Shown here: piece by piece, positions 1 through 64,000 of the stretch
Numbering within the stretch: the first letter of the stretch is position 1
Layout of the letters: each line of letters starts with the position of its first letter
Assembly: GCA_030949825.1 (NCBI GenBank)
Contig: JAUZSC010000007.1
Location: forward strand, 62,001 to 126,000
DNA: 64,000 bases
DNA from: Sulfurimonas sp.
GTDB taxonomy: Bacteria; Campylobacterota; Campylobacteria; Campylobacterales; Sulfurimonadaceae
Direction of reading: 5' to 3'
Made by a program: the position numbers and the translations under genes
The notes under the pieces: generated by a model
What the model saw: only the letters and a program-made list of their open reading frames with translations
Database searches by the model: none
What the model was told of the DNA's origin: nothing

Positions 1-998
1 AGTCACTATATCTGGTTTAATGTTATTATCATATAAAGTGTTTAATACCGCTGCAATGGCAACGACAACAAATTTATCATGATTTTTTTTCACCCACGCA
101 ATGTTCTTTTTAAAAGAAGGTCCTGCAGCAAGTAATAAAATCGGTTTATCTAAAAAAAATGTATTCTCTTTAAGTTGTGTGAGATTTAGAGTTGCATAAT
201 CGTCATTGATGTATTCTAAAGGTCTTAATTCTTTTTTCAGCATCTGCTTGTAAGGAAAGAAAGCGAATCCTTGTGTTGAAAGAGCATTTTTGAATTTGTT
301 TCATTTTATTATTTGAGTGGGCTGGAAAATGTGAATACTTTAAAAATCGATTATTAAAAATGTTCCTTTTAAAAAATCTTTCATTTGTATCAAAAATATA
401 TTTTCATTATCCCCTATACTAAAATAAAGTTCTGCCACTTCCCTAGGCTAGAGTACGATGTCGTGAATAAGGAGAGTTTAAACAATTCAAGATCATCTTC
501 TATAATAAAATATTCTTTTGCTTGGATTTTAGTATGAATGCATTCTATATGCATTCCTAATCCAACGCCTACAAACATAAATTTTTCAATTTTTTTCATT
601 AGGTCATCAGGACTAGTATGATCTACATAGTACTTCATTATTGGCAAAATATCTTCAAAACCCTCAGCTCTATCATCTAATGTCTTTTGATTATCAGCTG
701 AGATATTATAAAGAGGAAAGCCTTCAAAAGAAAGAGATAATTTTTTAAAATCTATTAAATCAGCCAAAGAAGATGAAACAAGTTGGCTATCATCATTATA
801 CAAATAATGAGCACTTTGTAACTCTTTAACATCAAAGTATCCATGAATATATTCTAAATCATAATGACTTGCATAGTCACCTGATTCTATCATTGCATCC
901 AATACATCCAACTTTTGCATGAGTTTTGGATGATTTTTTCTAAAGTAAATAATATTATTTGTGTATATTTCCACAGCTTTTTGTTCTATATTTTCCAT
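1..998 (-). CDS. Motility-associated factor (Maf / DUF115-like) glycosyltransferase, N-terminal part, frameshifted near 430-450 and cut by window edge
   Basis: ORF 414..998 matches ORF 2563..3069 (e.g. YFRxNHxxLxxKLD, SFEGFPLYNIS, DRxEGxEDILPIxxYYVxHT). Bases 1-413 match the second copy around 2070-2480 in another frame. Confidence 0.75.
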
Positions 999-1065
999 AA
1001 ATTTTTCCCATTTATATTAAAATTATGCCACGCAATAATAACTATCAATCCATATTTCCCTAGTT

Positions 1066-3069
1066 CTAACAACGAACTTGAATAAAGTTTTCTAAGGCAT
1101 CACCATATATTTTATTGATATTTTTCATGCCTGCTATAAGTAACTTATCAAGTTTTTTGATATGATGTTTTGAGTTTTTCAAACCTTGAGTATTTAATAA
1201 ATCAAGAAGTAATGGTAATACATACTCAAAATAACTATAGTATACAGAAATAATATTATCGATTTCATGATTTCCAATATAGATAATTTCAGATACAATA
1301 CCCAGCATATCATAAAGATATTTATCAGTACTTGAATAACTAATCTGCTGAGCATATGTATCAATCTTTTCTTTTATTTGCTGAACTATTAGTAACTTCC
1401 TCTTGAGTTCTAAGATATCCTTATCACTCAGTCTGCTCTCGCTATTATCCAAAAATAAACTATAGAGTTCTTTATCAAAACCCTTTTGATTTATTGATTT
1501 AAGCGAACTTACATCTACATCTTCTATACGTTTTGCAATCGTTTGATTAAGTTTTGCACCATCACTTAAATTGTAAATTTTTTGTTCTTCTTTCTTGATT
1601 GTGTCTATATTTTCATATATAGCTTGCACCGATGAATGCATGATTGATGTAGTATAAACCTTGCTTTTAAAGTTACCCATTACTGGAAATATATTCTCAC
1701 TTATACTTATATTTTGCTTTACTGCGTCCTTATCATTTAAGTCAATTATAGACTTATCCTCATAATCTTCTGAGTGGGTAGCCCCTGTTTCTTCATCTAT
1801 TGCTAAATCCAAACCTAATAAATAGACTTCGTGAGTATTAAATAAAAGAGATAAAAATAAAGAATTACTTTCCAACACAAGGGAGATAAGTGAACCACAA
1901 TTTTCAAAATAATCTGCACCCGATGAATGATAAAAGATTTGCTTTTTTTTAAATAAAGTTCTTAGTTTAGAGAGACTAAACGCTCCAAAAATAACGATGG
2001 CATCTTTTAAAAATGTCTCTGTTGGTATACCATCAAACAAGGTAATGAACCTTCATAACCATCAAGATGTGTTACTATATTTGGTCTAATATTATGATTA
2101 TATAAAGTATTTAAAACAGCACTTATTGCTACTATAATAAATTTATCTTTATTCTTTTTTACCCATTCAATATTCTTTTTCAAAGAAGGTCCTGCAGCAA
2201 GTAACAAAATTGGTTTATCTTTGAAAAATGCATTGTTTCTAATCGTATACAAATTGATTGTCTTATACCCATCATGAATATATTCAAAAGGTCTTATATA
2301 TTTTTTTAACTGCTGTTTATACGGGAAAAAAGCAAAACTTTGTGTTGAAAGTGCATTCTGAATTTGCTTAATTTTATTATCTGAATGTGGTGAAAAATAA
2401 GAATACTTCAAGTATCTATTATAAAAAAATGTCCCTTCTAAAAACTTTTTTATTTGAACTAGAAAAGTATTATTATCATCATTTATAGAAAAATAAAGTT
2501 TTGCTGATGCTCCTATTTTTTCATAATCAGTTGTGAATAATGACAACTTAAAGAGTTCAATATCATCTTCGATGATTAAATATTCTTTTTACTTGAATTT
2601 TATCATGTATAAGGGATAAATGACTTCCTAGTCCAACACCAATAAAAATAAACTTCTTAATTTCCTTCATTGATTCAGTCATCTTCGTATGATTCACATA
2701 ATAATTTACAATTGGTAATATATCTTCATAACCTTCTGTCCTATCATCTAAGTTTTTTTGCTTTTCTGGAGAAATATTATAAAGAGGAAAGCCTTCAAAA
2801 GAATCAGAAAATTTTAATAAATTTATTCTCCCTAGTAATGTTTTTGAAATCATTTGATTATTTTCATTATAGAGATAATGATTAGTACTTAATTCCTTTA
2901 CATCAAAGGCTCCGTTTATATATTCTAAGTCATAGTTACTTTTATATGTCCCATCATTTAACATCATTTCAAAAGTATCTAGTTTTTCACTTAATTCTCT
3001 ATGGTTCTCTCTAAAGTAAGTAATATTATTTTGGTATGTTTGGACAGCTTGTTCTTCTATATCTACCAA
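1066..3069 (-). CDS. Second Maf-like (DUF115) glycosyltransferase, split into three ORFs by frameshifts
   Basis: Contiguous ORFs 2563..3069, 2007..2546 and 1066..2040; middle part has KPILLLAAGPSLKKNIEWVKKNKDKFIIVAISAVLNTLYNHNIRPNIVTHLDG, typical of the Maf/DUF115 core. Confidence 0.75.
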
Positions 3070-3893
3070 GTGCTTCTTCCTCCATCCATATTTAATGTAG
3101 CTCCATTCATATAGCTACTTGCATCGCTACATAAAAATACTATAGAGGCTTTGTACTCATCTACTTGTGCCATTCTATTGAGGGGAATCAAGGCACTTAC
3201 TTTGTCTACGAACTCTTTGGGGTGCTTGTTATAAACACCACCTGGAGCAAAAGCATTACATCGAACACCTTTATGTGCCCAGTATGTCGCTATGTATTTT
3301 GTCAGACCTATGAGGCCATGCTTTATAACAGAGTATGTCACTGGTTTTACATTTTGCTCTGCATCAGGAATGCCATCTTGTTTGTAGAGATTTTGATTTG
3401 GGGCGATTATCCCTAAATCAGAAGCTATGTTTAAAATCACACCTCTACCATTTTGTGCCATTTCATAGCCAAATATCTTACTGCATAACATTGCTGCGCT
3501 TAAACCTACAGACAGTTCTAAGTTCCATTGAAAAAGGTCAAAATTTTCTAGTCGAGATTGATTAATTTTAGAATCTTTTTCAAACTTAGGATCAATTGCA
3601 GCATTATTTATAAGAATATTTGGAAATTTTTTAAATTCATTATAGATTGTACTTTTAGCTTCTAAAATTTCAACTTCTTTTGTAATATCTACATTTAAAG
3701 TGAGAATTTTTTTAGTATATTTAGCAAAACAATGCTCTTTGAGTGTAACTAATGCTTTATCATTAATATCCAACACTACAACATTGCACTCTGCTTCAAG
3801 AAGTGCTTCAACATGTTGCTTACCTAAAAGTCCAGCACCACCAGTTATGATTGCCAAATTATCTTTGAGATTAAATTTATCATTCACATTCAT
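3063..3893 (-). CDS. Short-chain dehydrogenase/reductase, PtmA-like flagellin modification protein
   Basis: ITGGAGLLGKQHVEALL nucleotide-binding motif, NNAAID, YSVIKHGLIGLTKY active site, C-terminal NMDGG; within glycosylation locus. Confidence 0.75.
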   Translation of the reverse strand: MNVNDKFNLKDNLAIITGGAGLLGKQHVEALLEAECNVVVLDINDKALVTLKEHCFAKYTKKILTLNVDITKEVEILEAKSTIYNEFKKFPNILINNAAIDPKFEKDSKINQSRLENFDLFQWNLELSVGLSAAMLCSKIFGYEMAQNGRGVILNIASDLGIIAPNQNLYKQDGIPDAEQNVKPVTYSVIKHGLIGLTKYIATYWAHKGVRCNAFAPGGVYNKHPKEFVDKVSALIPLNRMAQVDEYKASIVFLCSDASSYMNGATLNMDGGRSTW

Positions 3894-3901
3894 TTTTATT
3901 C

Positions 3902-4644
3902 CTAAATTATTTTATGAAGTTGTCCGCCATCGACAACCATATTTGAACCTGTTATAAACTCGCTTTTTTGCAAAAATACAACAGTTTTGGCTATATCATT
4001 TGGAGTAGCAAAACTATTTAACGCTACATTTTCTTGTATGTATTTATAAACGCTCTCTTTATCTTTTTGTATTTTTTCATCCCATGTACTTCCACTAAAA
4101 AGAACATTGCCAGGAGAGACACTATTTACTCTTATCTTAAACTTTGCAACTTCATTGGAAAAACTTTTAGAAAAACCTAAAAGTGCTGTTTTAGCACTAC
4201 TGTAAGCTAAAGGAGCCCCGAGGCTTCACATCCTGCTATGGATGCGATAAAAATAATATTTCCACCACTATTTTGCATCACTTTAGCACTTGCATGTGCT
4301 AAAGAAACAGAACTGAAGAAGTTCACATCAAAAACTCGTTTGTACTCTTGTATCTCTACATCATGTCCCGATGTAGATGTACCACTGCCTAAGTTTGCAA
4401 CAACCAAGTCAAGGCTTTTTTCAGCGATTATAATACTTTGTATGCTTGTTTGGATTATAGCATCATCCGTAAAATCACCTTGTATCATGCGGACATTGCT
4501 GCCTAACTCCTCGGCTGTTAGCTCCAAGTCATTCCGATTGCGACCAGTTATGTATACAATAAAATTTTCTTGAATCAATTCACCGGCTATTGCTTTACCA
4601 ATACCCCTGCTAGAACCAGTAACTAACGCAATCTTTTTTTTCAT
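3902..4644 (-). CDS. Short-chain dehydrogenase/reductase with one frameshift near 4214
   Basis: ORF 4207..4644 (VTGSSRGIGKAIA) continues in another frame as LAYSSAKTALLGFSKSFSNEVAKFKIRVNSVSPGNVLF...VVDGGQLHKII*. One extra G in the G4 run restores the frame. Confidence 0.75.
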
Positions 4645-4645
4645 C

Positions 4646-5461
4646 TTAAAGATATTTCTTAATATATTTAGATATAAATTCTTTTTGCTCTTGTAGAAGT
4701 ATTAAATCTTCTAAGTAATGTTCACCTTTTGCTGCTTGCATATTAATGTTGCCTCTAAAATTATATTTTTTAAGTAGTTTAAAAACCTTTGTAAATGCCG
4801 CATTTCCAGTTCCAAGTTTGACAGAGCCTCCATCAAGAACTCTATCTTTTATATGTACATCTGAAATATACTCTCCATACGCTTTAAACTCTTCTTTTGG
4901 ATCATATCCAAGAGCAGCAGAATTTCCTATGTCATAATTGACTTTAATATGTTTAGAATCAAATTTTTCAAGGAGTTTTTTAAAATTTTGAGGATTTAAA
5001 TCTGTTTCAAAATTAATATTTATCCCATATTTTTGAGCTAAGGGCAATGCTCTTTTCACAGATGCAACAAGCATATTATACTCTTTTTTATTCTTAAGAG
5101 TAGATTGATCCACGCAGGGTATTACTATATCCACAACATTTAATTGCTTAGCATTTTGAAGAAGTTTTTTTAAGACTTTTTCACTTTTTTTCTGATGCAC
5201 TGAGTGAAGTGGTGCTTCCATAAAATAATCCGCACAGATTGATTTCACTTTCACCCCTGTTAATGCTATTAACGCGTGTATCTCTTGTATCCCTTTTTTA
5301 GACATTAAAGGGTTTTTTTCATAATCATTATAATCCAAAATAAACTCAATATACGAAAAACCAAACTCTTTAGCTATGTTAAACTCAGCTTGCCAATACC
5401 CTATAGGGTGTGCTTGATATCTTCCTTTATATTTTGGAGTAATCGCCCTTGTATAATTCAA
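4646..5461 (-). CDS. Sugar phosphate isomerase/epimerase (xylose-isomerase-like TIM barrel)
   Basis: HIKVNYDIGNSAALGYDP and DVHIKDRVLDGGSVKLGTGNAAF motifs. Confidence 0.7.
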   Translation of the reverse strand: MNYTRAITPKYKGRYQAHPIGYWQAEFNIAKEFGFSYIEFILDYNDYEKNPLMSKKGIQEIHALIALTGVKVKSICADYFMEAPLHSVHQKKSEKVLKKLLQNAKQLNVVDIVIPCVDQSTLKNKKEYNMLVASVKRALPLAQKYGININFETDLNPQNFKKLLEKFDSKHIKVNYDIGNSAALGYDPKEEFKAYGEYISDVHIKDRVLDGGSVKLGTGNAAFTKVFKLLKKYNFRGNINMQAAKGEHYLEDLILLQEQKEFISKYIKKYL

Positions 5462-5499
5462 TACTTCTCATAATTTTTCCTTTTTTGTAGCGCTACTTA

Positions 5500-6141
5500 C
5501 TAACATAAGTTCGCGTGACCAACGCAAAAAAATTTAACATTACATCGCACAGGGATAAAAGGTGCAATAATGGCACTTACATAGTTCAACAATGGATACT
5601 TCCATAAAAGTGGGAGTTGCCTAAACTTGTATACCTTTACATCTTCAAAACTATGGATTTTGAGTATATCGTGTAAACTAACTGTTGTAAACGGTGTTCT
5701 ATGCGTATAATCATCAAAATATATCTTAGAGTTAGACTCCCAATCAGGGACTAATGTAATGATTATTCCACCTGGTTTTAAAACACGGTAAGCCTCTTTC
5801 ATATACCGTTGAGGATAATAAAAATGTTCTAAAACTGATTTTGAGTAAATTATATCAAAACTATTATCCATAAATGGAAGTGCTTCCTCTTCAACATTCA
5901 TCACGCTTATTTTTATATCTTTACTAAAAGATGGAGCTTCAGGAGACAAGTCCACACCCTCAACTTTAAGTCCTAAATTTTTAAAATTTTGAAGCATTTC
6001 ACCTCTACCACAACCTATCTCTAACATACTCTTTTCTTTTTTCATCTCAAAAGCATTAAAAAGATAATCTGCTAGTTTTGATGGATAATCAGTATAAGGT
6101 GTATTTTCATCACTATATACAACTTTTAAGTAGTCGCTCAC
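5500..6141 (-). CDS. Class I SAM-dependent methyltransferase
   Basis: MLEIGCGRGEMLQNFKNLGLKVEGVDLSPEA, FDIIYSKSVLEHFYYPQRYMKEAYRVLKPGG. Confidence 0.75.
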   Translation of the reverse strand: MSDYLKVVYSDENTPYTDYPSKLADYLFNAFEMKKEKSMLEIGCGRGEMLQNFKNLGLKVEGVDLSPEAPSFSKDIKISVMNVEEEALPFMDNSFDIIYSKSVLEHFYYPQRYMKEAYRVLKPGGIIITLVPDWESNSKIYFDDYTHRTPFTTVSLHDILKIHSFEDVKVYKFRQLPLLWKYPLLNYVSAIIAPFIPVRCNVKFFCVGHANLC

Positions 6142-7940
6142 GCTATCTCCTCAACTATTTCAAGTATAGTCCCATCTATATCGTGAGCATACATTACTTT
6201 TACTTTTCCATCTGGTGAGTTTAAAGGTTTTGAATTACACTTACAGTTATATTGTTGAAGTTTTTCATAAATAGTATCTATATCAGCAACACTAATAGCA
6301 ATATGAGAACAACCAAGTCTATTTGCCGCATAATTATCTTTTTGTCTAAATTCTGAATCTTTATACTCTAAAAGTTCTATGAGTGTTCCATCCTGCGCTT
6401 GGAGTTTTGCCCAGTGAATGGAGGCATTTTTAAGCCCTACAAGTTTCTCCACATACTCGCCCTCTTCAAGCATCTCTTTAAAAAGAGTTAAAGCAGAATA
6501 AATCTTCATAAATGCAACAGATTTTTTCAAATCACGGACAACTATGCCTACATGTCTAAGCTTAAGCATTTTCTCTTCTAAAAGTTCCACTAAGCACTCT
6601 TTATAAACAGAAATCGCTTCTACGAGAGCATCCTCTGGTATTGAAAGTGGTGGTCCTATTTTAATAGTTCCTGAGAGCGTTCGTACAGAATTCACACCCC
6701 TAAGCATCGCTTTGTATATCAAGGCATCTACAAGTTCAATATCCAAATCCTCACTTTGTTCTTTGACAAAAAAGACAGCAGCTACAAGTCCTCTAACACT
6801 AATATACGAAATAATTTCGGGAAACTCTTTTTGCCATTGAAGCAATTCTTTTTCTAAGAGCTTTCCTTTTTCAAATGATTGTTCTACAAGCTTTTCATCT
6901 ATAAGAACATTTAAAGAAGCCAAAGATGCTGCACATGCAAGAGGATTTCCTCCATGCGTGCTATTCATAGAAGCATCAACATTTAAAATTTCTGCTCTTC
7001 CTATAATCGCTGAAAGTGGAATACTTGAAGATATGGCTTTTCCCATACAGACCAAGTCAGGTTCCATACCATAATGCTCAAAGCCAAAGAGTTTTCCTGT
7101 TCTTCCAAAACCTGCTTGTACTTCATCAACTGCTATAAGTACCTTGTTTTGTTTTGCCCATTGAACCATAGCATCTATGTATTTTTGTGGGTAAAACAAA
7201 GCGCCCCAACCTTGATAAGGTTCCATGATGATACCTGCAACATTTTTAATACTAAGTCCCATTTCTTCTAAATTTTTAATATCTCGTAGAAAAAGTTCAT
7301 CGGGCTGAAGTCCACTCTCTTTAACATACCATTCTGTTGGAAAAGGTAAATGGCAAATATCTTTATCGTGATTTACTATCCATTCTTTCCCCCCTTCTTT
7401 TCCACCCAACTGCTGTGAACCCGTTGTTTTTCCATGAAAAGAACCGATAAAACTTATGATAACTATCTTTTGCTTATCGACTTTTCTACCATTTTGTCGC
7501 ATAGTTTTAAAAGCAGCTTCGGTGGTTTCAGAGCCAGTTGTATACAAAATACACTTATCTAAATGAGAAGGAGTCACTTCTAAAAGTCTTTTAAGAAAGT
7601 CTCGTCTTTCTTTAGATGGGTAATAATAGTTGTTGAGTAAAGGTTTTGTACAACTCTTTTGAATTGCTTCTATAACCTTTGGATGAGAGTGTCCAATATT
7701 TGCAACAAATATCGTTGATGTCAAATCTATAAAACAATTTCCATGACCATCAAAAATTTGATAATCTTTTGCGCTATCCCAAAGAATAGGAAGTTGATCA
7801 TGCATAGAGTCCGTTTCATACACTCTTAAATCTTTCATTATCTCTACCGTATCAGGATGAGGAATCGAAGTTCTAATCTCTCGATGTTTTGTTTTTATCT
7901 GTTGTGTTTCTTGCGATTTTAAACTGTAGTGTACTTTCAT
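6138..7940 (-). CDS. Class III PLP aminotransferase with C-terminal VOC (glyoxalase-like) domain in one ORF
   Basis: Residues about 1-455: GSETTEAAFKTMR, GIIMEPYQGWGALF, IAVDEVQAGFGRTGKLF, MGKAISSSIPLSA. Residues about 460-600: LRHVGIVVRDLKKSVAFM ... CSHIAISVADIDTIYEKLQ ... DIDGTILEIVEE. Confidence 0.8.
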   Translation of the reverse strand: MKVHYSLKSQETQQIKTKHREIRTSIPHPDTVEIMKDLRVYETDSMHDQLPILWDSAKDYQIFDGHGNCFIDLTSTIFVANIGHSHPKVIEAIQKSCTKPLLNNYYYPSKERRDFLKRLLEVTPSHLDKCILYTTGSETTEAAFKTMRQNGRKVDKQKIVIISFIGSFHGKTTGSQQLGGKEGGKEWIVNHDKDICHLPFPTEWYVKESGLQPDELFLRDIKNLEEMGLSIKNVAGIIMEPYQGWGALFYPQKYIDAMVQWAKQNKVLIAVDEVQAGFGRTGKLFGFEHYGMEPDLVCMGKAISSSIPLSAIIGRAEILNVDASMNSTHGGNPLACAASLASLNVLIDEKLVEQSFEKGKLLEKELLQWQKEFPEIISYISVRGLVAAVFFVKEQSEDLDIELVDALIYKAMLRGVNSVRTLSGTIKIGPPLSIPEDALVEAISVYKECLVELLEEKMLKLRHVGIVVRDLKKSVAFMKIYSALTLFKEMLEEGEYVEKLVGLKNASIHWAKLQAQDGTLIELLEYKDSEFRQKDNYAANRLGCSHIAISVADIDTIYEKLQQYNCKCNSKPLNSPDGKVKVMYAHDIDGTILEIVEEIA

Positions 7941-7942
7941 AA

Positions 7943-8674
7943 TTATATATTCTCTTTTTTTAAAAATTCTAATAAATCTGAACCATGTCTTTGTATTAAA
8001 TATTGAATATATTCAAACTCTTCCATTGTGTCAATTTCATAGCCATTAGGTGTAATGTAAGCTAAAATTTTCTCACCATACAGTGAATTGTTTATTTTTA
8101 TTTGCTTTACTTTTAGTATATCGACATATCCGTTAGGTATATAAATATTTTTGAATGATTGTCGAGGTTTATTTGCATCTTCTAAGCTGGATGCATCACT
8201 TATTGGTGTGTAATAACCATTAGAAGTGCAAAACCATTTAAAAGGTGATTCTGCTGCTAAATGTGAGGAGCGTAAAGATGTTGCATCTGTATCTAAAATT
8301 AATTTCTCGATAGCTTCATCAATATATTGCACCTCTCTTAAAGGTGTTGTTACTCTTAAAAGAACAATCAAATCTGGAATATAATCTTCTTCTTTTTCTA
8401 AATACTCGAGTGCATGTAGCACATAATCTATATCTTGTGACTTCTCCCCTGCGATTTTATTTGGTCTTAAAAAAGGCACTTCTGCCCCAAAATCTAGCGC
8501 AATATCTCGTATATCAGAAAAATCTGTTGAAACTAAAACTTTATTTATATTTTTTGATGCCTTAGCAGCTGCTATTGTATAAGCAATAAGAGGGTAATCC
8601 TCTAAGAGTTTTATATTTTTTTTAGGAACACCTTTAGAGCCTCCACGAGCAGGAATTAAAGCTAAAATTTTCAT
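7943..8674 (-). CDS. Acylneuraminate/nonulosonate cytidylyltransferase (NeuA/PseF/PtmB family)
   Basis: MKILALIPARGGSKGVPKKNIKLLEDYPLIAYTI; LLRVTTPLRE. Confidence 0.85.
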   Translation of the reverse strand: MKILALIPARGGSKGVPKKNIKLLEDYPLIAYTIAAAKASKNINKVLVSTDFSDIRDIALDFGAEVPFLRPNKIAGEKSQDIDYVLHALEYLEKEEDYIPDLIVLLRVTTPLREVQYIDEAIEKLILDTDATSLRSSHLAAESPFKWFCTSNGYYTPISDASSLEDANKPRQSFKNIYIPNGYVDILKVKQIKINNSLYGEKILAYITPNGYEIDTMEEFEYIQYLIQRHGSDLLEFLKKENI

Positions 8675-8676
8675 AC

Positions 8677-9530
8677 TTATCTCTTTATGTATTGGGCAAT
8701 GACTGTATCTGTACTCGCTATACTTGCAAGTTGAGCTTCATAGGCTTTACTTAAGTCTTCTGAATCTAAAAAAGCACCCCATTTTTGATGCCCTCCCGGT
8801 TTATCATGAGAGAGCCAATAAAGATGATTTGATAAAGAGTATCTTTGAATATACTTGATAAATTCCTTCTCAACCCCACTTATTTTTTAAACAACAACTC
8901 TAAAGTTTTGTCATTATAAAGAAAAAGATGTGGACTCCAATATGTAAAGTTTGAGAATGCTTCATTTTTGTAAAGTGTTAAAAGTGCATCATTGGAATTT
9001 GGGACTTCAACTATGAGCTTCCCACCTTTTTTTAATTTCAAAACAAGAAGTTTTAAAATTTCCACAGGATTCGCTAAATGTTCAAGAACATGAAATGCTG
9101 TAATAACATCATATTTTGCATCTTCTAAAGTATTTATATCTTTTGTCAGAGGAACATTGTTTTTTGCATAGTGCGATATTACTTTATTATCGAGTTCAAT
9201 CCCTATAACAGATTTTGCTATTTCTTTAGCCTGTATAAGGTAACCCCCTGCACCACTTCCAAAATCTACAATTTCTTTATTGATTATCATTTCTTTTACA
9301 AATTCAAACCTTCTTTTATCATCGACTAATGTTTCGTTAAGCCACTCTGAAATATTTAAATCTTCAGACATACTCGAATCTTCATAGTATTTCTCAGAGA
9401 TATGTTCTTTTAGAAGATAAAAACACTAAACCACATGCATCGCATTCAAAAATATTTAGCGTGTTATTATCTCGAACACTCCCATCTCTGATGCTATGTT
9501 GAGTACAGCCACATAAATAACATTCCACTA
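8677..9530 (-). CDS. Class I SAM methyltransferase with N-terminal CxxC motifs, about two frameshifts
   Basis: Core ORF 8880..9371 (IVDFGSGAGGYLIQA, VITAFHVLEHLANPVEIL). N-terminal VECYLCGC...FECDACGLVF and C-terminal VEKEFIKYIQRYSLSNHLYWLSHDKPGGHQKWGAFLDSE lie in shifted frames. Confidence 0.65.
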
Positions 9531-11420
9531 TAGTTTATTTTCCATTCTCTCTAAACTCACCCAAAAACCCTCACCATTATTTTTGTGCCCTTGCCATACT
9601 TCGGGAATAAATGAAGCATCTGGAGAAAGCGTGTTTATGATTGGATAAATATTCTCAAAATCTACATTTCCCTCACCCACTTGAATACCCTCTCCATCAA
9701 CGCCCGTGCCATCTGAAATATGATAATGTGCTGTATAAGGAGCTAACTTTCTTGTGTACTCAATATGATCCCAATCAAATTTATTACAAGCGAGATGCGA
9801 ATGTGAAATATCTTGACAAATACGAAGCTTTGTTTTCTCACAAAAATCGATGACCTCTTCTGGGTTAATAAAAATATTTTGATATCTCTGACCACCAAAT
9901 AACCAAGGAAACGGTGCCATGTTTTCAGGTAATAACTCTACTCCATCCAAGTTCAATTGCGAAATAGAATCAATTAAGTTTTCGTAGTATTAGTGGTCGT
10001 TTTTCTATTTCTAAAACTTCATCTTTTGTAAAGCCACCACAATGAACTACAATCTGAGGAATTGAAGTTTTTGAAAATACTTCTGCATGCCTAAAGTTTT
10101 ATCAATAACTCTTTGAAGATGTGCGATTGATTTTTTTCTATATACTTCATCAGGAGAACAAAGATCTAAAAGATGGTCATCTTCAAAAAGTTCAGGTGCG
10201 TGAACGATATACTCACAAGAATATTCACGTGTTAAGAACTGTGACAAATCTTCTGTAATATCTTTAAAACTCATATGAAATTCTACAGAATCTGGATGTG
10301 TGTTTTCCATCAAAGCATTAATATCATGAAATCTAACTGGTAATGCCCATGTTCTATTAAAATTGTAATTCTTTTTCGCGTGGATAAGCCCGCCTAAGTC
10401 TGATTTAAAGAGTGCTTTTCCTTTTTAATATCTCGAATGGCTTTATAACCAACTATTTTATTTAAATATTGTGGGCTTAAACCTTGTCCAGGGCTCTTAA
10501 TCTCAAACATATCTTTTGTAAAAGTATCGCCTTCTTTTATATCAGCTATTGCATAAATACTTTTAGCTAAGTTTTCTCTATTTATCATCTCACCTTGAGT
10601 AACAATTCTATCTTGATTACTTCCAAGTGCCAGCTCAAGTTCTCGTATCCCATCTACAAGTTTTTTAAAGTCATCGTATTCTAAACTTGCACTATGGTCT
10701 GGTCCTTCCATATTTCTATCGAGCGTAACATGACGTTCTATAATTTTAGCGCCCATAGCAACCGCAGCAATGGATACCGCGATACCTCTTTCATGACCAA
10801 GAATAGCCAACAGGGAACATTATACTGCTCCAATCTTTGTAAATATCTAAGGTTAATATCTTTAAATGGCGCAGGATATGTTGAGTTACAGCGGAAGAAG
10901 TGCAAAATCTGCTTTTAGACGTGTTAAGAACTCTACAGTTTCATCTATCTCTTCTTTACTGCTCATTCCAGTTGATAAAATAAGTGGCTTATTTTTTGCA
11001 ACTAAATATTCCAATAAATCAAAATTTGTCATATCCGCAGATGCTGTTTTAAAAGCAGGAACACCTATTTTCTCAATAGCATCTGCACTTGATTTATCCC
11101 AAGGGGTACACATAAAGATTAGATTTTTACTTCTTGCATATTCAGCTAAAGACTTGTACTGTTCATAAGTAAGTTCAAATTTTTCTAACAAAGCCCATTG
11201 TGTACTGTGTAGAAAGATCGCTACTTGTCATTTCAAGAGCATCACGTGTGTAAAGCTCTTTAAGATTTCGCATTTGGAACTTAACACAATCTACACCAAT
11301 TTTACTCGCTTGATTTATCATCTTTATAGCATTATCATAATTTCCATTATGGTTCGTTCCAATTTCGGCTATTATAAAAACTCTATCGCTTGTACCTATT
11401 TCATAGTTATTAATTTTCAT
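9528..11420 (-). CDS. NeuB-family nonulosonate synthase with SAF domain, apparently fused to a C-terminal xylose-isomerase-like TIM barrel; several frameshifts
   Basis: ORFs 11175..11420 (IAEIGTNHNGNYDNAIKMI), 10886..11191 (CTPWDKSSADAIEKIGVPAFKTASADMTNFDLLEYLV..LSTGMSS), 10394..10810 (GAKIIERHVTLDRNMEGPDHSASLEYDDFKKLV, SIYAIADIKEGDTFTKDM), 10047..10313 and 9528..9956 (CQDISHSHLACNKFDW, HISDGTGVDGEGIQVGEGNVDF). No gene boundary is seen between the parts. Confidence 0.65.
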
Positions 11421-12791
11421 ATTTTTCCTTTGTGACCCAACTTCGTAAGCCTATGTTATCAAATGTAAAGGTTTCTATCTCGAAACCTTTTTCTTTAAGC
11501 GAATGCATTAATTTTAATTTATTAAATGTCTGTACATAAAATAAAAAATAACCTCCACCACCTGCGCCAAGTAGTTTTCCACCTAATGCACCATTGCTAA
11601 GAGCATATTCATATATTTCATCCAAGTAAGGCGTTGTTATTTTTGAAGAAAAATTCTTTTTTACACTCCAAGCTTTGTGAAGGAGTTCACCAAAATCATC
11701 AAGTCTTCCCTTTAAGCAAACGAGACTTCATCTCTGTAGCAATTTCTTTTGAAATTTGTGCGAATTCTTGTGCCTTTTCTTTATTCATATTCAACTTTTG
11801 ATCTTCATGAATATTACCTGAGTTATGTGTAATGCCAGAATAACAAAGAATTAAAGAGTCTTCTAGTTCATTTACTATGCTATCTGAAATTCTAAGAGGA
11901 TTAACTATATTGTCATCATCTTTAAATTCCATAAAGTTAAAACCACCAAAGACTGTTGCGTATTGATCTTGCCAGCCACCTGCTAATCCTAGTTCAACTC
12001 TTTCTGCATGAAAAGCAAGTTCGGCTATCTCATAATCAGTAAATTTATTTTCTCTAAAGTTATTAAAAGACCCTATGATTGCGGGAGAGCTGAACTGCTG
12101 AACCACCAAGACCTGAGCCTACAGGAACATCACTGTATGTATAAAGTTCAAATCCAAAGTCAGGGTTAAGAAGCTTAATCACTGATTTGATTAAATCAAG
12201 CTTTCCGTCAAACTGTAACTCAGATATATCACTATAATTCACTTCTTCATCTAAATCATTAGAAAATATTTTTATCGTGTTGTCTGCTCTTTTTTGTAAA
12301 ATAGCATGCGAGAATTTATTAATCGTTGTGTTGAGCACTACTCCGCACTCTTTATAAAAGTATGTGGTAAGATCTGTTCCGCCACCAGCGAAACTAATTC
12401 TAACGGGAGACTTTGCCTTAGAAATGATTTTTTCTTTTTCATTCCAGTTAATATTTTTATGGGAGACCACCGAGACTAATTCATAGTTTTCATTAAGTAT
12501 AGGAATTATTTTTATTCGAGTATCTAATAGTTTTAAAATATTTTCTCTTGATGCATCTTTATCAAATAAATATACAAAATCTTTAAAAATACATGTTTCT
12601 ATTTTTAAGTTTAAATTCTTTTCAAGTAATAAAATCCTACGAATATCTCCATCAGTAGAACTTCCAATGATTTTTTGCTTATCGTGTATAAAAACTATAC
12701 CTGAATGGTTGTTTTCTATTTTGAGCAAGGCATCTTGGATACTTTCATTTTTGCTAATTAAGTATTGTTCTATTTTCATCATAATGCTCAC
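11410..12791 (-). CDS. CBS-domain-containing GHMP (HddA-like) sugar kinase, frameshifted
   Basis: ORF 12063..12791 has an N-terminal CBS-like pair (GIVFIHDKQKIIGSSTDGDIRRILL; IPILNENYELVSVVSHKNI), then SPVRISFAGGGTDLTTYF and VPVGSGLGGS. ORFs 11699..12109 and 11410..11625 (GALGGKLLGAGGGGYFLFYV) complete the kinase. Confidence 0.7.
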
Positions 12792-12853
12792 TGTTGTACA
12801 TTTTTATATATAGTATCTAAAATAGTGTTTATTTTAAGTTGAAGGACTGAAAT

Positions 12854-12896
12854 TAAAAGCCCTGAGAGTAAACCAAGAGGTTTACTCAGGCTTTTA
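12854..12896 (-). terminator. Long stem-loop 3' of the truncated flagellin
   Basis: taaaagcc(c)tgag(ag)taaacc pairs with ggtttactcaggctttta; located directly after the flagellin-like C-terminus. Confidence 0.55.
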
Positions 12897-12918
12897 GGAA
12901 GAAAAAAGATTAACTAAC

Positions 12919-13258
12919 TTATTGTAGTAATCTCATTACATTTTGTTGCACAGAGTTAGCTTGACTCATAGCATAAGAACCAGACTGCGCTAAAATATTG
13001 TGTTTAGCAAAAGTTGCACTTTCTGCTGCGAAATCAACATCTCTAATGTTTGATTCTGCTGCTGCAACATTTACTTGTGTTACAGAAATATTTCTAACAT
13101 TAGACTCTAGTTTATTTTGAGCCGCACCAAGTGTTGCGCGTAAAGTATCAACTGCTTTGATTCCAACATCAGCATTTTTGATAGCTATTTCTGCAGAACC
13201 TGCACTTGCTACTCCAAAAGTTACACCACCAGCTAAAGCTGATATGTTTGCACTTTCC
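12919..13258 (-). pseudogene. C-terminal flagellin fragment lacking its N-terminal part
   Basis: Minus-strand translation [112 protein letters not shown], with an in-frame TAG just upstream and no N-terminus. Confidence 0.8.
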
Positions 13259-13472
13259 TATGAGATTTTACCAACAATCTCTCTAGTGTTTACTATATGT
13301 TTTTCAAGTATACACTACCGCTTATTATGGATTTTTTCAATACGAAAAACCTAAAAAAAGAAATAAAACATATAAAAAAATTTGATAAGCTACTAGAAAA
13401 AGAGTTATTTAATATCGAAGATATATATGAAAGAAGTTTATTGAAGTTTATTGAACAAAAGTGTTAAAAAAA

Positions 13473-13494
13473 TATAAGAGCCGAAGCTCTTATA
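13473..13494 (-). terminator. Rho-independent terminator of the complete flagellin gene
   Basis: 9-bp stem tataagagc/gctcttata with a 4-nt loop (TTCG on the minus strand), then a T7 run on the minus strand (13466-13472). Confidence 0.85.
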
Positions 13495-13506
13495 AAGCAA
13501 TAATAC

Positions 13507-14343
13507 TTACTGTAGAAGTCTCATGACATTTTGTTGAACAGAGTTAGCTTGACTCATAGCATAAGTACCAGACTGTGCTAAAATATTTCGTTTAGCAAAA
13601 TTTGCGCTCTCTGAGGCAAAATCAACATCACGAATATTAGATTCCGCAGCATTAACATTTACTTGAGTTACAGAAATATTTCTAACTGTTGACTCTAGTT
13701 TATTTTGAGCCGCACCAATAGTTGCACGTCTACCATCCAATGTTTCAATTGCAGTATCCATACGTGCAATTGTAAGTTGCGCAGATGTTTTAGATGAAAC
13801 TGAATTACTTGCGACACTTGCACCAGTAATAGCACTTACACTATTCGTTGCTAATGCAAGAGTTTGCGTCTCATTTGCATATGCACCAACTTGGAATGTA
13901 AAATTACCCGTTGAGGCACCTGTACCATCAAGAAGATTAACACCATTAAATTTCGTTGTATCACTAATGTCTTGAGCCTGATTTAAAAGTGCTGTTACTT
14001 CTTTTTGGATATATGAACGAGAAGTAGTATCTTGTGTATCATTGGCAGATTGAACTGCAAGAACACGAACTCTTTGAAGAATGTTACCATACTCTTCTAA
14101 TGCACCATCAGCCGTTTGAGCTAAAGCAATACCATCTGTTGAATTTTTAATTGCTTGTCCAAGACCTTGAGACTGAGCAGAAAGTTTGTTAGCAATCGCA
14201 AGACCAGATGAATCATCAGCAGAACGATTAATTCTAAGACCAGATGAAAGTGAGTTAAGACTTTTATCGAGTGCAAGATTGTTTTGAGTAGCGTTTTTGA
14301 ATGCATTCATAGCACCAATGTTTGTGTTAATTCTAAATCCCAT
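13507..14343 (-). CDS. Flagellin (short, 278 aa)
   Basis: [54 protein letters not shown] and C-terminal [25 protein letters not shown]. Confidence 0.95.
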
Positions 14344-14418
14344 AATAAATCCTTTTTGGGTCGAAGCCTTTCGCTTCTAATAAATTTTTATCTTGGCTTC
14401 CTTGCCTTGATACTAAAC

Positions 14419-14445
14419 ATATCGGCAGCTCCAAAAATAACTTTA
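14419..14445 (-). promoter_or_regulatory. Sigma28 (FliA) promoter for flagellin
   Basis: Minus strand TAAAGTTA-N11-GCCGATAT, close to the FliA consensus TAAAGTTT-N11-GCCGATAA, about 75 bp upstream of the flagellin start. Confidence 0.85.
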
Positions 14446-14476
14446 GTAAATTTCTGTTATTTGTTCAATATTTTCT

Positions 14477-15367
14477 TTAATCTTTAAATTTAATTTGCGT
14501 AATCAACATTTTGAAAAACTCTTTAGTCCATATATCAAGCTCTTGTGCATCTGGAATAAATCTAACTGCGTCTTCTTTAGCCGAGTTAATATCTAAATTT
14601 TCTATTCTATCTCTAAGCAGCGTTAGTATAAAATCTTTACCTATGTTTTTAGGTAATTGTACCCCATCTTCATTTTGAAGTTTACAGCTTTGTTGTAGTC
14701 GCGCGTTTAAATGTATTACATCTAGCTCTATATTTTGTGAAATATACCAGACTAAATCATACCAATCTCTTCCCTTTGGTCTTGAAACCCATTTTCTACA
14801 TAAAACAGCATGCATCTTCCCTGCAAATAGTGAGGACATAGTCATACTATTTATCATAAAAGGTCGTGGTGATAAAAGTAATTTTTTCTCTTTTTGAAAA
14901 TTTAATGGTGGGTTTGTATCTACTTCAAATTTTATTTTAACAATTTTATTTTTTGGAAATCTATCTCTAATATCTTTTGGAGCGTTGATTTCTATCATGT
15001 GCTTAAGAGTATTTCCCTTTAAAAAAGCCGATTGTATGCTAGAGTCTTTATTTTTAACAACTACGTCAACTTCAAATCCAAATGAAGCAAGCATCTCAAC
15101 TACAGAAGATTCATAAACAGCTAAATCAAACGCTTCATCTTTTTGAATTAATGAAAAATCTAAATCTTCAGAAAAGCGGGGTAAATCATATAATATTCGC
15201 AGAGCCGTACCACCATAAAACACTGCTTTATCAAAAAAACCTGCATCTGAGAGTCCAAGCAATACTATCTCTTGTAAAATCTCTCTTAGCGCTTCATAAG
15301 CACTATCTTGTGATGATAAGTCATATTTTTGCAACATTTTTAATATTGCAGGATTTGTATTAGACAT
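14477..15367 (-). CDS. AbiEii-type nucleotidyltransferase toxin
   Basis: AVFYGGTALRILYDLPRFSEDLDFSL (GGT...SEDLDF signature). Confidence 0.8.
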   Translation of the reverse strand: MSNTNPAILKMLQKYDLSSQDSAYEALREILQEIVLLGLSDAGFFDKAVFYGGTALRILYDLPRFSEDLDFSLIQKDEAFDLAVYESSVVEMLASFGFEVDVVVKNKDSSIQSAFLKGNTLKHMIEINAPKDIRDRFPKNKIVKIKFEVDTNPPLNFQKEKKLLLSPRPFMINSMTMSSLFAGKMHAVLCRKWVSRPKGRDWYDLVWYISQNIELDVIHLNARLQQSCKLQNEDGVQLPKNIGKDFILTLLRDRIENLDINSAKEDAVRFIPDAQELDIWTKEFFKMLITQIKFKD

Positions 15368-16025
15368 TTTTCTTCCTCTTTTTAATAATCAATACTAAAT
15401 TTTTTAAGATTTTTGAATTATAAGCTATTGCTATCTCATATAAAAGATTTATATCAAGTTTGAATAACTCATACTCTTCCACTCTAAGATCATAGAGTAG
15501 ATAATCCCATAATTTCTTTTGTGAGAGAACTCCAAGTTTTCTTTCACTTTTAAGCTTATCACAAAGAGCTTTTTCTTTCGTAGCTATCAACCTCCCACCC
15601 AGCTTATCATCATATAACCAGTCAACTCCTATGGAAAAAACTTTAAGAGACACTTTTTTATAGCTAAATCTTCCTATTGGCGTTTCATATTTTTTTTTAA
15701 GTCCTAGGGTCGCTGATGTTACTTCATAAACTCTTTCAGGTATTAAACCATAATAGGATAGGGCGTATTCAAACGATATATAAGAGGGGGCGTATAACAT
15801 ATTTGCAGCGGATATTTTATCAACGGGCATAGTTTGATACCTAGGGTTAAAAAAATATATACCGCGTTTGAGTCTTATAATATCTTCTTTCTTCAGCATC
15901 TGAGATATTTTTTCATTTACGTTAGCAAATGATTTTATTAAAATATCTGATAACATTTCATGAGTGAAAACAGTCGTAGCGATTTTGTTCTTAATATCAT
16001 ATATATCCATAGTGTAATCATACAC
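15360..16025 (-). CDS. AbiEi-like antitoxin/transcriptional regulator
   Basis: IIRLKRGIYFFNPRYQT, SYISFEYALSYYGLIPERVYEVTSAT, IATKEKALCDKL; overlaps the toxin start by 8 bp. Confidence 0.75.
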   Translation of the reverse strand: MYDYTMDIYDIKNKIATTVFTHEMLSDILIKSFANVNEKISQMLKKEDIIRLKRGIYFFNPRYQTMPVDKISAANMLYAPSYISFEYALSYYGLIPERVYEVTSATLGLKKKYETPIGRFSYKKVSLKVFSIGVDWLYDDKLGGRLIATKEKALCDKLKSERKLGVLSQKKLWDYLLYDLRVEEYELFKLDINLLYEIAIAYNSKILKNLVLIIKKRKKNV

Positions 16026-16135
16026 AAAATTTCTATAATTATCTTATTTATATATACTTAATCTTTAAAAAGCAGATTTACTATATACAAATCTTTCCAC
16101 TAGATATATTTAAGAGATGACAGAAGAGTTCACTA

Positions 16136-16276
16136 TCACTCATAAATAGTTTTGATGACTTTATAAATCTTTTTGAGAAAGATCATCAAATACCCTATAC
16201 TCATTCTCAATGCTCGAACACAAGGAGAGATTTTTAAAGCTTCTTGTAAAATACTCTCAACAGAACGTTTGTACAT
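16136..16276 (-). pseudogene. Possible 5' remnant of an AAA_14/DUF4143 ATPase
   Basis: Short ORF MYKRSVESILQEALKISPCVRALRMSIGYLMIFLKKIYKVIKTIYE* resembles the start of DUF4143-type ATPases. Confidence 0.3.
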
Positions 16277-16364
16277 TATAAAATCCTAATATTGTAATTT
16301 GCATAAGTAAAGATAGTTTTTTTATATATACTTTCAAGTGAAGAGTATTAAAGTGGGGTTTTAA

Positions 16365-16392
16365 CTATTTATGCCTATAATAACCTAAATAG
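16365..16392. promoter_or_regulatory. Candidate operator inverted repeat upstream of the Phd-like antitoxin
   Basis: ctattta-N14-taaatag perfect 7-bp arms, 15 bp upstream of the antitoxin start. Confidence 0.4.
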
Positions 16393-16407
16393 ACAAAAGG
16401 AACATTT

Positions 16408-16665
16408 ATGCATAGTATTTCCGCTACTGAGATTAAACAAAATTCTATGAGACTTCAAGAAGCTTTACGGGGTGACATACTCATCACAAAAAGAGATAAG
16501 CCTTTTGTAGTTGTAATGGACTATGAAAAATATATAAAAATAAACAGTTCAAATGAAGAATGGACATTTTGGTCAGACAATGAAATAGACAACTTTGGAA
16601 AAATAGCAATAGGACTAAGCAATCATGACTACGATGATGAAGAAGAGGACTATGAAAAATGGTAG
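16408..16665 (+). CDS. Phd/YefM-like antitoxin
   Basis: SATEIKQNSMRLQEALRGDILITKRDKPFVVVMDYEKY; overlaps downstream toxin start. Confidence 0.65.
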   Translation: MHSISATEIKQNSMRLQEALRGDILITKRDKPFVVVMDYEKYIKINSSNEEWTFWSDNEIDNFGKIAIGLSNHDYDDEEEDYEKW

Positions 16666-16980
16666 GACATATATACTACATTAGTATGCCCTACTCTGAC
16701 TTTACAAAAGTCAAGGCAAGACCTGTCCTTGTTTTTCAAATCATTGATAAAAATGATGTTTTAGTTCTACCCCTAACAAGTAACCTAAAACGAGATGGTA
16801 TGCTCATCACAACAGATGACATTCAAGACAGAAGTATTAAAAAAAGATTCTTTCGTGATTGTTCCTAAATTAACAGCTATTGATTCTAGCCTTATCATAG
16901 GAGCGAGATTTATAGCTTCACTTAAAGAAGATAGTTTTATAAAAATTAAAAATGAGCTTTGCTTAAAGTTTAAGTGTTAA
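16659..16980 (+). CDS. PemK/MazF-like toxin with one frameshift
   Basis: ORFs 16659..16868 and 16795..16980 join as ...KARPVLVFQIIDKNDVLVLPLTSN...DDIQDRSIKKDSFVIVPKLTAIDSSLIIGARFIASL if one A is removed from A7 near 16840. Confidence 0.6.
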
Positions 16981-17041
16981 AAAGATAAAAATCTCCAAGA
17001 ACAGATAAAACAAGCTTCACTCAAAGTAAGAGAACCTACAA

Positions 17042-18131
17042 TTATTTTCCAAATTTTAATATTCCCCAGAGTTCTAATGTTCTATCGGGTATGAACCAAG
17101 AGTCTTTTTTATCTATAATTTCATCTTTGTATAATGCATTAAAAGCAGATAGAAGAGCTTGTTTTGAGAGCTTATATTCTTCTAAAATATCTTTTTTATA
17201 AAAATCTACATAATTAGCTACTATCTTAAAAGCTTTCTTCTTGTTAAGTGTTAGATTATCGTAAATCATAGAATAAGCTGTATCTTTTGAGAGGATAATT
17301 TCTCTTAATGTCTCATCTATAAAATCTTTAGTAATTTCTTTTTTCTTATGTACAATATATAATATATGGCATATATGTTGAATCAGCTTGGTTTCGAATC
17401 TAGCTTTATCGATGATATATAAAATTAGATCATCATTAATACGCAAGTGCTTTTGAATATACTCTATGTAATTATTAGTATCAATCCCCTCTAGTTCAAA
17501 ATGTGTAGCCATCTCATACAAAGGTGCTTTATATTTAAAAAGCTCCGTTAAGGTATGTCTCTTGCTCCCCAAGAATATATAAGATATATCCATTTTTGTT
17601 TGCATATACTTTCTCATAATCGCATCTATTTTGACATCTTTTATTTTTGATATTTGTTGAAACTCGTCAATAATTAAAACCACTCCTTTTTCTTCACTCA
17701 TTTTAAACAAGACTTTAAATATATCTTCCATGGCATCTTCAAAGCTTAAGTTCATTATAGATGCAGCTATCTTAGTTTTACCACTAACTCCATCAAATAT
17801 AATCTCGAAGCTTGCTCGTGTAAACATTTTAGAAAGTCTTACTATGGATTGGGCTATGCTTCCTTTTTGTGCTTGGGCTATAGCTTTAAGCAATAAGTTC
17901 GCAAAATCATTTTAGATGTTATTTCAAAGATATCTACATAAATACATAAACTATCTTTATCTTGTCTCATATATTCTTGCATTAAAGAACTTTTTCCAAA
18001 TCTTCTAAGAGAGTATATAAGTAGGTTATTGGATGAGTTGGTAATAGAAAATATTTTACTTAATTCTTGTTTTCTTCCAAAAAATGTTTCTTTAGTTGCA
18101 AACGCTTCATATAAAAAGGGGGGGAATTCAT
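17042..18131 (-). CDS. AAA ATPase (archaeal-ATPase/COG1672-like), frameshifted at a C7 tract and near 17915
   Basis: N-terminal part in a shifted frame: YEAFATKETFFGRKQELSKIFSITNSSNNLLIYSLRRFGKSSLMQEY (P-loop). ORF 17042..17893 carries VVLIIDEFQQIS (Walker B) and ISYIFLGSKRH. Confidence 0.7.
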
Positions 18132-18148
18132 AATTAGTCCTTAAATTT

Positions 18149-19619
18149 GTTTACTTTAGCAAACAATATTACTATATCCATACCTCTCTACACAACTATC
18201 ATCTAAATCTCAATCCCAATAATTTCAACTAATTCATCTCTCATTTTAAAAATATCCTCAACACTAAATTGCCGTAATAAGTCTAATGTTGCTAAATAAC
18301 TTTCTAATCCACTAAGTAAAGCTGGATATGTGAAATCAACACCTCTTTGAATCTGTTTACCACTTAATGATATTAAAAAATCTCGTATTGCCTTTGTATT
18401 ATCACTGTTATCATTTGCAATTTTCCAAATAAGAATACAGGCATTAGAAATGATAAGAAGCCTTTTAAATAGGGCTAGTGGCTCCTTTTGTTGCCACTCT
18501 TCTAAATTAAACCCTGAGGATTTGAGTAGTTTAAAATAGCTTTCTATTTTCCATCTGTAATAATACCACTGCGCTAATGTTTTTGCATCTATCTCTTCAT
18601 CAAAGAGATTAGAAACAAGTAACCACTCTGCTACAACTTCATTTTTATCATTGACTAATCTCTCAACTATAAATCTTAATTTTAGAGTTTTTCCTTTAGT
18701 TCTTTGAAGTTTCCTTTTTCCATTTTTACCTGCTATCATTTTTGTAGCATCTCTTGAGATTGTTATATTGCACTCATTTGCGAATATAGTTACTTTTTTC
18801 TTTTTATAAACTATTTTTTTAACCTCTTTACCAAATGCTAGCTTATCAGCTAATTCTGACTGTTTAATACTTATCGTTTGTTTACTCTTTTCATCATAAT
18901 AATTAACTGTAGAATTCTTCTTACCTCTCAATAAAAAGAGTTGCTTATCTTCATCTAAGCCTCGCATAAAGGCTATGCCATCTGATTCCCTATCAACTAT
19001 ATGAATGATTTTTTTGTCTGTATTTATCGTGTCGCACATATGTTTTGCTCTAACTCTTAGTTCTCCTAAATGAGTTAGATTCATATCTATCTTATCATCA
19101 TATGTTGAGTAAACATTATCTGCTGTTTTAAGGTTATGGTCTAATACTCCTATAGGTTCACCAGTTCTATCACTTGCAGCTATGGCTCCTTGATAGTCAT
19201 AGCCTATTTTCATACATGTATCTTTTCGGTTTTCTGATTTGAGTTCTTTTTTAGAACTATGGTTTTTATAATCTAAATGAGACCAATCTTCTAAGGCTAA
19301 AACATATTTGTCACATTGAGAAACAATCTCTTGTTCTAAATGCTTTTGCAGAGGTTTGTGGAGTTCCTTTATTGTTGCATTTGGATTATTTAAAAATCTC
19401 CAATTGGCTTGAACTTGAGTCATCGGTGGAGTACCAAGCAGTATCTTTAATCCATTTGTAGCTCTCTGTTGAGCATTTATAGCACTCTTTACCATTACAT
19501 CAAATCTTTTTTTAAACGAAGTTCCATATACTCTACTTTTTAGTTCATCCTAGCAATTTTTGAGCCTTTTATTTGTGTAGAGAGCTATGACTATATCATA
19601 ATTAGTTACTAAAGTAAAC
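18149..19619 (-). mobile_element. IS4-family insertion sequence with about 47-bp imperfect terminal inverted repeats
   Basis: 18149..18195 gtttactttag...ctctctacacaa matches the reverse complement of 19573..19619 over equal length, with identical outer 11 and inner 12 bases; encloses a transposase with a YREK signature. Confidence 0.75.
18203..19495 (-). CDS. IS4-family DDE transposase (Tn5/IS50-like)
   Basis: YYYRWKIESYFKLLK fits Y-(2)-R-(3)-E-(6)-K; also IIHIVDRESDGIAFM and ANWRFLNNPNAT. Confidence 0.9.
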   Translation of the reverse strand: MVKSAINAQQRATNGLKILLGTPPMTQVQANWRFLNNPNATIKELHKPLQKHLEQEIVSQCDKYVLALEDWSHLDYKNHSSKKELKSENRKDTCMKIGYDYQGAIAASDRTGEPIGVLDHNLKTADNVYSTYDDKIDMNLTHLGELRVRAKHMCDTINTDKKIIHIVDRESDGIAFMRGLDEDKQLFLLRGKKNSTVNYYDEKSKQTISIKQSELADKLAFGKEVKKIVYKKKKVTIFANECNITISRDATKMIAGKNGKRKLQRTKGKTLKLRFIVERLVNDKNEVVAEWLLVSNLFDEEIDAKTLAQWYYYRWKIESYFKLLKSSGFNLEEWQQKEPLALFKRLLIISNACILIWKIANDNSDNTKAIRDFLISLSGKQIQRGVDFTYPALLSGLESYLATLDLLRQFSVEDIFKMRDELVEIIGIEI

Positions 19620-19672
19620 TATTTTATTTGCTTTTAAAATTTAAATCGAAGAGAAGAAGATTCAGGAAAGTA

Positions 19673-19762
19673 GTGTTTAGATATAATTTCGATTGCGGTT
19701 CTGCTGTAGCTATATGCTCAGCACCAACTGCGCATATAGTTTTAGTAAATCCTAAACCGTAA
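19673..19762 (+). CDS. Candidate 29-aa leader micro-ORF (GTG start)
   Basis: AGGA, 5-nt spacer, GTG; VFRYNFDCGSAVAICSAPTAHIVLVNPKP*. Confidence 0.25.
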   Translation: MFRYNFDCGSAVAICSAPTAHIVLVNPKP

Positions 19763-19777
19763 AGGATAGTGATTTAC
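19745..19777 (+). promoter_or_regulatory. Candidate hairpin sequestering the SD of the 53-aa micro-ORF
   Basis: gtaaatc (19745-19751) pairs with gatttac (19771-19777) just before ATG 19778; TCCT can also pair with the SD AGGA. Confidence 0.4.
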
Positions 19778-19939
19778 ATGTCAAAGATTATAAGACTAAT
19801 CTTAGAAGTCGTTCGCGAAGTACCTAAGTATTTCGCAACGATTAAAACACCGAGAGGGGACAAACCGCTCTCATATGTAAATTATAACATAAAATACTCA
19901 GAAAATTTAAAACTAATTTTACATAAGAATACTTTTTAA
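19778..19939 (+). CDS. Candidate 53-aa small protein
   Basis: SD-like AAAGGA then ATG; MSKIIRLILEVVREVPKYFATIKTPRGDKPLSYVNYNIKYSENLKLILHKNTF*. Confidence 0.35.
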   Translation: MSKIIRLILEVVREVPKYFATIKTPRGDKPLSYVNYNIKYSENLKLILHKNTF

Positions 19940-19978
19940 GTAAAATAATATTACTAAAGTAATTAAAAGGCTACACAA

Positions 19979-20041
19979 ATGAAAACAATTACACTTAAAG
20001 CAGATGATAAATTCATAAAAAAGCATCGCATGTCTCAGTGA
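19979..20041 (+). pseudogene. Truncated antitoxin-like N-terminus
   Basis: MKTITLKADDKFIKKHRMSQ*; the MKTITLKADDKF start resembles small RelB/RHH-type antitoxins, but the ORF ends after 20 codons. Confidence 0.35.
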
Positions 20042-20049
20042 ATCAGAAC

Positions 20050-20117
20050 TTATATCTATTAATTTACTCGACCAATATATCCATTAAAATTGACATCCAT
20101 TAAATTAATAGATATAA
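20050..20117. repeat. 17-bp perfect inverted repeat upstream of the second ATPase
   Basis: ttatatctattaattta (20050-20066) and taaattaatagatataa (20101-20117), 34-nt spacer. Confidence 0.8.
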
Positions 20118-20136
20118 TTACTCTAAAGGATTTTTA

Positions 20137-21249
20137 ATGTTTAAAACAGGCGCTCCAGTAACGGGAAAAGATTTTATCGATAGAAAAAAACATATTCCTC
20201 TTTTTAACACATATTTAGATCAAAATCAATCTTTTATGATTAAGGCTCCAAGAAGATTTGGTAAGACATCTATTATCAAACATTTGTCCCAAGAAAACCC
20301 AAACTACAAATTTGTGTATATTGATATAAAAAGACTAAGTAGTCTACAATCTCTTGCAAACAATATAATTGACAGTGCTTATAAAATATCTACTATTGAT
20401 AACTTTTTATATAAAGCAAAAAACTCTATGTTCGATTTAGTTAAATCAATTCAAAAGATTAAAATAGATGATATCGCAGAAATCACAATCAGGATGTATG
20501 AAAAAGACACACTTGATGAAATGGAATATTTTTTACATAGCTTAGATGTAATGAATACAATAGCAGCTAAAAAAAATATAAATATTAAATTTGTTTTAGA
20601 TGAGTTTCAAGATATTCTTAAAATAGCTTCAAGTGAGATTTTAGATAAGTCCAGGTCTGTTATACAACACCATAACAATATAACATATATATTTTTAGGA
20701 AGTATAGAAACGATTATGACTAAAATCTTTGAACGTAAAGCATCCCCCTTTTTTCATTTTGCGACCATTGTAGAACTACCTCCACTTGATGTAGACGAAC
20801 TGCATACATACAGCAATAATATATTTAATAAAAAGAATATTAAATGTGACTCACTGAAACATCTTTTAAAATATTTAAATGGTCATCCAGACTATTCCTT
20901 ACAAGTACTGCAAAAGTTATATTTTACTGCTATCGCAAATAACATCAACGAACTAACTGAAAAAATTGTATATGAAACTTTAATAGAAGTAATACTTTCA
21001 AATAAAGCATATCTCGAAGAATTGATTTCAAAAGCTAAACAAAAAAAACATCAGCTTGATGTTTTATATTCTATTGCTAACAACAATAAACTAGAACTCG
21101 ATAGTAAAAGTTTATATAATGTTCATAGTTCGCTTGAAGATATCGGTTTGATTAAAAGGATAAAGACGGGAACATACATCATAAATGATATGTTTTTGAA
21201 AATCTATCTACAACAAAAAGATGAGAATATTCAATTAATTGATTATTGA
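20137..21249 (+). CDS. AAA ATPase (archaeal-ATPase/COG1672-like), intact
   Basis: MIKAPRRFGKTSIIKHL P-loop, IKFVLDEFQDILKIAS Walker B, ITYIFLGSIET, winged-helix-like C-terminus. Confidence 0.75.
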   Translation: MFKTGAPVTGKDFIDRKKHIPLFNTYLDQNQSFMIKAPRRFGKTSIIKHLSQENPNYKFVYIDIKRLSSLQSLANNIIDSAYKISTIDNFLYKAKNSMFDLVKSIQKIKIDDIAEITIRMYEKDTLDEMEYFLHSLDVMNTIAAKKNINIKFVLDEFQDILKIASSEILDKSRSVIQHHNNITYIFLGSIETIMTKIFERKASPFFHFATIVELPPLDVDELHTYSNNIFNKKNIKCDSLKHLLKYLNGHPDYSLQVLQKLYFTAIANNINELTEKIVYETLIEVILSNKAYLEELISKAKQKKHQLDVLYSIANNNKLELDSKSLYNVHSSLEDIGLIKRIKTGTYIINDMFLKIYLQQKDENIQLIDY

Positions 21250-21327
21250 CTTTTCACCATTTAACTTTTTTCGCTACACTTGCAGAACTAAAAACAATTT
21301 TTACTATACTATATATAGGAATACTAT

Positions 21328-23574
21328 TTGAACTTAATTATCGTCGAATCACCTGCTAAAGCTAAGACTATCAAGAACTTTTTAGGTAAAGATTATGAAG
21401 TAATCGCATCTAAGGGTCATATTCGTGATTTACCAAAATCTCGTTTTGGAATCACTGTTGAAGAAGAAACCAATCATCTTATACCTACTTACTCTGTTGC
21501 AAAAGAAAATGCTGCCATTGTTAAAGAGATAAAAGCCCTTGCTAAAAAAGCAGATACGATCTATATCGCGACCGATGAGGATCGCGAGGGTGAGGCTATT
21601 GGTTGGCATATTGCCCATGCTATTAAAAAGGATCCAGCTGAATTACCTAGAATCGTATTTCACGAGATTACAAAAACAGCAATTAAACACGCTCTTGAAT
21701 CTGCTCGTACTTTAGATATGGACATGGTAAATGCCCAACAAGCACGCCGTTTACTTGACCGTGTTGTGGGTTATAAACTCTCACCTCTTCTAGCATCTAA
21801 GATTCAAAAAGGTCTTTCAGGTGGACGGGTTCAGAGTTCTACCCTTAAACTCGTAGTAGACCGTGAACGAGAGATAAAAGCTTTTATTCCCGTTGAATAC
21901 TGGAGTATCGACACTCAGTTTAAAACAAACATAGATGCTAACCTTATTTCTCATAAGGGTGATAAAATTACAAAGATGACTATAGAGAATGAAGCCCAAG
22001 CTAAATCTATAGAAAGAAGTGTAAATGCAGACAGTTATATCATCTCAAAAATAGAGAAAAAACAAAGAAAAAGCTCAACGCCACCACCATTTATGACATC
22101 AACGCTTCAACAAGCTGCATCGAGTAAGCTAGGGTTTACGCCAAAGAGAACGATGATGATAGCTCAAACATTATACGAGGGTGTAAAAACTCCTGATGGA
22201 ACTTCGGGTGTTATTACATATATGAGAACAGATAGTTTAAACCTTGCGGGCGAAGCTGTATCTGCTGTTCGTGGAATTATTGAGAGTCGTTTTGGCGCAA
22301 AGTACCTTCCAAAAGAGCCTAAGGTTTATAGCAAAAAATCTAAGGGTGCACAAGAAGCGCATGAGGCTATTCGCCCTACTATGCTTAACTTCACACCCGA
22401 GATGGCACAAAGTTTTCTAAAAGCTGATGAGATAAAACTTTACCGTTTAATTTATGAGCGTTTTATGTCATGTCAAATGGAAGATGCACAGTTTGAACAA
22501 CAAAGCATTATCTTTACAGGCGATGAAAATGAATTCCGCGCAAGTGGTAGAAGACTAACATTTGATGGTTTTTACGCACTTACAGGGGCAGAAGATAAAG
22601 ATAAACTTCTTCCAACACTTACAAAAGGTGACAAAGCAGAGCTTCAAAGCGTAAAACCTGAGCAACACTTTACAGAACCACCATCACGTTACTCAGAAGC
22701 TAGTCTAATCAAAAAGCTAGAGTCTGAAGGCGTTGGTCGTCCTTCTACCTACGCTCCAACAGTTGCCACGCTAAGTTCTCGTACTTATGTAAACATAGAG
22801 AAAAAGCAAATCGTTCCAACTGAAATGGCTTTTACGGTTACGGACATTCTAGAAAAGCACTTTGCTAACATTGTAGATATCTCTTTTACTGCAAACATGG
22901 AAGAAAAACTCGATGAAGTAAGCGAAGGAAAAGTTGACTGGCAAGATCTTTTAAGTGACTTTTACTTTCCTTTTATGGATCAAGTTGCGGCTGGAAAAGA
23001 AAATATTGTTTCTCTTAAACTTGCTAAACCATTAGGGAGAACCTGTCCTAAATGTGGAGAGAGTGAACTTCTTTTACGTTCTGGTAGATTTGGTAACTTT
23101 ATCGCATGTAGCGGTTTTCCAAAATGTAAATACACTGAACAAGTTGATGAAGAGGGAAATCCTGCTCCAAAACAAGAAAACTTAGCTGATGAAAAATGTG
23201 ATAAATGTGGAAACGACATGCTTATAAAAAATGGTAGAAATGGACAGTTTTTAGCATGTAGCGATTATCCTGATTGTAAAAATACAAAAAGTATAAACGT
23301 AGAAGAAAAACAAAGTGAAACTCCATGTCCAGACTGTGGTGGAACAATAAGTCTTAAAAATTCTCGTCGTGGTCCATTTTGGGGATGTGAGGGTTATCCT
23401 GAATGTAAATTCATCTCTAAATTTGAACCAACAACTATAAAGTGTAAAGAAAAAGGCTGTAAAACAGGTCTTCTTGCTGAGAGAACATACAGAAATAAAG
23501 ATGTGTATGAGTGTGTAAAGTGTAAGGCACGAACTCCTAGAGAAGTTGCATCTACTACGGAAGAAGAAAAATAA
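21328..23574 (+). CDS. topA: DNA topoisomerase I (TTG start)
   Basis: MNLIIVESPAKAKTIKNFLG, ATDEDREGEAIGWH, YMRTDS, several C-terminal Cys4 zinc fingers. Confidence 0.97.
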   Translation: MNLIIVESPAKAKTIKNFLGKDYEVIASKGHIRDLPKSRFGITVEEETNHLIPTYSVAKENAAIVKEIKALAKKADTIYIATDEDREGEAIGWHIAHAIKKDPAELPRIVFHEITKTAIKHALESARTLDMDMVNAQQARRLLDRVVGYKLSPLLASKIQKGLSGGRVQSSTLKLVVDREREIKAFIPVEYWSIDTQFKTNIDANLISHKGDKITKMTIENEAQAKSIERSVNADSYIISKIEKKQRKSSTPPPFMTSTLQQAASSKLGFTPKRTMMIAQTLYEGVKTPDGTSGVITYMRTDSLNLAGEAVSAVRGIIESRFGAKYLPKEPKVYSKKSKGAQEAHEAIRPTMLNFTPEMAQSFLKADEIKLYRLIYERFMSCQMEDAQFEQQSIIFTGDENEFRASGRRLTFDGFYALTGAEDKDKLLPTLTKGDKAELQSVKPEQHFTEPPSRYSEASLIKKLESEGVGRPSTYAPTVATLSSRTYVNIEKKQIVPTEMAFTVTDILEKHFANIVDISFTANMEEKLDEVSEGKVDWQDLLSDFYFPFMDQVAAGKENIVSLKLAKPLGRTCPKCGESELLLRSGRFGNFIACSGFPKCKYTEQVDEEGNPAPKQENLADEKCDKCGNDMLIKNGRNGQFLACSDYPDCKNTKSINVEEKQSETPCPDCGGTISLKNSRRGPFWGCEGYPECKFISKFEPTTIKCKEKGCKTGLLAERTYRNKDVYECVKCKARTPREVASTTEEEK

Positions 23575-23647
23575 ATCTCTCGTCGATAGACATAGCTTTA
23601 GTGCAAGGAATTGAAGCGGGGCTTTGCTCCGATTTAAGGAAACAAAT

Positions 23648-24175
23648 ATGATTAAAATAGGTATTATCTCAGACACCCATAAAAAGCTTAAGAAGGCTAA
23701 AAAAGCTCTCACTATGCTTTTAGAAAATGGTGCTGAGTTTATTGTCCATGCTGGAGATATTGTAGATGCAGAGGTACTTGAACTTCTAAAAAACTGTGGA
23801 AAAAGATATGTCGCAGTCTATGGAAATAATGACTCACATCTACTTTCACTTCATAAGGAGTACAATCTAGTAGAAGAACCTTATTACTTCAAACTCGCAA
23901 ATACAAAGTTCAAACTTATGCATCTACCCTATTATATGGCTACAGATGCTGAAGTTGTTTTATCGGGTCATACCCATATATTTCATAGTGAGTTTCAAAA
24001 TGGCACACTCTTTTTAAATCCTGGTGAAGTCTGTGCTAGAAACAAACCTGTCTCAGGATGTGCTATGCTTGAAGTTACAAATACTACTTTTATCGTCACA
24101 CATTATCAAAGACCAAAGAAAGCGAAGTACTTTACACAAGAGCAGTTTTCATACACAAGGATAAAAAATGTCTGA
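23648..24175 (+). CDS. YfcE-family metallophosphoesterase
   Basis: MIKIGIISDTHKKLKKA, FIVHAGDIVDAEVL, VYGNND, LSGHTH. Confidence 0.85.
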   Translation: MIKIGIISDTHKKLKKAKKALTMLLENGAEFIVHAGDIVDAEVLELLKNCGKRYVAVYGNNDSHLLSLHKEYNLVEEPYYFKLANTKFKLMHLPYYMATDAEVVLSGHTHIFHSEFQNGTLFLNPGEVCARNKPVSGCAMLEVTNTTFIVTHYQRPKKAKYFTQEQFSYTRIKNV

Positions 24176-25013
24176 AGAAATTTTTCTTTGTGCAATTTGT
24201 AATATTAACAGCGGAACTTGCTTAGAAGATTGTAAATTTTGCTCACAAAGTGTGCGTTATAAGGCAGACATAGACCGATATAAACAAAAAGAGATGCAGC
24301 TTATCTTAGATGAAGCAAGAACAGCAAGAGATGCTGGAGCACTTGGCTTTTGTCTTGTGACTGCAGACAAAGGACTCAGACCTAAAACACTTGAATTTGT
24401 TTGTGATGTAGCTAAAACTATTACTAAAGAAGTTCCCCAACTTCGTCTTATTGCGTGTAATGGAACAGCATCTCTTGAGCAACTTCTCGTTTTAAAAGAA
24501 GCAGGAATCAAAGCTTATAATCATAATCTTGAAACTTCAGAGTCTTTTTACAAAGAAATATGCACAACGCATCCTTGGAGTGAAAGATACGAGACCTGTC
24601 AAAATGTAAATAAATCTGGTTTAGTGCTTATAACAGGTGGAATTTTTGGTCTTGGAGAATCCGAGGAAGATAGAGTTTCAATGCTTAAGTCTTTGGAATC
24701 TTTAAATCCAACTTCTGTTCCAATAAATTTTTATCATCACAATGTTGCCCTAGAACTTCAAGCCAACCCATTAACAGTTGATGAGTCTTTAGCCCTTATT
24801 CGGCTCACACGAAAAATGATTCCAAAAGCACAAAGAATTATGGTCGCGGGTGGAAGAGAGTTAATGTTTGGAGACAGACAAGAAGAAATCTTTGAAAATG
24901 GCGCAAATTCAATCGTTGTAGGAAACTATCTAACAACATCAGGTAGAATAGCCAGCAAAGATTTAGATATGTTAAAAACACTCAACCTAGAAGTAGCGAA
25001 AAAAGTAAACTAA
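24168..25013 (+). CDS. bioB: Biotin synthase
   Basis: CLEDCKFCSQSVRY radical-SAM CxxxCxxC; YNHNLETSESFYKEICTTHPWSERYET; GGREL. Confidence 0.95.
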   Translation: MSEEIFLCAICNINSGTCLEDCKFCSQSVRYKADIDRYKQKEMQLILDEARTARDAGALGFCLVTADKGLRPKTLEFVCDVAKTITKEVPQLRLIACNGTASLEQLLVLKEAGIKAYNHNLETSESFYKEICTTHPWSERYETCQNVNKSGLVLITGGIFGLGESEEDRVSMLKSLESLNPTSVPINFYHHNVALELQANPLTVDESLALIRLTRKMIPKAQRIMVAGGRELMFGDRQEEIFENGANSIVVGNYLTTSGRIASKDLDMLKTLNLEVAKKVN

Positions 25014-25022
25014 GGTATAAAT

Positions 25023-26179
25023 ATGGATGAAAATGTAACACTCATCATTACGATTGCTGTCATTATTGTATTTTCACCATTTTTTGCCAAACTTCTTAAA
25101 CTTCCAACTACTCCTATTGAAATAATACTGGGTTCTATACTTGCTTATCTTGGTTTTATCCATGATGGGCATCTCTTTGAAATAGCCGCTGAAATAGGCT
25201 TTTTATATCTAATGTTTATTGCGGGAACTGAGATCAACCTCAAGGATGTTTTAAAAACTCCCGCATCTATCATAAAAAGAGTCGTTTTTTATCTTAGTAT
25301 TTTATACGCATTTTCCATCTTTTTTTTCACTCTACTTTAACCTTGGAAATATTTTTATTCTTCTTTTACCGCTTATTTCTGTTGGACTTGTCGCTACACT
25401 CAGTAAAGAATACGGAAAGACTCCATGGCTCGACATCTCTATGACTGCAGGAGGGATTGGAGAAGTTGTGAGTATCGCCATTTTAACTATAACCTCAGCA
25501 GGACTAGAATCAGGACTGGGACTAGAACTCTTTAAAACACTTTTTGCACTCATGCTGTTTTTAATTATTATGTTTTTCATTTTCCGTAGCATGCAGTTAC
25601 TTTTTTTGGTGGTACCCTGAAGTTTCCATGCTACTTATGCCACAAAAAGACAATCAAGAGCAAGACATACGACTCTCTCTTGGTATATTTTTACTCCTTG
25701 TAGCATCTATGCTCTACCTCGACCTTGAACTTGCCTTTGGTGCATTTCTAGCGGGAATATTTATTCCAACATTTTTTGAACATAAACATGAACTTCCAGA
25801 AAAACTTGCTTCATTTGGATTTGGTTTTTTAATTCCTATCTTTTTTATTCATATTGGTACAGCTTTTGATTTAAGTGCTTTGGCATTAGATGGTTTAATC
25901 TATAAGGCTTTTCTTATTGTGTTAGCGATGACTTCTATGCGTCTTATTGCATCGCTTGTTTTTATCAAAAACCTTGGCTTTATCGACTCCATTCTTATGG
26001 GACTCTCGCATTCTATGCCTTTAACCTTACTTATAGCAATGGCTACACTCGCATTTAATGCACAGAGTATTGACCAACTTCACTACTATGCTTTTATCTT
26101 AGCGGCACTTTTTCAAGTTATTAGTGTTATGATTATCATCAAACTTATTAACAACTATAAGCTTGCAAGGAGTCTTTGA
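25023..26179 (+). CDS. Cation:proton antiporter (CPA2/Kef-type), two homopolymer frameshifts
   Basis: ORF 25023..25340, a middle frame FNLGNIFILLLPLISVGLVATLSKEYGKTPWLDISMTAGGIGEVVSIAIL, and ORF 25628..26179; breaks lie at T8 (25320-25327) and T7 (25601-25607). Confidence 0.75.
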
Positions 26180-26547
26180 TGCCACGCTCTGTTTTGTTGC
26201 AACTTGCTCGTGATTCCATAGTAGAAGTTTTTGCTGCACAAAGAACTATAGAGAAAGAGCATCTGATCCAAAAGCATCCTTTATTGAGTCAAAAAATAAA
26301 AACGCAGGTAAATATTTATCTAAACAATGAACTCAGAGGAACAGCTGCATCTAGCAATGCTACATCAACATTAATCGAAGATATTATCCGCAATTCAAAA
26401 CGCTCTGCTTTTGAAGATTCTAATTTTTCACCACTTTGCACAAGTGAATACTTGTCGTGTGAAATCGAGATTATACTTACAACTCCCGATGGAGTTATAT
26501 CTGAAAAAGATGAGGCTATTCTAGTAGAGAAGGAAACTTTGTCATAA
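26179..26547 (+). CDS. AMMECR1-like domain protein
   Basis: NNELRGTAASSNATSTLIEDIIRNSKRSAFEDSNFSPLCTSEYLSCEIEIILTTPDG. Confidence 0.6.
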   Translation: MPRSVLLQLARDSIVEVFAAQRTIEKEHLIQKHPLLSQKIKTQVNIYLNNELRGTAASSNATSTLIEDIIRNSKRSAFEDSNFSPLCTSEYLSCEIEIILTTPDGVISEKDEAILVEKETLS

Positions 26548-27043
26548 ACTTTTGAAGTTTGGGAGCAATAACTGCCTGACAATACCCTTGATTTTCATTT
26601 AATCTATAATAATTCTGATGATAAGCCTCCGCTGGATAAACCTCACCTAAAGTACTTACTTCAGTTACTATAGTGTCTGTAAAATCTTTTTGTCTTTTAC
26701 TTATAAAACTCACTATTTCTTCTTGCATAGCTTCACTTTCATAGTAAATAACAGAGCGGTATTGCGTTCCTCTATCTGCACCCTGTTGGTTGAGAGTAGT
26801 AGGATTATGAATCTCAAAAAATATATCGAGTAAGTTATCTAAACCAATACTATCCGCATCATAAAGTATATCTATTATCTCAGCATGACCCGTTGCACCT
26901 GTACAAATATTTTCATATGTTGGATTGGCTCTAAGACCTCCAGTATATCCACTTACTGCAGATAAAACACCTTTGACATTTAAAAAAACTGCCTCAACAC
27001 ACCAAAAACATCCACCACCCAATACCAATCTACTTCGCTTCAT
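26516..27043 (-). CDS. msrA: Peptide methionine sulfoxide reductase A
   Basis: LGGGCFWCVEAVF, GYTGGLRANPTYENICTGATGHAE, HQNYY. Confidence 0.95.
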   Translation of the reverse strand: MKRSRLVLGGGCFWCVEAVFLNVKGVLSAVSGYTGGLRANPTYENICTGATGHAEIIDILYDADSIGLDNLLDIFFEIHNPTTLNQQGADRGTQYRSVIYYESEAMQEEIVSFISKRQKDFTDTIVTEVSTLGEVYPAEAYHQNYYRLNENQGYCQAVIAPKLQKFMTKFPSLLE

Positions 27044-27199
27044 TGCTAAAATCCTTTAAATTTTTGTCCAATTATTACACAAAAATAGATGTATTGCTTG
27101 TATAAAAGTCTTTAAAATTAAAAGTTAAGAAAATTTATAACTTATATACACTATGATGGGAGTTCTTTAAATACAAGACTATGCTCACAAGGGAAACAA

Positions 27200-27931
27200 A
27201 TGAAAAAATTTACATTATTCTATTTAGTTCTAACGAGCCTAACAGCTATTGCAGCTGAATTTGCATACATTCAACCTATCTCAGTAGAAACTGAGACCGT
27301 ATCTGCTAAAACTTTTGTAGAAGATGACGATAAAGATTCAATAGTAAATAAGCTAGATAAATGCTTAAATACTCCTCTGAATACAAAAGTAGATATGAGA
27401 GGTTGTAAACTTTACCTTGATGACGACAAGGACGGAGTCTCTAACAGAGATGACAAATGTCCAAAAACGAGAAGTGGTGTTAGCGTAAATACAGATGGCT
27501 GTGAACCAGATGCAGATGCAGATGGTGTCATTGACGAAAAAGACGAATGTCCAAATACTAGTAAAGAATTTATTGTTGACAACACAGGCTGTCCACAAAC
27601 TGCAGTTTTAAAAATCGAATTTGCAAGTGGCGACTATAAAATACTTGCAAAAAGTAATTCTAAAATTGAAGAATTTGCTGATTTTCTTCAGCAAAACGAT
27701 GGCTATCAAGTTATTATTTATGGATACACAGACAACTTAGGTCAAGACACTAGAAACAATCAACTCTCTCGAGATAGAGCGCGTGCTGTTATGAATGCAC
27801 TTATAGAACATGGCGTTAATCTCACACGATTAACAGCTATAGGTTTGGGCTCGAAAAATCCTGTCGCAGATAATGCTACAAGTGAGGGTCGAATGAAAAA
27901 TCGCAGAATAGAAGTTGAACTACTTCAATAA
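27200..27931 (+). CDS. OmpA-family protein with thrombospondin type 3-like repeats
   Basis: Signal peptide; DDDKDGVSNRDDKCPKT, DADADGVIDEKDECPNT; C-terminal OmpA domain. Confidence 0.85.
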   Translation: MKKFTLFYLVLTSLTAIAAEFAYIQPISVETETVSAKTFVEDDDKDSIVNKLDKCLNTPLNTKVDMRGCKLYLDDDKDGVSNRDDKCPKTRSGVSVNTDGCEPDADADGVIDEKDECPNTSKEFIVDNTGCPQTAVLKIEFASGDYKILAKSNSKIEEFADFLQQNDGYQVIIYGYTDNLGQDTRNNQLSRDRARAVMNALIEHGVNLTRLTAIGLGSKNPVADNATSEGRMKNRRIEVELLQ

Positions 27932-27950
27932 ATTACATTTAGGAAGACAA

Positions 27951-29089
27951 ATGACACAAATAAATATATTAAAAACAACATTACTTATAATCTTAAGTTT
28001 AAGTTCGTTACATGCAGAGGAAGTAGTTAAAGAGAATAATGCAACTATAGTTCCTGCACAAACAGTTCCACAAGAAGCAATAGCAGTTATCGTAGTTAAA
28101 GAAAAGATTCAAGATGCTAATGATATAACAATCACTATGCCTCCTATTCCAGTTGTGCCAGTTGCAACAACAAAGGTTCCAAAATTAATAATTTTAGACG
28201 CGCGGGGTAATCTTGTTGAAAAAGACTCTATGGATTCATACTATAAAAAAGAAGAGGTTATTTTTTCAAAAAATGTTGCTCCTGCAAAATTTAATAGATC
28301 CTATGGACAAAAAACAGAAAAAGTACTTGTTGGTGACATAAGCAATGGAAGAGTCGCTGCTTATCTACATACTGATTTTATGAGCGTAAAAGAGGTGGAA
28401 GAAAAACTTAAAACTGCGGGCTTTGATATACTCGATTCATTTAAAGTAGATAAAAAAGGAACTGCTACTTCTATTGTTTTTACAAATGCTGCCATGCAAA
28501 AAGGGGCAAGCCAAGCACAAAGAGGCTTTGCTGCATCTATGCGTATAACAGTTGATAAGAAAAACAAACTTTTATCTATTTCCAACCCTATTTATCTTAT
28601 GAAAGCATTCATGCAAGAAGAATACGATAAAGAATTAGCACAAGCGACATTAAAAACTCTAAGAGATACATTTTCTACTCTAAAAAATTCAAAAGAACTT
28701 GTAAAGTTTAATGTACTTGCCAGATTTCAATTTATGGAGAATATGCCCTATTATCAAGATATGAAAGTTGTTTCAGAGGCTACAAATGAAGAACTTCTTA
28801 AAAAGTTAAGAAATCTAAGCAAGTGGTGTTTGAGCAGCATCTCGATAACGGAAGTATTCTTCTTGGTGTAAAACTCAAAAAAAGAACAAGTAAGTTTGTT
28901 AAAAAAACAGGTTATCAAAATGCAGGGCTTCTCCCCTACCCTGTTCTTATAGAAAAAGGCAAAGCTTATATATTAGCACCTCAATACTACATTGCTATTA
29001 TGTACCCAGATCTTAAAATGGGTCAGTTTATGAAAATTTCTACGGTTCCTGGTGCTATTGCAAAAGATATAGATAGAATTTTTCGTTAA
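27951..29089 (+). CDS. Secreted protein resembling DUF302, frameshifted near 28820
   Basis: ORFs 27915..28871 and 28823..29089 are contiguous; signal peptide MTQINILKTTLLIILSLSSLHAEE. Confidence 0.55.
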
Positions 29090-29103
29090 CCTCTGTAAAC
29101 ACA

Positions 29104-29682
29104 ATGCCTCGTATCGATAGCAAAAAGTTTTACCTTAGTGCTATTGATAAGCATGGGCTAAGTCCTCAAGGTGTCAATTGGATTTCACAAGAAACACAAG
29201 ACCTTCGCTTTAAAATACTTTTAGAACTTCTTCCCACAAATATAAACACACTCGTAGATGCTGGTTGTGGTTTTGCTGACTTTTATATGTATCTTCAAAA
29301 TACACAACATTGTATAAAAAAATATATTGGTATCGATTCTCTCGCAGCCATGTGCACTATAGCCGTCCAAGAGACTAGCCAAGAAATTATACAAGCCGAT
29401 ATTACTAAAGATGCCTTACCTCAAGCAGACTACTATGTGTGTAGCGGTGCTATGAATATTTTAAATCCCTTTGAAGCACATCTCTTTATAAGAAATTGTT
29501 TCAAAGCATCTAGCAAGGCTTTTATATTTAATACTCTCTATGGAGATAAGCAAAGTAATACATATAACTACATGAGCATGGCTCAAATACAAGCTATTGC
29601 TAAAGACCTTCATGTAAAACGCCTCGAGATAAAAGATAACTATATGAAAAACGATATCACAGTAGCTTTCTTTCATGTGTAG
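29104..29682 (+). CDS. Class I SAM methyltransferase
   Basis: LVDAGCGFADFYMYLQ, YYVCSGAMNIL. Confidence 0.7.
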   Translation: MPRIDSKKFYLSAIDKHGLSPQGVNWISQETQDLRFKILLELLPTNINTLVDAGCGFADFYMYLQNTQHCIKKYIGIDSLAAMCTIAVQETSQEIIQADITKDALPQADYYVCSGAMNILNPFEAHLFIRNCFKASSKAFIFNTLYGDKQSNTYNYMSMAQIQAIAKDLHVKRLEIKDNYMKNDITVAFFHV

Positions 29683-31486
29683 TGTTTTTGGAATTTTAGG
29701 CAACTACGATGAGACACAAGCAAGATATGCATTATCTAAGCTCTCCCATCGTGGTCCTGATTATTGTAGAATCACTCAAGAACAAGAACTCTTTTTTGCA
29801 CACCATAGACTCAGCATACAAAACACAAAAAATAAAACGGATCAACCCTTACGCTATAAAAATATTCTTTTATCCTTTAATGGAGAAATTTATAATTTCT
29901 TAGAACTCAAAGAAATTTTAAAAAAAGATTTTGATTTCAAGACAGATGCTGAGAGTGAGATTCTTCTCGCTGCTTATCTCAAATGGGGTGTTCATTTTGT
30001 ATCGCATCTTCGTGGTATGTTCGCTATTGCCATTCTTGATACTAAAAAACTTTACCTTTTTCGTGACCGACTAGGTAAAAAGCCACTCTTTTACCTCCAT
30101 GAGACTAGCTTCATCTTTGCATCTGAGATAAAAGCACTTGTTCCCTTTTTAAAGAAAAAAGAGATGAATGAGGATGCATTACTTTCATACCTTTCATATC
30201 TAGCCCCAACTGCCCCACATACATTTTTTAAAGGCATTCAAAAATTAGCTTCGGGAGAATACCTTACATTTAACCTCCAAACAAAGAAAATTCAAACACA
30301 AGTATATTTTGATTTACTAGATGCTAGTCCCAACTTAATTACATCTAGAGATGAAGCGATCAGTAAACTTGAGTCATTGCTCAAAGAGTCCATCGATATC
30401 CGTCTTCACTCTGATGTGCCTATGGCTTCTCTTCTCTCAGGAGGTATTGACAGCGCCACTATTAATGCCTATGCACTAAAACAAAACATTAACTTACCTA
30501 GCTATACTATTGGTTATGATGGCTATTCAAAATATGACGAGAGAGAAAATGCAAGGGAAAGTGCCAAAATTTTAGGCTTACAAAATAAAGAAATAATAAT
30601 CTCTCAAAGTGATTTTATAAATACCAGTGCTGAAGTTTTAGATAGCCTTGATGAACCACTTAATGACCCAGCATCTATACCCTTGTACATCCTGTTCAAA
30701 AACATATCTCAAGATGGATATAAAGTTGTTTTAAGTGGCGAGGGAAGTGATGAACTTTTCTTAGGCTACAGACAATATTTTGAGTTCTTAGATATTCAAA
30801 GAGCATCTGCATTAAAACATAAAAATTGGCTAAAAAATTATTTTAAAGCTAATTATTCACACAATAGAGAATGGGAGTACTATAAAAGAATTTTTAACGA
30901 TACCCTCCTTTTTCGTAGCTCTGCAGAAAACTTCACTGACCTACAAAAGAACAATCTTATGAAAAAAAACATAAAAGACAATCAAGCCTTGCACTATATA
31001 CAAGGCTACCGTGATATCTTTAATAAATCAGCGCATACTGATGAAAGTACATGGTACAGCTACATTGATTTGAAACTTTACCAAGCGGAATATTTTCTAA
31101 CAAAACTTGACCGTGTAAGTATGGCACATTCCGTAGAATCAAGAACGCCTTTTTTAGACCATAAACTTGTGTCTACTGTATTTAGTATTTCGCCACATTT
31201 ACGATACGAAGATGAAGTAACAAAATCTTTACTCAAAGAAATCGTACATCCTCTCCTTGGTAATAAGATAATTCAAAGAAAAAAGAAAGGTTTTTCAAGC
31301 CCTTATATGGAATACCTTATTGATGCGAACAAACTTTTACTCATTAAAAGCGTAAACAAACAAACAAATCTTTTCAAGCCAAAGGAATTAGATCAGTTCT
31401 TGTCCGGTGCAAAAAAAGGAGTATTCAAGCAACATATCTGGGGCTTATATGTATTATCAGTTTGGATAAGCAAACACTTACTTTAA
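29675..31486 (+). CDS. Asparagine synthase (glutamine-hydrolysing) family
   Basis: MCSVFGILG N-terminal Cys, LSHRGPDYC, SLLSGGIDSATINA, LSGEGSDELFLGYRQY. Confidence 0.9.
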   Translation: MCSVFGILGNYDETQARYALSKLSHRGPDYCRITQEQELFFAHHRLSIQNTKNKTDQPLRYKNILLSFNGEIYNFLELKEILKKDFDFKTDAESEILLAAYLKWGVHFVSHLRGMFAIAILDTKKLYLFRDRLGKKPLFYLHETSFIFASEIKALVPFLKKKEMNEDALLSYLSYLAPTAPHTFFKGIQKLASGEYLTFNLQTKKIQTQVYFDLLDASPNLITSRDEAISKLESLLKESIDIRLHSDVPMASLLSGGIDSATINAYALKQNINLPSYTIGYDGYSKYDERENARESAKILGLQNKEIIISQSDFINTSAEVLDSLDEPLNDPASIPLYILFKNISQDGYKVVLSGEGSDELFLGYRQYFEFLDIQRASALKHKNWLKNYFKANYSHNREWEYYKRIFNDTLLFRSSAENFTDLQKNNLMKKNIKDNQALHYIQGYRDIFNKSAHTDESTWYSYIDLKLYQAEYFLTKLDRVSMAHSVESRTPFLDHKLVSTVFSISPHLRYEDEVTKSLLKEIVHPLLGNKIIQRKKKGFSSPYMEYLIDANKLLLIKSVNKQTNLFKPKELDQFLSGAKKGVFKQHIWGLYVLSVWISKHLL

Positions 31487-31825
31487 AGACTGGCAAAATT
31501 TTCAACTTGTTACTTTTTGACATTGTCACCTAAATATTTGAAAATTTACAATAGCCTGCTTTTAGTAAATCTAAATATCCCTCTCTCTTCTCAAAAAACA
31601 CCTTTAAAAGCCTACTATTAGGGGTTAAAATAATTTTGTGATACTAATTTGACAACTTAAGCCTTTATTAATATAGCTTCAACTTATTATCAATAAAAGT
31701 TATGGTAATTTTCATTAAAATTAGTATAATTATTTAAGTTTAGATTAATCTCATAGCTTGTAATATTTTTGCAGTCCGAAAATCTAAACTGATTTTTGAA
31801 ACATAACACAATTCAAGGGGAAAAA

Positions 31826-33223
31826 ATGAATATGAATCGTAGAGACGCGTTAAAAGTAGGAGCAGTGAGTGTAGCTGCAGTAGCAGCAACAACAATAAGT
31901 GGTTGTGCAGAGACTGGTACAGCTGGTGCAGCTGCAGGTGGTAAAATGTTAGGTCATCATAAGGTACTTATCATCGGTGGTGGTATGGGTGGACTTACAG
32001 TTGCTAACAACTTAAAGAAAATTGATAAAAACTTTGATGTAGCAATTATTGAAAAAAATGACACTTTTATGGCTTGTCCAGTTTCTAATACTTACTTAGG
32101 TAAATTAGAAGGTATGAACCTAGGTACATTCGTATTTGATTATGCTGCACCAGTTGAAAAATATGGTTATGGTATGTTAAAATCAGAAGTAATCGCTATT
32201 GACCGTGCTGCTAAAGTTGTTACTACAGCTGCTGGTAGAGTTGGTTATGATATTTTAGTATTATCTCCAGGTATTGCTTACAACTACGAAGGTCAATTCC
32301 CAACTTGGTCAAAAGCACACGCTGCCGAAGTTAAAAGAGCTTGTCCTCCTGCAATGATTTCAGGTGGTGAACATGTTGCTTTAGAGCGTCAACTTAAAAA
32401 CATGGATGATGGTGATGTTATTATCGCTGCTCCATTTGGTAAATTCCGTTGTCCTCCAGCTCCGTATGAAAGAGCAGCAATGATCGCTGAATTTATGAGA
32501 AAAGAAGACATTCAAGGTAAAGTATATGTACTTGTTCCAGGTGCTAAATTTGCTAAAATGGCTGCATTCAAAGAATCTGCTAAAGACATTTATGGTGATA
32601 AAATCGTATATGTTCACCATGCAAAAGTTGATGATGTTGATGTTAAAGGTAAAACTGTACACTTCACTCAAATGGTACCATCAGGTAAAAAAGATGAAGA
32701 TGGCGATATGATTATGAAAGCTGTTAAAAAATCTCATAAATACCAAGTTTGTAACTTAATCGTTAATCACAAATCATCTCCAGTAGTTCAAATGGCAACA
32801 TTACAAACAACTGCAGACGCATTCAAAAAAGTTAAAATGGCTGGTTGTACTTTCCAAACTGCAACAGACAAAGATGTTTATGCTGTTGGTGATATTGTTG
32901 GTCACGCTATTCCTCCATCAGGTCAAACTGCTGTATGGGCTGGTAAACAATGTGCACTTGAAATTGCTCACCGTTTACATGGTAAGTCTTATACTCTTGG
33001 TGTTAAAACTACTCCTGTTAAAGCTGCAAATGTATGTTTTTCAATGGTTGGTGGTGCTCCTGAAGAAGGAATTATGGTTACTCACGACTTTAGCTGGACT
33101 GGTGCTGTTATCAAAGGTAAAGGTCATGTTCCTAAAGCTCCAAGTGGTAAATTCCGTTCTAAAAATACTGCAAAAGCTCTTCGTGACTGGTACCGTGGTA
33201 TCACAAGTGACTTATTCGCTTAA
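31826..33223 (+). CDS. FccB/SoxF-like flavocytochrome c sulfide dehydrogenase flavoprotein with Tat signal
   Basis: MNMNRRDALKVGAVSVAAVAATTISGCAETG; HHKVLIIGGGMGGLTVANNL; DVYAVGDIVGHAIPPSGQTAVWAGKQCALEIA; SD aaggggaaaaa. Confidence 0.8.
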   Translation: MNMNRRDALKVGAVSVAAVAATTISGCAETGTAGAAAGGKMLGHHKVLIIGGGMGGLTVANNLKKIDKNFDVAIIEKNDTFMACPVSNTYLGKLEGMNLGTFVFDYAAPVEKYGYGMLKSEVIAIDRAAKVVTTAAGRVGYDILVLSPGIAYNYEGQFPTWSKAHAAEVKRACPPAMISGGEHVALERQLKNMDDGDVIIAAPFGKFRCPPAPYERAAMIAEFMRKEDIQGKVYVLVPGAKFAKMAAFKESAKDIYGDKIVYVHHAKVDDVDVKGKTVHFTQMVPSGKKDEDGDMIMKAVKKSHKYQVCNLIVNHKSSPVVQMATLQTTADAFKKVKMAGCTFQTATDKDVYAVGDIVGHAIPPSGQTAVWAGKQCALEIAHRLHGKSYTLGVKTTPVKAANVCFSMVGGAPEEGIMVTHDFSWTGAVIKGKGHVPKAPSGKFRSKNTAKALRDWYRGITSDLFA

Positions 33224-33244
33224 TCTCGACTCCTACAAAACTTT

Positions 33245-33268
33245 AAAGAAGGCGCTTATGCCTTCTTT
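33245..33268 (+). terminator. Stem-loop between the flavoprotein and Rieske-like genes
   Basis: aaagaaggc-gcttat-gccttcttt, 9-bp perfect stem. Confidence 0.6.
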
Positions 33269-33347
33269 ACTCTAATACAAATTCTAAGTACTATTTTTAT
33301 ATTATTTAGAATTGTTATTTACAATTAAAAAACTAAAAGGAACACCC

Positions 33348-34076
33348 ATGGAAAGAAGAAATTTTCTAAAAGTTGCTGGTGCAACTGGAGCGATGATAGC
33401 TGTTTCACCTTCAACAATTACAGGTGAATTACGCGCAAGTGATGGAGCATTATTTAGAGCCTACGAAAGAGTACAGTTAACAGATGCTGAGGGAAATCCT
33501 TTAAAAACTTCTGCATTAAAAAAAGAAGAAAACTATGTTTTTAATTATCCTCTTGTTGCTACGCCTGCTATATTACTAGACTTGCCAGAAGCTACACAAA
33601 AAGATGTTGAGCTCTTATCTGAAGATGGTGAAAAATATATCTGGAAAGGTGGCACAGGTTCAAAAGGAACTATAGTTGCATATGTTGCGATATGTGCACA
33701 CCAAATGGCGCACCCTACACCTGATGATAGTTTTATTCAGTACTGTAAAAAAGGTGAATCAGGTGTATTTGCTGATAAAGCTGGAATTATTTGTTCATCA
33801 CATATGGCTTTTTATGACACTGGATCTGGATGTAAGCGAGCAGAAGGTAGTCCTGCAACTGAACCTTTAGCGGCTATTGTTCTTGAAATAGCCCAAGATG
33901 ATACTATCTGGGCTGTTGGTGTTTTAGGACCTGAGAGATTTAAAAGCTATTTAAAAGTTTTCAAACCAGAGATGAAAAAATACTATGGTGGAAAAAGAAA
34001 AGCTAAAAAGCAAACAACTGGAACTGCTACAACCCTAGCACTTAAAGATTACACTAAAGAAATAATCATATACTAA
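33348..34076 (+). CDS. Rieske-like 2Fe-2S protein with Tat signal
   Basis: MERRNFLKVAGATGAMIAVSP; AICAHQM and CSSHMAFYD (C-x-H and C-x2-H). Confidence 0.7.
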   Translation: MERRNFLKVAGATGAMIAVSPSTITGELRASDGALFRAYERVQLTDAEGNPLKTSALKKEENYVFNYPLVATPAILLDLPEATQKDVELLSEDGEKYIWKGGTGSKGTIVAYVAICAHQMAHPTPDDSFIQYCKKGESGVFADKAGIICSSHMAFYDTGSGCKRAEGSPATEPLAAIVLEIAQDDTIWAVGVLGPERFKSYLKVFKPEMKKYYGGKRKAKKQTTGTATTLALKDYTKEIIIY

Positions 34077-34093
34077 ACCCCAAGGATAAAAAA

Positions 34094-34510
34094 ATGAAAA
34101 AAATAATAGTAGCAATAATAGCAATCATGTTAACATCTTCTCTTTTTGCATCTGATGTAAAAGCAACAAAAGCTGAGAAAAAGCTTGCATCAGATATGCG
34201 TGTTATGCTTGACTCAATCGTAGATATGCAAAAAGCTGGTTTTTATGATGATGTTAGAGTTATCAAAAAAGCAACAGATAGACTTATAGTAAGTCTTGAT
34301 TCTCTTTTAGCAGTTGACCCTGCTTCATATTTGCCTAAAGAACAAAAACACGCTGGTAAGTTTGCTAAAAAGAGAGAAAAAATGATTCGAATGTATGCCA
34401 ATGACTTATTAGAATCTTTAGAGGCTAAACAATACGATGATGTAATCGAAAATTATAATCAAATTATTAGACAGTGCTATTCTTGCCACCTTCGCATTAG
34501 AAGAAGATAA
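34094..34510 (+). CDS. Class II (c'-like) monoheme cytochrome c
   Basis: Signal peptide; single CYSCH located 11 residues from the C-terminus. Confidence 0.65.
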   Translation: MKKIIVAIIAIMLTSSLFASDVKATKAEKKLASDMRVMLDSIVDMQKAGFYDDVRVIKKATDRLIVSLDSLLAVDPASYLPKEQKHAGKFAKKREKMIRMYANDLLESLEAKQYDDVIENYNQIIRQCYSCHLRIRRR

Positions 34511-34548
34511 GTAGGTTTTTTCCTATTAACTATCTTCTTGTACTTGCC

Positions 34549-35385
34549 ATGCTCCTTTGGGGTGGTGGCTGGACTGCTTTAAAAATCCTTACGCTTGCTC
34601 TTCCAATGGATATTATTATATTCTGGCGTTTCTTTCTTATGTCACTTACTTTTTTACCTATTCTTTATTTTTTAAATAAGCCAATCACTCTCAATATATC
34701 AAGTATGAAATTTATACTTACAAGTTCATTTTTAAATATAGCTTTTATGATCTCTTCTTTTTTAGGAGTAAAACATGGCTATGCTGGAGCAGGTTCAGTA
34801 ATTATCACAACTTTAAGTCCAGTTATAACTTTTATACTTGTAGTTATTATATTTAGAAAAAGACTAGATAACTTACAATATATTGGACTTTTCATAGGAA
34901 TTGTGGGAGCAATTATAATTCTTCAATTAAATGATTTATCATTATTTTTTAATGGCTCAAATACTTACTTTTTATTATGTGCTCTTATTTGGGCTGGAGT
35001 TACTATTCTTTCCCAACATTCGCACAAGCATATACATCCAATCCATTACAGCTTTTTTATCTCTCTTATCGCAACTATAGCCTCTTTTACTTACGCTTAT
35101 GATTCAAATTTAGCAAGTGTGTTTGATCAGAATTTAGAATTTTGGATAGCCTTACTTTATCTTGCTGTATTAGGGCAAACATTAGCTACTACAATCTTTT
35201 TTATTGCTAGTGGAAAACTTGGTAGCGAGAAAACAAGTTCTTATATGTTTTTAGTACCAATTTTCGCATTACTAAGTGCTTGGATTGTCCTCGATGAGCC
35301 TATGGAGATACATATAATAGTCGGGGGCATATTAAGTACGATGGCCGTCGTATTTATAAATAAGAAAAGAGGTCAATTCTCTTAA
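34549..35385 (+). CDS. EamA/DMT-family transporter; true start may be upstream
   Basis: Multi-TM; LLWGGGWTALKI, SEKTSSYMFLVPIFALLSAWIVLDEP. Confidence 0.75.
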   Translation: MLLWGGGWTALKILTLALPMDIIIFWRFFLMSLTFLPILYFLNKPITLNISSMKFILTSSFLNIAFMISSFLGVKHGYAGAGSVIITTLSPVITFILVVIIFRKRLDNLQYIGLFIGIVGAIIILQLNDLSLFFNGSNTYFLLCALIWAGVTILSQHSHKHIHPIHYSFFISLIATIASFTYAYDSNLASVFDQNLEFWIALLYLAVLGQTLATTIFFIASGKLGSEKTSSYMFLVPIFALLSAWIVLDEPMEIHIIVGGILSTMAVVFINKKRGQFS

Positions 35386-35447
35386 CAAGTCTGTAATATT
35401 ATTTATTGTAATATTCTTTATAAGAAAATTATTAATTAAGGATTTAT

Positions 35448-36632
35448 ATGAAAAACATTCTCATCTTAGGTGGTGGTTTTGCTGGTGTAGAAGCTGCAAT
35501 TTACCTCAAAAAACAAAAATTTAATGTGACACTTGTGAGCGATAGAGATTACTTTTATATTTATCCAACTTCTATATGGGTAGCGACAAGAGAAAGTGAA
35601 TTTAAAGATGTCTGTGTAGATTTAAAAGAGCTCCAAAAGGCACATGGCTTTAGTCTTATTGTTGATTCTGTTAAATCATTATCTGCAAAAGAAAGTACTG
35701 TTACGCTAGAGAGTGGAAAAATTCTCAATAATTATGATTACCTCATTGTTGCAATGGGCGCACATAAAATGAAACCAAAGGGTGCAGCAAATACTCTGTC
35801 AATATGTGGCGCACCTGAACAAGCCCTACTTATTCGAGACAAGATAGATGCTCTTATAGAAAAAGGAAGTGGTAAAATTTGTTTTGGTTTTGGGGCTAAT
35901 CCGCATGATACATCTGCGGTACGCGGGGGACCTGGTTTTGAGCTTATGTTCAACCTGCACAATCTACTTGAGAAAAAAGGTATTCGGGACAAGTACGAAC
36001 TAACATTTTTTGCACCAATGCCTGAGCCAGGAAAAAGAATGGGTCCCAAAGCACTTAAAATGATGGGTGGATTTTTTGAAAGACTTAATATCAAAACACA
36101 CTTTGGAAAAAAAATAGATAGATTTTTAAAGTCAAGCATCGTATTTGAAGATGATTCACGATTAGAATCCGACTTTACAATGTTTATTCCTGCAGGCGAT
36201 GGTCATGGACTTTTAAAAAAATCAGGCTTACCAATGAATGATGCTGGATTTATTAAAACTGATGATTTCTCTCAAGTTATTTTTGAAGATGAAACAATGC
36301 CGACAAATATATATGCCATAGGTGATGTAGCTGCACTTGAAGGTTACGAGTGGAGAGCAAAACAAGGTCATATAGCAGAAGTAATGGCAAGAAATGTCGC
36401 ACATAATATTTACGCGAGAGAGCATGGCTCAAATGATTTTAAAGGTTATAATGAGCATCTAAATATTCTTTGTCTTATGGATACAGGTGATGGAGGGGCA
36501 ATGATTTATAGAGATGAAAAAAGAGCCTTCATGATACCGATGCCCTTTATTGGACACTGGCTGAAAAAAGGCTGGGGTTTATACTGTCGTTATTCAAAAT
36601 TAGGGAAAATTCCTCGAATACCCGGGATGTAA
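35448..36632 (+). CDS. SQR-like NAD(P)/FAD oxidoreductase
   Basis: NILILGGGFAGVEAAIYLKKQ; NIYAIGDVAALEGYEWRAKQGHIAEVMARNVAHNI. Confidence 0.8.
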   Translation: MKNILILGGGFAGVEAAIYLKKQKFNVTLVSDRDYFYIYPTSIWVATRESEFKDVCVDLKELQKAHGFSLIVDSVKSLSAKESTVTLESGKILNNYDYLIVAMGAHKMKPKGAANTLSICGAPEQALLIRDKIDALIEKGSGKICFGFGANPHDTSAVRGGPGFELMFNLHNLLEKKGIRDKYELTFFAPMPEPGKRMGPKALKMMGGFFERLNIKTHFGKKIDRFLKSSIVFEDDSRLESDFTMFIPAGDGHGLLKKSGLPMNDAGFIKTDDFSQVIFEDETMPTNIYAIGDVAALEGYEWRAKQGHIAEVMARNVAHNIYAREHGSNDFKGYNEHLNILCLMDTGDGGAMIYRDEKRAFMIPMPFIGHWLKKGWGLYCRYSKLGKIPRIPGM

Positions 36633-36748
36633 AATAACCTTCTGGTTTAAGGGACATTATGTCCTCTTAAGCTCATATTTAGCAATTAACAGACACTTTG
36701 TCCAAATAACGCAATATTACTTGAATAAATAGTTATCATCTTATGAAA

Positions 36749-36777
36749 TTGACTTTTAAATGTAATTACATTATAAT
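36749..36777 (+). promoter_or_regulatory. Sigma70 promoter with an embedded palindrome upstream of mazEF
   Basis: TTGACT (36749-36754), 17-nt spacer, TATAAT (36772-36777); 14-bp perfect palindrome AATGTAATTACATT at 36759-36772. Confidence 0.8.
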
Positions 36778-36795
36778 TACTTAAAGGAGTTAATT

Positions 36796-37056
36796 ATGAC
36801 TATGCTCACAAAAATTGGAAATTCACAAGGTATTAGAATCCCTAAGCCTTTAATTCAACAAGCACATCTTGAAAATGTTAGTTTAGAATTAGAAGTATTA
36901 GAAAATGGTTTATTAATCAAACCGCTTAATAATACAAGAAGAGATACTTGGAGAGAAAATATTGAGAAAGTAACCTCTAATTACAAGGGTACGGAAGATG
37001 AAGGACTTTTAGAAGATTTACTTAACGATAATGATTTAGAAGAATATGAATGGTAG
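36796..37056 (+). CDS. MazE-like AbrB-fold antitoxin
   Basis: MTMLTKIGNSQGIRIPKPLIQQAHL. Confidence 0.85.
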   Translation: MTMLTKIGNSQGIRIPKPLIQQAHLENVSLELEVLENGLLIKPLNNTRRDTWRENIEKVTSNYKGTEDEGLLEDLLNDNDLEEYEW

Positions 37057-37376
37057 TAAATATCAAAAGATATGAGATTTATCTTGTTAAGTTAAATCCA
37101 ACTGTTGGTTCTGAAATTCAAAAGACTAGGCCATGCATAGTGATTTCCCCAAACGAAATGAATGTTTTAAAAACAGTCATTATTGCTCCAATGACTTCTA
37201 AGGGGTTTGGCTTTATATTTCGACCTAAAATAAAATTTGAAAAAAAAGATGGTTTAGTATTATTAGATCAGATGAGAACAGTTAATAAAACAAGACTTGT
37301 AAAAAAGCTTGGGGATGTTGATACAGCAACATCAAAAGAGATTTCAAAAATGCTTGTTAACATGTTTGAACTGTAA
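37050..37376 (+). CDS. MazF/PemK toxin
   Basis: KRYEIYLVKLNPTVGSEIQKTRPCIVISPNEMN, TVIIAPMTS, LLDQMRTVNKTRLVKKLG. Confidence 0.9.
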   Translation: MVVNIKRYEIYLVKLNPTVGSEIQKTRPCIVISPNEMNVLKTVIIAPMTSKGFGFIFRPKIKFEKKDGLVLLDQMRTVNKTRLVKKLGDVDTATSKEISKMLVNMFEL

Positions 37377-37381
37377 TCTCT

Positions 37382-37406
37382 CACTCCCATACAACGCTTG
37401 GGAGTG
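37382..37406. terminator. Stem-loop between convergent genes
   Basis: cactccca...tgggagtg, 8-bp perfect stem. Confidence 0.5.
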
Positions 37407-37425
37407 TATAAAGACGGAAATACTA

Positions 37426-38469
37426 TTAAGTATTTCCTTTTTCTTTTCGCTTAGCTTTCATATTACTTTTTGCTAGTTCTCTCATATCTACAGTTGTATC
37501 ACTCTCATCAACTATCTCAACACCTAGTATCGTCTCAACACAATCTTCAAGTGTTATAATCCCATCTGTTTGATCGTAATTATCTATAACCAAAAACATA
37601 TGTTCTTTTTTTGATATAAACATATCGAGTGCTTTACTAACAGGTATATTTTCATTTAGAGAAAAAATATCTTTTTTAAGACTTCCTACACTTACGCTTC
37701 CATCTTGAAGCGCTTGTTGGAAAATCTTTTTAGTGAGTACAATTCCTGTCACATCTTCTATAGAATCTCTATAAATTGGAATACGAGAAAATTTAAAAAT
37801 ATTAGGTTCAGTATCTATGACTTCTTGTATACTCATACTTTCATCAAGGGCAAAAACCACACTTCTTGGAGTTAAAACTTCACTTACTTTAATGTTATCA
37901 AGATTCAATATGTTTTCTATAACATCAGACTCTTGTTCATCAATAACACCATCATCTTCACTCATTAACATACTCTGTAAAAGTTCTTCTTTGGTTAAGG
38001 TATGGGCATCGCCTTTGCCTTTAGAAATCTTATTTGTTATAAAAAGGGTAGTAAGGATAATCGGATATGTTATCCATATAAAAAATCTAATAAAATAAGC
38101 AGTCATAGGAGCTAACTCTTTCCAATATACAGCACCGATAGTTTTTGGAATAATCTCAGAAAGAAATAAAATAGCAAAAGTCATAATAACAGAGATTATA
38201 ACAACAGCATCATTTCCAAAAAGGATAGATGCTTGCGCTCCAACCGCTGCAGCACCAAGCGTATGCGCAATTGTATTTAAAATCAATATAGAAGCAATTG
38301 ACTTGTTAATATTTTCTTTATGTGAACGAAGAAGCTTCCCAAGAACTGGTTTTTCTTTTTCTAAAACAGCTACATATGACATGTTCACTGATAACAGTAC
38401 TGCTTCTAAAATAGAGCATATAAATGATATCCCAACCGCAAGGGCGAAATAGAGTATTAATAAATCCAA
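37426..38469 (-). CDS. CNNM/CorC (DUF21 + CBS) membrane protein
   Basis: Multi-TM N-terminus, FLSEIIPKTIGAVY, VSEVLTPRSVVFALDES, CBS pair. Confidence 0.85.
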   Translation of the reverse strand: MDLLILYFALAVGISFICSILEAVLLSVNMSYVAVLEKEKPVLGKLLRSHKENINKSIASILILNTIAHTLGAAAVGAQASILFGNDAVVIISVIMTFAILFLSEIIPKTIGAVYWKELAPMTAYFIRFFIWITYPIILTTLFITNKISKGKGDAHTLTKEELLQSMLMSEDDGVIDEQESDVIENILNLDNIKVSEVLTPRSVVFALDESMSIQEVIDTEPNIFKFSRIPIYRDSIEDVTGIVLTKKIFQQALQDGSVSVGSLKKDIFSLNENIPVSKALDMFISKKEHMFLVIDNYDQTDGIITLEDCVETILGVEIVDESDTTVDMRELAKSNMKAKRKEKGNT

Positions 38470-38491
38470 GTTTTACAACATCCTTTAATAA

Positions 38492-39820
38492 TTAAAATAA
38501 AATCAAGGTCGCTAAGCCTAAAAAGCTAAAGAAACCTACAATATCTGTAACTGTAGTTAGAATAACCGTACTGCCTATAGCAGGATCGATATCTAACTTC
38601 TTTAAAAACAATGGTACACTCGCACCAAAAAAACCAGCCATTAAGAGGTTAATAATCATACTTAGAGCAATCACGACACCAAGAAAATCAATCCCAAACC
38701 AAAAGTGTGCAATTATTCCAATAATAGTAGCAAATATAATACCATTAAGAAGTGAAATTGTAACTTCTTTTTTAATAATCCGCATAGCGTCACCCTGAGA
38801 GATTTCTCTCAGTGCTAACTGTCTTACAACAACAGTAAGACTTTGCGTTCCAGCATTACCACCCATTGAAGCAACGATTGGCATCAAAATAGCAAGTGCA
38901 ACCATGCTTTGTAAGGTCTCGGCAAAAAGAGCAATCACTAAAGAAGCTCCAATAGCAGTAAAAAGATTTATGCCAAGCCATGTTGCCCTCTTTAACCCTG
39001 CATTTAAAATTTCTACTTCTTCTTCAGCCTCATCATCAACACCAGCAAGATTATACATCTGCTCCGTTGCTTCATCTTGAATAACATCATAAATATCATC
39101 CGAGGTAATACGACCTTGCAAAATTCCATAAGTATTTACAATAGCTAAAACAGATAAGTCATACTCTTCAAAAATATGAACAATCTCTTTTATACCATCT
39201 CTATCTTCTGCTTTTATTGGTTCAAAGCTATCATCGCTTTGTTCAATATTTTCTAAAACAGTTTTTGAGAAATCAAAAATCAGAAGCTCATCTAAACCAA
39301 CAGCATATTGAAGCTTATTATCTTTGTTTACAATAAAAAGATTTTGAACATTTTCAAGTTCATTTTCTTTTCTCAAATATGCAAAGCGCTTAATAACATC
39401 TTGAACAACTTCTTCTTTATATGCAGTGAATATCTCCAGTTGCATATAAGCGCCAGCTTCATCTTCATCGTACTTTTGCAGATGCGTAATCTCTTGTTTA
39501 TCTTCTTCATCCAAAGACTCAAATACCTGAGATGCTTTTGTTTCATCAACTTCTTCAAGCTCTTGCATAAAGTCAGTTCTATCATCTGATTCGAGTTCTG
39601 TAAGCGCGTGGGAGAGTTCATCAATACTTAGAGATTCTACGACATCATCAAAGTATCTATCAGGAAGAGCAAGGGCTACATCACCTAGTAAATCTTTTGG
39701 TACAAGTTTTAATGCTAAAGAAAATTCACTATCATCAAGACGCTTTAAAAGCTGTGCTATTTCTGATGGGTATATCTCGCTAATATCGTGCGATGTTAAG
39801 TACTCTTGTAGTTGATTCAT
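38492..39820 (-). CDS. mgtE: Magnesium transporter MgtE
   Basis: CBS domains plus MPIVASMGGNAGTQSLTVVVRQLALREI. Confidence 0.95.
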   Translation of the reverse strand: MNQLQEYLTSHDISEIYPSEIAQLLKRLDDSEFSLALKLVPKDLLGDVALALPDRYFDDVVESLSIDELSHALTELESDDRTDFMQELEEVDETKASQVFESLDEEDKQEITHLQKYDEDEAGAYMQLEIFTAYKEEVVQDVIKRFAYLRKENELENVQNLFIVNKDNKLQYAVGLDELLIFDFSKTVLENIEQSDDSFEPIKAEDRDGIKEIVHIFEEYDLSVLAIVNTYGILQGRITSDDIYDVIQDEATEQMYNLAGVDDEAEEEVEILNAGLKRATWLGINLFTAIGASLVIALFAETLQSMVALAILMPIVASMGGNAGTQSLTVVVRQLALREISQGDAMRIIKKEVTISLLNGIIFATIIGIIAHFWFGIDFLGVVIALSMIINLLMAGFFGASVPLFLKKLDIDPAIGSTVILTTVTDIVGFFSFLGLATLILF

Positions 39821-39880
39821 GTGTGTAATTATAGCGTATTAATGAAGGAAAATTTTATTCCACAAAAATGTGGAATAAAA

Positions 39881-40861
39881 TTAGATTGGTAAAACTCTGA
39901 TTTTTGTAGAAAGTTTTTCTTTAAGTGTCGATTCGATTGCGTAAAGTGTACCTGTTGAACTTGAAGCACAACCATCACATGAACCTAAATAACGAATATA
40001 GATATCGATATTTTCTTCAGTAGTTTTGATATCAATAACTTCCATATCTCCACCATCCATGATTAAAAATTGACGAACATTTTCATCAACGATAGCATCT
40101 ACTGCTTTAATCTGTTGAACAAGAGTCATTGTCTCAAAGTTTGCTGTACCCGCTGCACTTGCATCCGCTGCATTTTTCATTTTCTCAGCATCCATCTCTT
40201 TTCGAGTATCTGCTAAAATATCTACAAGGTAATAATCCATAGCTTCATGTCCACCTGGCTTAATACAAGACTTACAAAACCCACCAGCTTTAGTATAATC
40301 TGTAATTTGTTCAACTGTTGTAAGGTCATTTAGCTTGATAACTTCTTGAAGTGTACCTAAAGATACACGAGCACATTCACAAACGATGATTTCAGTTTCA
40401 AAACTTTCAGACTCAACACCTAAATATAAACCTGCCGCTTTTTTAATTACATCATAAGCCATTACAGAACAATGCATTTTTTGTGGTGGAACAGCTGGTG
40501 TTTCTGGATCATCACGAAGTGCTAGTTCAACATCAATATTTGTAATTTTAACTGCTTCTTGTACTGTTTTACCAATACAAAGTTCAGTCATAACATCAGA
40601 AGATGCGATAGCTGTACCACAACCAAAAGATTTAAACTTTGAGTTTACAATTTCGTCACTTTTAGGATCAATTTCCCAATACAAACGCACTGCATCGCCA
40701 CAAGACTCTGCACCAAAATCTGCAACAATAAGTTTATTACCACGATCTTCAACTTCACCCTCAAATAATTCACCTTGGTGTTGAGGATTGTTCATCAGCG
40801 TAGTAACTTTATTTGAATACGCGTCCCAAAGGGACTCGTTTAACATATCTGCTTTTGCCAT
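39881..40861 (-). CDS. nifU: NifU iron-sulfur scaffold
   Basis: IscU-like domain (FKSFGCGTAIASSDVMTELCIGKTVQEA), BFD-like Cys cluster, C-terminal CDGCASSSTGTLYAIE. Confidence 0.93.
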   Translation of the reverse strand: MAKADMLNESLWDAYSNKVTTLMNNPQHQGELFEGEVEDRGNKLIVADFGAESCGDAVRLYWEIDPKSDEIVNSKFKSFGCGTAIASSDVMTELCIGKTVQEAVKITNIDVELALRDDPETPAVPPQKMHCSVMAYDVIKKAAGLYLGVESESFETEIIVCECARVSLGTLQEVIKLNDLTTVEQITDYTKAGGFCKSCIKPGGHEAMDYYLVDILADTRKEMDAEKMKNAADASAAGTANFETMTLVQQIKAVDAIVDENVRQFLIMDGGDMEVIDIKTTEENIDIYIRYLGSCDGCASSSTGTLYAIESTLKEKLSTKIRVLPI

Positions 40862-40893
40862 AATATTTTCCTTATATTTTATTTATTTATTTT

Positions 40894-42138
<1,245 letters not shown>

Positions 42139-42313
42139 TCATTATTCTTAAATAAGACAATTTTTGTCTTCTTTTACTTTCGACATAATAATAGCTTTGT
42201 GATTATGATATGCTTAAGAGAAACTGAGTTCGTATTTGGTTTAAGAAATCAAAAAACGCTATAATGCTTCTAAAATAAACTTTAAACACACAAAGAAACA
42301 TAAGGACTTATAC

Positions 42314-42817
42314 ATGTGCAACTTTAATCAACAAAACGCAGATACAAAAGCACTCATCCATCTCTTTATGAAAAAGGCGGCTGAGAATGTTGGTGGAGCT
42401 AACTATCTACTTGCCCTCATCGAAGCGATGAAAGAAAAAAAACCAAATGCTCTTATGCACAATGCCAAACAAGTCAGCTCTAACAATACTATTATAAAAT
42501 GGAACAAAGTTGTTTTTAAAGACAAAGTAGATGTTTTACAAGCGATTTTACTTGAACATAAAAGTTCTGAGGATCCAGATTTCAATATTTTAAACCATGA
42601 AAATGCAAAAAAAAGAAAACTTATTCTTAATGCTGTTAAGACTCTGTCTCCAGTAGAATTTGTAGTAACTCCACAAAATGAAAATGACGGAGCAGGGTTT
42701 AGTTTTAAAATTTTTGAAATTATCGATGATGCAAATGTAAAACTCAATCCTATCTTTGTAGCAATGTTCTTTTGTTCAACAGATTTTACAAAAAAAGCGT
42801 TAAAATATCAGATATAA
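42314..42817 (+). CDS. Conserved hypothetical protein
   Basis: Intact ORF with start codon downstream of intergenic region. Confidence 0.6.
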   Translation: MCNFNQQNADTKALIHLFMKKAAENVGGANYLLALIEAMKEKKPNALMHNAKQVSSNNTIIKWNKVVFKDKVDVLQAILLEHKSSEDPDFNILNHENAKKRKLILNAVKTLSPVEFVVTPQNENDGAGFSFKIFEIIDDANVKLNPIFVAMFFCSTDFTKKALKYQI

Positions 42818-42826
42818 GGAACGAAT

Positions 42827-43669
42827 ATGTTTAAAACTAAAAAAACACTTTTAGTTACTGCTATTCTTGGGGGAAGTCTACTCTTTCAAGGATTTGGCTT
42901 TAATGATATGTTTGACAAAGTCAAAGATTTTTCAAAATTTTCTAAACCAGGCGACTTAACTCCAAAAGAGATAATGGAAACAATGACGGGTGGAGTTTTA
43001 AGTACGGACATGATTACAAAAGCCTTTAAAGAAGCTCTTAAAATCGGTGTAGAAAAAGCGGTGGACACATTAGGTCAAGAAGGTGGGTTTTTAGATAACC
43101 CTGCGACTAGAATTCCTCTTCCAGCACCATTTAGCACAATGGAAACTGGTATCCGCGCTGCTGGTGGAGGAAAAATGATAGATGATTTTGTTCGCTCAAT
43201 GAACAGAGCTGCTGCAAAAGCAGCACCTCAAACTGCTGGAATATTTGTAGCTTCTATTGATAAGATGTCATTTAATGATGCAGCTGATATTTTAATGATG
43301 GATGGAAGTCCTGCTACTGACTATTTTGCTGAACATACACGCGTTGAACTAAAAGAATTGATTCGACCTCTTGTTATAGAAGCTATGAAAGAAAATAATG
43401 TCTATAAATACTACAATGCTCTGAGTAAGGTAGCAAATCCTGGAATTAAGCTTTTTGCTAAAGGTGCAAACTTTATGGGTATGGCAGAAAAATTGCATAT
43501 GGATAAATTCGTTCCCGAGAAAGGTGTAAACCTAGATGATTACATAACACAATACACAATCGATGGGATTTTTCTTATGATTGGGATGCAAGAAAGACTT
43601 ATTCGTACAAATCCAGTGCATCAAACATCTGCTAGACTTAGAAAAGTTTTTGGTAGTGTGATGCCATAA
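42827..43669 (+). CDS. DUF4197-like secreted protein
   Basis: Signal peptide; ALKIGVEKAVDTLGQEGGFLDNPATRIPLP. Confidence 0.65.
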   Translation: MFKTKKTLLVTAILGGSLLFQGFGFNDMFDKVKDFSKFSKPGDLTPKEIMETMTGGVLSTDMITKAFKEALKIGVEKAVDTLGQEGGFLDNPATRIPLPAPFSTMETGIRAAGGGKMIDDFVRSMNRAAAKAAPQTAGIFVASIDKMSFNDAADILMMDGSPATDYFAEHTRVELKELIRPLVIEAMKENNVYKYYNALSKVANPGIKLFAKGANFMGMAEKLHMDKFVPEKGVNLDDYITQYTIDGIFLMIGMQERLIRTNPVHQTSARLRKVFGSVMP

Positions 43670-43730
43670 ACCTATTTTAAACCTTAAATGATATAATCGC
43701 TAAAATAATTATATAATTAAAGGTTACAAA

Positions 43731-44990
43731 ATGGCTCAAACCATAACAGAAAAAATATTTTCACAACATCTAGACCGTGAAGTATATGCGGGTGAAATAA
43801 TCCGCTGTGACATCGACATGGTTATTGGAAATGATATAACAACCCCTATCTCTATCTCTGCTTTTAATCTTAGTGGCGCAACAGAGTTAGCTAATCCTGA
43901 TGGTTTTTCTATCGTTTTAGATCACTTCATTCCTGCAAAAGATATCGCTTCAGCAAATCAAGCAAAAATCTCGCGAGTATTTGCAAAACAACATAAACTT
44001 AAAAACTTTTTTGATGAAAAGGACATGGGAATCGAGCATGCACTTTTACCAGAAAAAGGTCTTATCGTTCCTGGTGATGTAATCATTGGTGCGGACTCTC
44101 ATACCTGTACACATGGAGCACTTGGTGCATTCTCAACAGGAATGGGTTCAACTGACCTTGCATTTGCTATGATTACAGGGGGAAATTGGTTTAAAGTTCC
44201 TGAGTCAATCAAGGTTAACCTTAGTGGTAAGCCAAAGAAACACACAACGGGTAAAGATATAATCTTAGAAATAATTCGTCTTATCGGAGTTGATGGCGCA
44301 TTGTATAAAACTTTAGAGTTTACAGGAAGCACAATCGCGCATTTAACTATGGACGATAGATTTTCAATGTGCAATATGGCTATAGAAGCTGGAGCAAAAA
44401 GTGGAATCGTTGCCTACGATGATGTAACAAAAGAATTTTTAGCAGATAAGAATTTGGCAAGAGAACCGCGTATACATTCTTCAGATGCGGATGCTTCTTA
44501 CTGCCTCACACTCGATATTGATGTTGCAAATCTTGAACCAGTAATCGCATACCCATTTTTACCCTCAAATGGGCATCCTGTAAGTAAAGCTGTTGCAGAT
44601 AAGATTAAAATAGATCAAGCATTTATTGGAAGTTGCACAAATGGTAGACTCAGTGACCTCAAGACTGCAGCAGAAATTCTAAAAGGAAAAGTAGTGCATG
44701 AAGATGTACGCTTAATCGTAACTCCAGGAACACAAAAAATTCTAAAAGAAGCCTATAAACTTGGATATATGGATATTATTATAGATGCTGGGGGAGTAGT
44801 TTCAAACCCTACCTGTGGCGCTTGTCTTGGTGGCTATATGGGAATTTTAGGAGATGATGAAGTGGCTGTTTCTACAACGAACAGAAACTTCGTTGGGCGT
44901 ATGGGTTCTAGAAGTTCTAAGGTTTATTTAGCAAATTCTGCAGTTGCGGCTACTTCTGCTATAGCAGGCTATATTTCAGATCCACGATAA
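43731..44990 (+). CDS. leuC: 3-isopropylmalate dehydratase large subunit family
   Basis: IIGADSHTCTHGALGAFSTGMGSTDLA, FIGSCTNGRLSDL, NPTCGACLGGYMG, NRNFVGRMG. Confidence 0.93.
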   Translation: MAQTITEKIFSQHLDREVYAGEIIRCDIDMVIGNDITTPISISAFNLSGATELANPDGFSIVLDHFIPAKDIASANQAKISRVFAKQHKLKNFFDEKDMGIEHALLPEKGLIVPGDVIIGADSHTCTHGALGAFSTGMGSTDLAFAMITGGNWFKVPESIKVNLSGKPKKHTTGKDIILEIIRLIGVDGALYKTLEFTGSTIAHLTMDDRFSMCNMAIEAGAKSGIVAYDDVTKEFLADKNLAREPRIHSSDADASYCLTLDIDVANLEPVIAYPFLPSNGHPVSKAVADKIKIDQAFIGSCTNGRLSDLKTAAEILKGKVVHEDVRLIVTPGTQKILKEAYKLGYMDIIIDAGGVVSNPTCGACLGGYMGILGDDEVAVSTTNRNFVGRMGSRSSKVYLANSAVAATSAIAGYISDPR

Positions 44991-45015
44991 ACTTCTACTT
45001 TTTAGTAGTAACCTC

Positions 45016-45039
45016 ACCTAAAACTCATAAGTTTTAGGT
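45016..45039. terminator. Stem-loop after leuC
   Basis: acctaaaact-cata-agttttaggt, 10-bp perfect stem, no strong T tract. Confidence 0.45.
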
Positions 45040-45073
45040 AGAATTTCATTATAATTTAATATAAGGACACACA

Positions 45074-46261
45074 ATGAAGAAATTACTTCTTATTCCTGCT
45101 TTACTGGGAACAATAGCTTTTGCTACAGACTACAACTACGAAATCACACCTCTTATAGGCTATAATGTTGCTGAGGGTAACCTTAACTTAGAAAACAAAG
45201 TTATGACTGGACTTGAAATGCAATTTAACGATGTTGATGCTGCAATCAAACCTGAAATATCACTTTTACACTCAGGTGGAGTTAATAGTGAAAAAACATT
45301 ACCAACAAATACAACAAATGTAACACGCCTTGGACTTAATGGTGTTTACGAATTTGGCGCTTCTGAATCAGTGGTTCCTTTTGCTAAAGCTGGTATTGGT
45401 TATGAGCATATGAACAGAGATATTGCAAACAATAGTGATGGCGCGTATGTAGATGCTGGAGCTGGTGTTAAAATTCCTTTTACTGAAGCACTTGCGCTTA
45501 AACTTGAAGCACTTTATATGCTTAAATACAATAACAACTCTGCTGGTGGAAACTGGGGAGATAGTAACTTAGCATTATTAGCTGGTCTTAGCTATTCTTT
45601 TGGCGCAAAAGCACAGCCTGTTGCTCCAGCTCCAGTTGATGGCGATGATGACAACGATGGTGTTTTAAACTCTATGGATAAATGTCCTACTACAGCTGCT
45701 GGTAAATCAGTAAATGCTGAGGGTTGTTTTATTGATGGCGATGATGACAACGATGGTGTTTTGAATTCTATGGATAAATGTCCTACTACAGTTGCTGGTA
45801 AATCAGTAAATGCTGAGGGTTGTTTTATTGATGGCGATGATGACATGGATACTGTTTTAAATGCTATGGATAAATGTCCTAACTCTCCTGCTGCATCGGC
45901 TGTAAATGCAGAAGGTTGTCCAATTGTTATTAACTTACATATTAATTTTGAAAATGATTCATTTGAGGTAGATGCTGCTTCAGATACAAATATACAAGAT
46001 TTTGCAGACTTTTTAAATAAATACCCTGCTTATAATGCTAAGATCGTAGGACATACAGATAGCCGTGGTCCTGCAAGTTATAATCTTGGTCTTTCTGCTA
46101 ACAGAGCGAACGCTGTTAAAAACTTAATCGTTGATAAAGGTGTTAGTGCGGATAGACTTCAAGCTATTGGTCTTGGTGAAGATTCTGCAATAGCAGATAA
46201 TCAAACTAAAGAAGGTCGCGCACAAAACAGAAGAATCGAAGCTGAGTTACTTATAAAATAG
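45074..46261 (+). CDS. OmpA/OprF-like porin with beta-barrel, TSP3 repeats and OmpA domain
   Basis: Signal peptide, N-terminal barrel ending GLSYSFGAKAQPVAPAPV, three DGDDDxDxVLNxMDKCP repeats, OmpA C-terminus. Confidence 0.9.
   Translation: MKKLLLIPALLGTIAFATDYNYEITPLIGYNVAEGNLNLENKVMTGLEMQFNDVDAAIKPEISLLHSGGVNSEKTLPTNTTNVTRLGLNGVYEFGASESVVPFAKAGIGYEHMNRDIANNSDGAYVDAGAGVKIPFTEALALKLEALYMLKYNNNSAGGNWGDSNLALLAGLSYSFGAKAQPVAPAPVDGDDDNDGVLNSMDKCPTTAAGKSVNAEGCFIDGDDDNDGVLNSMDKCPTTVAGKSVNAEGCFIDGDDDMDTVLNAMDKCPNSPAASAVNAEGCPIVINLHINFENDSFEVDAASDTNIQDFADFLNKYPAYNAKIVGHTDSRGPASYNLGLSANRANAVKNLIVDKGVSADRLQAIGLGEDSAIADNQTKEGRAQNRRIEAELLIK
45638..45925 (+). repeat. Three tandem 96-bp coding repeats (TSP3 type)
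   Basis: Units start at 45638, 45734 and 45830; first two differ at only a few positions. Confidence 0.9.
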
Positions 46262-46849
46262 ATGACAAAGATCCCCTGCGTAATTTTTGCAGGTGGGAAA
46301 AGCTCTCGCATGGGAGAAGACAAAGCGCTTCTCCCTTTCTCTAACTTCTCAACTCTCAGTGAGTTTCAACTCCAACGATTAGAAAAGATTTTTCTAAATG
46401 TTTATATTTCATGTAAAGATTCTAAAAAATTTCCCTTTAATGCAAACTTTATTCTAGATGCTAATGATTCAAGTACTTATGCACCTACTGCCGGCTTTGT
46501 TGCAAGTTTTAAATACTTAAAAGAAGATTCATTTTTTGCCATAAGTGTTGACTCGCCCTTTATCTCTAAAGAAGTTATTCAAAAAATCATAGATGCAGAT
46601 ACAGTTGAGTTAGATGCTACAATCGCTAGAACTGACAAAGGGATGCAACCCTTATGTGGTATTTATCATCGTACATTAGCATCTGCTTTTATACAGATGC
46701 AAGACAATAATACACATAAGCTTGGACAGCTCCTTAAAACATCAAATACGCAGTATCTAAACTTTGAGGATAGCAATATCTTTTTAAACCTAAATGAACC
46801 ACAGGATTATCAAAAAGCACTAAGACTTGTTAACACCCCTTCGCTATAA
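46262..46849 (+). CDS. mobA: Molybdenum cofactor guanylyltransferase
   Basis: PCVIFAGGKSSRMGEDKALLPF. Confidence 0.88.
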   Translation: MTKIPCVIFAGGKSSRMGEDKALLPFSNFSTLSEFQLQRLEKIFLNVYISCKDSKKFPFNANFILDANDSSTYAPTAGFVASFKYLKEDSFFAISVDSPFISKEVIQKIIDADTVELDATIARTDKGMQPLCGIYHRTLASAFIQMQDNNTHKLGQLLKTSNTQYLNFEDSNIFLNLNEPQDYQKALRLVNTPSL

Positions 46850-46878
46850 TGGTATAAATACTATACTAAAGAGAAACT

Positions 46879-47349
46879 ATGAACCTAACTCACCTAGACG
46901 AAAATCAGAGACCAAAGATGGTTGATGTATCTGATAAAGATCAAACAACACGCGTAGCAGTAGCAAGTGGAATTATACAAATGAGTCAAGATGCTTACGA
47001 TGCCATAGTGAGTGAAAAAACAAAAAAAGGTCCAGTCCTTCAAACAGCCGTTATTGCAGCAATAATGGGTGTTAAAAAAACTAGCGAATTAATTCCAATG
47101 TGCCATCCACTCAATCTAAGTGGAATTAATTGCGATGTAGAAGAGTTGTCTGAGCTACCAGGTTTTAAACTCACCGTTACGGCTAAACTTCGTGGTCAAA
47201 CCGGTGTTGAGATGGAAGCTTTAACTGGAACAAGTATTGGGCTTTTAACAATCTACGATATGGTTAAAGCAATCGACAAGGCTATAATTATACAAAGCGT
47301 TCAACTAGAGAAAAAGTCAGGAGGTAAAAGTGGAGATTTTAAACGATAG
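46879..47349 (+). CDS. moaC: Cyclic pyranopterin monophosphate synthase
   Basis: [46 protein letters not shown]. Confidence 0.95.
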
Positions 47350-47599
47350 GCAAGAGAAATTAGAACTAAGCTATCCTTGTAATTGGTCTTATAAACTTAT
47401 TGGATATGAAAAAGAAGCTATCCAAAAAGCAATTCATGATGTAATAATTGAGAGGGATCATAAGTTAGAACATTCAAATAAAAGTAAAACTGGTAAATAT
47501 GTGAGTATGAATTTAGACTTAGTAATACAAAATGAAGATGAAAGAAATTTTATTTTCGAGGCTCTCAAAAAACATCAAAATATTAAAATGGTACTATAA
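47330..47599 (+). CDS. DUF493/YbeD-like protein
   Basis: [27 protein letters not shown]; overlaps moaC end. Confidence 0.65.
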
Positions 47600-47609
47600 A
47601 AGGAATATT

Positions 47610-48665
47610 ATGAAATTAGAACAACTACAAAGAGATTTAAATACTTCATATAATGTTAAATTAGAATCAACTGATTTAAGAATAGCAAATATTGTACAGC
47701 ATCTCTCAGATGAATGGAATGTAACTATAAATAGACTTACATTAAGTGAGATGCAAGTACTTAGCTCAACTATCTTAGAGATAGAAACTAGCGTTCTTCA
47801 CAATGAAGTAGAAACTTTACTTGCACAAAAAGAGCAAATCGAGCGAAAACTTGATAAAAAGTCACATGATTTACAAGAAGCGAAATATACTATTTTCAAT
47901 GCAATAGAAGCACAATTAAGCACAAGTGATAATGAAGCATTGTCAAAACTTCATCAGGTTAAAATGCAAACCATTGATTTATATGACTTTTTAGGCGAAA
48001 TAGCCGAATCTGCAATAATTACTGCATTAGAAAAAGATACAGAAATTAACGATACTATAGAAGAAGTTATTAAAGATATTACCTTTGAAGCAATCAAGCA
48101 AGGTTCGCTAAATACACTTAGAATTCGTAAAATACTCTCTATAATTTTACATGCGGGCATAGAAATAGCAGAGGCCTCTCCTGTAAAAGCAGAAGCTATA
48201 CTTAGTCCAACATTAAAAGGTATGCATGCAGGTCTTATGCATGCTATTACGCGCTTTAAACAACGATTGGCATTTATTCCTATAGAAGCTAAGCATATTC
48301 TGATAGAAGACTATGAAACTATCATAGATGACTTAAACCATACAGATGCTCTCTTTGCACAAGTACTTACTGTTCAAGCAGATGAAAGCACAGAAGAAAT
48401 TGCAAGAAGTTTACAAAAAATAAATAAAGACATGCACTCTGATTTAGATGAACTGCTTCGTATATCTAAAGAGACCGCAGATGTTATGAAAAATAGATTT
48501 TCTTCACTTGCAGTTCAAGCAGTAAAAAAAGCAGATAAAGCACTTCGCTCACCAAAAGCAGTAGAAGCAAAAAGAATGGGAAAACAAGCCCTAGAAGTTG
48601 CTAAAACAGCATTAGATACTGCCTTAAAGTCAGCCAAAGGGGCAATAGAAAATAATAAGAAATAA
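47610..48665 (+). CDS. Conserved hypothetical coiled-coil protein
   Basis: Long intact ORF; start chosen at MKLEQLQRDL with SD aaaagga. Confidence 0.6.
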   Translation: MKLEQLQRDLNTSYNVKLESTDLRIANIVQHLSDEWNVTINRLTLSEMQVLSSTILEIETSVLHNEVETLLAQKEQIERKLDKKSHDLQEAKYTIFNAIEAQLSTSDNEALSKLHQVKMQTIDLYDFLGEIAESAIITALEKDTEINDTIEEVIKDITFEAIKQGSLNTLRIRKILSIILHAGIEIAEASPVKAEAILSPTLKGMHAGLMHAITRFKQRLAFIPIEAKHILIEDYETIIDDLNHTDALFAQVLTVQADESTEEIARSLQKINKDMHSDLDELLRISKETADVMKNRFSSLAVQAVKKADKALRSPKAVEAKRMGKQALEVAKTALDTALKSAKGAIENNKK

Positions 48666-48666
48666 C

Positions 48667-49659
48667 TTACTTAGGGATCTCTTTTACTAAGGGGTTTCCT
48701 TTTTCTACCTCTATCCCACCCAGAGATTTTAGAATCTCTTCGATTTCTTTATCAAGCTTATCAATATATTCTAACTGTTTATAATCACTTATCGCTAATG
48801 AATGTTCCCAAGTAGCGAGAGTGGGCATTCCTATTACTAATTTATTTTCACCTTTTCTTTTATAAATATACATAGAACAAGGTGCAAATACTCCTGCTTC
48901 TGGCCTAGCATTTTCTCCATCAAGGATTGCATAGGTGAAAGGGATATGACATAAATCATAGGACCAAAAAGATTCATACTCTGGCATAACATCTTCTTCA
49001 TCATTTACACTTTTTTTAATATTGTAAAAACCTGTGATAACAAAATCTTTCATCTCAAAAGCCTCTTCAAAATTCTCTTGAAACGCATCTAAAAAATCAT
49101 CTATATCTTCAGGTTCATCAAATACAATTTCATAATTTATTATGCGTTTTTTTGCGAAACTATTTAAAGGTAAGTGAGATTTTTTTCCACCAAGAACACC
49201 ATGAATCAGCCTATCTAAAGGTACAAAAGAAGCTATATACTCTTCTCTAATTTCTTCATCATCTATTTCTAAAATGTCCAATATTGCCTCTGGAGTTAAG
49301 TGTGCAATAATAGTTTTCATATCAGATTTTTTTCTATAATTCAAAAGATTAAATGGACTAAAAGCAGCAAGTCGGGGATCTTTATTTAAAAGAGGGCGGA
49401 CAACACTTTCATTCATTATTGAAGAAAAACCAATAAGACTTAAATCAGTCGAACCAAAATGTTGTTCATATGCGTCATTAACCCTATGGTGAGGGTCATT
49501 AAGGAAGAAACCAATATCTTTTAAATCATCCTCTAAAAATGTGTAAAACGCTTCATCATTAGGTGTATCAAAAGTATAAAGAACTGCTAAATTTTTACTA
49601 GCATTTGCAAAACTCACAGTAAAAAGGAGGAGTGTAAATATTTTACAGATTAATGTCAT
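48667..49659 (-). CDS. Secreted DUF302-like protein
   Basis: Signal peptide; SYDLCHIPFTYAILDGENARPEAGVFAPCSMYIYKRKGENKLVIGMPT, shared pattern with 50100..51044. Confidence 0.6.
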   Translation of the reverse strand: MTLICKIFTLLLFTVSFANASKNLAVLYTFDTPNDEAFYTFLEDDLKDIGFFLNDPHHRVNDAYEQHFGSTDLSLIGFSSIMNESVVRPLLNKDPRLAAFSPFNLLNYRKKSDMKTIIAHLTPEAILDILEIDDEEIREEYIASFVPLDRLIHGVLGGKKSHLPLNSFAKKRIINYEIVFDEPEDIDDFLDAFQENFEEAFEMKDFVITGFYNIKKSVNDEEDVMPEYESFWSYDLCHIPFTYAILDGENARPEAGVFAPCSMYIYKRKGENKLVIGMPTLATWEHSLAISDYKQLEYIDKLDKEIEEILKSLGGIEVEKGNPLVKEIPK

Positions 49660-49684
49660 TGTAAAGCCTTTATATCAAATATAA

Positions 49685-50092
49685 TTAGTCTTTTAGTAAC
49701 TCAACTTCATCAAGTATATCATAAAAGCCTGCGGGTTCTCTACTTCCAGCATCTGAGAGAATGGTATCACCCTTTGGGCTTGTAAAGTAATGTCTAGGAA
49801 CACCTTGAGTTACAAATTGAGGGGGAACATAATGTTGGTCGCGCGAGAGATAAACGGGTATAAAATTTTTATGTAATCTTTGCATAACTTCTTTTTTAGA
49901 GAGTGTTAAGTCTTTAAATCGTTCGCAAAATCTACAATCGTCTGCGCCAATAAATACATATACATCTTTATTTTCTTTTTGTGCAAGGTCAAGCGCTTTA
50001 TCATAGTCATGAAGCCAATTTAGCTCATAGCCATGAATCGATGAGATAAGAATAAATACTAAAAATATACTTTTCATAAATATTCCTTTCAT
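49685..50092 (-). CDS. Secreted thioredoxin-fold protein (SoxW-like)
   Basis: Signal peptide; ADDCRFCERFKDLTL (CxxC), FVTQGVPRHYF. Confidence 0.7.
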   Translation of the reverse strand: MKGIFMKSIFLVFILISSIHGYELNWLHDYDKALDLAQKENKDVYVFIGADDCRFCERFKDLTLSKKEVMQRLHKNFIPVYLSRDQHYVPPQFVTQGVPRHYFTSPKGDTILSDAGSREPAGFYDILDEVELLKD

Positions 50093-50099
50093 CTAAAAT

Positions 50100-51044
50100 T
50101 TACTCTACTGTTTCGTTCACTACGCTAATAATTCTTTTTTGTGCAGCATCTAGTACTTTTAATGACTCTTTGTCATCGATAGCCAAAGAACTAATCCAGT
50201 TATTTACCGATGGGAATTCCATTGTTACAAGAGAAGAACCTTTTTCTTTATACATATAGAATGTACATGGAGCAAGCGCACCAGCTTCAGGATGTTTTTT
50301 TTTGCTATTTGGAAAATTACAGGAAGTTTACATATAGAATACGCATCAAAGAAATCATATTTATCATATCCAGCTTCTTTAAACTCTTCACCTAAATTAT
50401 TAAAACCAGCAATTACAAATCCGTAAGTTTCAATTGAACCTTCTAGTTCTTCTTGAACACCTTCTATCTCTTCTTGCACAGCTTCTGCTTCTGTTTCTTC
50501 CATCTCAAATGTAAAAGTAGTTACTAAATCACCTGTTACTTTTGCTGGCTTGTACTTTATTTTTTCAAAATGACCATTTGGTAAAGCTTTAGCAAGTGTA
50601 TTTTTTATGAGTGTAGCATATGCTTGCATATGTTTATTGTTTGCAGGAATTCCAGTAATCTTAGCCATTCCATCAATTGATAAAGATGAAACTGAAATAT
50701 CATTTGAACCATTATTCATATAAAACGACATACTTAAAGGTGCAAAAAGTGCTGCTCTTGGAGATATTTTCACTAACTCTAAAACTAAATCTGCCTTATA
50801 AAGAGTAAACAGGTGAAACATTTTTTGGTGTGTTTTTTTTAAACTTACCATTGAACGCTATATTCATATCGTTGTTTCCAGAGATTAGAAAACCAGCATC
50901 TTCAAAAGTCTTCTCTATAGAAGCTCCTGTTATTTTACCATCTGAGTTATCAGTAGTATAAATCTGAATGTCATCTGTAGCATTTGCTAATAAACCCGTT
51001 GTCAAAATCATTGCTATAACTAAGCTTTTTATCATTTTTATCAT
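50100..51044 (-). CDS. Second secreted DUF302-like protein, frameshifted at A9 and A8 runs
   Basis: ORFs 50796..51044 and 50225..50851, then a shifted frame to a stop at 50100; breaks near minus-strand A9 (about 50295) and A8 (about 50832). Confidence 0.6.
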
Positions 51045-51053
51045 TATATTCCT

Positions 51054-51494
51054 TTATTTTCCTAGAAGATAAATATTATCACCCTTGTGGATTACTCCAT
51101 TAGTAAGTACTTGCGCAAATATACCTCTATCATTTTTAAGCAATATAGGTAACTGTGGATCAACTTTTGATAAGCTTTTACACATCGTACAGTTTTGACT
51201 AATTTCTAATACTAAATCACCAATTAAAAGTCTTTGCCCTGCTTTTAAATGATAAGGATTGTAATCGATTAAAAGATTTTCACCTAATAAACCATATGTT
51301 ATCTCTATACCATTAGCTTGCGCCATCTCATAACTTTGCACTGAAGTAATCAGTACTGACCTTTGTATATCTTTGTTATAATATTTATCTTCTATAACAC
51401 CCTTAGTGTCAAGGGCTAATTCATCTGTATTTATCTTTTGATTATTACTTGAATAATACAGTTCTATAATCTTTCCAACTTCTTGCTTTTGCAC
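51054..51494 (-). CDS. MOSC-domain protein
   Basis: ALDTKGVIEDKYYNKDIQRSVLI, LGENLLIDY, LVLEISQNCTMCKSL. Confidence 0.75.
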   Translation of the reverse strand: MQKQEVGKIIELYYSSNNQKINTDELALDTKGVIEDKYYNKDIQRSVLITSVQSYEMAQANGIEITYGLLGENLLIDYNPYHLKAGQRLLIGDLVLEISQNCTMCKSLSKVDPQLPILLKNDRGIFAQVLTNGVIHKGDNIYLLGK

Positions 51495-51614
51495 AATATA
51501 CCTCCTGAATCTTTAATATTTAATCTCATCAGGAAGTATAAAGGTAAAGTTACGCAGAAGAATCAGCAAGTCCTTATCTAATTATTCTGGCTTGCTAAAA
51601 GAGAAGTCGACGAA

Positions 51615-52751
51615 TTATTCTTCGTCTTCGTCTTCATCTTCTTCGTCTTCATCTTCCTCATCGTCACCATCGTACATTTCTAGTTCTTCATAAGATCTAA
51701 AAACATTACCTGGGCTTAAAAGATAATACAAGTCTTTCTCTCTAAATTCTTCAAGTGTAACATATTTAGTAATGTAATCAGGATCGATTTCATCTTCAAT
51801 ACCTTCAAGAACTCTATTTTTCAAAAGACTAAAATATTGAACACATTCATCATCAGCTGTTTGATCTGTAATAAAACCATGACCAGGAACTAAATGATTC
51901 CAATCTCTAGCTTGAATTGCCTTAAGCGCTTCAAGTTGACCGATAACAATACCATCTCTATTTGAAGTCACGCGACCATTCATAACAACATCAGCAACGA
52001 GTACAACTTTATCTTCAGGAAGATATAAAAACCAATCTTCTTCAGAGTGAGCATAACCAACTTTTACATATTCCATTTTAATACCATGAAGTGTAAATTC
52101 TGTTGTATCATCAAAAGTTTTTTCAATAGGAGCTAGTTTAGTACCTCTAATTGCATTTTGATAAAGCGCTCGAATCATTCTCGTTTGAGGTGGAATCTCA
52201 CGCGTATTTTCATTTGCTTTACCAGTATGTTCATCAAAACCTAAGTAATTTACATTAATAGATTTAGGACCATATATCACAGCATTTTGCGTCTCTGTAT
52301 AGTAATTATTACCTAACCAGTGATCATCATGCTCATGACTTACAATAACTGTTTTAACAGGTAAATCAGCAATCTTTCTCATAGCTGCATGCGCTTGTTT
52401 AGCAAAAATATACGATGGTCCAGTGTCCCATGCAATCCAACTATCATCACCTTGTATGTAACAACTGTTTGACATATCACCAGCATTTTCTTTAGTTGGC
52501 ATTTCCATAGCACCAAAGAAACACCATACTCTGTCACTCACTTGTACAGGTTTTAAATTATAGTCCCATTCTGGATTTCTTCCAGTACGAGAGCCTTCTT
52601 TAAAACCTTCATGATGCCAATCGTAAACAATAAAGTTACCATCTACATCAAGCTTGTTAGGCTCTGCAACTACAATGCTTTTATTAAAAATAAATGGCAT
52701 AGATACAACAAATGCCAAGATTAGAAATAAAATAATTAATTTAACTTTCAT
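51615..52751 (-). CDS. Exported metallo-beta-lactamase-fold hydrolase (SoxH-like) with acidic C-terminal tail
   Basis: VSHEHDDHWLGNNYYTE, VLVADVVMNGRV, VPGHGF; C-terminus DGDDEEDEDEEDEDEDEE. Confidence 0.8.
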   Translation of the reverse strand: MKVKLIILFLILAFVVSMPFIFNKSIVVAEPNKLDVDGNFIVYDWHHEGFKEGSRTGRNPEWDYNLKPVQVSDRVWCFFGAMEMPTKENAGDMSNSCYIQGDDSWIAWDTGPSYIFAKQAHAAMRKIADLPVKTVIVSHEHDDHWLGNNYYTETQNAVIYGPKSINVNYLGFDEHTGKANENTREIPPQTRMIRALYQNAIRGTKLAPIEKTFDDTTEFTLHGIKMEYVKVGYAHSEEDWFLYLPEDKVVLVADVVMNGRVTSNRDGIVIGQLEALKAIQARDWNHLVPGHGFITDQTADDECVQYFSLLKNRVLEGIEDEIDPDYITKYVTLEEFREKDLYYLLSPGNVFRSYEELEMYDGDDEEDEDEEDEDEDEE

Positions 52752-52759
52752 AAGTATCC

Positions 52760-53065
52760 TTATTTAATTTTTTTCTTACCTGTTTGTTTTGTACCATGGT
52801 TATCAGTAGTTTCAAAAACGATTTTATCGCCTTTTTTACCTTTGAATTTGAATTTAACAAGTGGATTTTCTGACATGAAACCACTCATTGTTACTTCATA
52901 AACAACTGCGTCATTTACTTTAGCTATTACATGGTTAATATATTCTGGTTTGATACCTTTTTTAACTGACTCTTCTCTATCAGCCATAAGGCTTGTAAAC
53001 ATTGCTTTAACTTTTACAATACCTTTTTTTTCTTTTGCTTTGATTTTCATTTTTTTCTTTGCCAT
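52760..53065 (-). CDS. soxZ: Sulfur oxidation protein SoxZ
   Basis: GIVKVKAMFTSLMADREESVKKG...EYINHVIAKVNDAVVYEVTMSGFMSENPLVKFKFKGKKGDKIVFETTDNHGTKQTG. Confidence 0.93.
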   Translation of the reverse strand: MAKKKMKIKAKEKKGIVKVKAMFTSLMADREESVKKGIKPEYINHVIAKVNDAVVYEVTMSGFMSENPLVKFKFKGKKGDKIVFETTDNHGTKQTGKKKIK

Positions 53066-53129
53066 TTTAGTTCCTTTATATTTTATTATTTTTTCTAACA
53101 TTTCTAAATTATAGGGCGATGGGGTTAAA

Positions 53130-53594
53130 TCAACCTCCACAACCACCTATTGATACATCTATCTCTTTAGTTGCCATATATAAAGCACCAGTTCCTCTTA
53201 CTTTACCAACAACTGTAACGAATGCAGTTTGTCTCATTTTAATTCTGAAATCATAATCTATGATTGCGCCTGCAGGTATTGAGAACACACATGATAAACA
53301 TCTAGGGTTAGCATCTTGGAAAAGTGCAAATGACTCTAAATCAAGTGATGATTTAACAGTAATTGGAATTGATCCACCATTTTCAGCTAGTTTTGGAGCT
53401 TTAAATGAGAATAATTTCTCATCAGTTTTCATGCCAGCGCTTCCGTAAAGTGCTTTAATACCGTCTGCTGTTTTCTCTACTTCCCATGCTTTTGGCATAG
53501 TTGTTCTAAAGTTTACTGCTCTTAAATCCGTTGTTGGTGCAACTATAGCAGCAAATGCCGCTAAACCTACGCCTAAAAATTTTCTTCTATCCAT
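53130..53594 (-). CDS. soxY: Sulfur-carrier protein SoxY
   Basis: Tat-like N-terminus MDRRKFLGVGLAAFAAIVAP; C-terminal IGGCGG. Confidence 0.95.
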   Translation of the reverse strand: MDRRKFLGVGLAAFAAIVAPTTDLRAVNFRTTMPKAWEVEKTADGIKALYGSAGMKTDEKLFSFKAPKLAENGGSIPITVKSSLDLESFALFQDANPRCLSCVFSIPAGAIIDYDFRIKMRQTAFVTVVGKVRGTGALYMATKEIDVSIGGCGG

Positions 53595-53614
53595 TTTATT
53601 TTCCTTATTTTAAT

Positions 53615-54853
53615 TTAATGTTTTTCTTTACTATTTTCTATCATCCACTCAACTATCAGTTTAACATCTGAAGGTAATAAATCATCATTACCACCTTTAG
53701 CTGGCATTCCACCCATACCGTTTATAGCATTGTAGATAACTTTCTCTTTACCCTGAGCCATAAGTTCACGCCATGCGTTTGCATCACCAACCGCTGGAGC
53801 ACCCATCATATCAGTAGCATGACAAAGTTTACAAGATTCATTATACATTGTTTCGCCTTTAGAAACAACACTGTTTTCGTCTACTGGTGGTAAATCTCGT
53901 GCAGTTGCATAAGGTGGTCTTACATCAGTCATCTCGTAACCAATTCTAACTACTGAAGCTTCTGTTTTACCGTCTAATCCACCTAAGTCTTTACAGTCTT
54001 TCATACATCTTTGAGCTATTGTTCCGCCAGAACCAATATTTTTAGCACGATCAGCAAAAAATGCTTTTACATCAGCTGGACCAGTTGGACCATCAATATT
54101 TGGATAAAAACCATCATTATTTGCTAAAACAACTTTTGTTAATTTTTCTGCATTTAATACATACTCATCATCCATTTCTACGCCATCAATAACTACCTCA
54201 TTTTGAGCTAGAATATACGCTGTAATAGCATATGTTTCATTAGCACTTAAACTTTTAGGTGTTGCATATGGCATAGCATCTCTGATATATGTGAAAAGAG
54301 TAGTAGCTTTTGGCCAGTATGTACCAACAGTTCGTTTTGGTGCATCAGTTGCTCCATACGCTCTTTGGTTCTTAAGCGTAATAACGATACCATTTTCATC
54401 TTTACTTTGGTTACCACCCGCGAGTTGTGGATAACCATTACCACCGCCACCAAAGTCACCATGACACGATGCACATTGTGCTTCATAAAGCTCATCGCCT
54501 TCTTCAACAGAGCCTTCACCTGCAGGTAAACCTGTACCATCTGGTAATGCATCTACATCCCATGCTGCGATTTCATTTGCAGTTGGCGTTCTACCAAAGC
54601 TAACACCCTTAGTGCTTTGCTCATTGTAGCGGTATGCAGTTTCAACTCCATGCGCTCTAACATATGTAACACCACCATCAATAGCAGTATTATGCTTAAT
54701 TGCATAAGCACCTGTTGTATTTGTTGTTGTAGCCATACTGGCACTTGAACCAGTCGCATTAGAAGCAGAGCAACCTACTGCACTAAGTAATAGTACAGAA
54801 GCAGCAAAGGCTGAAGTTCCGATTACAATTGATTTACGATCTAATTTGAACAT
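53615..54853 (-). CDS. soxD: SoxD-like diheme cytochrome c
   Basis: CASCH and CKLCH; lipobox-like LLLSAVGC; starts overlapping soxC. Confidence 0.88.
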   Translation of the reverse strand: MFKLDRKSIVIGTSAFAASVLLLSAVGCSASNATGSSASMATTTNTTGAYAIKHNTAIDGGVTYVRAHGVETAYRYNEQSTKGVSFGRTPTANEIAAWDVDALPDGTGLPAGEGSVEEGDELYEAQCASCHGDFGGGGNGYPQLAGGNQSKDENGIVITLKNQRAYGATDAPKRTVGTYWPKATTLFTYIRDAMPYATPKSLSANETYAITAYILAQNEVVIDGVEMDDEYVLNAEKLTKVVLANNDGFYPNIDGPTGPADVKAFFADRAKNIGSGGTIAQRCMKDCKDLGGLDGKTEASVVRIGYEMTDVRPPYATARDLPPVDENSVVSKGETMYNESCKLCHATDMMGAPAVGDANAWRELMAQGKEKVIYNAINGMGGMPAKGGNDDLLPSDVKLIVEWMIENSKEKH

Positions 54854-56135
54854 TGTTTACCTCCCCTTTAGCATTAATTTCCCAAGTATGTATCGCATTT
54901 CTATGATATACGCCCTCAACACCAACAACTTTTTTCTCTTCATTAACAGTTGGTTGAACATTATCAGAATCATCGTATGAACGACTTGCTAATAATAATG
55001 GTTTTCCTTCATATTTGTACATGTAAGAAAATCTAGTCCATGCTTTAGGAAGTACTAAACCTTTAAGAGAAGCCTCTACCCAGTTTTTACCACCATCAAA
55101 AGTAATATCTACACCTTTAATAGTTCCGTGTCCAGACCATGCTAAACCTTCAATCTCAATTAAGTCACCTTTTTTAAGATCAGTCCATGGTACTTCAGGA
55201 CAAGGTGAAGTAATAACAGAGTTTGTTTCAAGCGCATAAAAATGCTGAATAGCTTTACCACTTGCAGTAAGGGCTGTATACTTAGAAGTTTCTTCTTTAG
55301 CATACCATGGTTCAGTACCAAATTCTAGTCTTTTAAGCCATTTAACACATAAGTTAGCTTCCCAACCCGGCGCCATTAAACGAACTGGATAACCCTGCTC
55401 ATCTCTTAATGCTTCACCATTTTGTCCCCAAACTAACATAACATCTTCAAGAACTTTCTCAATTGGTAATGTTCTACTCATTTCAGAACCATCACTACCC
55501 TCAGCAAGCATCCACTTAGCTTCTGGTTTAAGACCAAGTTCATCAAGAATTGTTTTTAAACGAACACCTGTCCATTCTGTACAACTCATCATACCTCTAA
55601 CAAATTGTACTGAATTAAACTGTGGACCTTTCCACTCTGCAGCACCATTTGATGGACATTCTAAAAATAAGATTCTGCTTTCACTTGGATATCTCTTAAG
55701 TTGTTCTAAAGTTAAAACTATAGGCTTCTCAACAAGACCATGAATCATTAATCTAAATTTATTTGGATCAATATGCGCTACACCATTATGAGTACGAGTA
55801 AAGTGTAAACCATTTGGAGTAATGATACCTTTTTGCTCATGTAATGGTGTCATTGAAATTGCAGCGTGCATATCTCCAGCAGAAGACATAAGTGCTGATG
55901 TTCTTCTAACAACATTATGCTCATACTTTGATGGTACACCGTAAGGGTTTTCATTAATCTCAGACCCTAAAGTTGTTCCCCATTTAGGATGATGCATAAT
56001 ATTTTCATCATCCGCGAACACTGTTGCTGGAGCTAATATTGTAGCAGCCGCAGCAGCACTAACAGTTGCTGTTCTTTTGAAAAAATCTCTTCTACTAACA
56101 GATGCTAATTCTTCTGTTTCGAATTCTTTATTCAT
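54834..56135 (-). CDS. soxC: Sulfane dehydrogenase SoxC (molybdopterin)
   Basis: Tat motif SRRDFFKR; LFLECPSNGAAEWKGPQ; APGWEANLCVKWLKRLEF. Confidence 0.92.
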   Translation of the reverse strand: MNKEFETEELASVSRRDFFKRTATVSAAAAATILAPATVFADDENIMHHPKWGTTLGSEINENPYGVPSKYEHNVVRRTSALMSSAGDMHAAISMTPLHEQKGIITPNGLHFTRTHNGVAHIDPNKFRLMIHGLVEKPIVLTLEQLKRYPSESRILFLECPSNGAAEWKGPQFNSVQFVRGMMSCTEWTGVRLKTILDELGLKPEAKWMLAEGSDGSEMSRTLPIEKVLEDVMLVWGQNGEALRDEQGYPVRLMAPGWEANLCVKWLKRLEFGTEPWYAKEETSKYTALTASGKAIQHFYALETNSVITSPCPEVPWTDLKKGDLIEIEGLAWSGHGTIKGVDITFDGGKNWVEASLKGLVLPKAWTRFSYMYKYEGKPLLLASRSYDDSDNVQPTVNEEKKVVGVEGVYHRNAIHTWEINAKGEVNNVQIRS

Positions 56136-56617
56136 AAATTCTCCTCTTTTAATTGATTTACTATTTTCATTATATTCAATTCTGCTCTCTTTTTATCACA
56201 AAGTTGGCACAAAAGCAGATTATACCATTTTTAACTTTTTAAAGTTGCTTTTATAAGTATCAGGTATCTAAGATATAAAATATCCCTATACTGTGTTACG
56301 AATAGAAACACGATATATATAAATATATAATAATATTTATAAGTTTTATAAGGACTATTGACACAAAGCCTTAAAACTGATGATTAGTTTTTTTCAAATA
56401 CTCTCGCGATAAGGTCTATCATCTTTCTAAGAATTAATATCGATCCATAAACGATGAAAGTATATAAAAAAAGGATGAGAAAAGTTAGCTTTTTCATACA
56501 TAAGATTAAATCTAGTAATGGGGTCAGTGAATAAGTCACTATGCATGATAAAAGTCAAAATAAAAAAATGTCAGTAGATAATAAAAAAACTCTTTTTTGA
56601 TTTGCCCTTTAAATCGA

Positions 56618-57058
56618 TTAAGCATCTTTAGGCACATTTTCTTTTAATTCGATAAATAATTCTTTTCTCTTAATCACTAAGTTTTCTATAATAGTAGCTC
56701 CAACTTCTTCTCTATCTTGCCAATCTTCCTCATGGTAAATATCAAATAGTTTTTTGAAATACTCATAATGACTATCTGCACTTGTGATTTTGAAGAAGTA
56801 ATATCTTCTGTAGCTTATATCATCAATATCACAAATAGCAATTATTTTACCCATAGAGTCCGGATAGACTTCTTCTTTTATCCAATCTGTAAAAGACTCT
56901 GATTCTTTAAACCAATTGTATAAATGTAAATCTGAATCTTTAAAGAGTTCATAACTCTGGGCTTGTTCTTCATTTAATTCAAAAGAATAAATATTTTCAT
57001 CTAATTCAAATGTTTTAGTTGTATCATCATAGCTAACGAATTCAAATTTTACTTGCAT
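56618..57058 (-). CDS. Hypothetical protein
   Basis: Intact ORF. Confidence 0.45.
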   Translation of the reverse strand: MQVKFEFVSYDDTTKTFELDENIYSFELNEEQAQSYELFKDSDLHLYNWFKESESFTDWIKEEVYPDSMGKIIAICDIDDISYRRYYFFKITSADSHYEYFKKLFDIYHEEDWQDREEVGATIIENLVIKRKELFIELKENVPKDA

Positions 57059-57154
57059 CTAGAAATCCTGATTATAAAAAGTTTTGTTGGAAAATTTTAT
57101 TTTGTGAAAGACGAAAGGAGGGAGAAAAAGAAATTTTCTTTCTCTCTAAGATAA

Positions 57155-58651
57155 TTAAGCTTGTCCTGTTTTAAGCATCCCTATCATTGTCATTGGTTTG
57201 AGTGCGTACACTTTCATTAACCACCAAATCCATCTCTCAACTGTTGGGTCAAGTGGTACTAATGGAGTAGGCTTAACTGTCCAGTCAAACTCAGCAAGCA
57301 TAACTGTACCAATATCTGTAATAAGTGGACAAACAGTATAACCAGCATATTTAGCAGGTAAGGCTTTTCCTTCCATCTGAGCGATAAGATTATCTACAAG
57401 AATTTTATATTGTTTTCTAATTGATCCACCCGTTTTACCCATTGGTACTTGAGCGATATCTCCGATTGCAAAAACATTGTCAAATTTAACATGCTGAAGT
57501 GTTTCTTTGTTTACAGGTACCCAACCTTTTGCTGAACCTATATCTGATTCAGCAACTTCTCTAGGAGCAACAGCATCTGGAGTAATATGAATAAAGTCAT
57601 AAGGAACATTTACTCTTTCATGTTTAGAAATAACTTCAAAGTCTCTCATAATTGGATCGTAAGGACCTTTTTCTTGCCACTTAGCATCAAAGCTTGCAAT
57701 TTTCTTTTCTTTATCAATAGCTACAAGATTATGTCTATAGTGCCATTTAAAATTTTCTCTTTTAAACTGACCAACTATAGCGTCATGGTATTCGGGAACA
57801 CCAAACATAGCTCCACCATTTGGATAAAAACTAAGTTCAGCACCATCTCTAGCACCTGCTTCTTTTAGTCTTGCATTAGCAAGATACATGATTTTCTTTG
57901 GAGCACCACCACATTTGATTGGAGTACTTGGATGTGTGAAAAGAAATTGTACTTTTTTCTCGCCCTCTTTAACATTTTTTGCAAGCTCGATATACTTTTG
58001 CATTTCTGTCCAAGTCTTTTCAGCACCTTCTGCAGTATAGATTGAACAAATTCCTGTATCTTCACCAATAGCTTTATGAAGTCTTGTATTATCTCCAGAT
58101 GAGTATGCACGACCAGCATGTTCTAAACCTTCAAGTCTTTCAAAATCAAGTTGCAAACCAGTAGCTACGATTAAGTAATCGTATGTAACAACCTGACCCT
58201 TTGCTGTAGTTACTTCGTTATTTGTTGGATTAAAGTCAATAACTTTATCTTTGATTATCTTTACTCCATCAGGAACATAATCATCTCTCTTAAACTTAAT
58301 ATCATCAATATCCCAAATACCTGCAGCAACAAGTGTTTGTCCAGGTTGATACGATACAGATAATTCTTCAGGTTCAATAACAGTAATATCTGGATTTTCA
58401 AGATGATTTGTTAGTCTTGTCGCTGTACTCATTCCAGCAAGTCCACCACCAACGATTACGATCTTAGCGTCAACACCTGATTTAACAAGTTCTAATTGCT
58501 CTTTTTCCATTGCTGAAGCATTAGTAGTACCCATGAAAAGACCTGCACTAGAAAGACCTGCTAACTTCATAGCATCTCTTCTATTCATACCTTTTGAAGA
58601 TAAGTCTTTATCCATCTCCGATAACATTTTATTAAGATATTTATAATCCAT
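57155..58651 (-). CDS. Tat-exported SQR/FccB-like flavoprotein
   Basis: GMNRRDAMKLAGLSSAGLFMGTTNASA; KIVIVGGGLAGMSTATRL; NVFAIGDIAQVPMGKTGGSIRKQ. Confidence 0.82.
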   Translation of the reverse strand: MDYKYLNKMLSEMDKDLSSKGMNRRDAMKLAGLSSAGLFMGTTNASAMEKEQLELVKSGVDAKIVIVGGGLAGMSTATRLTNHLENPDITVIEPEELSVSYQPGQTLVAAGIWDIDDIKFKRDDYVPDGVKIIKDKVIDFNPTNNEVTTAKGQVVTYDYLIVATGLQLDFERLEGLEHAGRAYSSGDNTRLHKAIGEDTGICSIYTAEGAEKTWTEMQKYIELAKNVKEGEKKVQFLFTHPSTPIKCGGAPKKIMYLANARLKEAGARDGAELSFYPNGGAMFGVPEYHDAIVGQFKRENFKWHYRHNLVAIDKEKKIASFDAKWQEKGPYDPIMRDFEVISKHERVNVPYDFIHITPDAVAPREVAESDIGSAKGWVPVNKETLQHVKFDNVFAIGDIAQVPMGKTGGSIRKQYKILVDNLIAQMEGKALPAKYAGYTVCPLITDIGTVMLAEFDWTVKPTPLVPLDPTVERWIWWLMKVYALKPMTMIGMLKTGQA

Positions 58652-58776
58652 ATTTATCCTTTTATTTATTTGAACTTATAATTTGATAATACATTACCGT
58701 AAAATATGTAATGAATGACTTAAATTTCTGTGTTTATTCTAAAAAATAGTGCTATGTGATAAAATTGTAACATTAT

Positions 58777-59136
58777 TTATATCGACAATTCAGGCTTTAC
58801 TATACCTAAGAGAATATATTTTTGCTCTTCATCATCAATAAAAAACACTATTGTTAAACCTTGATTTTGAATATCTTTAATATTCTCATTATCAAAATAG
58901 ACAGATTGTTTATATTTTCTTACTTTAGTATGCATGTTAACAATTATAGTATCAAGATAAAGTTTAAAACTTTTTCCATCTGCTTCATTATGCTCTTTTA
59001 GTAAGTCTTTTAACTGCTCTGTATAAAGATTTGATGATAAAACCTTCATTCCAGGATAGTAGGGAGAAAAAGTAGTTCCTTTTTCTAGATAATTATCTAA
59101 TTCTTTGTGTAAAGCCTGCTTTATATCATTTTGCAT
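58777..59136 (-). CDS. Hypothetical protein
   Basis: Intact ORF. Confidence 0.45.
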   Translation of the reverse strand: MQNDIKQALHKELDNYLEKGTTFSPYYPGMKVLSSNLYTEQLKDLLKEHNEADGKSFKLYLDTIIVNMHTKVRKYKQSVYFDNENIKDIQNQGLTIVFFIDDEEQKYILLGIVKPELSI

Positions 59137-59233
59137 TACTATCCTTAGTCACTTTATTTACTTGTGCATTTAAAAATTCTGTAGGGGGTATTTATTTAGG
59201 AGAGATAAGAGCATATGCTTTCGCATATACTTT

Positions 59234-59593
59234 TTATTTAATTTCAGTCGCGATGTACTCAGCAAGCGCATCTATCTCTTCGTAAGAAAGATCTATAAGC
59301 GTACTTTTCATAAGTTGACCATAACCATACTTGTTCACACTTCCGAATCTGTAAGCTTTTAGCTCTTTTGCTAAAGCATCTGCATTTAAGCCATTGATTG
59401 GAGCATATTCAATTCTAGAAGAACCTTCAAATGTAGTTTGTTGTCCATTAGCACTATGGCATTGGATACATTCTTTTTTATAAATTGCTTCAGCATTTGG
59501 TGCTAGCAATACACCTGATTTGTATATTGGCGTGCTATCTGCAGCCATTAAAGTAGCACCTGCTAGTAATGCCCCAAGAATAATTTTTTTCAT
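59234..59593 (-). CDS. Small monoheme cytochrome c (class I)
   Basis: Signal peptide; AIYKKECIQCHSANGQ. Confidence 0.88.
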   Translation of the reverse strand: MKKIILGALLAGATLMAADSTPIYKSGVLLAPNAEAIYKKECIQCHSANGQQTTFEGSSRIEYAPINGLNADALAKELKAYRFGSVNKYGYGQLMKSTLIDLSYEEIDALAEYIATEIK

Positions 59594-59709
59594 TTTGAAC
59601 CCTTAAATTATAAAGTTAATGTCACATTATAATCACAAAAATCTTAAATTAACTAGAAATTAGCTTCGCATCTAGCTATTTTAATAATTTATGTTACTTA
59701 TAAGCTATC

Positions 59710-60783
59710 CTAGAGATAATATTTTTTAAAACCACTCATATTTGAACCCATATTCAAAAGTAACATGTCTGCGATTACAAGTGCTGCCATTGATTCACAT
59801 ACAACTGTTCCACGGATTGCTACGCAAGGGTCGTGCCTACCCTTAAGAGAGAAATCAAGTTCTTCATTTTCAGTATTTACAGTATGTTGTTCTTTAAAGA
59901 TGGAGGGGGTGGGCTTAAAATAGATATTGAGTACAATATCTTCTCCATTACTTATTCCACCTAAAATTCCACCTGCATGATTTGTTTCAAAACCATTTGA
60001 ACGGATTTGGTCATTATTATCTGAGCCATGTGCATTTGCACTTAAAACTCCATCACCAATTTCCACAGCTTTTACAGCATTTATGCCCATCATAGCATCT
60101 GCTAAAACTGCATCGAGCTTATAATACAAAGGCTGTCCAAGTCCAACAGGAGTTCCTTGAATCATAACTCTAGCAACTCCACCAACAGAATCATGATCTT
60201 TCTTTGCTTTAAGTATTGCATCTTTTTGTGCTTTTTCAACTGAAGCGTCAAGCGCATAAATCAGACTTCCTTTTGCCTTTTCATAATCAAAAGTATTGGA
60301 CTTGATTCCAGCAACTTGTGAGATACCGCTTTGAACAGTAATATCTAAACTATGAAGTAAAAGTTTCGCAATCGCTCCCGCAGCAACTCTACATGCAGTT
60401 TCTCTTGCCGAACTTCTTCCACCACCACGGTAATCTCTTAAGCCATATTTATGAAAATAAGTAAAGTCTGCGTGCCCTGGACGAAACACATCTTTAATAT
60501 TTGTATAATCTTTTGACTTTTGGTTTGTATTGTAAATTATCATCGCGATTGGAGTACCCGTGCTAAGTCCTTCAAATACACCCGATAAAATCTCTACTTT
60601 ATCAGCTTCTTTTCTAGCAGTTTCAAACTCAGACTTTCCAGGTTTTCTTCTGTCTAATTCAGATTGAATATACTCTTCATCTATTTTGAGTCCAGCAGGA
60701 ACTCCATCAAGTAAACATCCTATTGCTGTTCCATGTGATTCACCAAATGTACTAAACTTTAACTTCTGTCCAAAACTATTCAC
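59710..60783 (-). CDS. aroC: Chorismate synthase
   Basis: [50 protein letters not shown]. Confidence 0.97.
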
Positions 60784-61462
60784 TACTATCTCCCTTAAGT
60801 ACTTCTAATGCCATTTTTGCAGCCTCTTGTTGTGCTATTTTTTTACTCTTACCGATTGCTCGAGCATATTCTTTGTCTTGAATATTTACAGCGACTTCAA
60901 ACTCTTTTAAATGATCCGGTCCACGACTCGCAACGACTATATACTCAGGGGTAATTCCAAAACGCGCCTGCGTAATCTCTTGAAGTAATGTTTTAAAATC
61001 ACTAAACAAATAATCTAATGATATTTCTTTATGATTTTTTTCTATCAACATAATTGCTATAGTATCTACAATTTTGAGGCCTGCTTCTAAATAAATAGCA
61101 CCCATAACTGCTTCAAAAGCATTTGAAAGTAAAGATGATTTTTCTCGGCCACCATTGCTTTCTTCCGCATTGGAGAGCAATATATAATCTCCCAAATTCA
61201 AGTAACGCGCAAGTTTCTCAAAACCAGTTTCATTCACCAAAGATGCGCGTATCTTAGATAAATTTCCCTCTGCTGATGAAGAGAATTTTTTAAACAAATA
61301 CTCCCCAACAACTAAGTCCAGTACAGCATCCCCCAGAAATTCTAATCTTTCATTATCATAGGGCTTCTTAAAACTCTTGTGCGTGAGCGCTTCGGTAATA
61401 AGTTTAGTGCCTTTAAACTCATAACCCAAACTCAATTCTAACTGCTTTATATTTTTAAGCAT
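60776..61462 (-). CDS. rnc: Ribonuclease III
   Basis: [28 protein letters not shown]-terminal dsRBD. Confidence 0.97.
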
Positions 61463-61491
61463 TTTATAATCCTTCTTTTATGTTTTGTAAA

Positions 61492-62538
61492 TCATTGAAA
61501 AGAGTTACTCTCTTGACTATAATTTCTATGGAAATCTTTTGCTAAGCTAAACTCAACACCGATAGAGTCAATGGCATGACACGAACTGCATCTATGAAAT
61601 GCAAAAGGGTAAAGCTGCTTACAATTGTCACAAATATACTCAAAACTCAATGTTGCACTTGCCTTTCCCTCAAGGTTAATAAGTGCATCAAATTCAAAAA
61701 TATTACTTTTTAAACTCAACGAAACATCGCCTCTAGCTGTATATAAATCTCTCAAGTATGTATTTTGCTCAATCACTTTAAGGTCTAAATCTGACTCTTT
61801 AAGACTCCACAGTATGTCAACAATTCTCTCTGACTTAGAATTATCAAAATTTTCCCATGCCAAAGCAGGATTTACTCGAAATAAATATTCAAATACTAAG
61901 TAAGCTAATTGATGCGAATCATTGTATATCCCGATTAGCTTATCTGCTTTTTCTTCTTGGCTAAGCTGAGCATCATTGAGAAGTGCTAAAACCCTGAGGT
62001 ATACGCTATCGCATAAAATATCTTTTTTTAACTCACATAAAGGTTCTAAAACTTCTATAGCAGATTTATAATCTTTCATGTATTCATAAACTAAAAGTAA
62101 TGTTTCTAATGCCTGTGGTGTACGAGGATTTTTTCTCAGTATCTCTAAAAAAATATGTTTAGAACGCTCTAAAAAACCTGCTTTAAAGTATGTTTTACCA
62201 AGCAAGTACATAATCTCTATCTGGTTTTGCTTATCAAGCCTTTCTAGTATCTCATTATAAATTTCAATACTTTTATCGTAGTTTCCACTTTTAAAATACG
62301 AAGATGCAAGGAGCATCCATGATTTTTGAGACAACTCATTGCCCGAAACAAGCTCTTTTAACTCACCTTTTTTTGGAAGTGTTCTGAATTGTTTTAAAAA
62401 CTTATCTAAACTTCTGTAATCTTCTTTTCTCTTGTATCTACCCCACCAATAGGACAGGAAAGTAACAATAAAAATAAGTGTGAAAAATATAATCACGGAA
62501 AAAAGTGGGTCGCGAAATTCTAAGAGAAATATATTCAT
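61492..62538 (-). CDS. LapB/YciM-like TPR protein with C-terminal rubredoxin-type motif
   Basis: N-terminal TM, TPR repeats, CDNCKQLYPFAFHRCSSCH. Confidence 0.75.
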   Translation of the reverse strand: MNIFLLEFRDPLFSVIIFFTLIFIVTFLSYWWGRYKRKEDYRSLDKFLKQFRTLPKKGELKELVSGNELSQKSWMLLASSYFKSGNYDKSIEIYNEILERLDKQNQIEIMYLLGKTYFKAGFLERSKHIFLEILRKNPRTPQALETLLLVYEYMKDYKSAIEVLEPLCELKKDILCDSVYLRVLALLNDAQLSQEEKADKLIGIYNDSHQLAYLVFEYLFRVNPALAWENFDNSKSERIVDILWSLKESDLDLKVIEQNTYLRDLYTARGDVSLSLKSNIFEFDALINLEGKASATLSFEYICDNCKQLYPFAFHRCSSCHAIDSIGVEFSLAKDFHRNYSQESNSFQ

Positions 62539-62556
62539 TTTATCTATTTATCTCCA

Positions 62557-63024
62557 TTAGTCATAGACTACGATTCCATAATCATTTTTAAGATTATAAA
62601 AAGCGCTGCTTCCAACTAAGTCTAAGTCTTTCATTTTCCCGAGTTGGACTAGAGAATTTTTAGATACTTTGATACCATTCTCACGAAAAAACTTCTTAAT
62701 ATTTACAAACTTTACATCTTCAACAAATTTGTACTCAAACTCTCTGTGTAGCTTCATTTTATCGCTTGAGAACAAGTGTTCATTTACATGTAGTTGATCA
62801 CTCGCGAATTTTATAGGTAGATGCCCAGATAGATCTGTTAAAATCGACTCTACATGTTCATACTTCTGAGGAAGTGTTTCTTTTTGAAGGAAAATATATT
62901 TATTGTTTAGTTTTAGGTTTGGTGTATTTTTCCAGTACTTATAGGCTGGATTAGAAACACCAAGTTTTTTTGAAATTTCCCTCCAGAGCCAAAATGAATT
63001 TAATGTATTTGGTAAATGTGACAT
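62557..63024 (-). CDS. Hypothetical protein
   Basis: Intact ORF. Confidence 0.5.
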   Translation of the reverse strand: MSHLPNTLNSFWLWREISKKLGVSNPAYKYWKNTPNLKLNNKYIFLQKETLPQKYEHVESILTDLSGHLPIKFASDQLHVNEHLFSSDKMKLHREFEYKFVEDVKFVNIKKFFRENGIKVSKNSLVQLGKMKDLDLVGSSAFYNLKNDYGIVVYD

Positions 63025-63087
63025 CCACTTTTCTCCTTCAAGAAATTAAATAAGCTTTATTATATACCTTTTACTTTAAGAGTTTAA

Positions 63088-63987
63088 TTAAAACGAAGCA
63101 ACAACTAGTTTTGTAACTATAAAACCACCTACGACTAACCATATAAACATAGAAAGAGCCGTATAAATTGGGGCTAAACCAAGTCCACGAAACTTAGAAA
63201 AAATTGTTCCCATCCCCAGAGCTGTCATTGCCATAGTTAGCAAGAAAGTATCTATCTCATTAATAATATCAACTATATTTTGAGGAACAAGCCCGAGTGA
63301 ATTAAATCCAGCCATACCAATAAAATAAACTGCGAACCATGGAATAACAAGGGCAACTTTGCTTCCCTGTAGTCCAGATTTTTTAGCCTCGTATGAAAGA
63401 TAAATTCCTAAAACAATAAGTAAAGGAGCAATCATAATAACGCGCGTCATCTTTACAATAACAGCAGAGTTTGCCATATCAATAGGAGCACCAGCGATAG
63501 ATGCAGGAACTGCTACAACTTGGGCAACCTCATGGATTGTTCCACCCACATATATACCAAATTCTTGTGGAGTCATGTGCATAAATCCTGTGGCAGGCTC
63601 AATTATAGTGGCATAAAGTACAGGATATAAAAACATAGAAATAGTTCCAAAAAGCACAACCATTGAAACCGCGATTGCAGTTTTATGTTCTTCTGCTTTG
63701 AGTACTGGTTCAGTTGCTAAAACTGCTGCTGCTCCACATACTGAAGCCCCAGATGCTGTAAGCATCGAAGTGTCTCTGTCCATTTTAAAGACTTTAATAC
63801 CTAGATATGTTCCGATTAAAAATGTGCTACTTAACATAATGAGTGAAACCATAAAGCCGCTCATTCCAACCTCAGCAATTTGCTGAAAAGTTATTCTAAA
63901 GCCATAAAAAACAATAGCAAATCGAAGTATTTTTTTTCCAGAAAAAGTAATTCCACTAGCCCATTCTTTAGGCGCATGATTATGCAA
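63088..63987 (-). CDS. YeiH-family (UPF0324) putative sulfate exporter, probably continues beyond window
   Basis: GKKILRFAIVFYGFRITFQQI, SMLTASGASVCGAAAVLATEPVLKAEEHKTAIAVSMVVLFGTISMFLYP. Confidence 0.85.
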   Translation of the reverse strand: MHNHAPKEWASGITFSGKKILRFAIVFYGFRITFQQIAEVGMSGFMVSLIMLSSTFLIGTYLGIKVFKMDRDTSMLTASGASVCGAAAVLATEPVLKAEEHKTAIAVSMVVLFGTISMFLYPVLYATIIEPATGFMHMTPQEFGIYVGGTIHEVAQVVAVPASIAGAPIDMANSAVIVKMTRVIMIAPLLIVLGIYLSYEAKKSGLQGSKVALVIPWFAVYFIGMAGFNSLGLVPQNIVDIINEIDTFLLTMAMTALGMGTIFSKFRGLGLAPIYTALSMFIWLVVGGFIVTKLVVASF

Positions 63988-64000
63988 GGTATTTGCATAA

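Follow-up and report, generated by a model that had tools for sequence, protein, structure and literature searches.

A probable relic of a type I toxin-antitoxin locus in Sulfurimonas, with conserved RNA hairpins and two facing promoters

Introduction

Type I toxins are too short and too divergent for homology searches. In the hok/Sok system the toxin mRNA is locked by 5'-3' pairing, needs 3' processing and is accompanied by an antisense RNA; in TisB/IstR-1, IstR-1 is not encoded convergently over its toxin gene. TisB of E. coli is a short amphipathic helical membrane peptide, and structure in the 5' UTR limits its translation (PMC8309996). Helicobacter pylori has a type I family of its own, aapA/IsoA (PMC6733600, PMC8322730). 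In the openly readable literature, type I toxins in this phylum have been described solely from Helicobacter.

Here we describe a locus at positions 19680-19889 of a Sulfurimonas window (the whole stretch of DNA that was analysed, 64,000 nucleotides). We consider it likely to be a type I toxin-antitoxin locus of the chromosome that has decayed and whose family is apparently undescribed; a search of the open literature found nothing on the family. The assignment draws on computed homology, promoter conservation, covarying structure, peptide amphipathicity and decay. An earlier note on this DNA had likened the layout to hok/mok type I toxins or leader-peptide control: the type I class is supported (homologues, covariation, amphipathicity and convergent promoters), but the mok-like coupling is not.

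The locus and aapA/IsoA occur in the same phylum and share a short helical peptide, hairpins that sequester the Shine-Dalgarno (SD) sequence during transcription, a full-length mRNA predicted to be closed by a 5'-3' long-distance interaction, a 3' end that duplicates one arm of the 5' hairpin (as seen in L098, an aapA-like locus, and in its fold) and multiple copies, some of them dead "ghosts". They differ in that the peptides show no similarity and the toxin of the Sulfurimonas family has 22-24 rather than 30 residues; in that the partner of the 3' end is here the second, not the first, arm of the 5' hairpin; and in the position of the best antisense promoter, which is here 3' of the ORF and overlaps the long-distance arm, whereas that of IsoA3 lies inside the ORF. 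By analogy, the locus may work like aapA/IsoA; membership of that family is not supported by an AapA-like peptide. With hok/Sok it shares a 5'-3' locked toxin mRNA, predicted 3' processing and an expected antisense RNA, but a conserved overlapping mok-like leader ORF is absent, the toxin (22-24 aa) is shorter than Hok, and the antisense promoter is placed at the 3' end, not against the leader. TisB/IstR-1 resembles it in the short amphipathic peptide and the structured 5' UTR; however, IstR-1 is non-convergent whereas the Sulfurimonas candidate antisense promoter is convergent, and searches of Pfam, NCBIfam and PHROGs with the Sulfurimonas peptides matched no family.

Results

Homologues and their distribution

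When 149 relatives were searched at the DNA level, related sequence was found in the same-genus genomes G049, which has two tandem copies, and G036; a copy in a further genome of the genus, G151, was found after these. Among 135 genomes of the genus, a covariance model built on the 5' UTR (R1) matched 12 copies, distributed over 9 genomes (E 1e-13 to 1e-24), and a pattern scan of GTDB genomes revealed a 13th copy in GLR69. All 13 homologous copies are in Sulfurimonas-type genomes, the hosts according to the GTDB scan being Sulfurimonas MAGs and one single-cell genome, and the copies of G172, like those of G049, are arranged in tandem. When R1 was run on 397 genomes across the phylum, its matches outside the genus were chance only; these weak matches looked like stretches within coding genes. 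An improved RNA model (R2), run on 399 genomes of the order, recovered a single true distant homologue, G093, from a different Campylobacterota family, which holds two complete copies and one 3' remnant. In the remnant (L087), most of the ORF is deleted and the 3' hairpin and minus-strand promoter are retained. A second match of the region within its own genome (L002) was the promoter of a gene and was set aside as chance. No copies were detected in phage, plasmid and IMG/VR collections at the sensitivity used, and an Rfam scan of the region gave no credible match.

A conserved unit between two facing promoters

Alignment of the 13 copies delimited a conserved unit of approximately 210 bp (window 19680-19889) consisting, in order, of a 5' UTR of about 83 nt, the SD sequence AAAGG, an ORF of 22-24 codons and a 3' hairpin. 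Its signals and ORF in the window are as follows.

19680-19687, plus strand: extended -10 box of the sense promoter, GATATAAT, assigned from conservation (-10 hexamer at 19682-19687)
19761-19765, plus strand: SD sequence AAAGG, 12 nt ahead of the ATG
19778-19939, plus strand: putative toxin ORF, frameshifted; MSKIIRLILEVVREVPKYF is family-like, and residues 20-53 come from reading through the 3' hairpin region
19787-19792, minus strand: second, weaker antisense -10 candidate, TATAAT, within the ORF at an IsoA-like position
19881-19889, minus strand: candidate antitoxin promoter with extended -10 TGTTATAAT, start predicted at about 19874, directed toward the toxin gene

The sense TATAAT and the G two bases upstream of it are invariant in all 10 copies with complete ends, and there is little conservation upstream of this box. 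From the conservation of the promoter, the mRNA is predicted to start at about 19694-19695. The 3' limit of the unit is the sequence ATGCAAATTATAnCA, which reads on the minus strand as an extended -10 (TGnTATAAT); in all 10 copies the hexamer is TATAAT or departs from it at one position, and the G at the extended position is invariant. Conservation fades outside both -10 boxes, so the unit is bounded by two mutually facing promoters. The earlier note had identified no antisense RNA; what can now be added is a strong candidate promoter for one, the conserved minus-strand extended -10 just 3' of the gene. It is better conserved than the antisense candidate within the ORF, which is perfect in the window and varies at its first base in relatives (AATAAT, GATAAT, AACAAT). 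No minus-strand ORF is conserved among the copies, and a search for intrinsic terminators on both strands of the window recognised none. An SD sequence of the AAAGG or GAAAGG type occurs at the same location in all intact copies, although its 12-nt distance from the ATG is long and counts against the toxin reading.

The encoded peptide and its decay

Intact ORFs encode 22-24 residues, for example MSKIVLAILEVIREILRYLNND, MLRIIQLILKVVYEILRYLRDN, MFKIILAILKVVYEILKYLNEDN and MLKIISKIIIKVVREIIYYLLSD, which are predicted to form an amphipathic helix (hydrophobic moment 0.57-0.82, a value reached by 0-22 of 2000 shuffles). Short ORFs (<60 aa) for hydrophobic or amphipathic helical peptides characterise type I toxins, and the family falls within this length, the window copy being a damaged 53-aa version. 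The frame is open in 9 of the 9 copies compared, and the other two frames contain 1-5 stops. In these 9 copies pN was 0.31 versus a pS of 0.59, a comparison partly confounded by the hairpins because coding and RNA-structure constraints overlap in H3 and H4 (see below). The peptide of G093 is different, with 30 residues (MNTQHKWLIKQLVKVLLTLLTVLETIIFNN), and stands behind the same type of RNA.

Relative to G151, the window is missing one base near codons 19-20, and this deletion puts the conserved stop TAA (19843-19845) out of frame, giving the 53-aa read-through. The 53-aa ORF described in the earlier note thus keeps its start at 19778, which is conserved, but its length is a decay artefact, homologues having 22-24 residues. 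The window copy also has a proline (Pro16) in the helix. With its stop lost and a helix-breaking proline, it probably yields no active toxin, and the sequence points to a copy that is probably dead, a relic of a new type I toxin-antitoxin family. The deletion could be a draft-assembly error; the proline would persist regardless. Elsewhere, a frameshift in G036 leads to a stop after codon 7, the start codon of G185 has changed from ATG to ATT, and G196 has lost the ORF and retained the 5' UTR. The toxin has therefore decayed in 4 of 13 copies, by differing lesions. These four independently broken copies resemble natural counterparts of the suppressor lesions selected experimentally in H. pylori, and ATG to ATT, as in G185, is the change made experimentally in aapA3 (PMC6733600).

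Conserved hairpins in the predicted mRNA

The RNA of window 19693-19885 folds at -71.3 kcal/mol, compared with -36.4 ± 4.2 kcal/mol for dinucleotide shuffles (z = -8.3), and the fold of the opposite strand is weaker (z = -4.5). These values indicate that the structure is not due to chance and is chiefly that of the plus strand. The z values of the folds were -8.3, -6.8 and -9.1, the last being that of G093. The following elements were recognised in the window.

19695-19700, plus strand: mRNA 5' segment GCGGTT, which can pair with AACTGC at 19726-19731 (5' hairpin) or with AACCGT at 19755-19760
19710-19739, plus strand: hairpin H1, CTATATGC (19710-19717)/GCATATAG (19732-19739), with inner CAG/CTG
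19745-19777, plus strand: hairpin H2, GTAAATC/GATTTAC, with the SD sequence in the loop and the ATG just 3'
19784-19803, plus strand: hairpin H3 inside the ORF, AAGATTA/TAATCTT, predicted in most copies
19817-19834, plus strand: hairpin H4 inside the ORF, GAAGTAC/GTATTTC, predicted in most copies and confounded with coding constraint
19852-19872, plus strand: 3' hairpin H5, GAGAGGGG..CGCTCTC
19873-19878, plus strand: 3' arm of the long-distance interaction, ATATGT (xTATGC in relatives), which can pair with GCATAT at 19732-19737

Over 12 copies, H1 is paired in 100% of cells, with one pair changed on both sides, and H2 in 98.6%, with a compensatory U-A/C-G change. Together the two are 99.5% paired, versus 24-39% when the arms are slid, and their covariation score exceeds all 500 shuffles. 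Folding and covariation, the checks that had been proposed for the hairpin with arms at 19745-19751 and 19771-19777, thus bear it out: both arms are present and conserved in the 12 copies. The SD sequence that this hairpin was said to cover does lie within it, though in the loop and not in the stem. The pairing of the 5' hairpin is retained in 12 of 13 copies, AACCGT at 19755-19760 adjoins the SD sequence, and the 5' segment covaries with its partner (GCGGTT/AACCGC in G151 versus ACGGTT/AACCGT in G049). The arms of H3 change together, to AAGAATTA/TAATTCTT in G172b and to AAGGATTA/TAATCCT in GLR69. H5 is found at the same place in every copy whose 3' part was examined except G196, which has lost the ORF and the 3' part.

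Refolding and the long-distance interaction

When full-length RNAs were folded, most copies adopted an alternative to H1, in which AACUGY becomes the partner of the 5' GCGGUU and the H1 arm GCAUA, now free, pairs with the 3' UAUGC, closing a ring. This long-distance lock and the nascent hairpin H1 are mutually exclusive, as is known for aapA/IsoA of H. pylori and, in a looser form, for hok. Ensemble calculations gave H1 a probability of 0.9-1 within the first 62 nt, and H1 was regained in most copies when the RNA was truncated at the 3' end; of the 10 full-length copies, 5 gave the long-distance helix a probability of at least 0.89 and another 3 gave it 0.23-0.43. Over 10 Sulfurimonas copies, the pairing is kept in 57 of 60 cells with modest covariation (p ~0.05 against shuffles), and its outer pair is seen as G-C, A-U, U-A and U-G. 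The folds of the window copy, G172b and G185 favour H1 over the long-distance pair, and the fold of the window copy joins its 3' end to the start-codon region instead. A repeated-arm 5'-3' interaction of the aapA type is predicted in most Sulfurimonas copies and in G093, but the window copy disfavours it. By computation, then, the mRNA fold occludes the ribosome binding site as in type I systems (H2, the closure and z values of -6.8 to -9.1).

The 3' end of G093, CUCUAUGC, is an exact repeat of its own H1 arm and pairs with it over 8-9 bp in the modelled fold (z = -9.1), which lends the lock independent support. As a positive control, the aapA-like locus L098 of the Helicobacter-type genome G417 was folded by the same procedure and gave the published 5'-3' closure of aapA. 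A search with AapA1 found matches only in genomes of family f14 (Helicobacter-type) and none in G000 or others of its genus.

Genomic surroundings

An insertion sequence with a DDE transposase gene (18203-19495) precedes the locus, which is situated 85 bp to its right. The insertion sequence spans window 18174-19595, its transposase belongs to Pfam DDE_Tnp_1 and its terminal inverted repeats are long and imperfect; a 100-bp segment from its right end is found again, at 98% identity, in contigs C21 and C28, also of this genome, placing the right boundary near 19595. The surroundings further include AbiEii, Phd/YefM and a PemK/MazF-like fragment, and an AAA ATPase gene lies downstream (20137). 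The AbiEii nucleotidyltransferase toxin (window 14477-16025, minus strand; Pfam E 7e-29) is overlapped upstream by a 221-aa ORF in the place of the AbiEi antitoxin, and the two are likely to be a type IV toxin-antitoxin pair. At 16408-16980 on the plus strand, a Phd/YefM antitoxin gene stands ahead of a PemK/MazF-like ORF that breaks off at 69 aa; because an overlapping frame (16795-16980) continues this ORF, the toxin looks frameshifted. A 20-codon stub at 19979-20041 (plus strand), MKTITLKADDKFIKKHRMSQ followed by a stop, resembles the start of a truncated antitoxin gene and has no Pfam match, and a 27-nt inverted repeat with 85% complementarity (20045-20122) stands ahead of the ATPase gene.

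In G172, two tandem copies are located upstream of an ATPase resembling that of the window. Each of these copies (L079, 228-4117) is followed by an ORF of 115-120 aa beginning MSRQYTDSSDELCPLGGK, and the ATPase, very similar to the one at 20137, lies 1.5 kb farther on. Control of the downstream ATPase by an attenuator or leader peptide was considered and dropped because the units of relatives precede unrelated genes. An integron attC site or an insertion-sequence end, read from the inverted repeats, was likewise dropped after the ORF and promoters proved conserved.

Discussion

Proposed mechanism

We infer the following from the conserved parts of the unit. An intact copy would be transcribed into an mRNA of about 195 nt encoding the amphipathic helical peptide of 22-24 aa, which would presumably be toxic by inserting into the inner membrane. 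On the nascent RNA, H1 would form and H2 would hold the SD region; once transcription reaches the 3' end, most copies would refold, the 5'-terminal hairpin replacing H1 and the freed GCAUA arm pairing with the 3' UAUGC, so that an inert RNA ring encloses H2. The lock would be released when the 3' end is lost; H1 re-forms in the fold, and such 3' processing would activate the mRNA. An antisense RNA from the convergent 3' promoter would cover the mRNA and silence the toxin. Somewhat short of an even chance, in our judgement, is the further proposal of a new Sulfurimonas-centred type I family in which UAUGCAAAUUAUA serves both as the 3' arm that closes the mRNA and as the start of the antisense gene.

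Alternative explanations

Alternatively, the short ORF could be incidental and the element either a structured non-coding RNA or a set of DNA hairpins belonging to the attachment site of a mobile element. The RNA structure is indeed strong and persists in copies with a dead ORF, and the copies of G151, G165 and GLR69 start directly behind the 3' ends of tyrosine recombinase genes, that of G196 being nearby. However, there is no adjacent integrase at the copies of G172a-c, G185, G186 and G049, the SD sequence and start codon keep a constant place, and the frame is open in all 9 copies, with a conserved amphipathic pattern and pN below pS; we regard this explanation as unlikely. Adjacency to integrases in several copies also fits mobile addiction modules, for which it is typical.

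Slightly less probable still is a small membrane peptide, secreted or regulatory (bacteriocin-like or a modulator of membrane proteins), that is controlled by RNA structure and has no antisense antitoxin. Amphipathic helices of about 22 residues and low charge occur among such peptides, and the low net charge of the family, only -1 to +3 and less cationic than AapA1, counts against the toxin reading. Against the membrane-peptide alternative, no export or immunity gene is conserved in the neighbourhoods of the copies. The multi-copy, sporadic, mobile-associated and often inactivated occurrence, together with the convergent promoter and the 5'-3' lock, is type I-like (cf. PMC6733600).

The earlier note had proposed mok/hok translational coupling, in which translation of a leader opens H2 and releases the ORF at 19778. 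The leader is the following ORF, rejected here as a functional part.

19673-19762, plus strand: leader ORF with GTG start, 29 codons

It is present in the sequence and terminates inside H2, but its GTG sits 9 nt upstream of the -10 box at 19682-19687 and hence off the predicted mRNA, its start codon occurs in the window copy only, its frame is broken in relatives by 1-nt indels and conservation of the region tracks RNA pairing rather than codons, so the comparison with mok fails and the coupling is very improbable. Of the two peptides proposed for a homology search, the second has homologues, whereas the leader peptide keeps neither start nor frame.

Significance

A decayed type I toxin-antitoxin locus thus stands as the preferred reading of this unit. 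If the further proposal on UAUGCAAAUUAUA is also true, the distant relative G093 would suggest a lock that predates the toxins under its control and is shared by several toxins of the Campylobacterota. For aapA/IsoA, the family, which was recognised through its RNA and belongs to free-living sulfur oxidisers, would provide an outgroup with the same type of lock and an unrelated peptide, and with such an outgroup it becomes testable which part is ancestral, the RNA architecture or the toxin.
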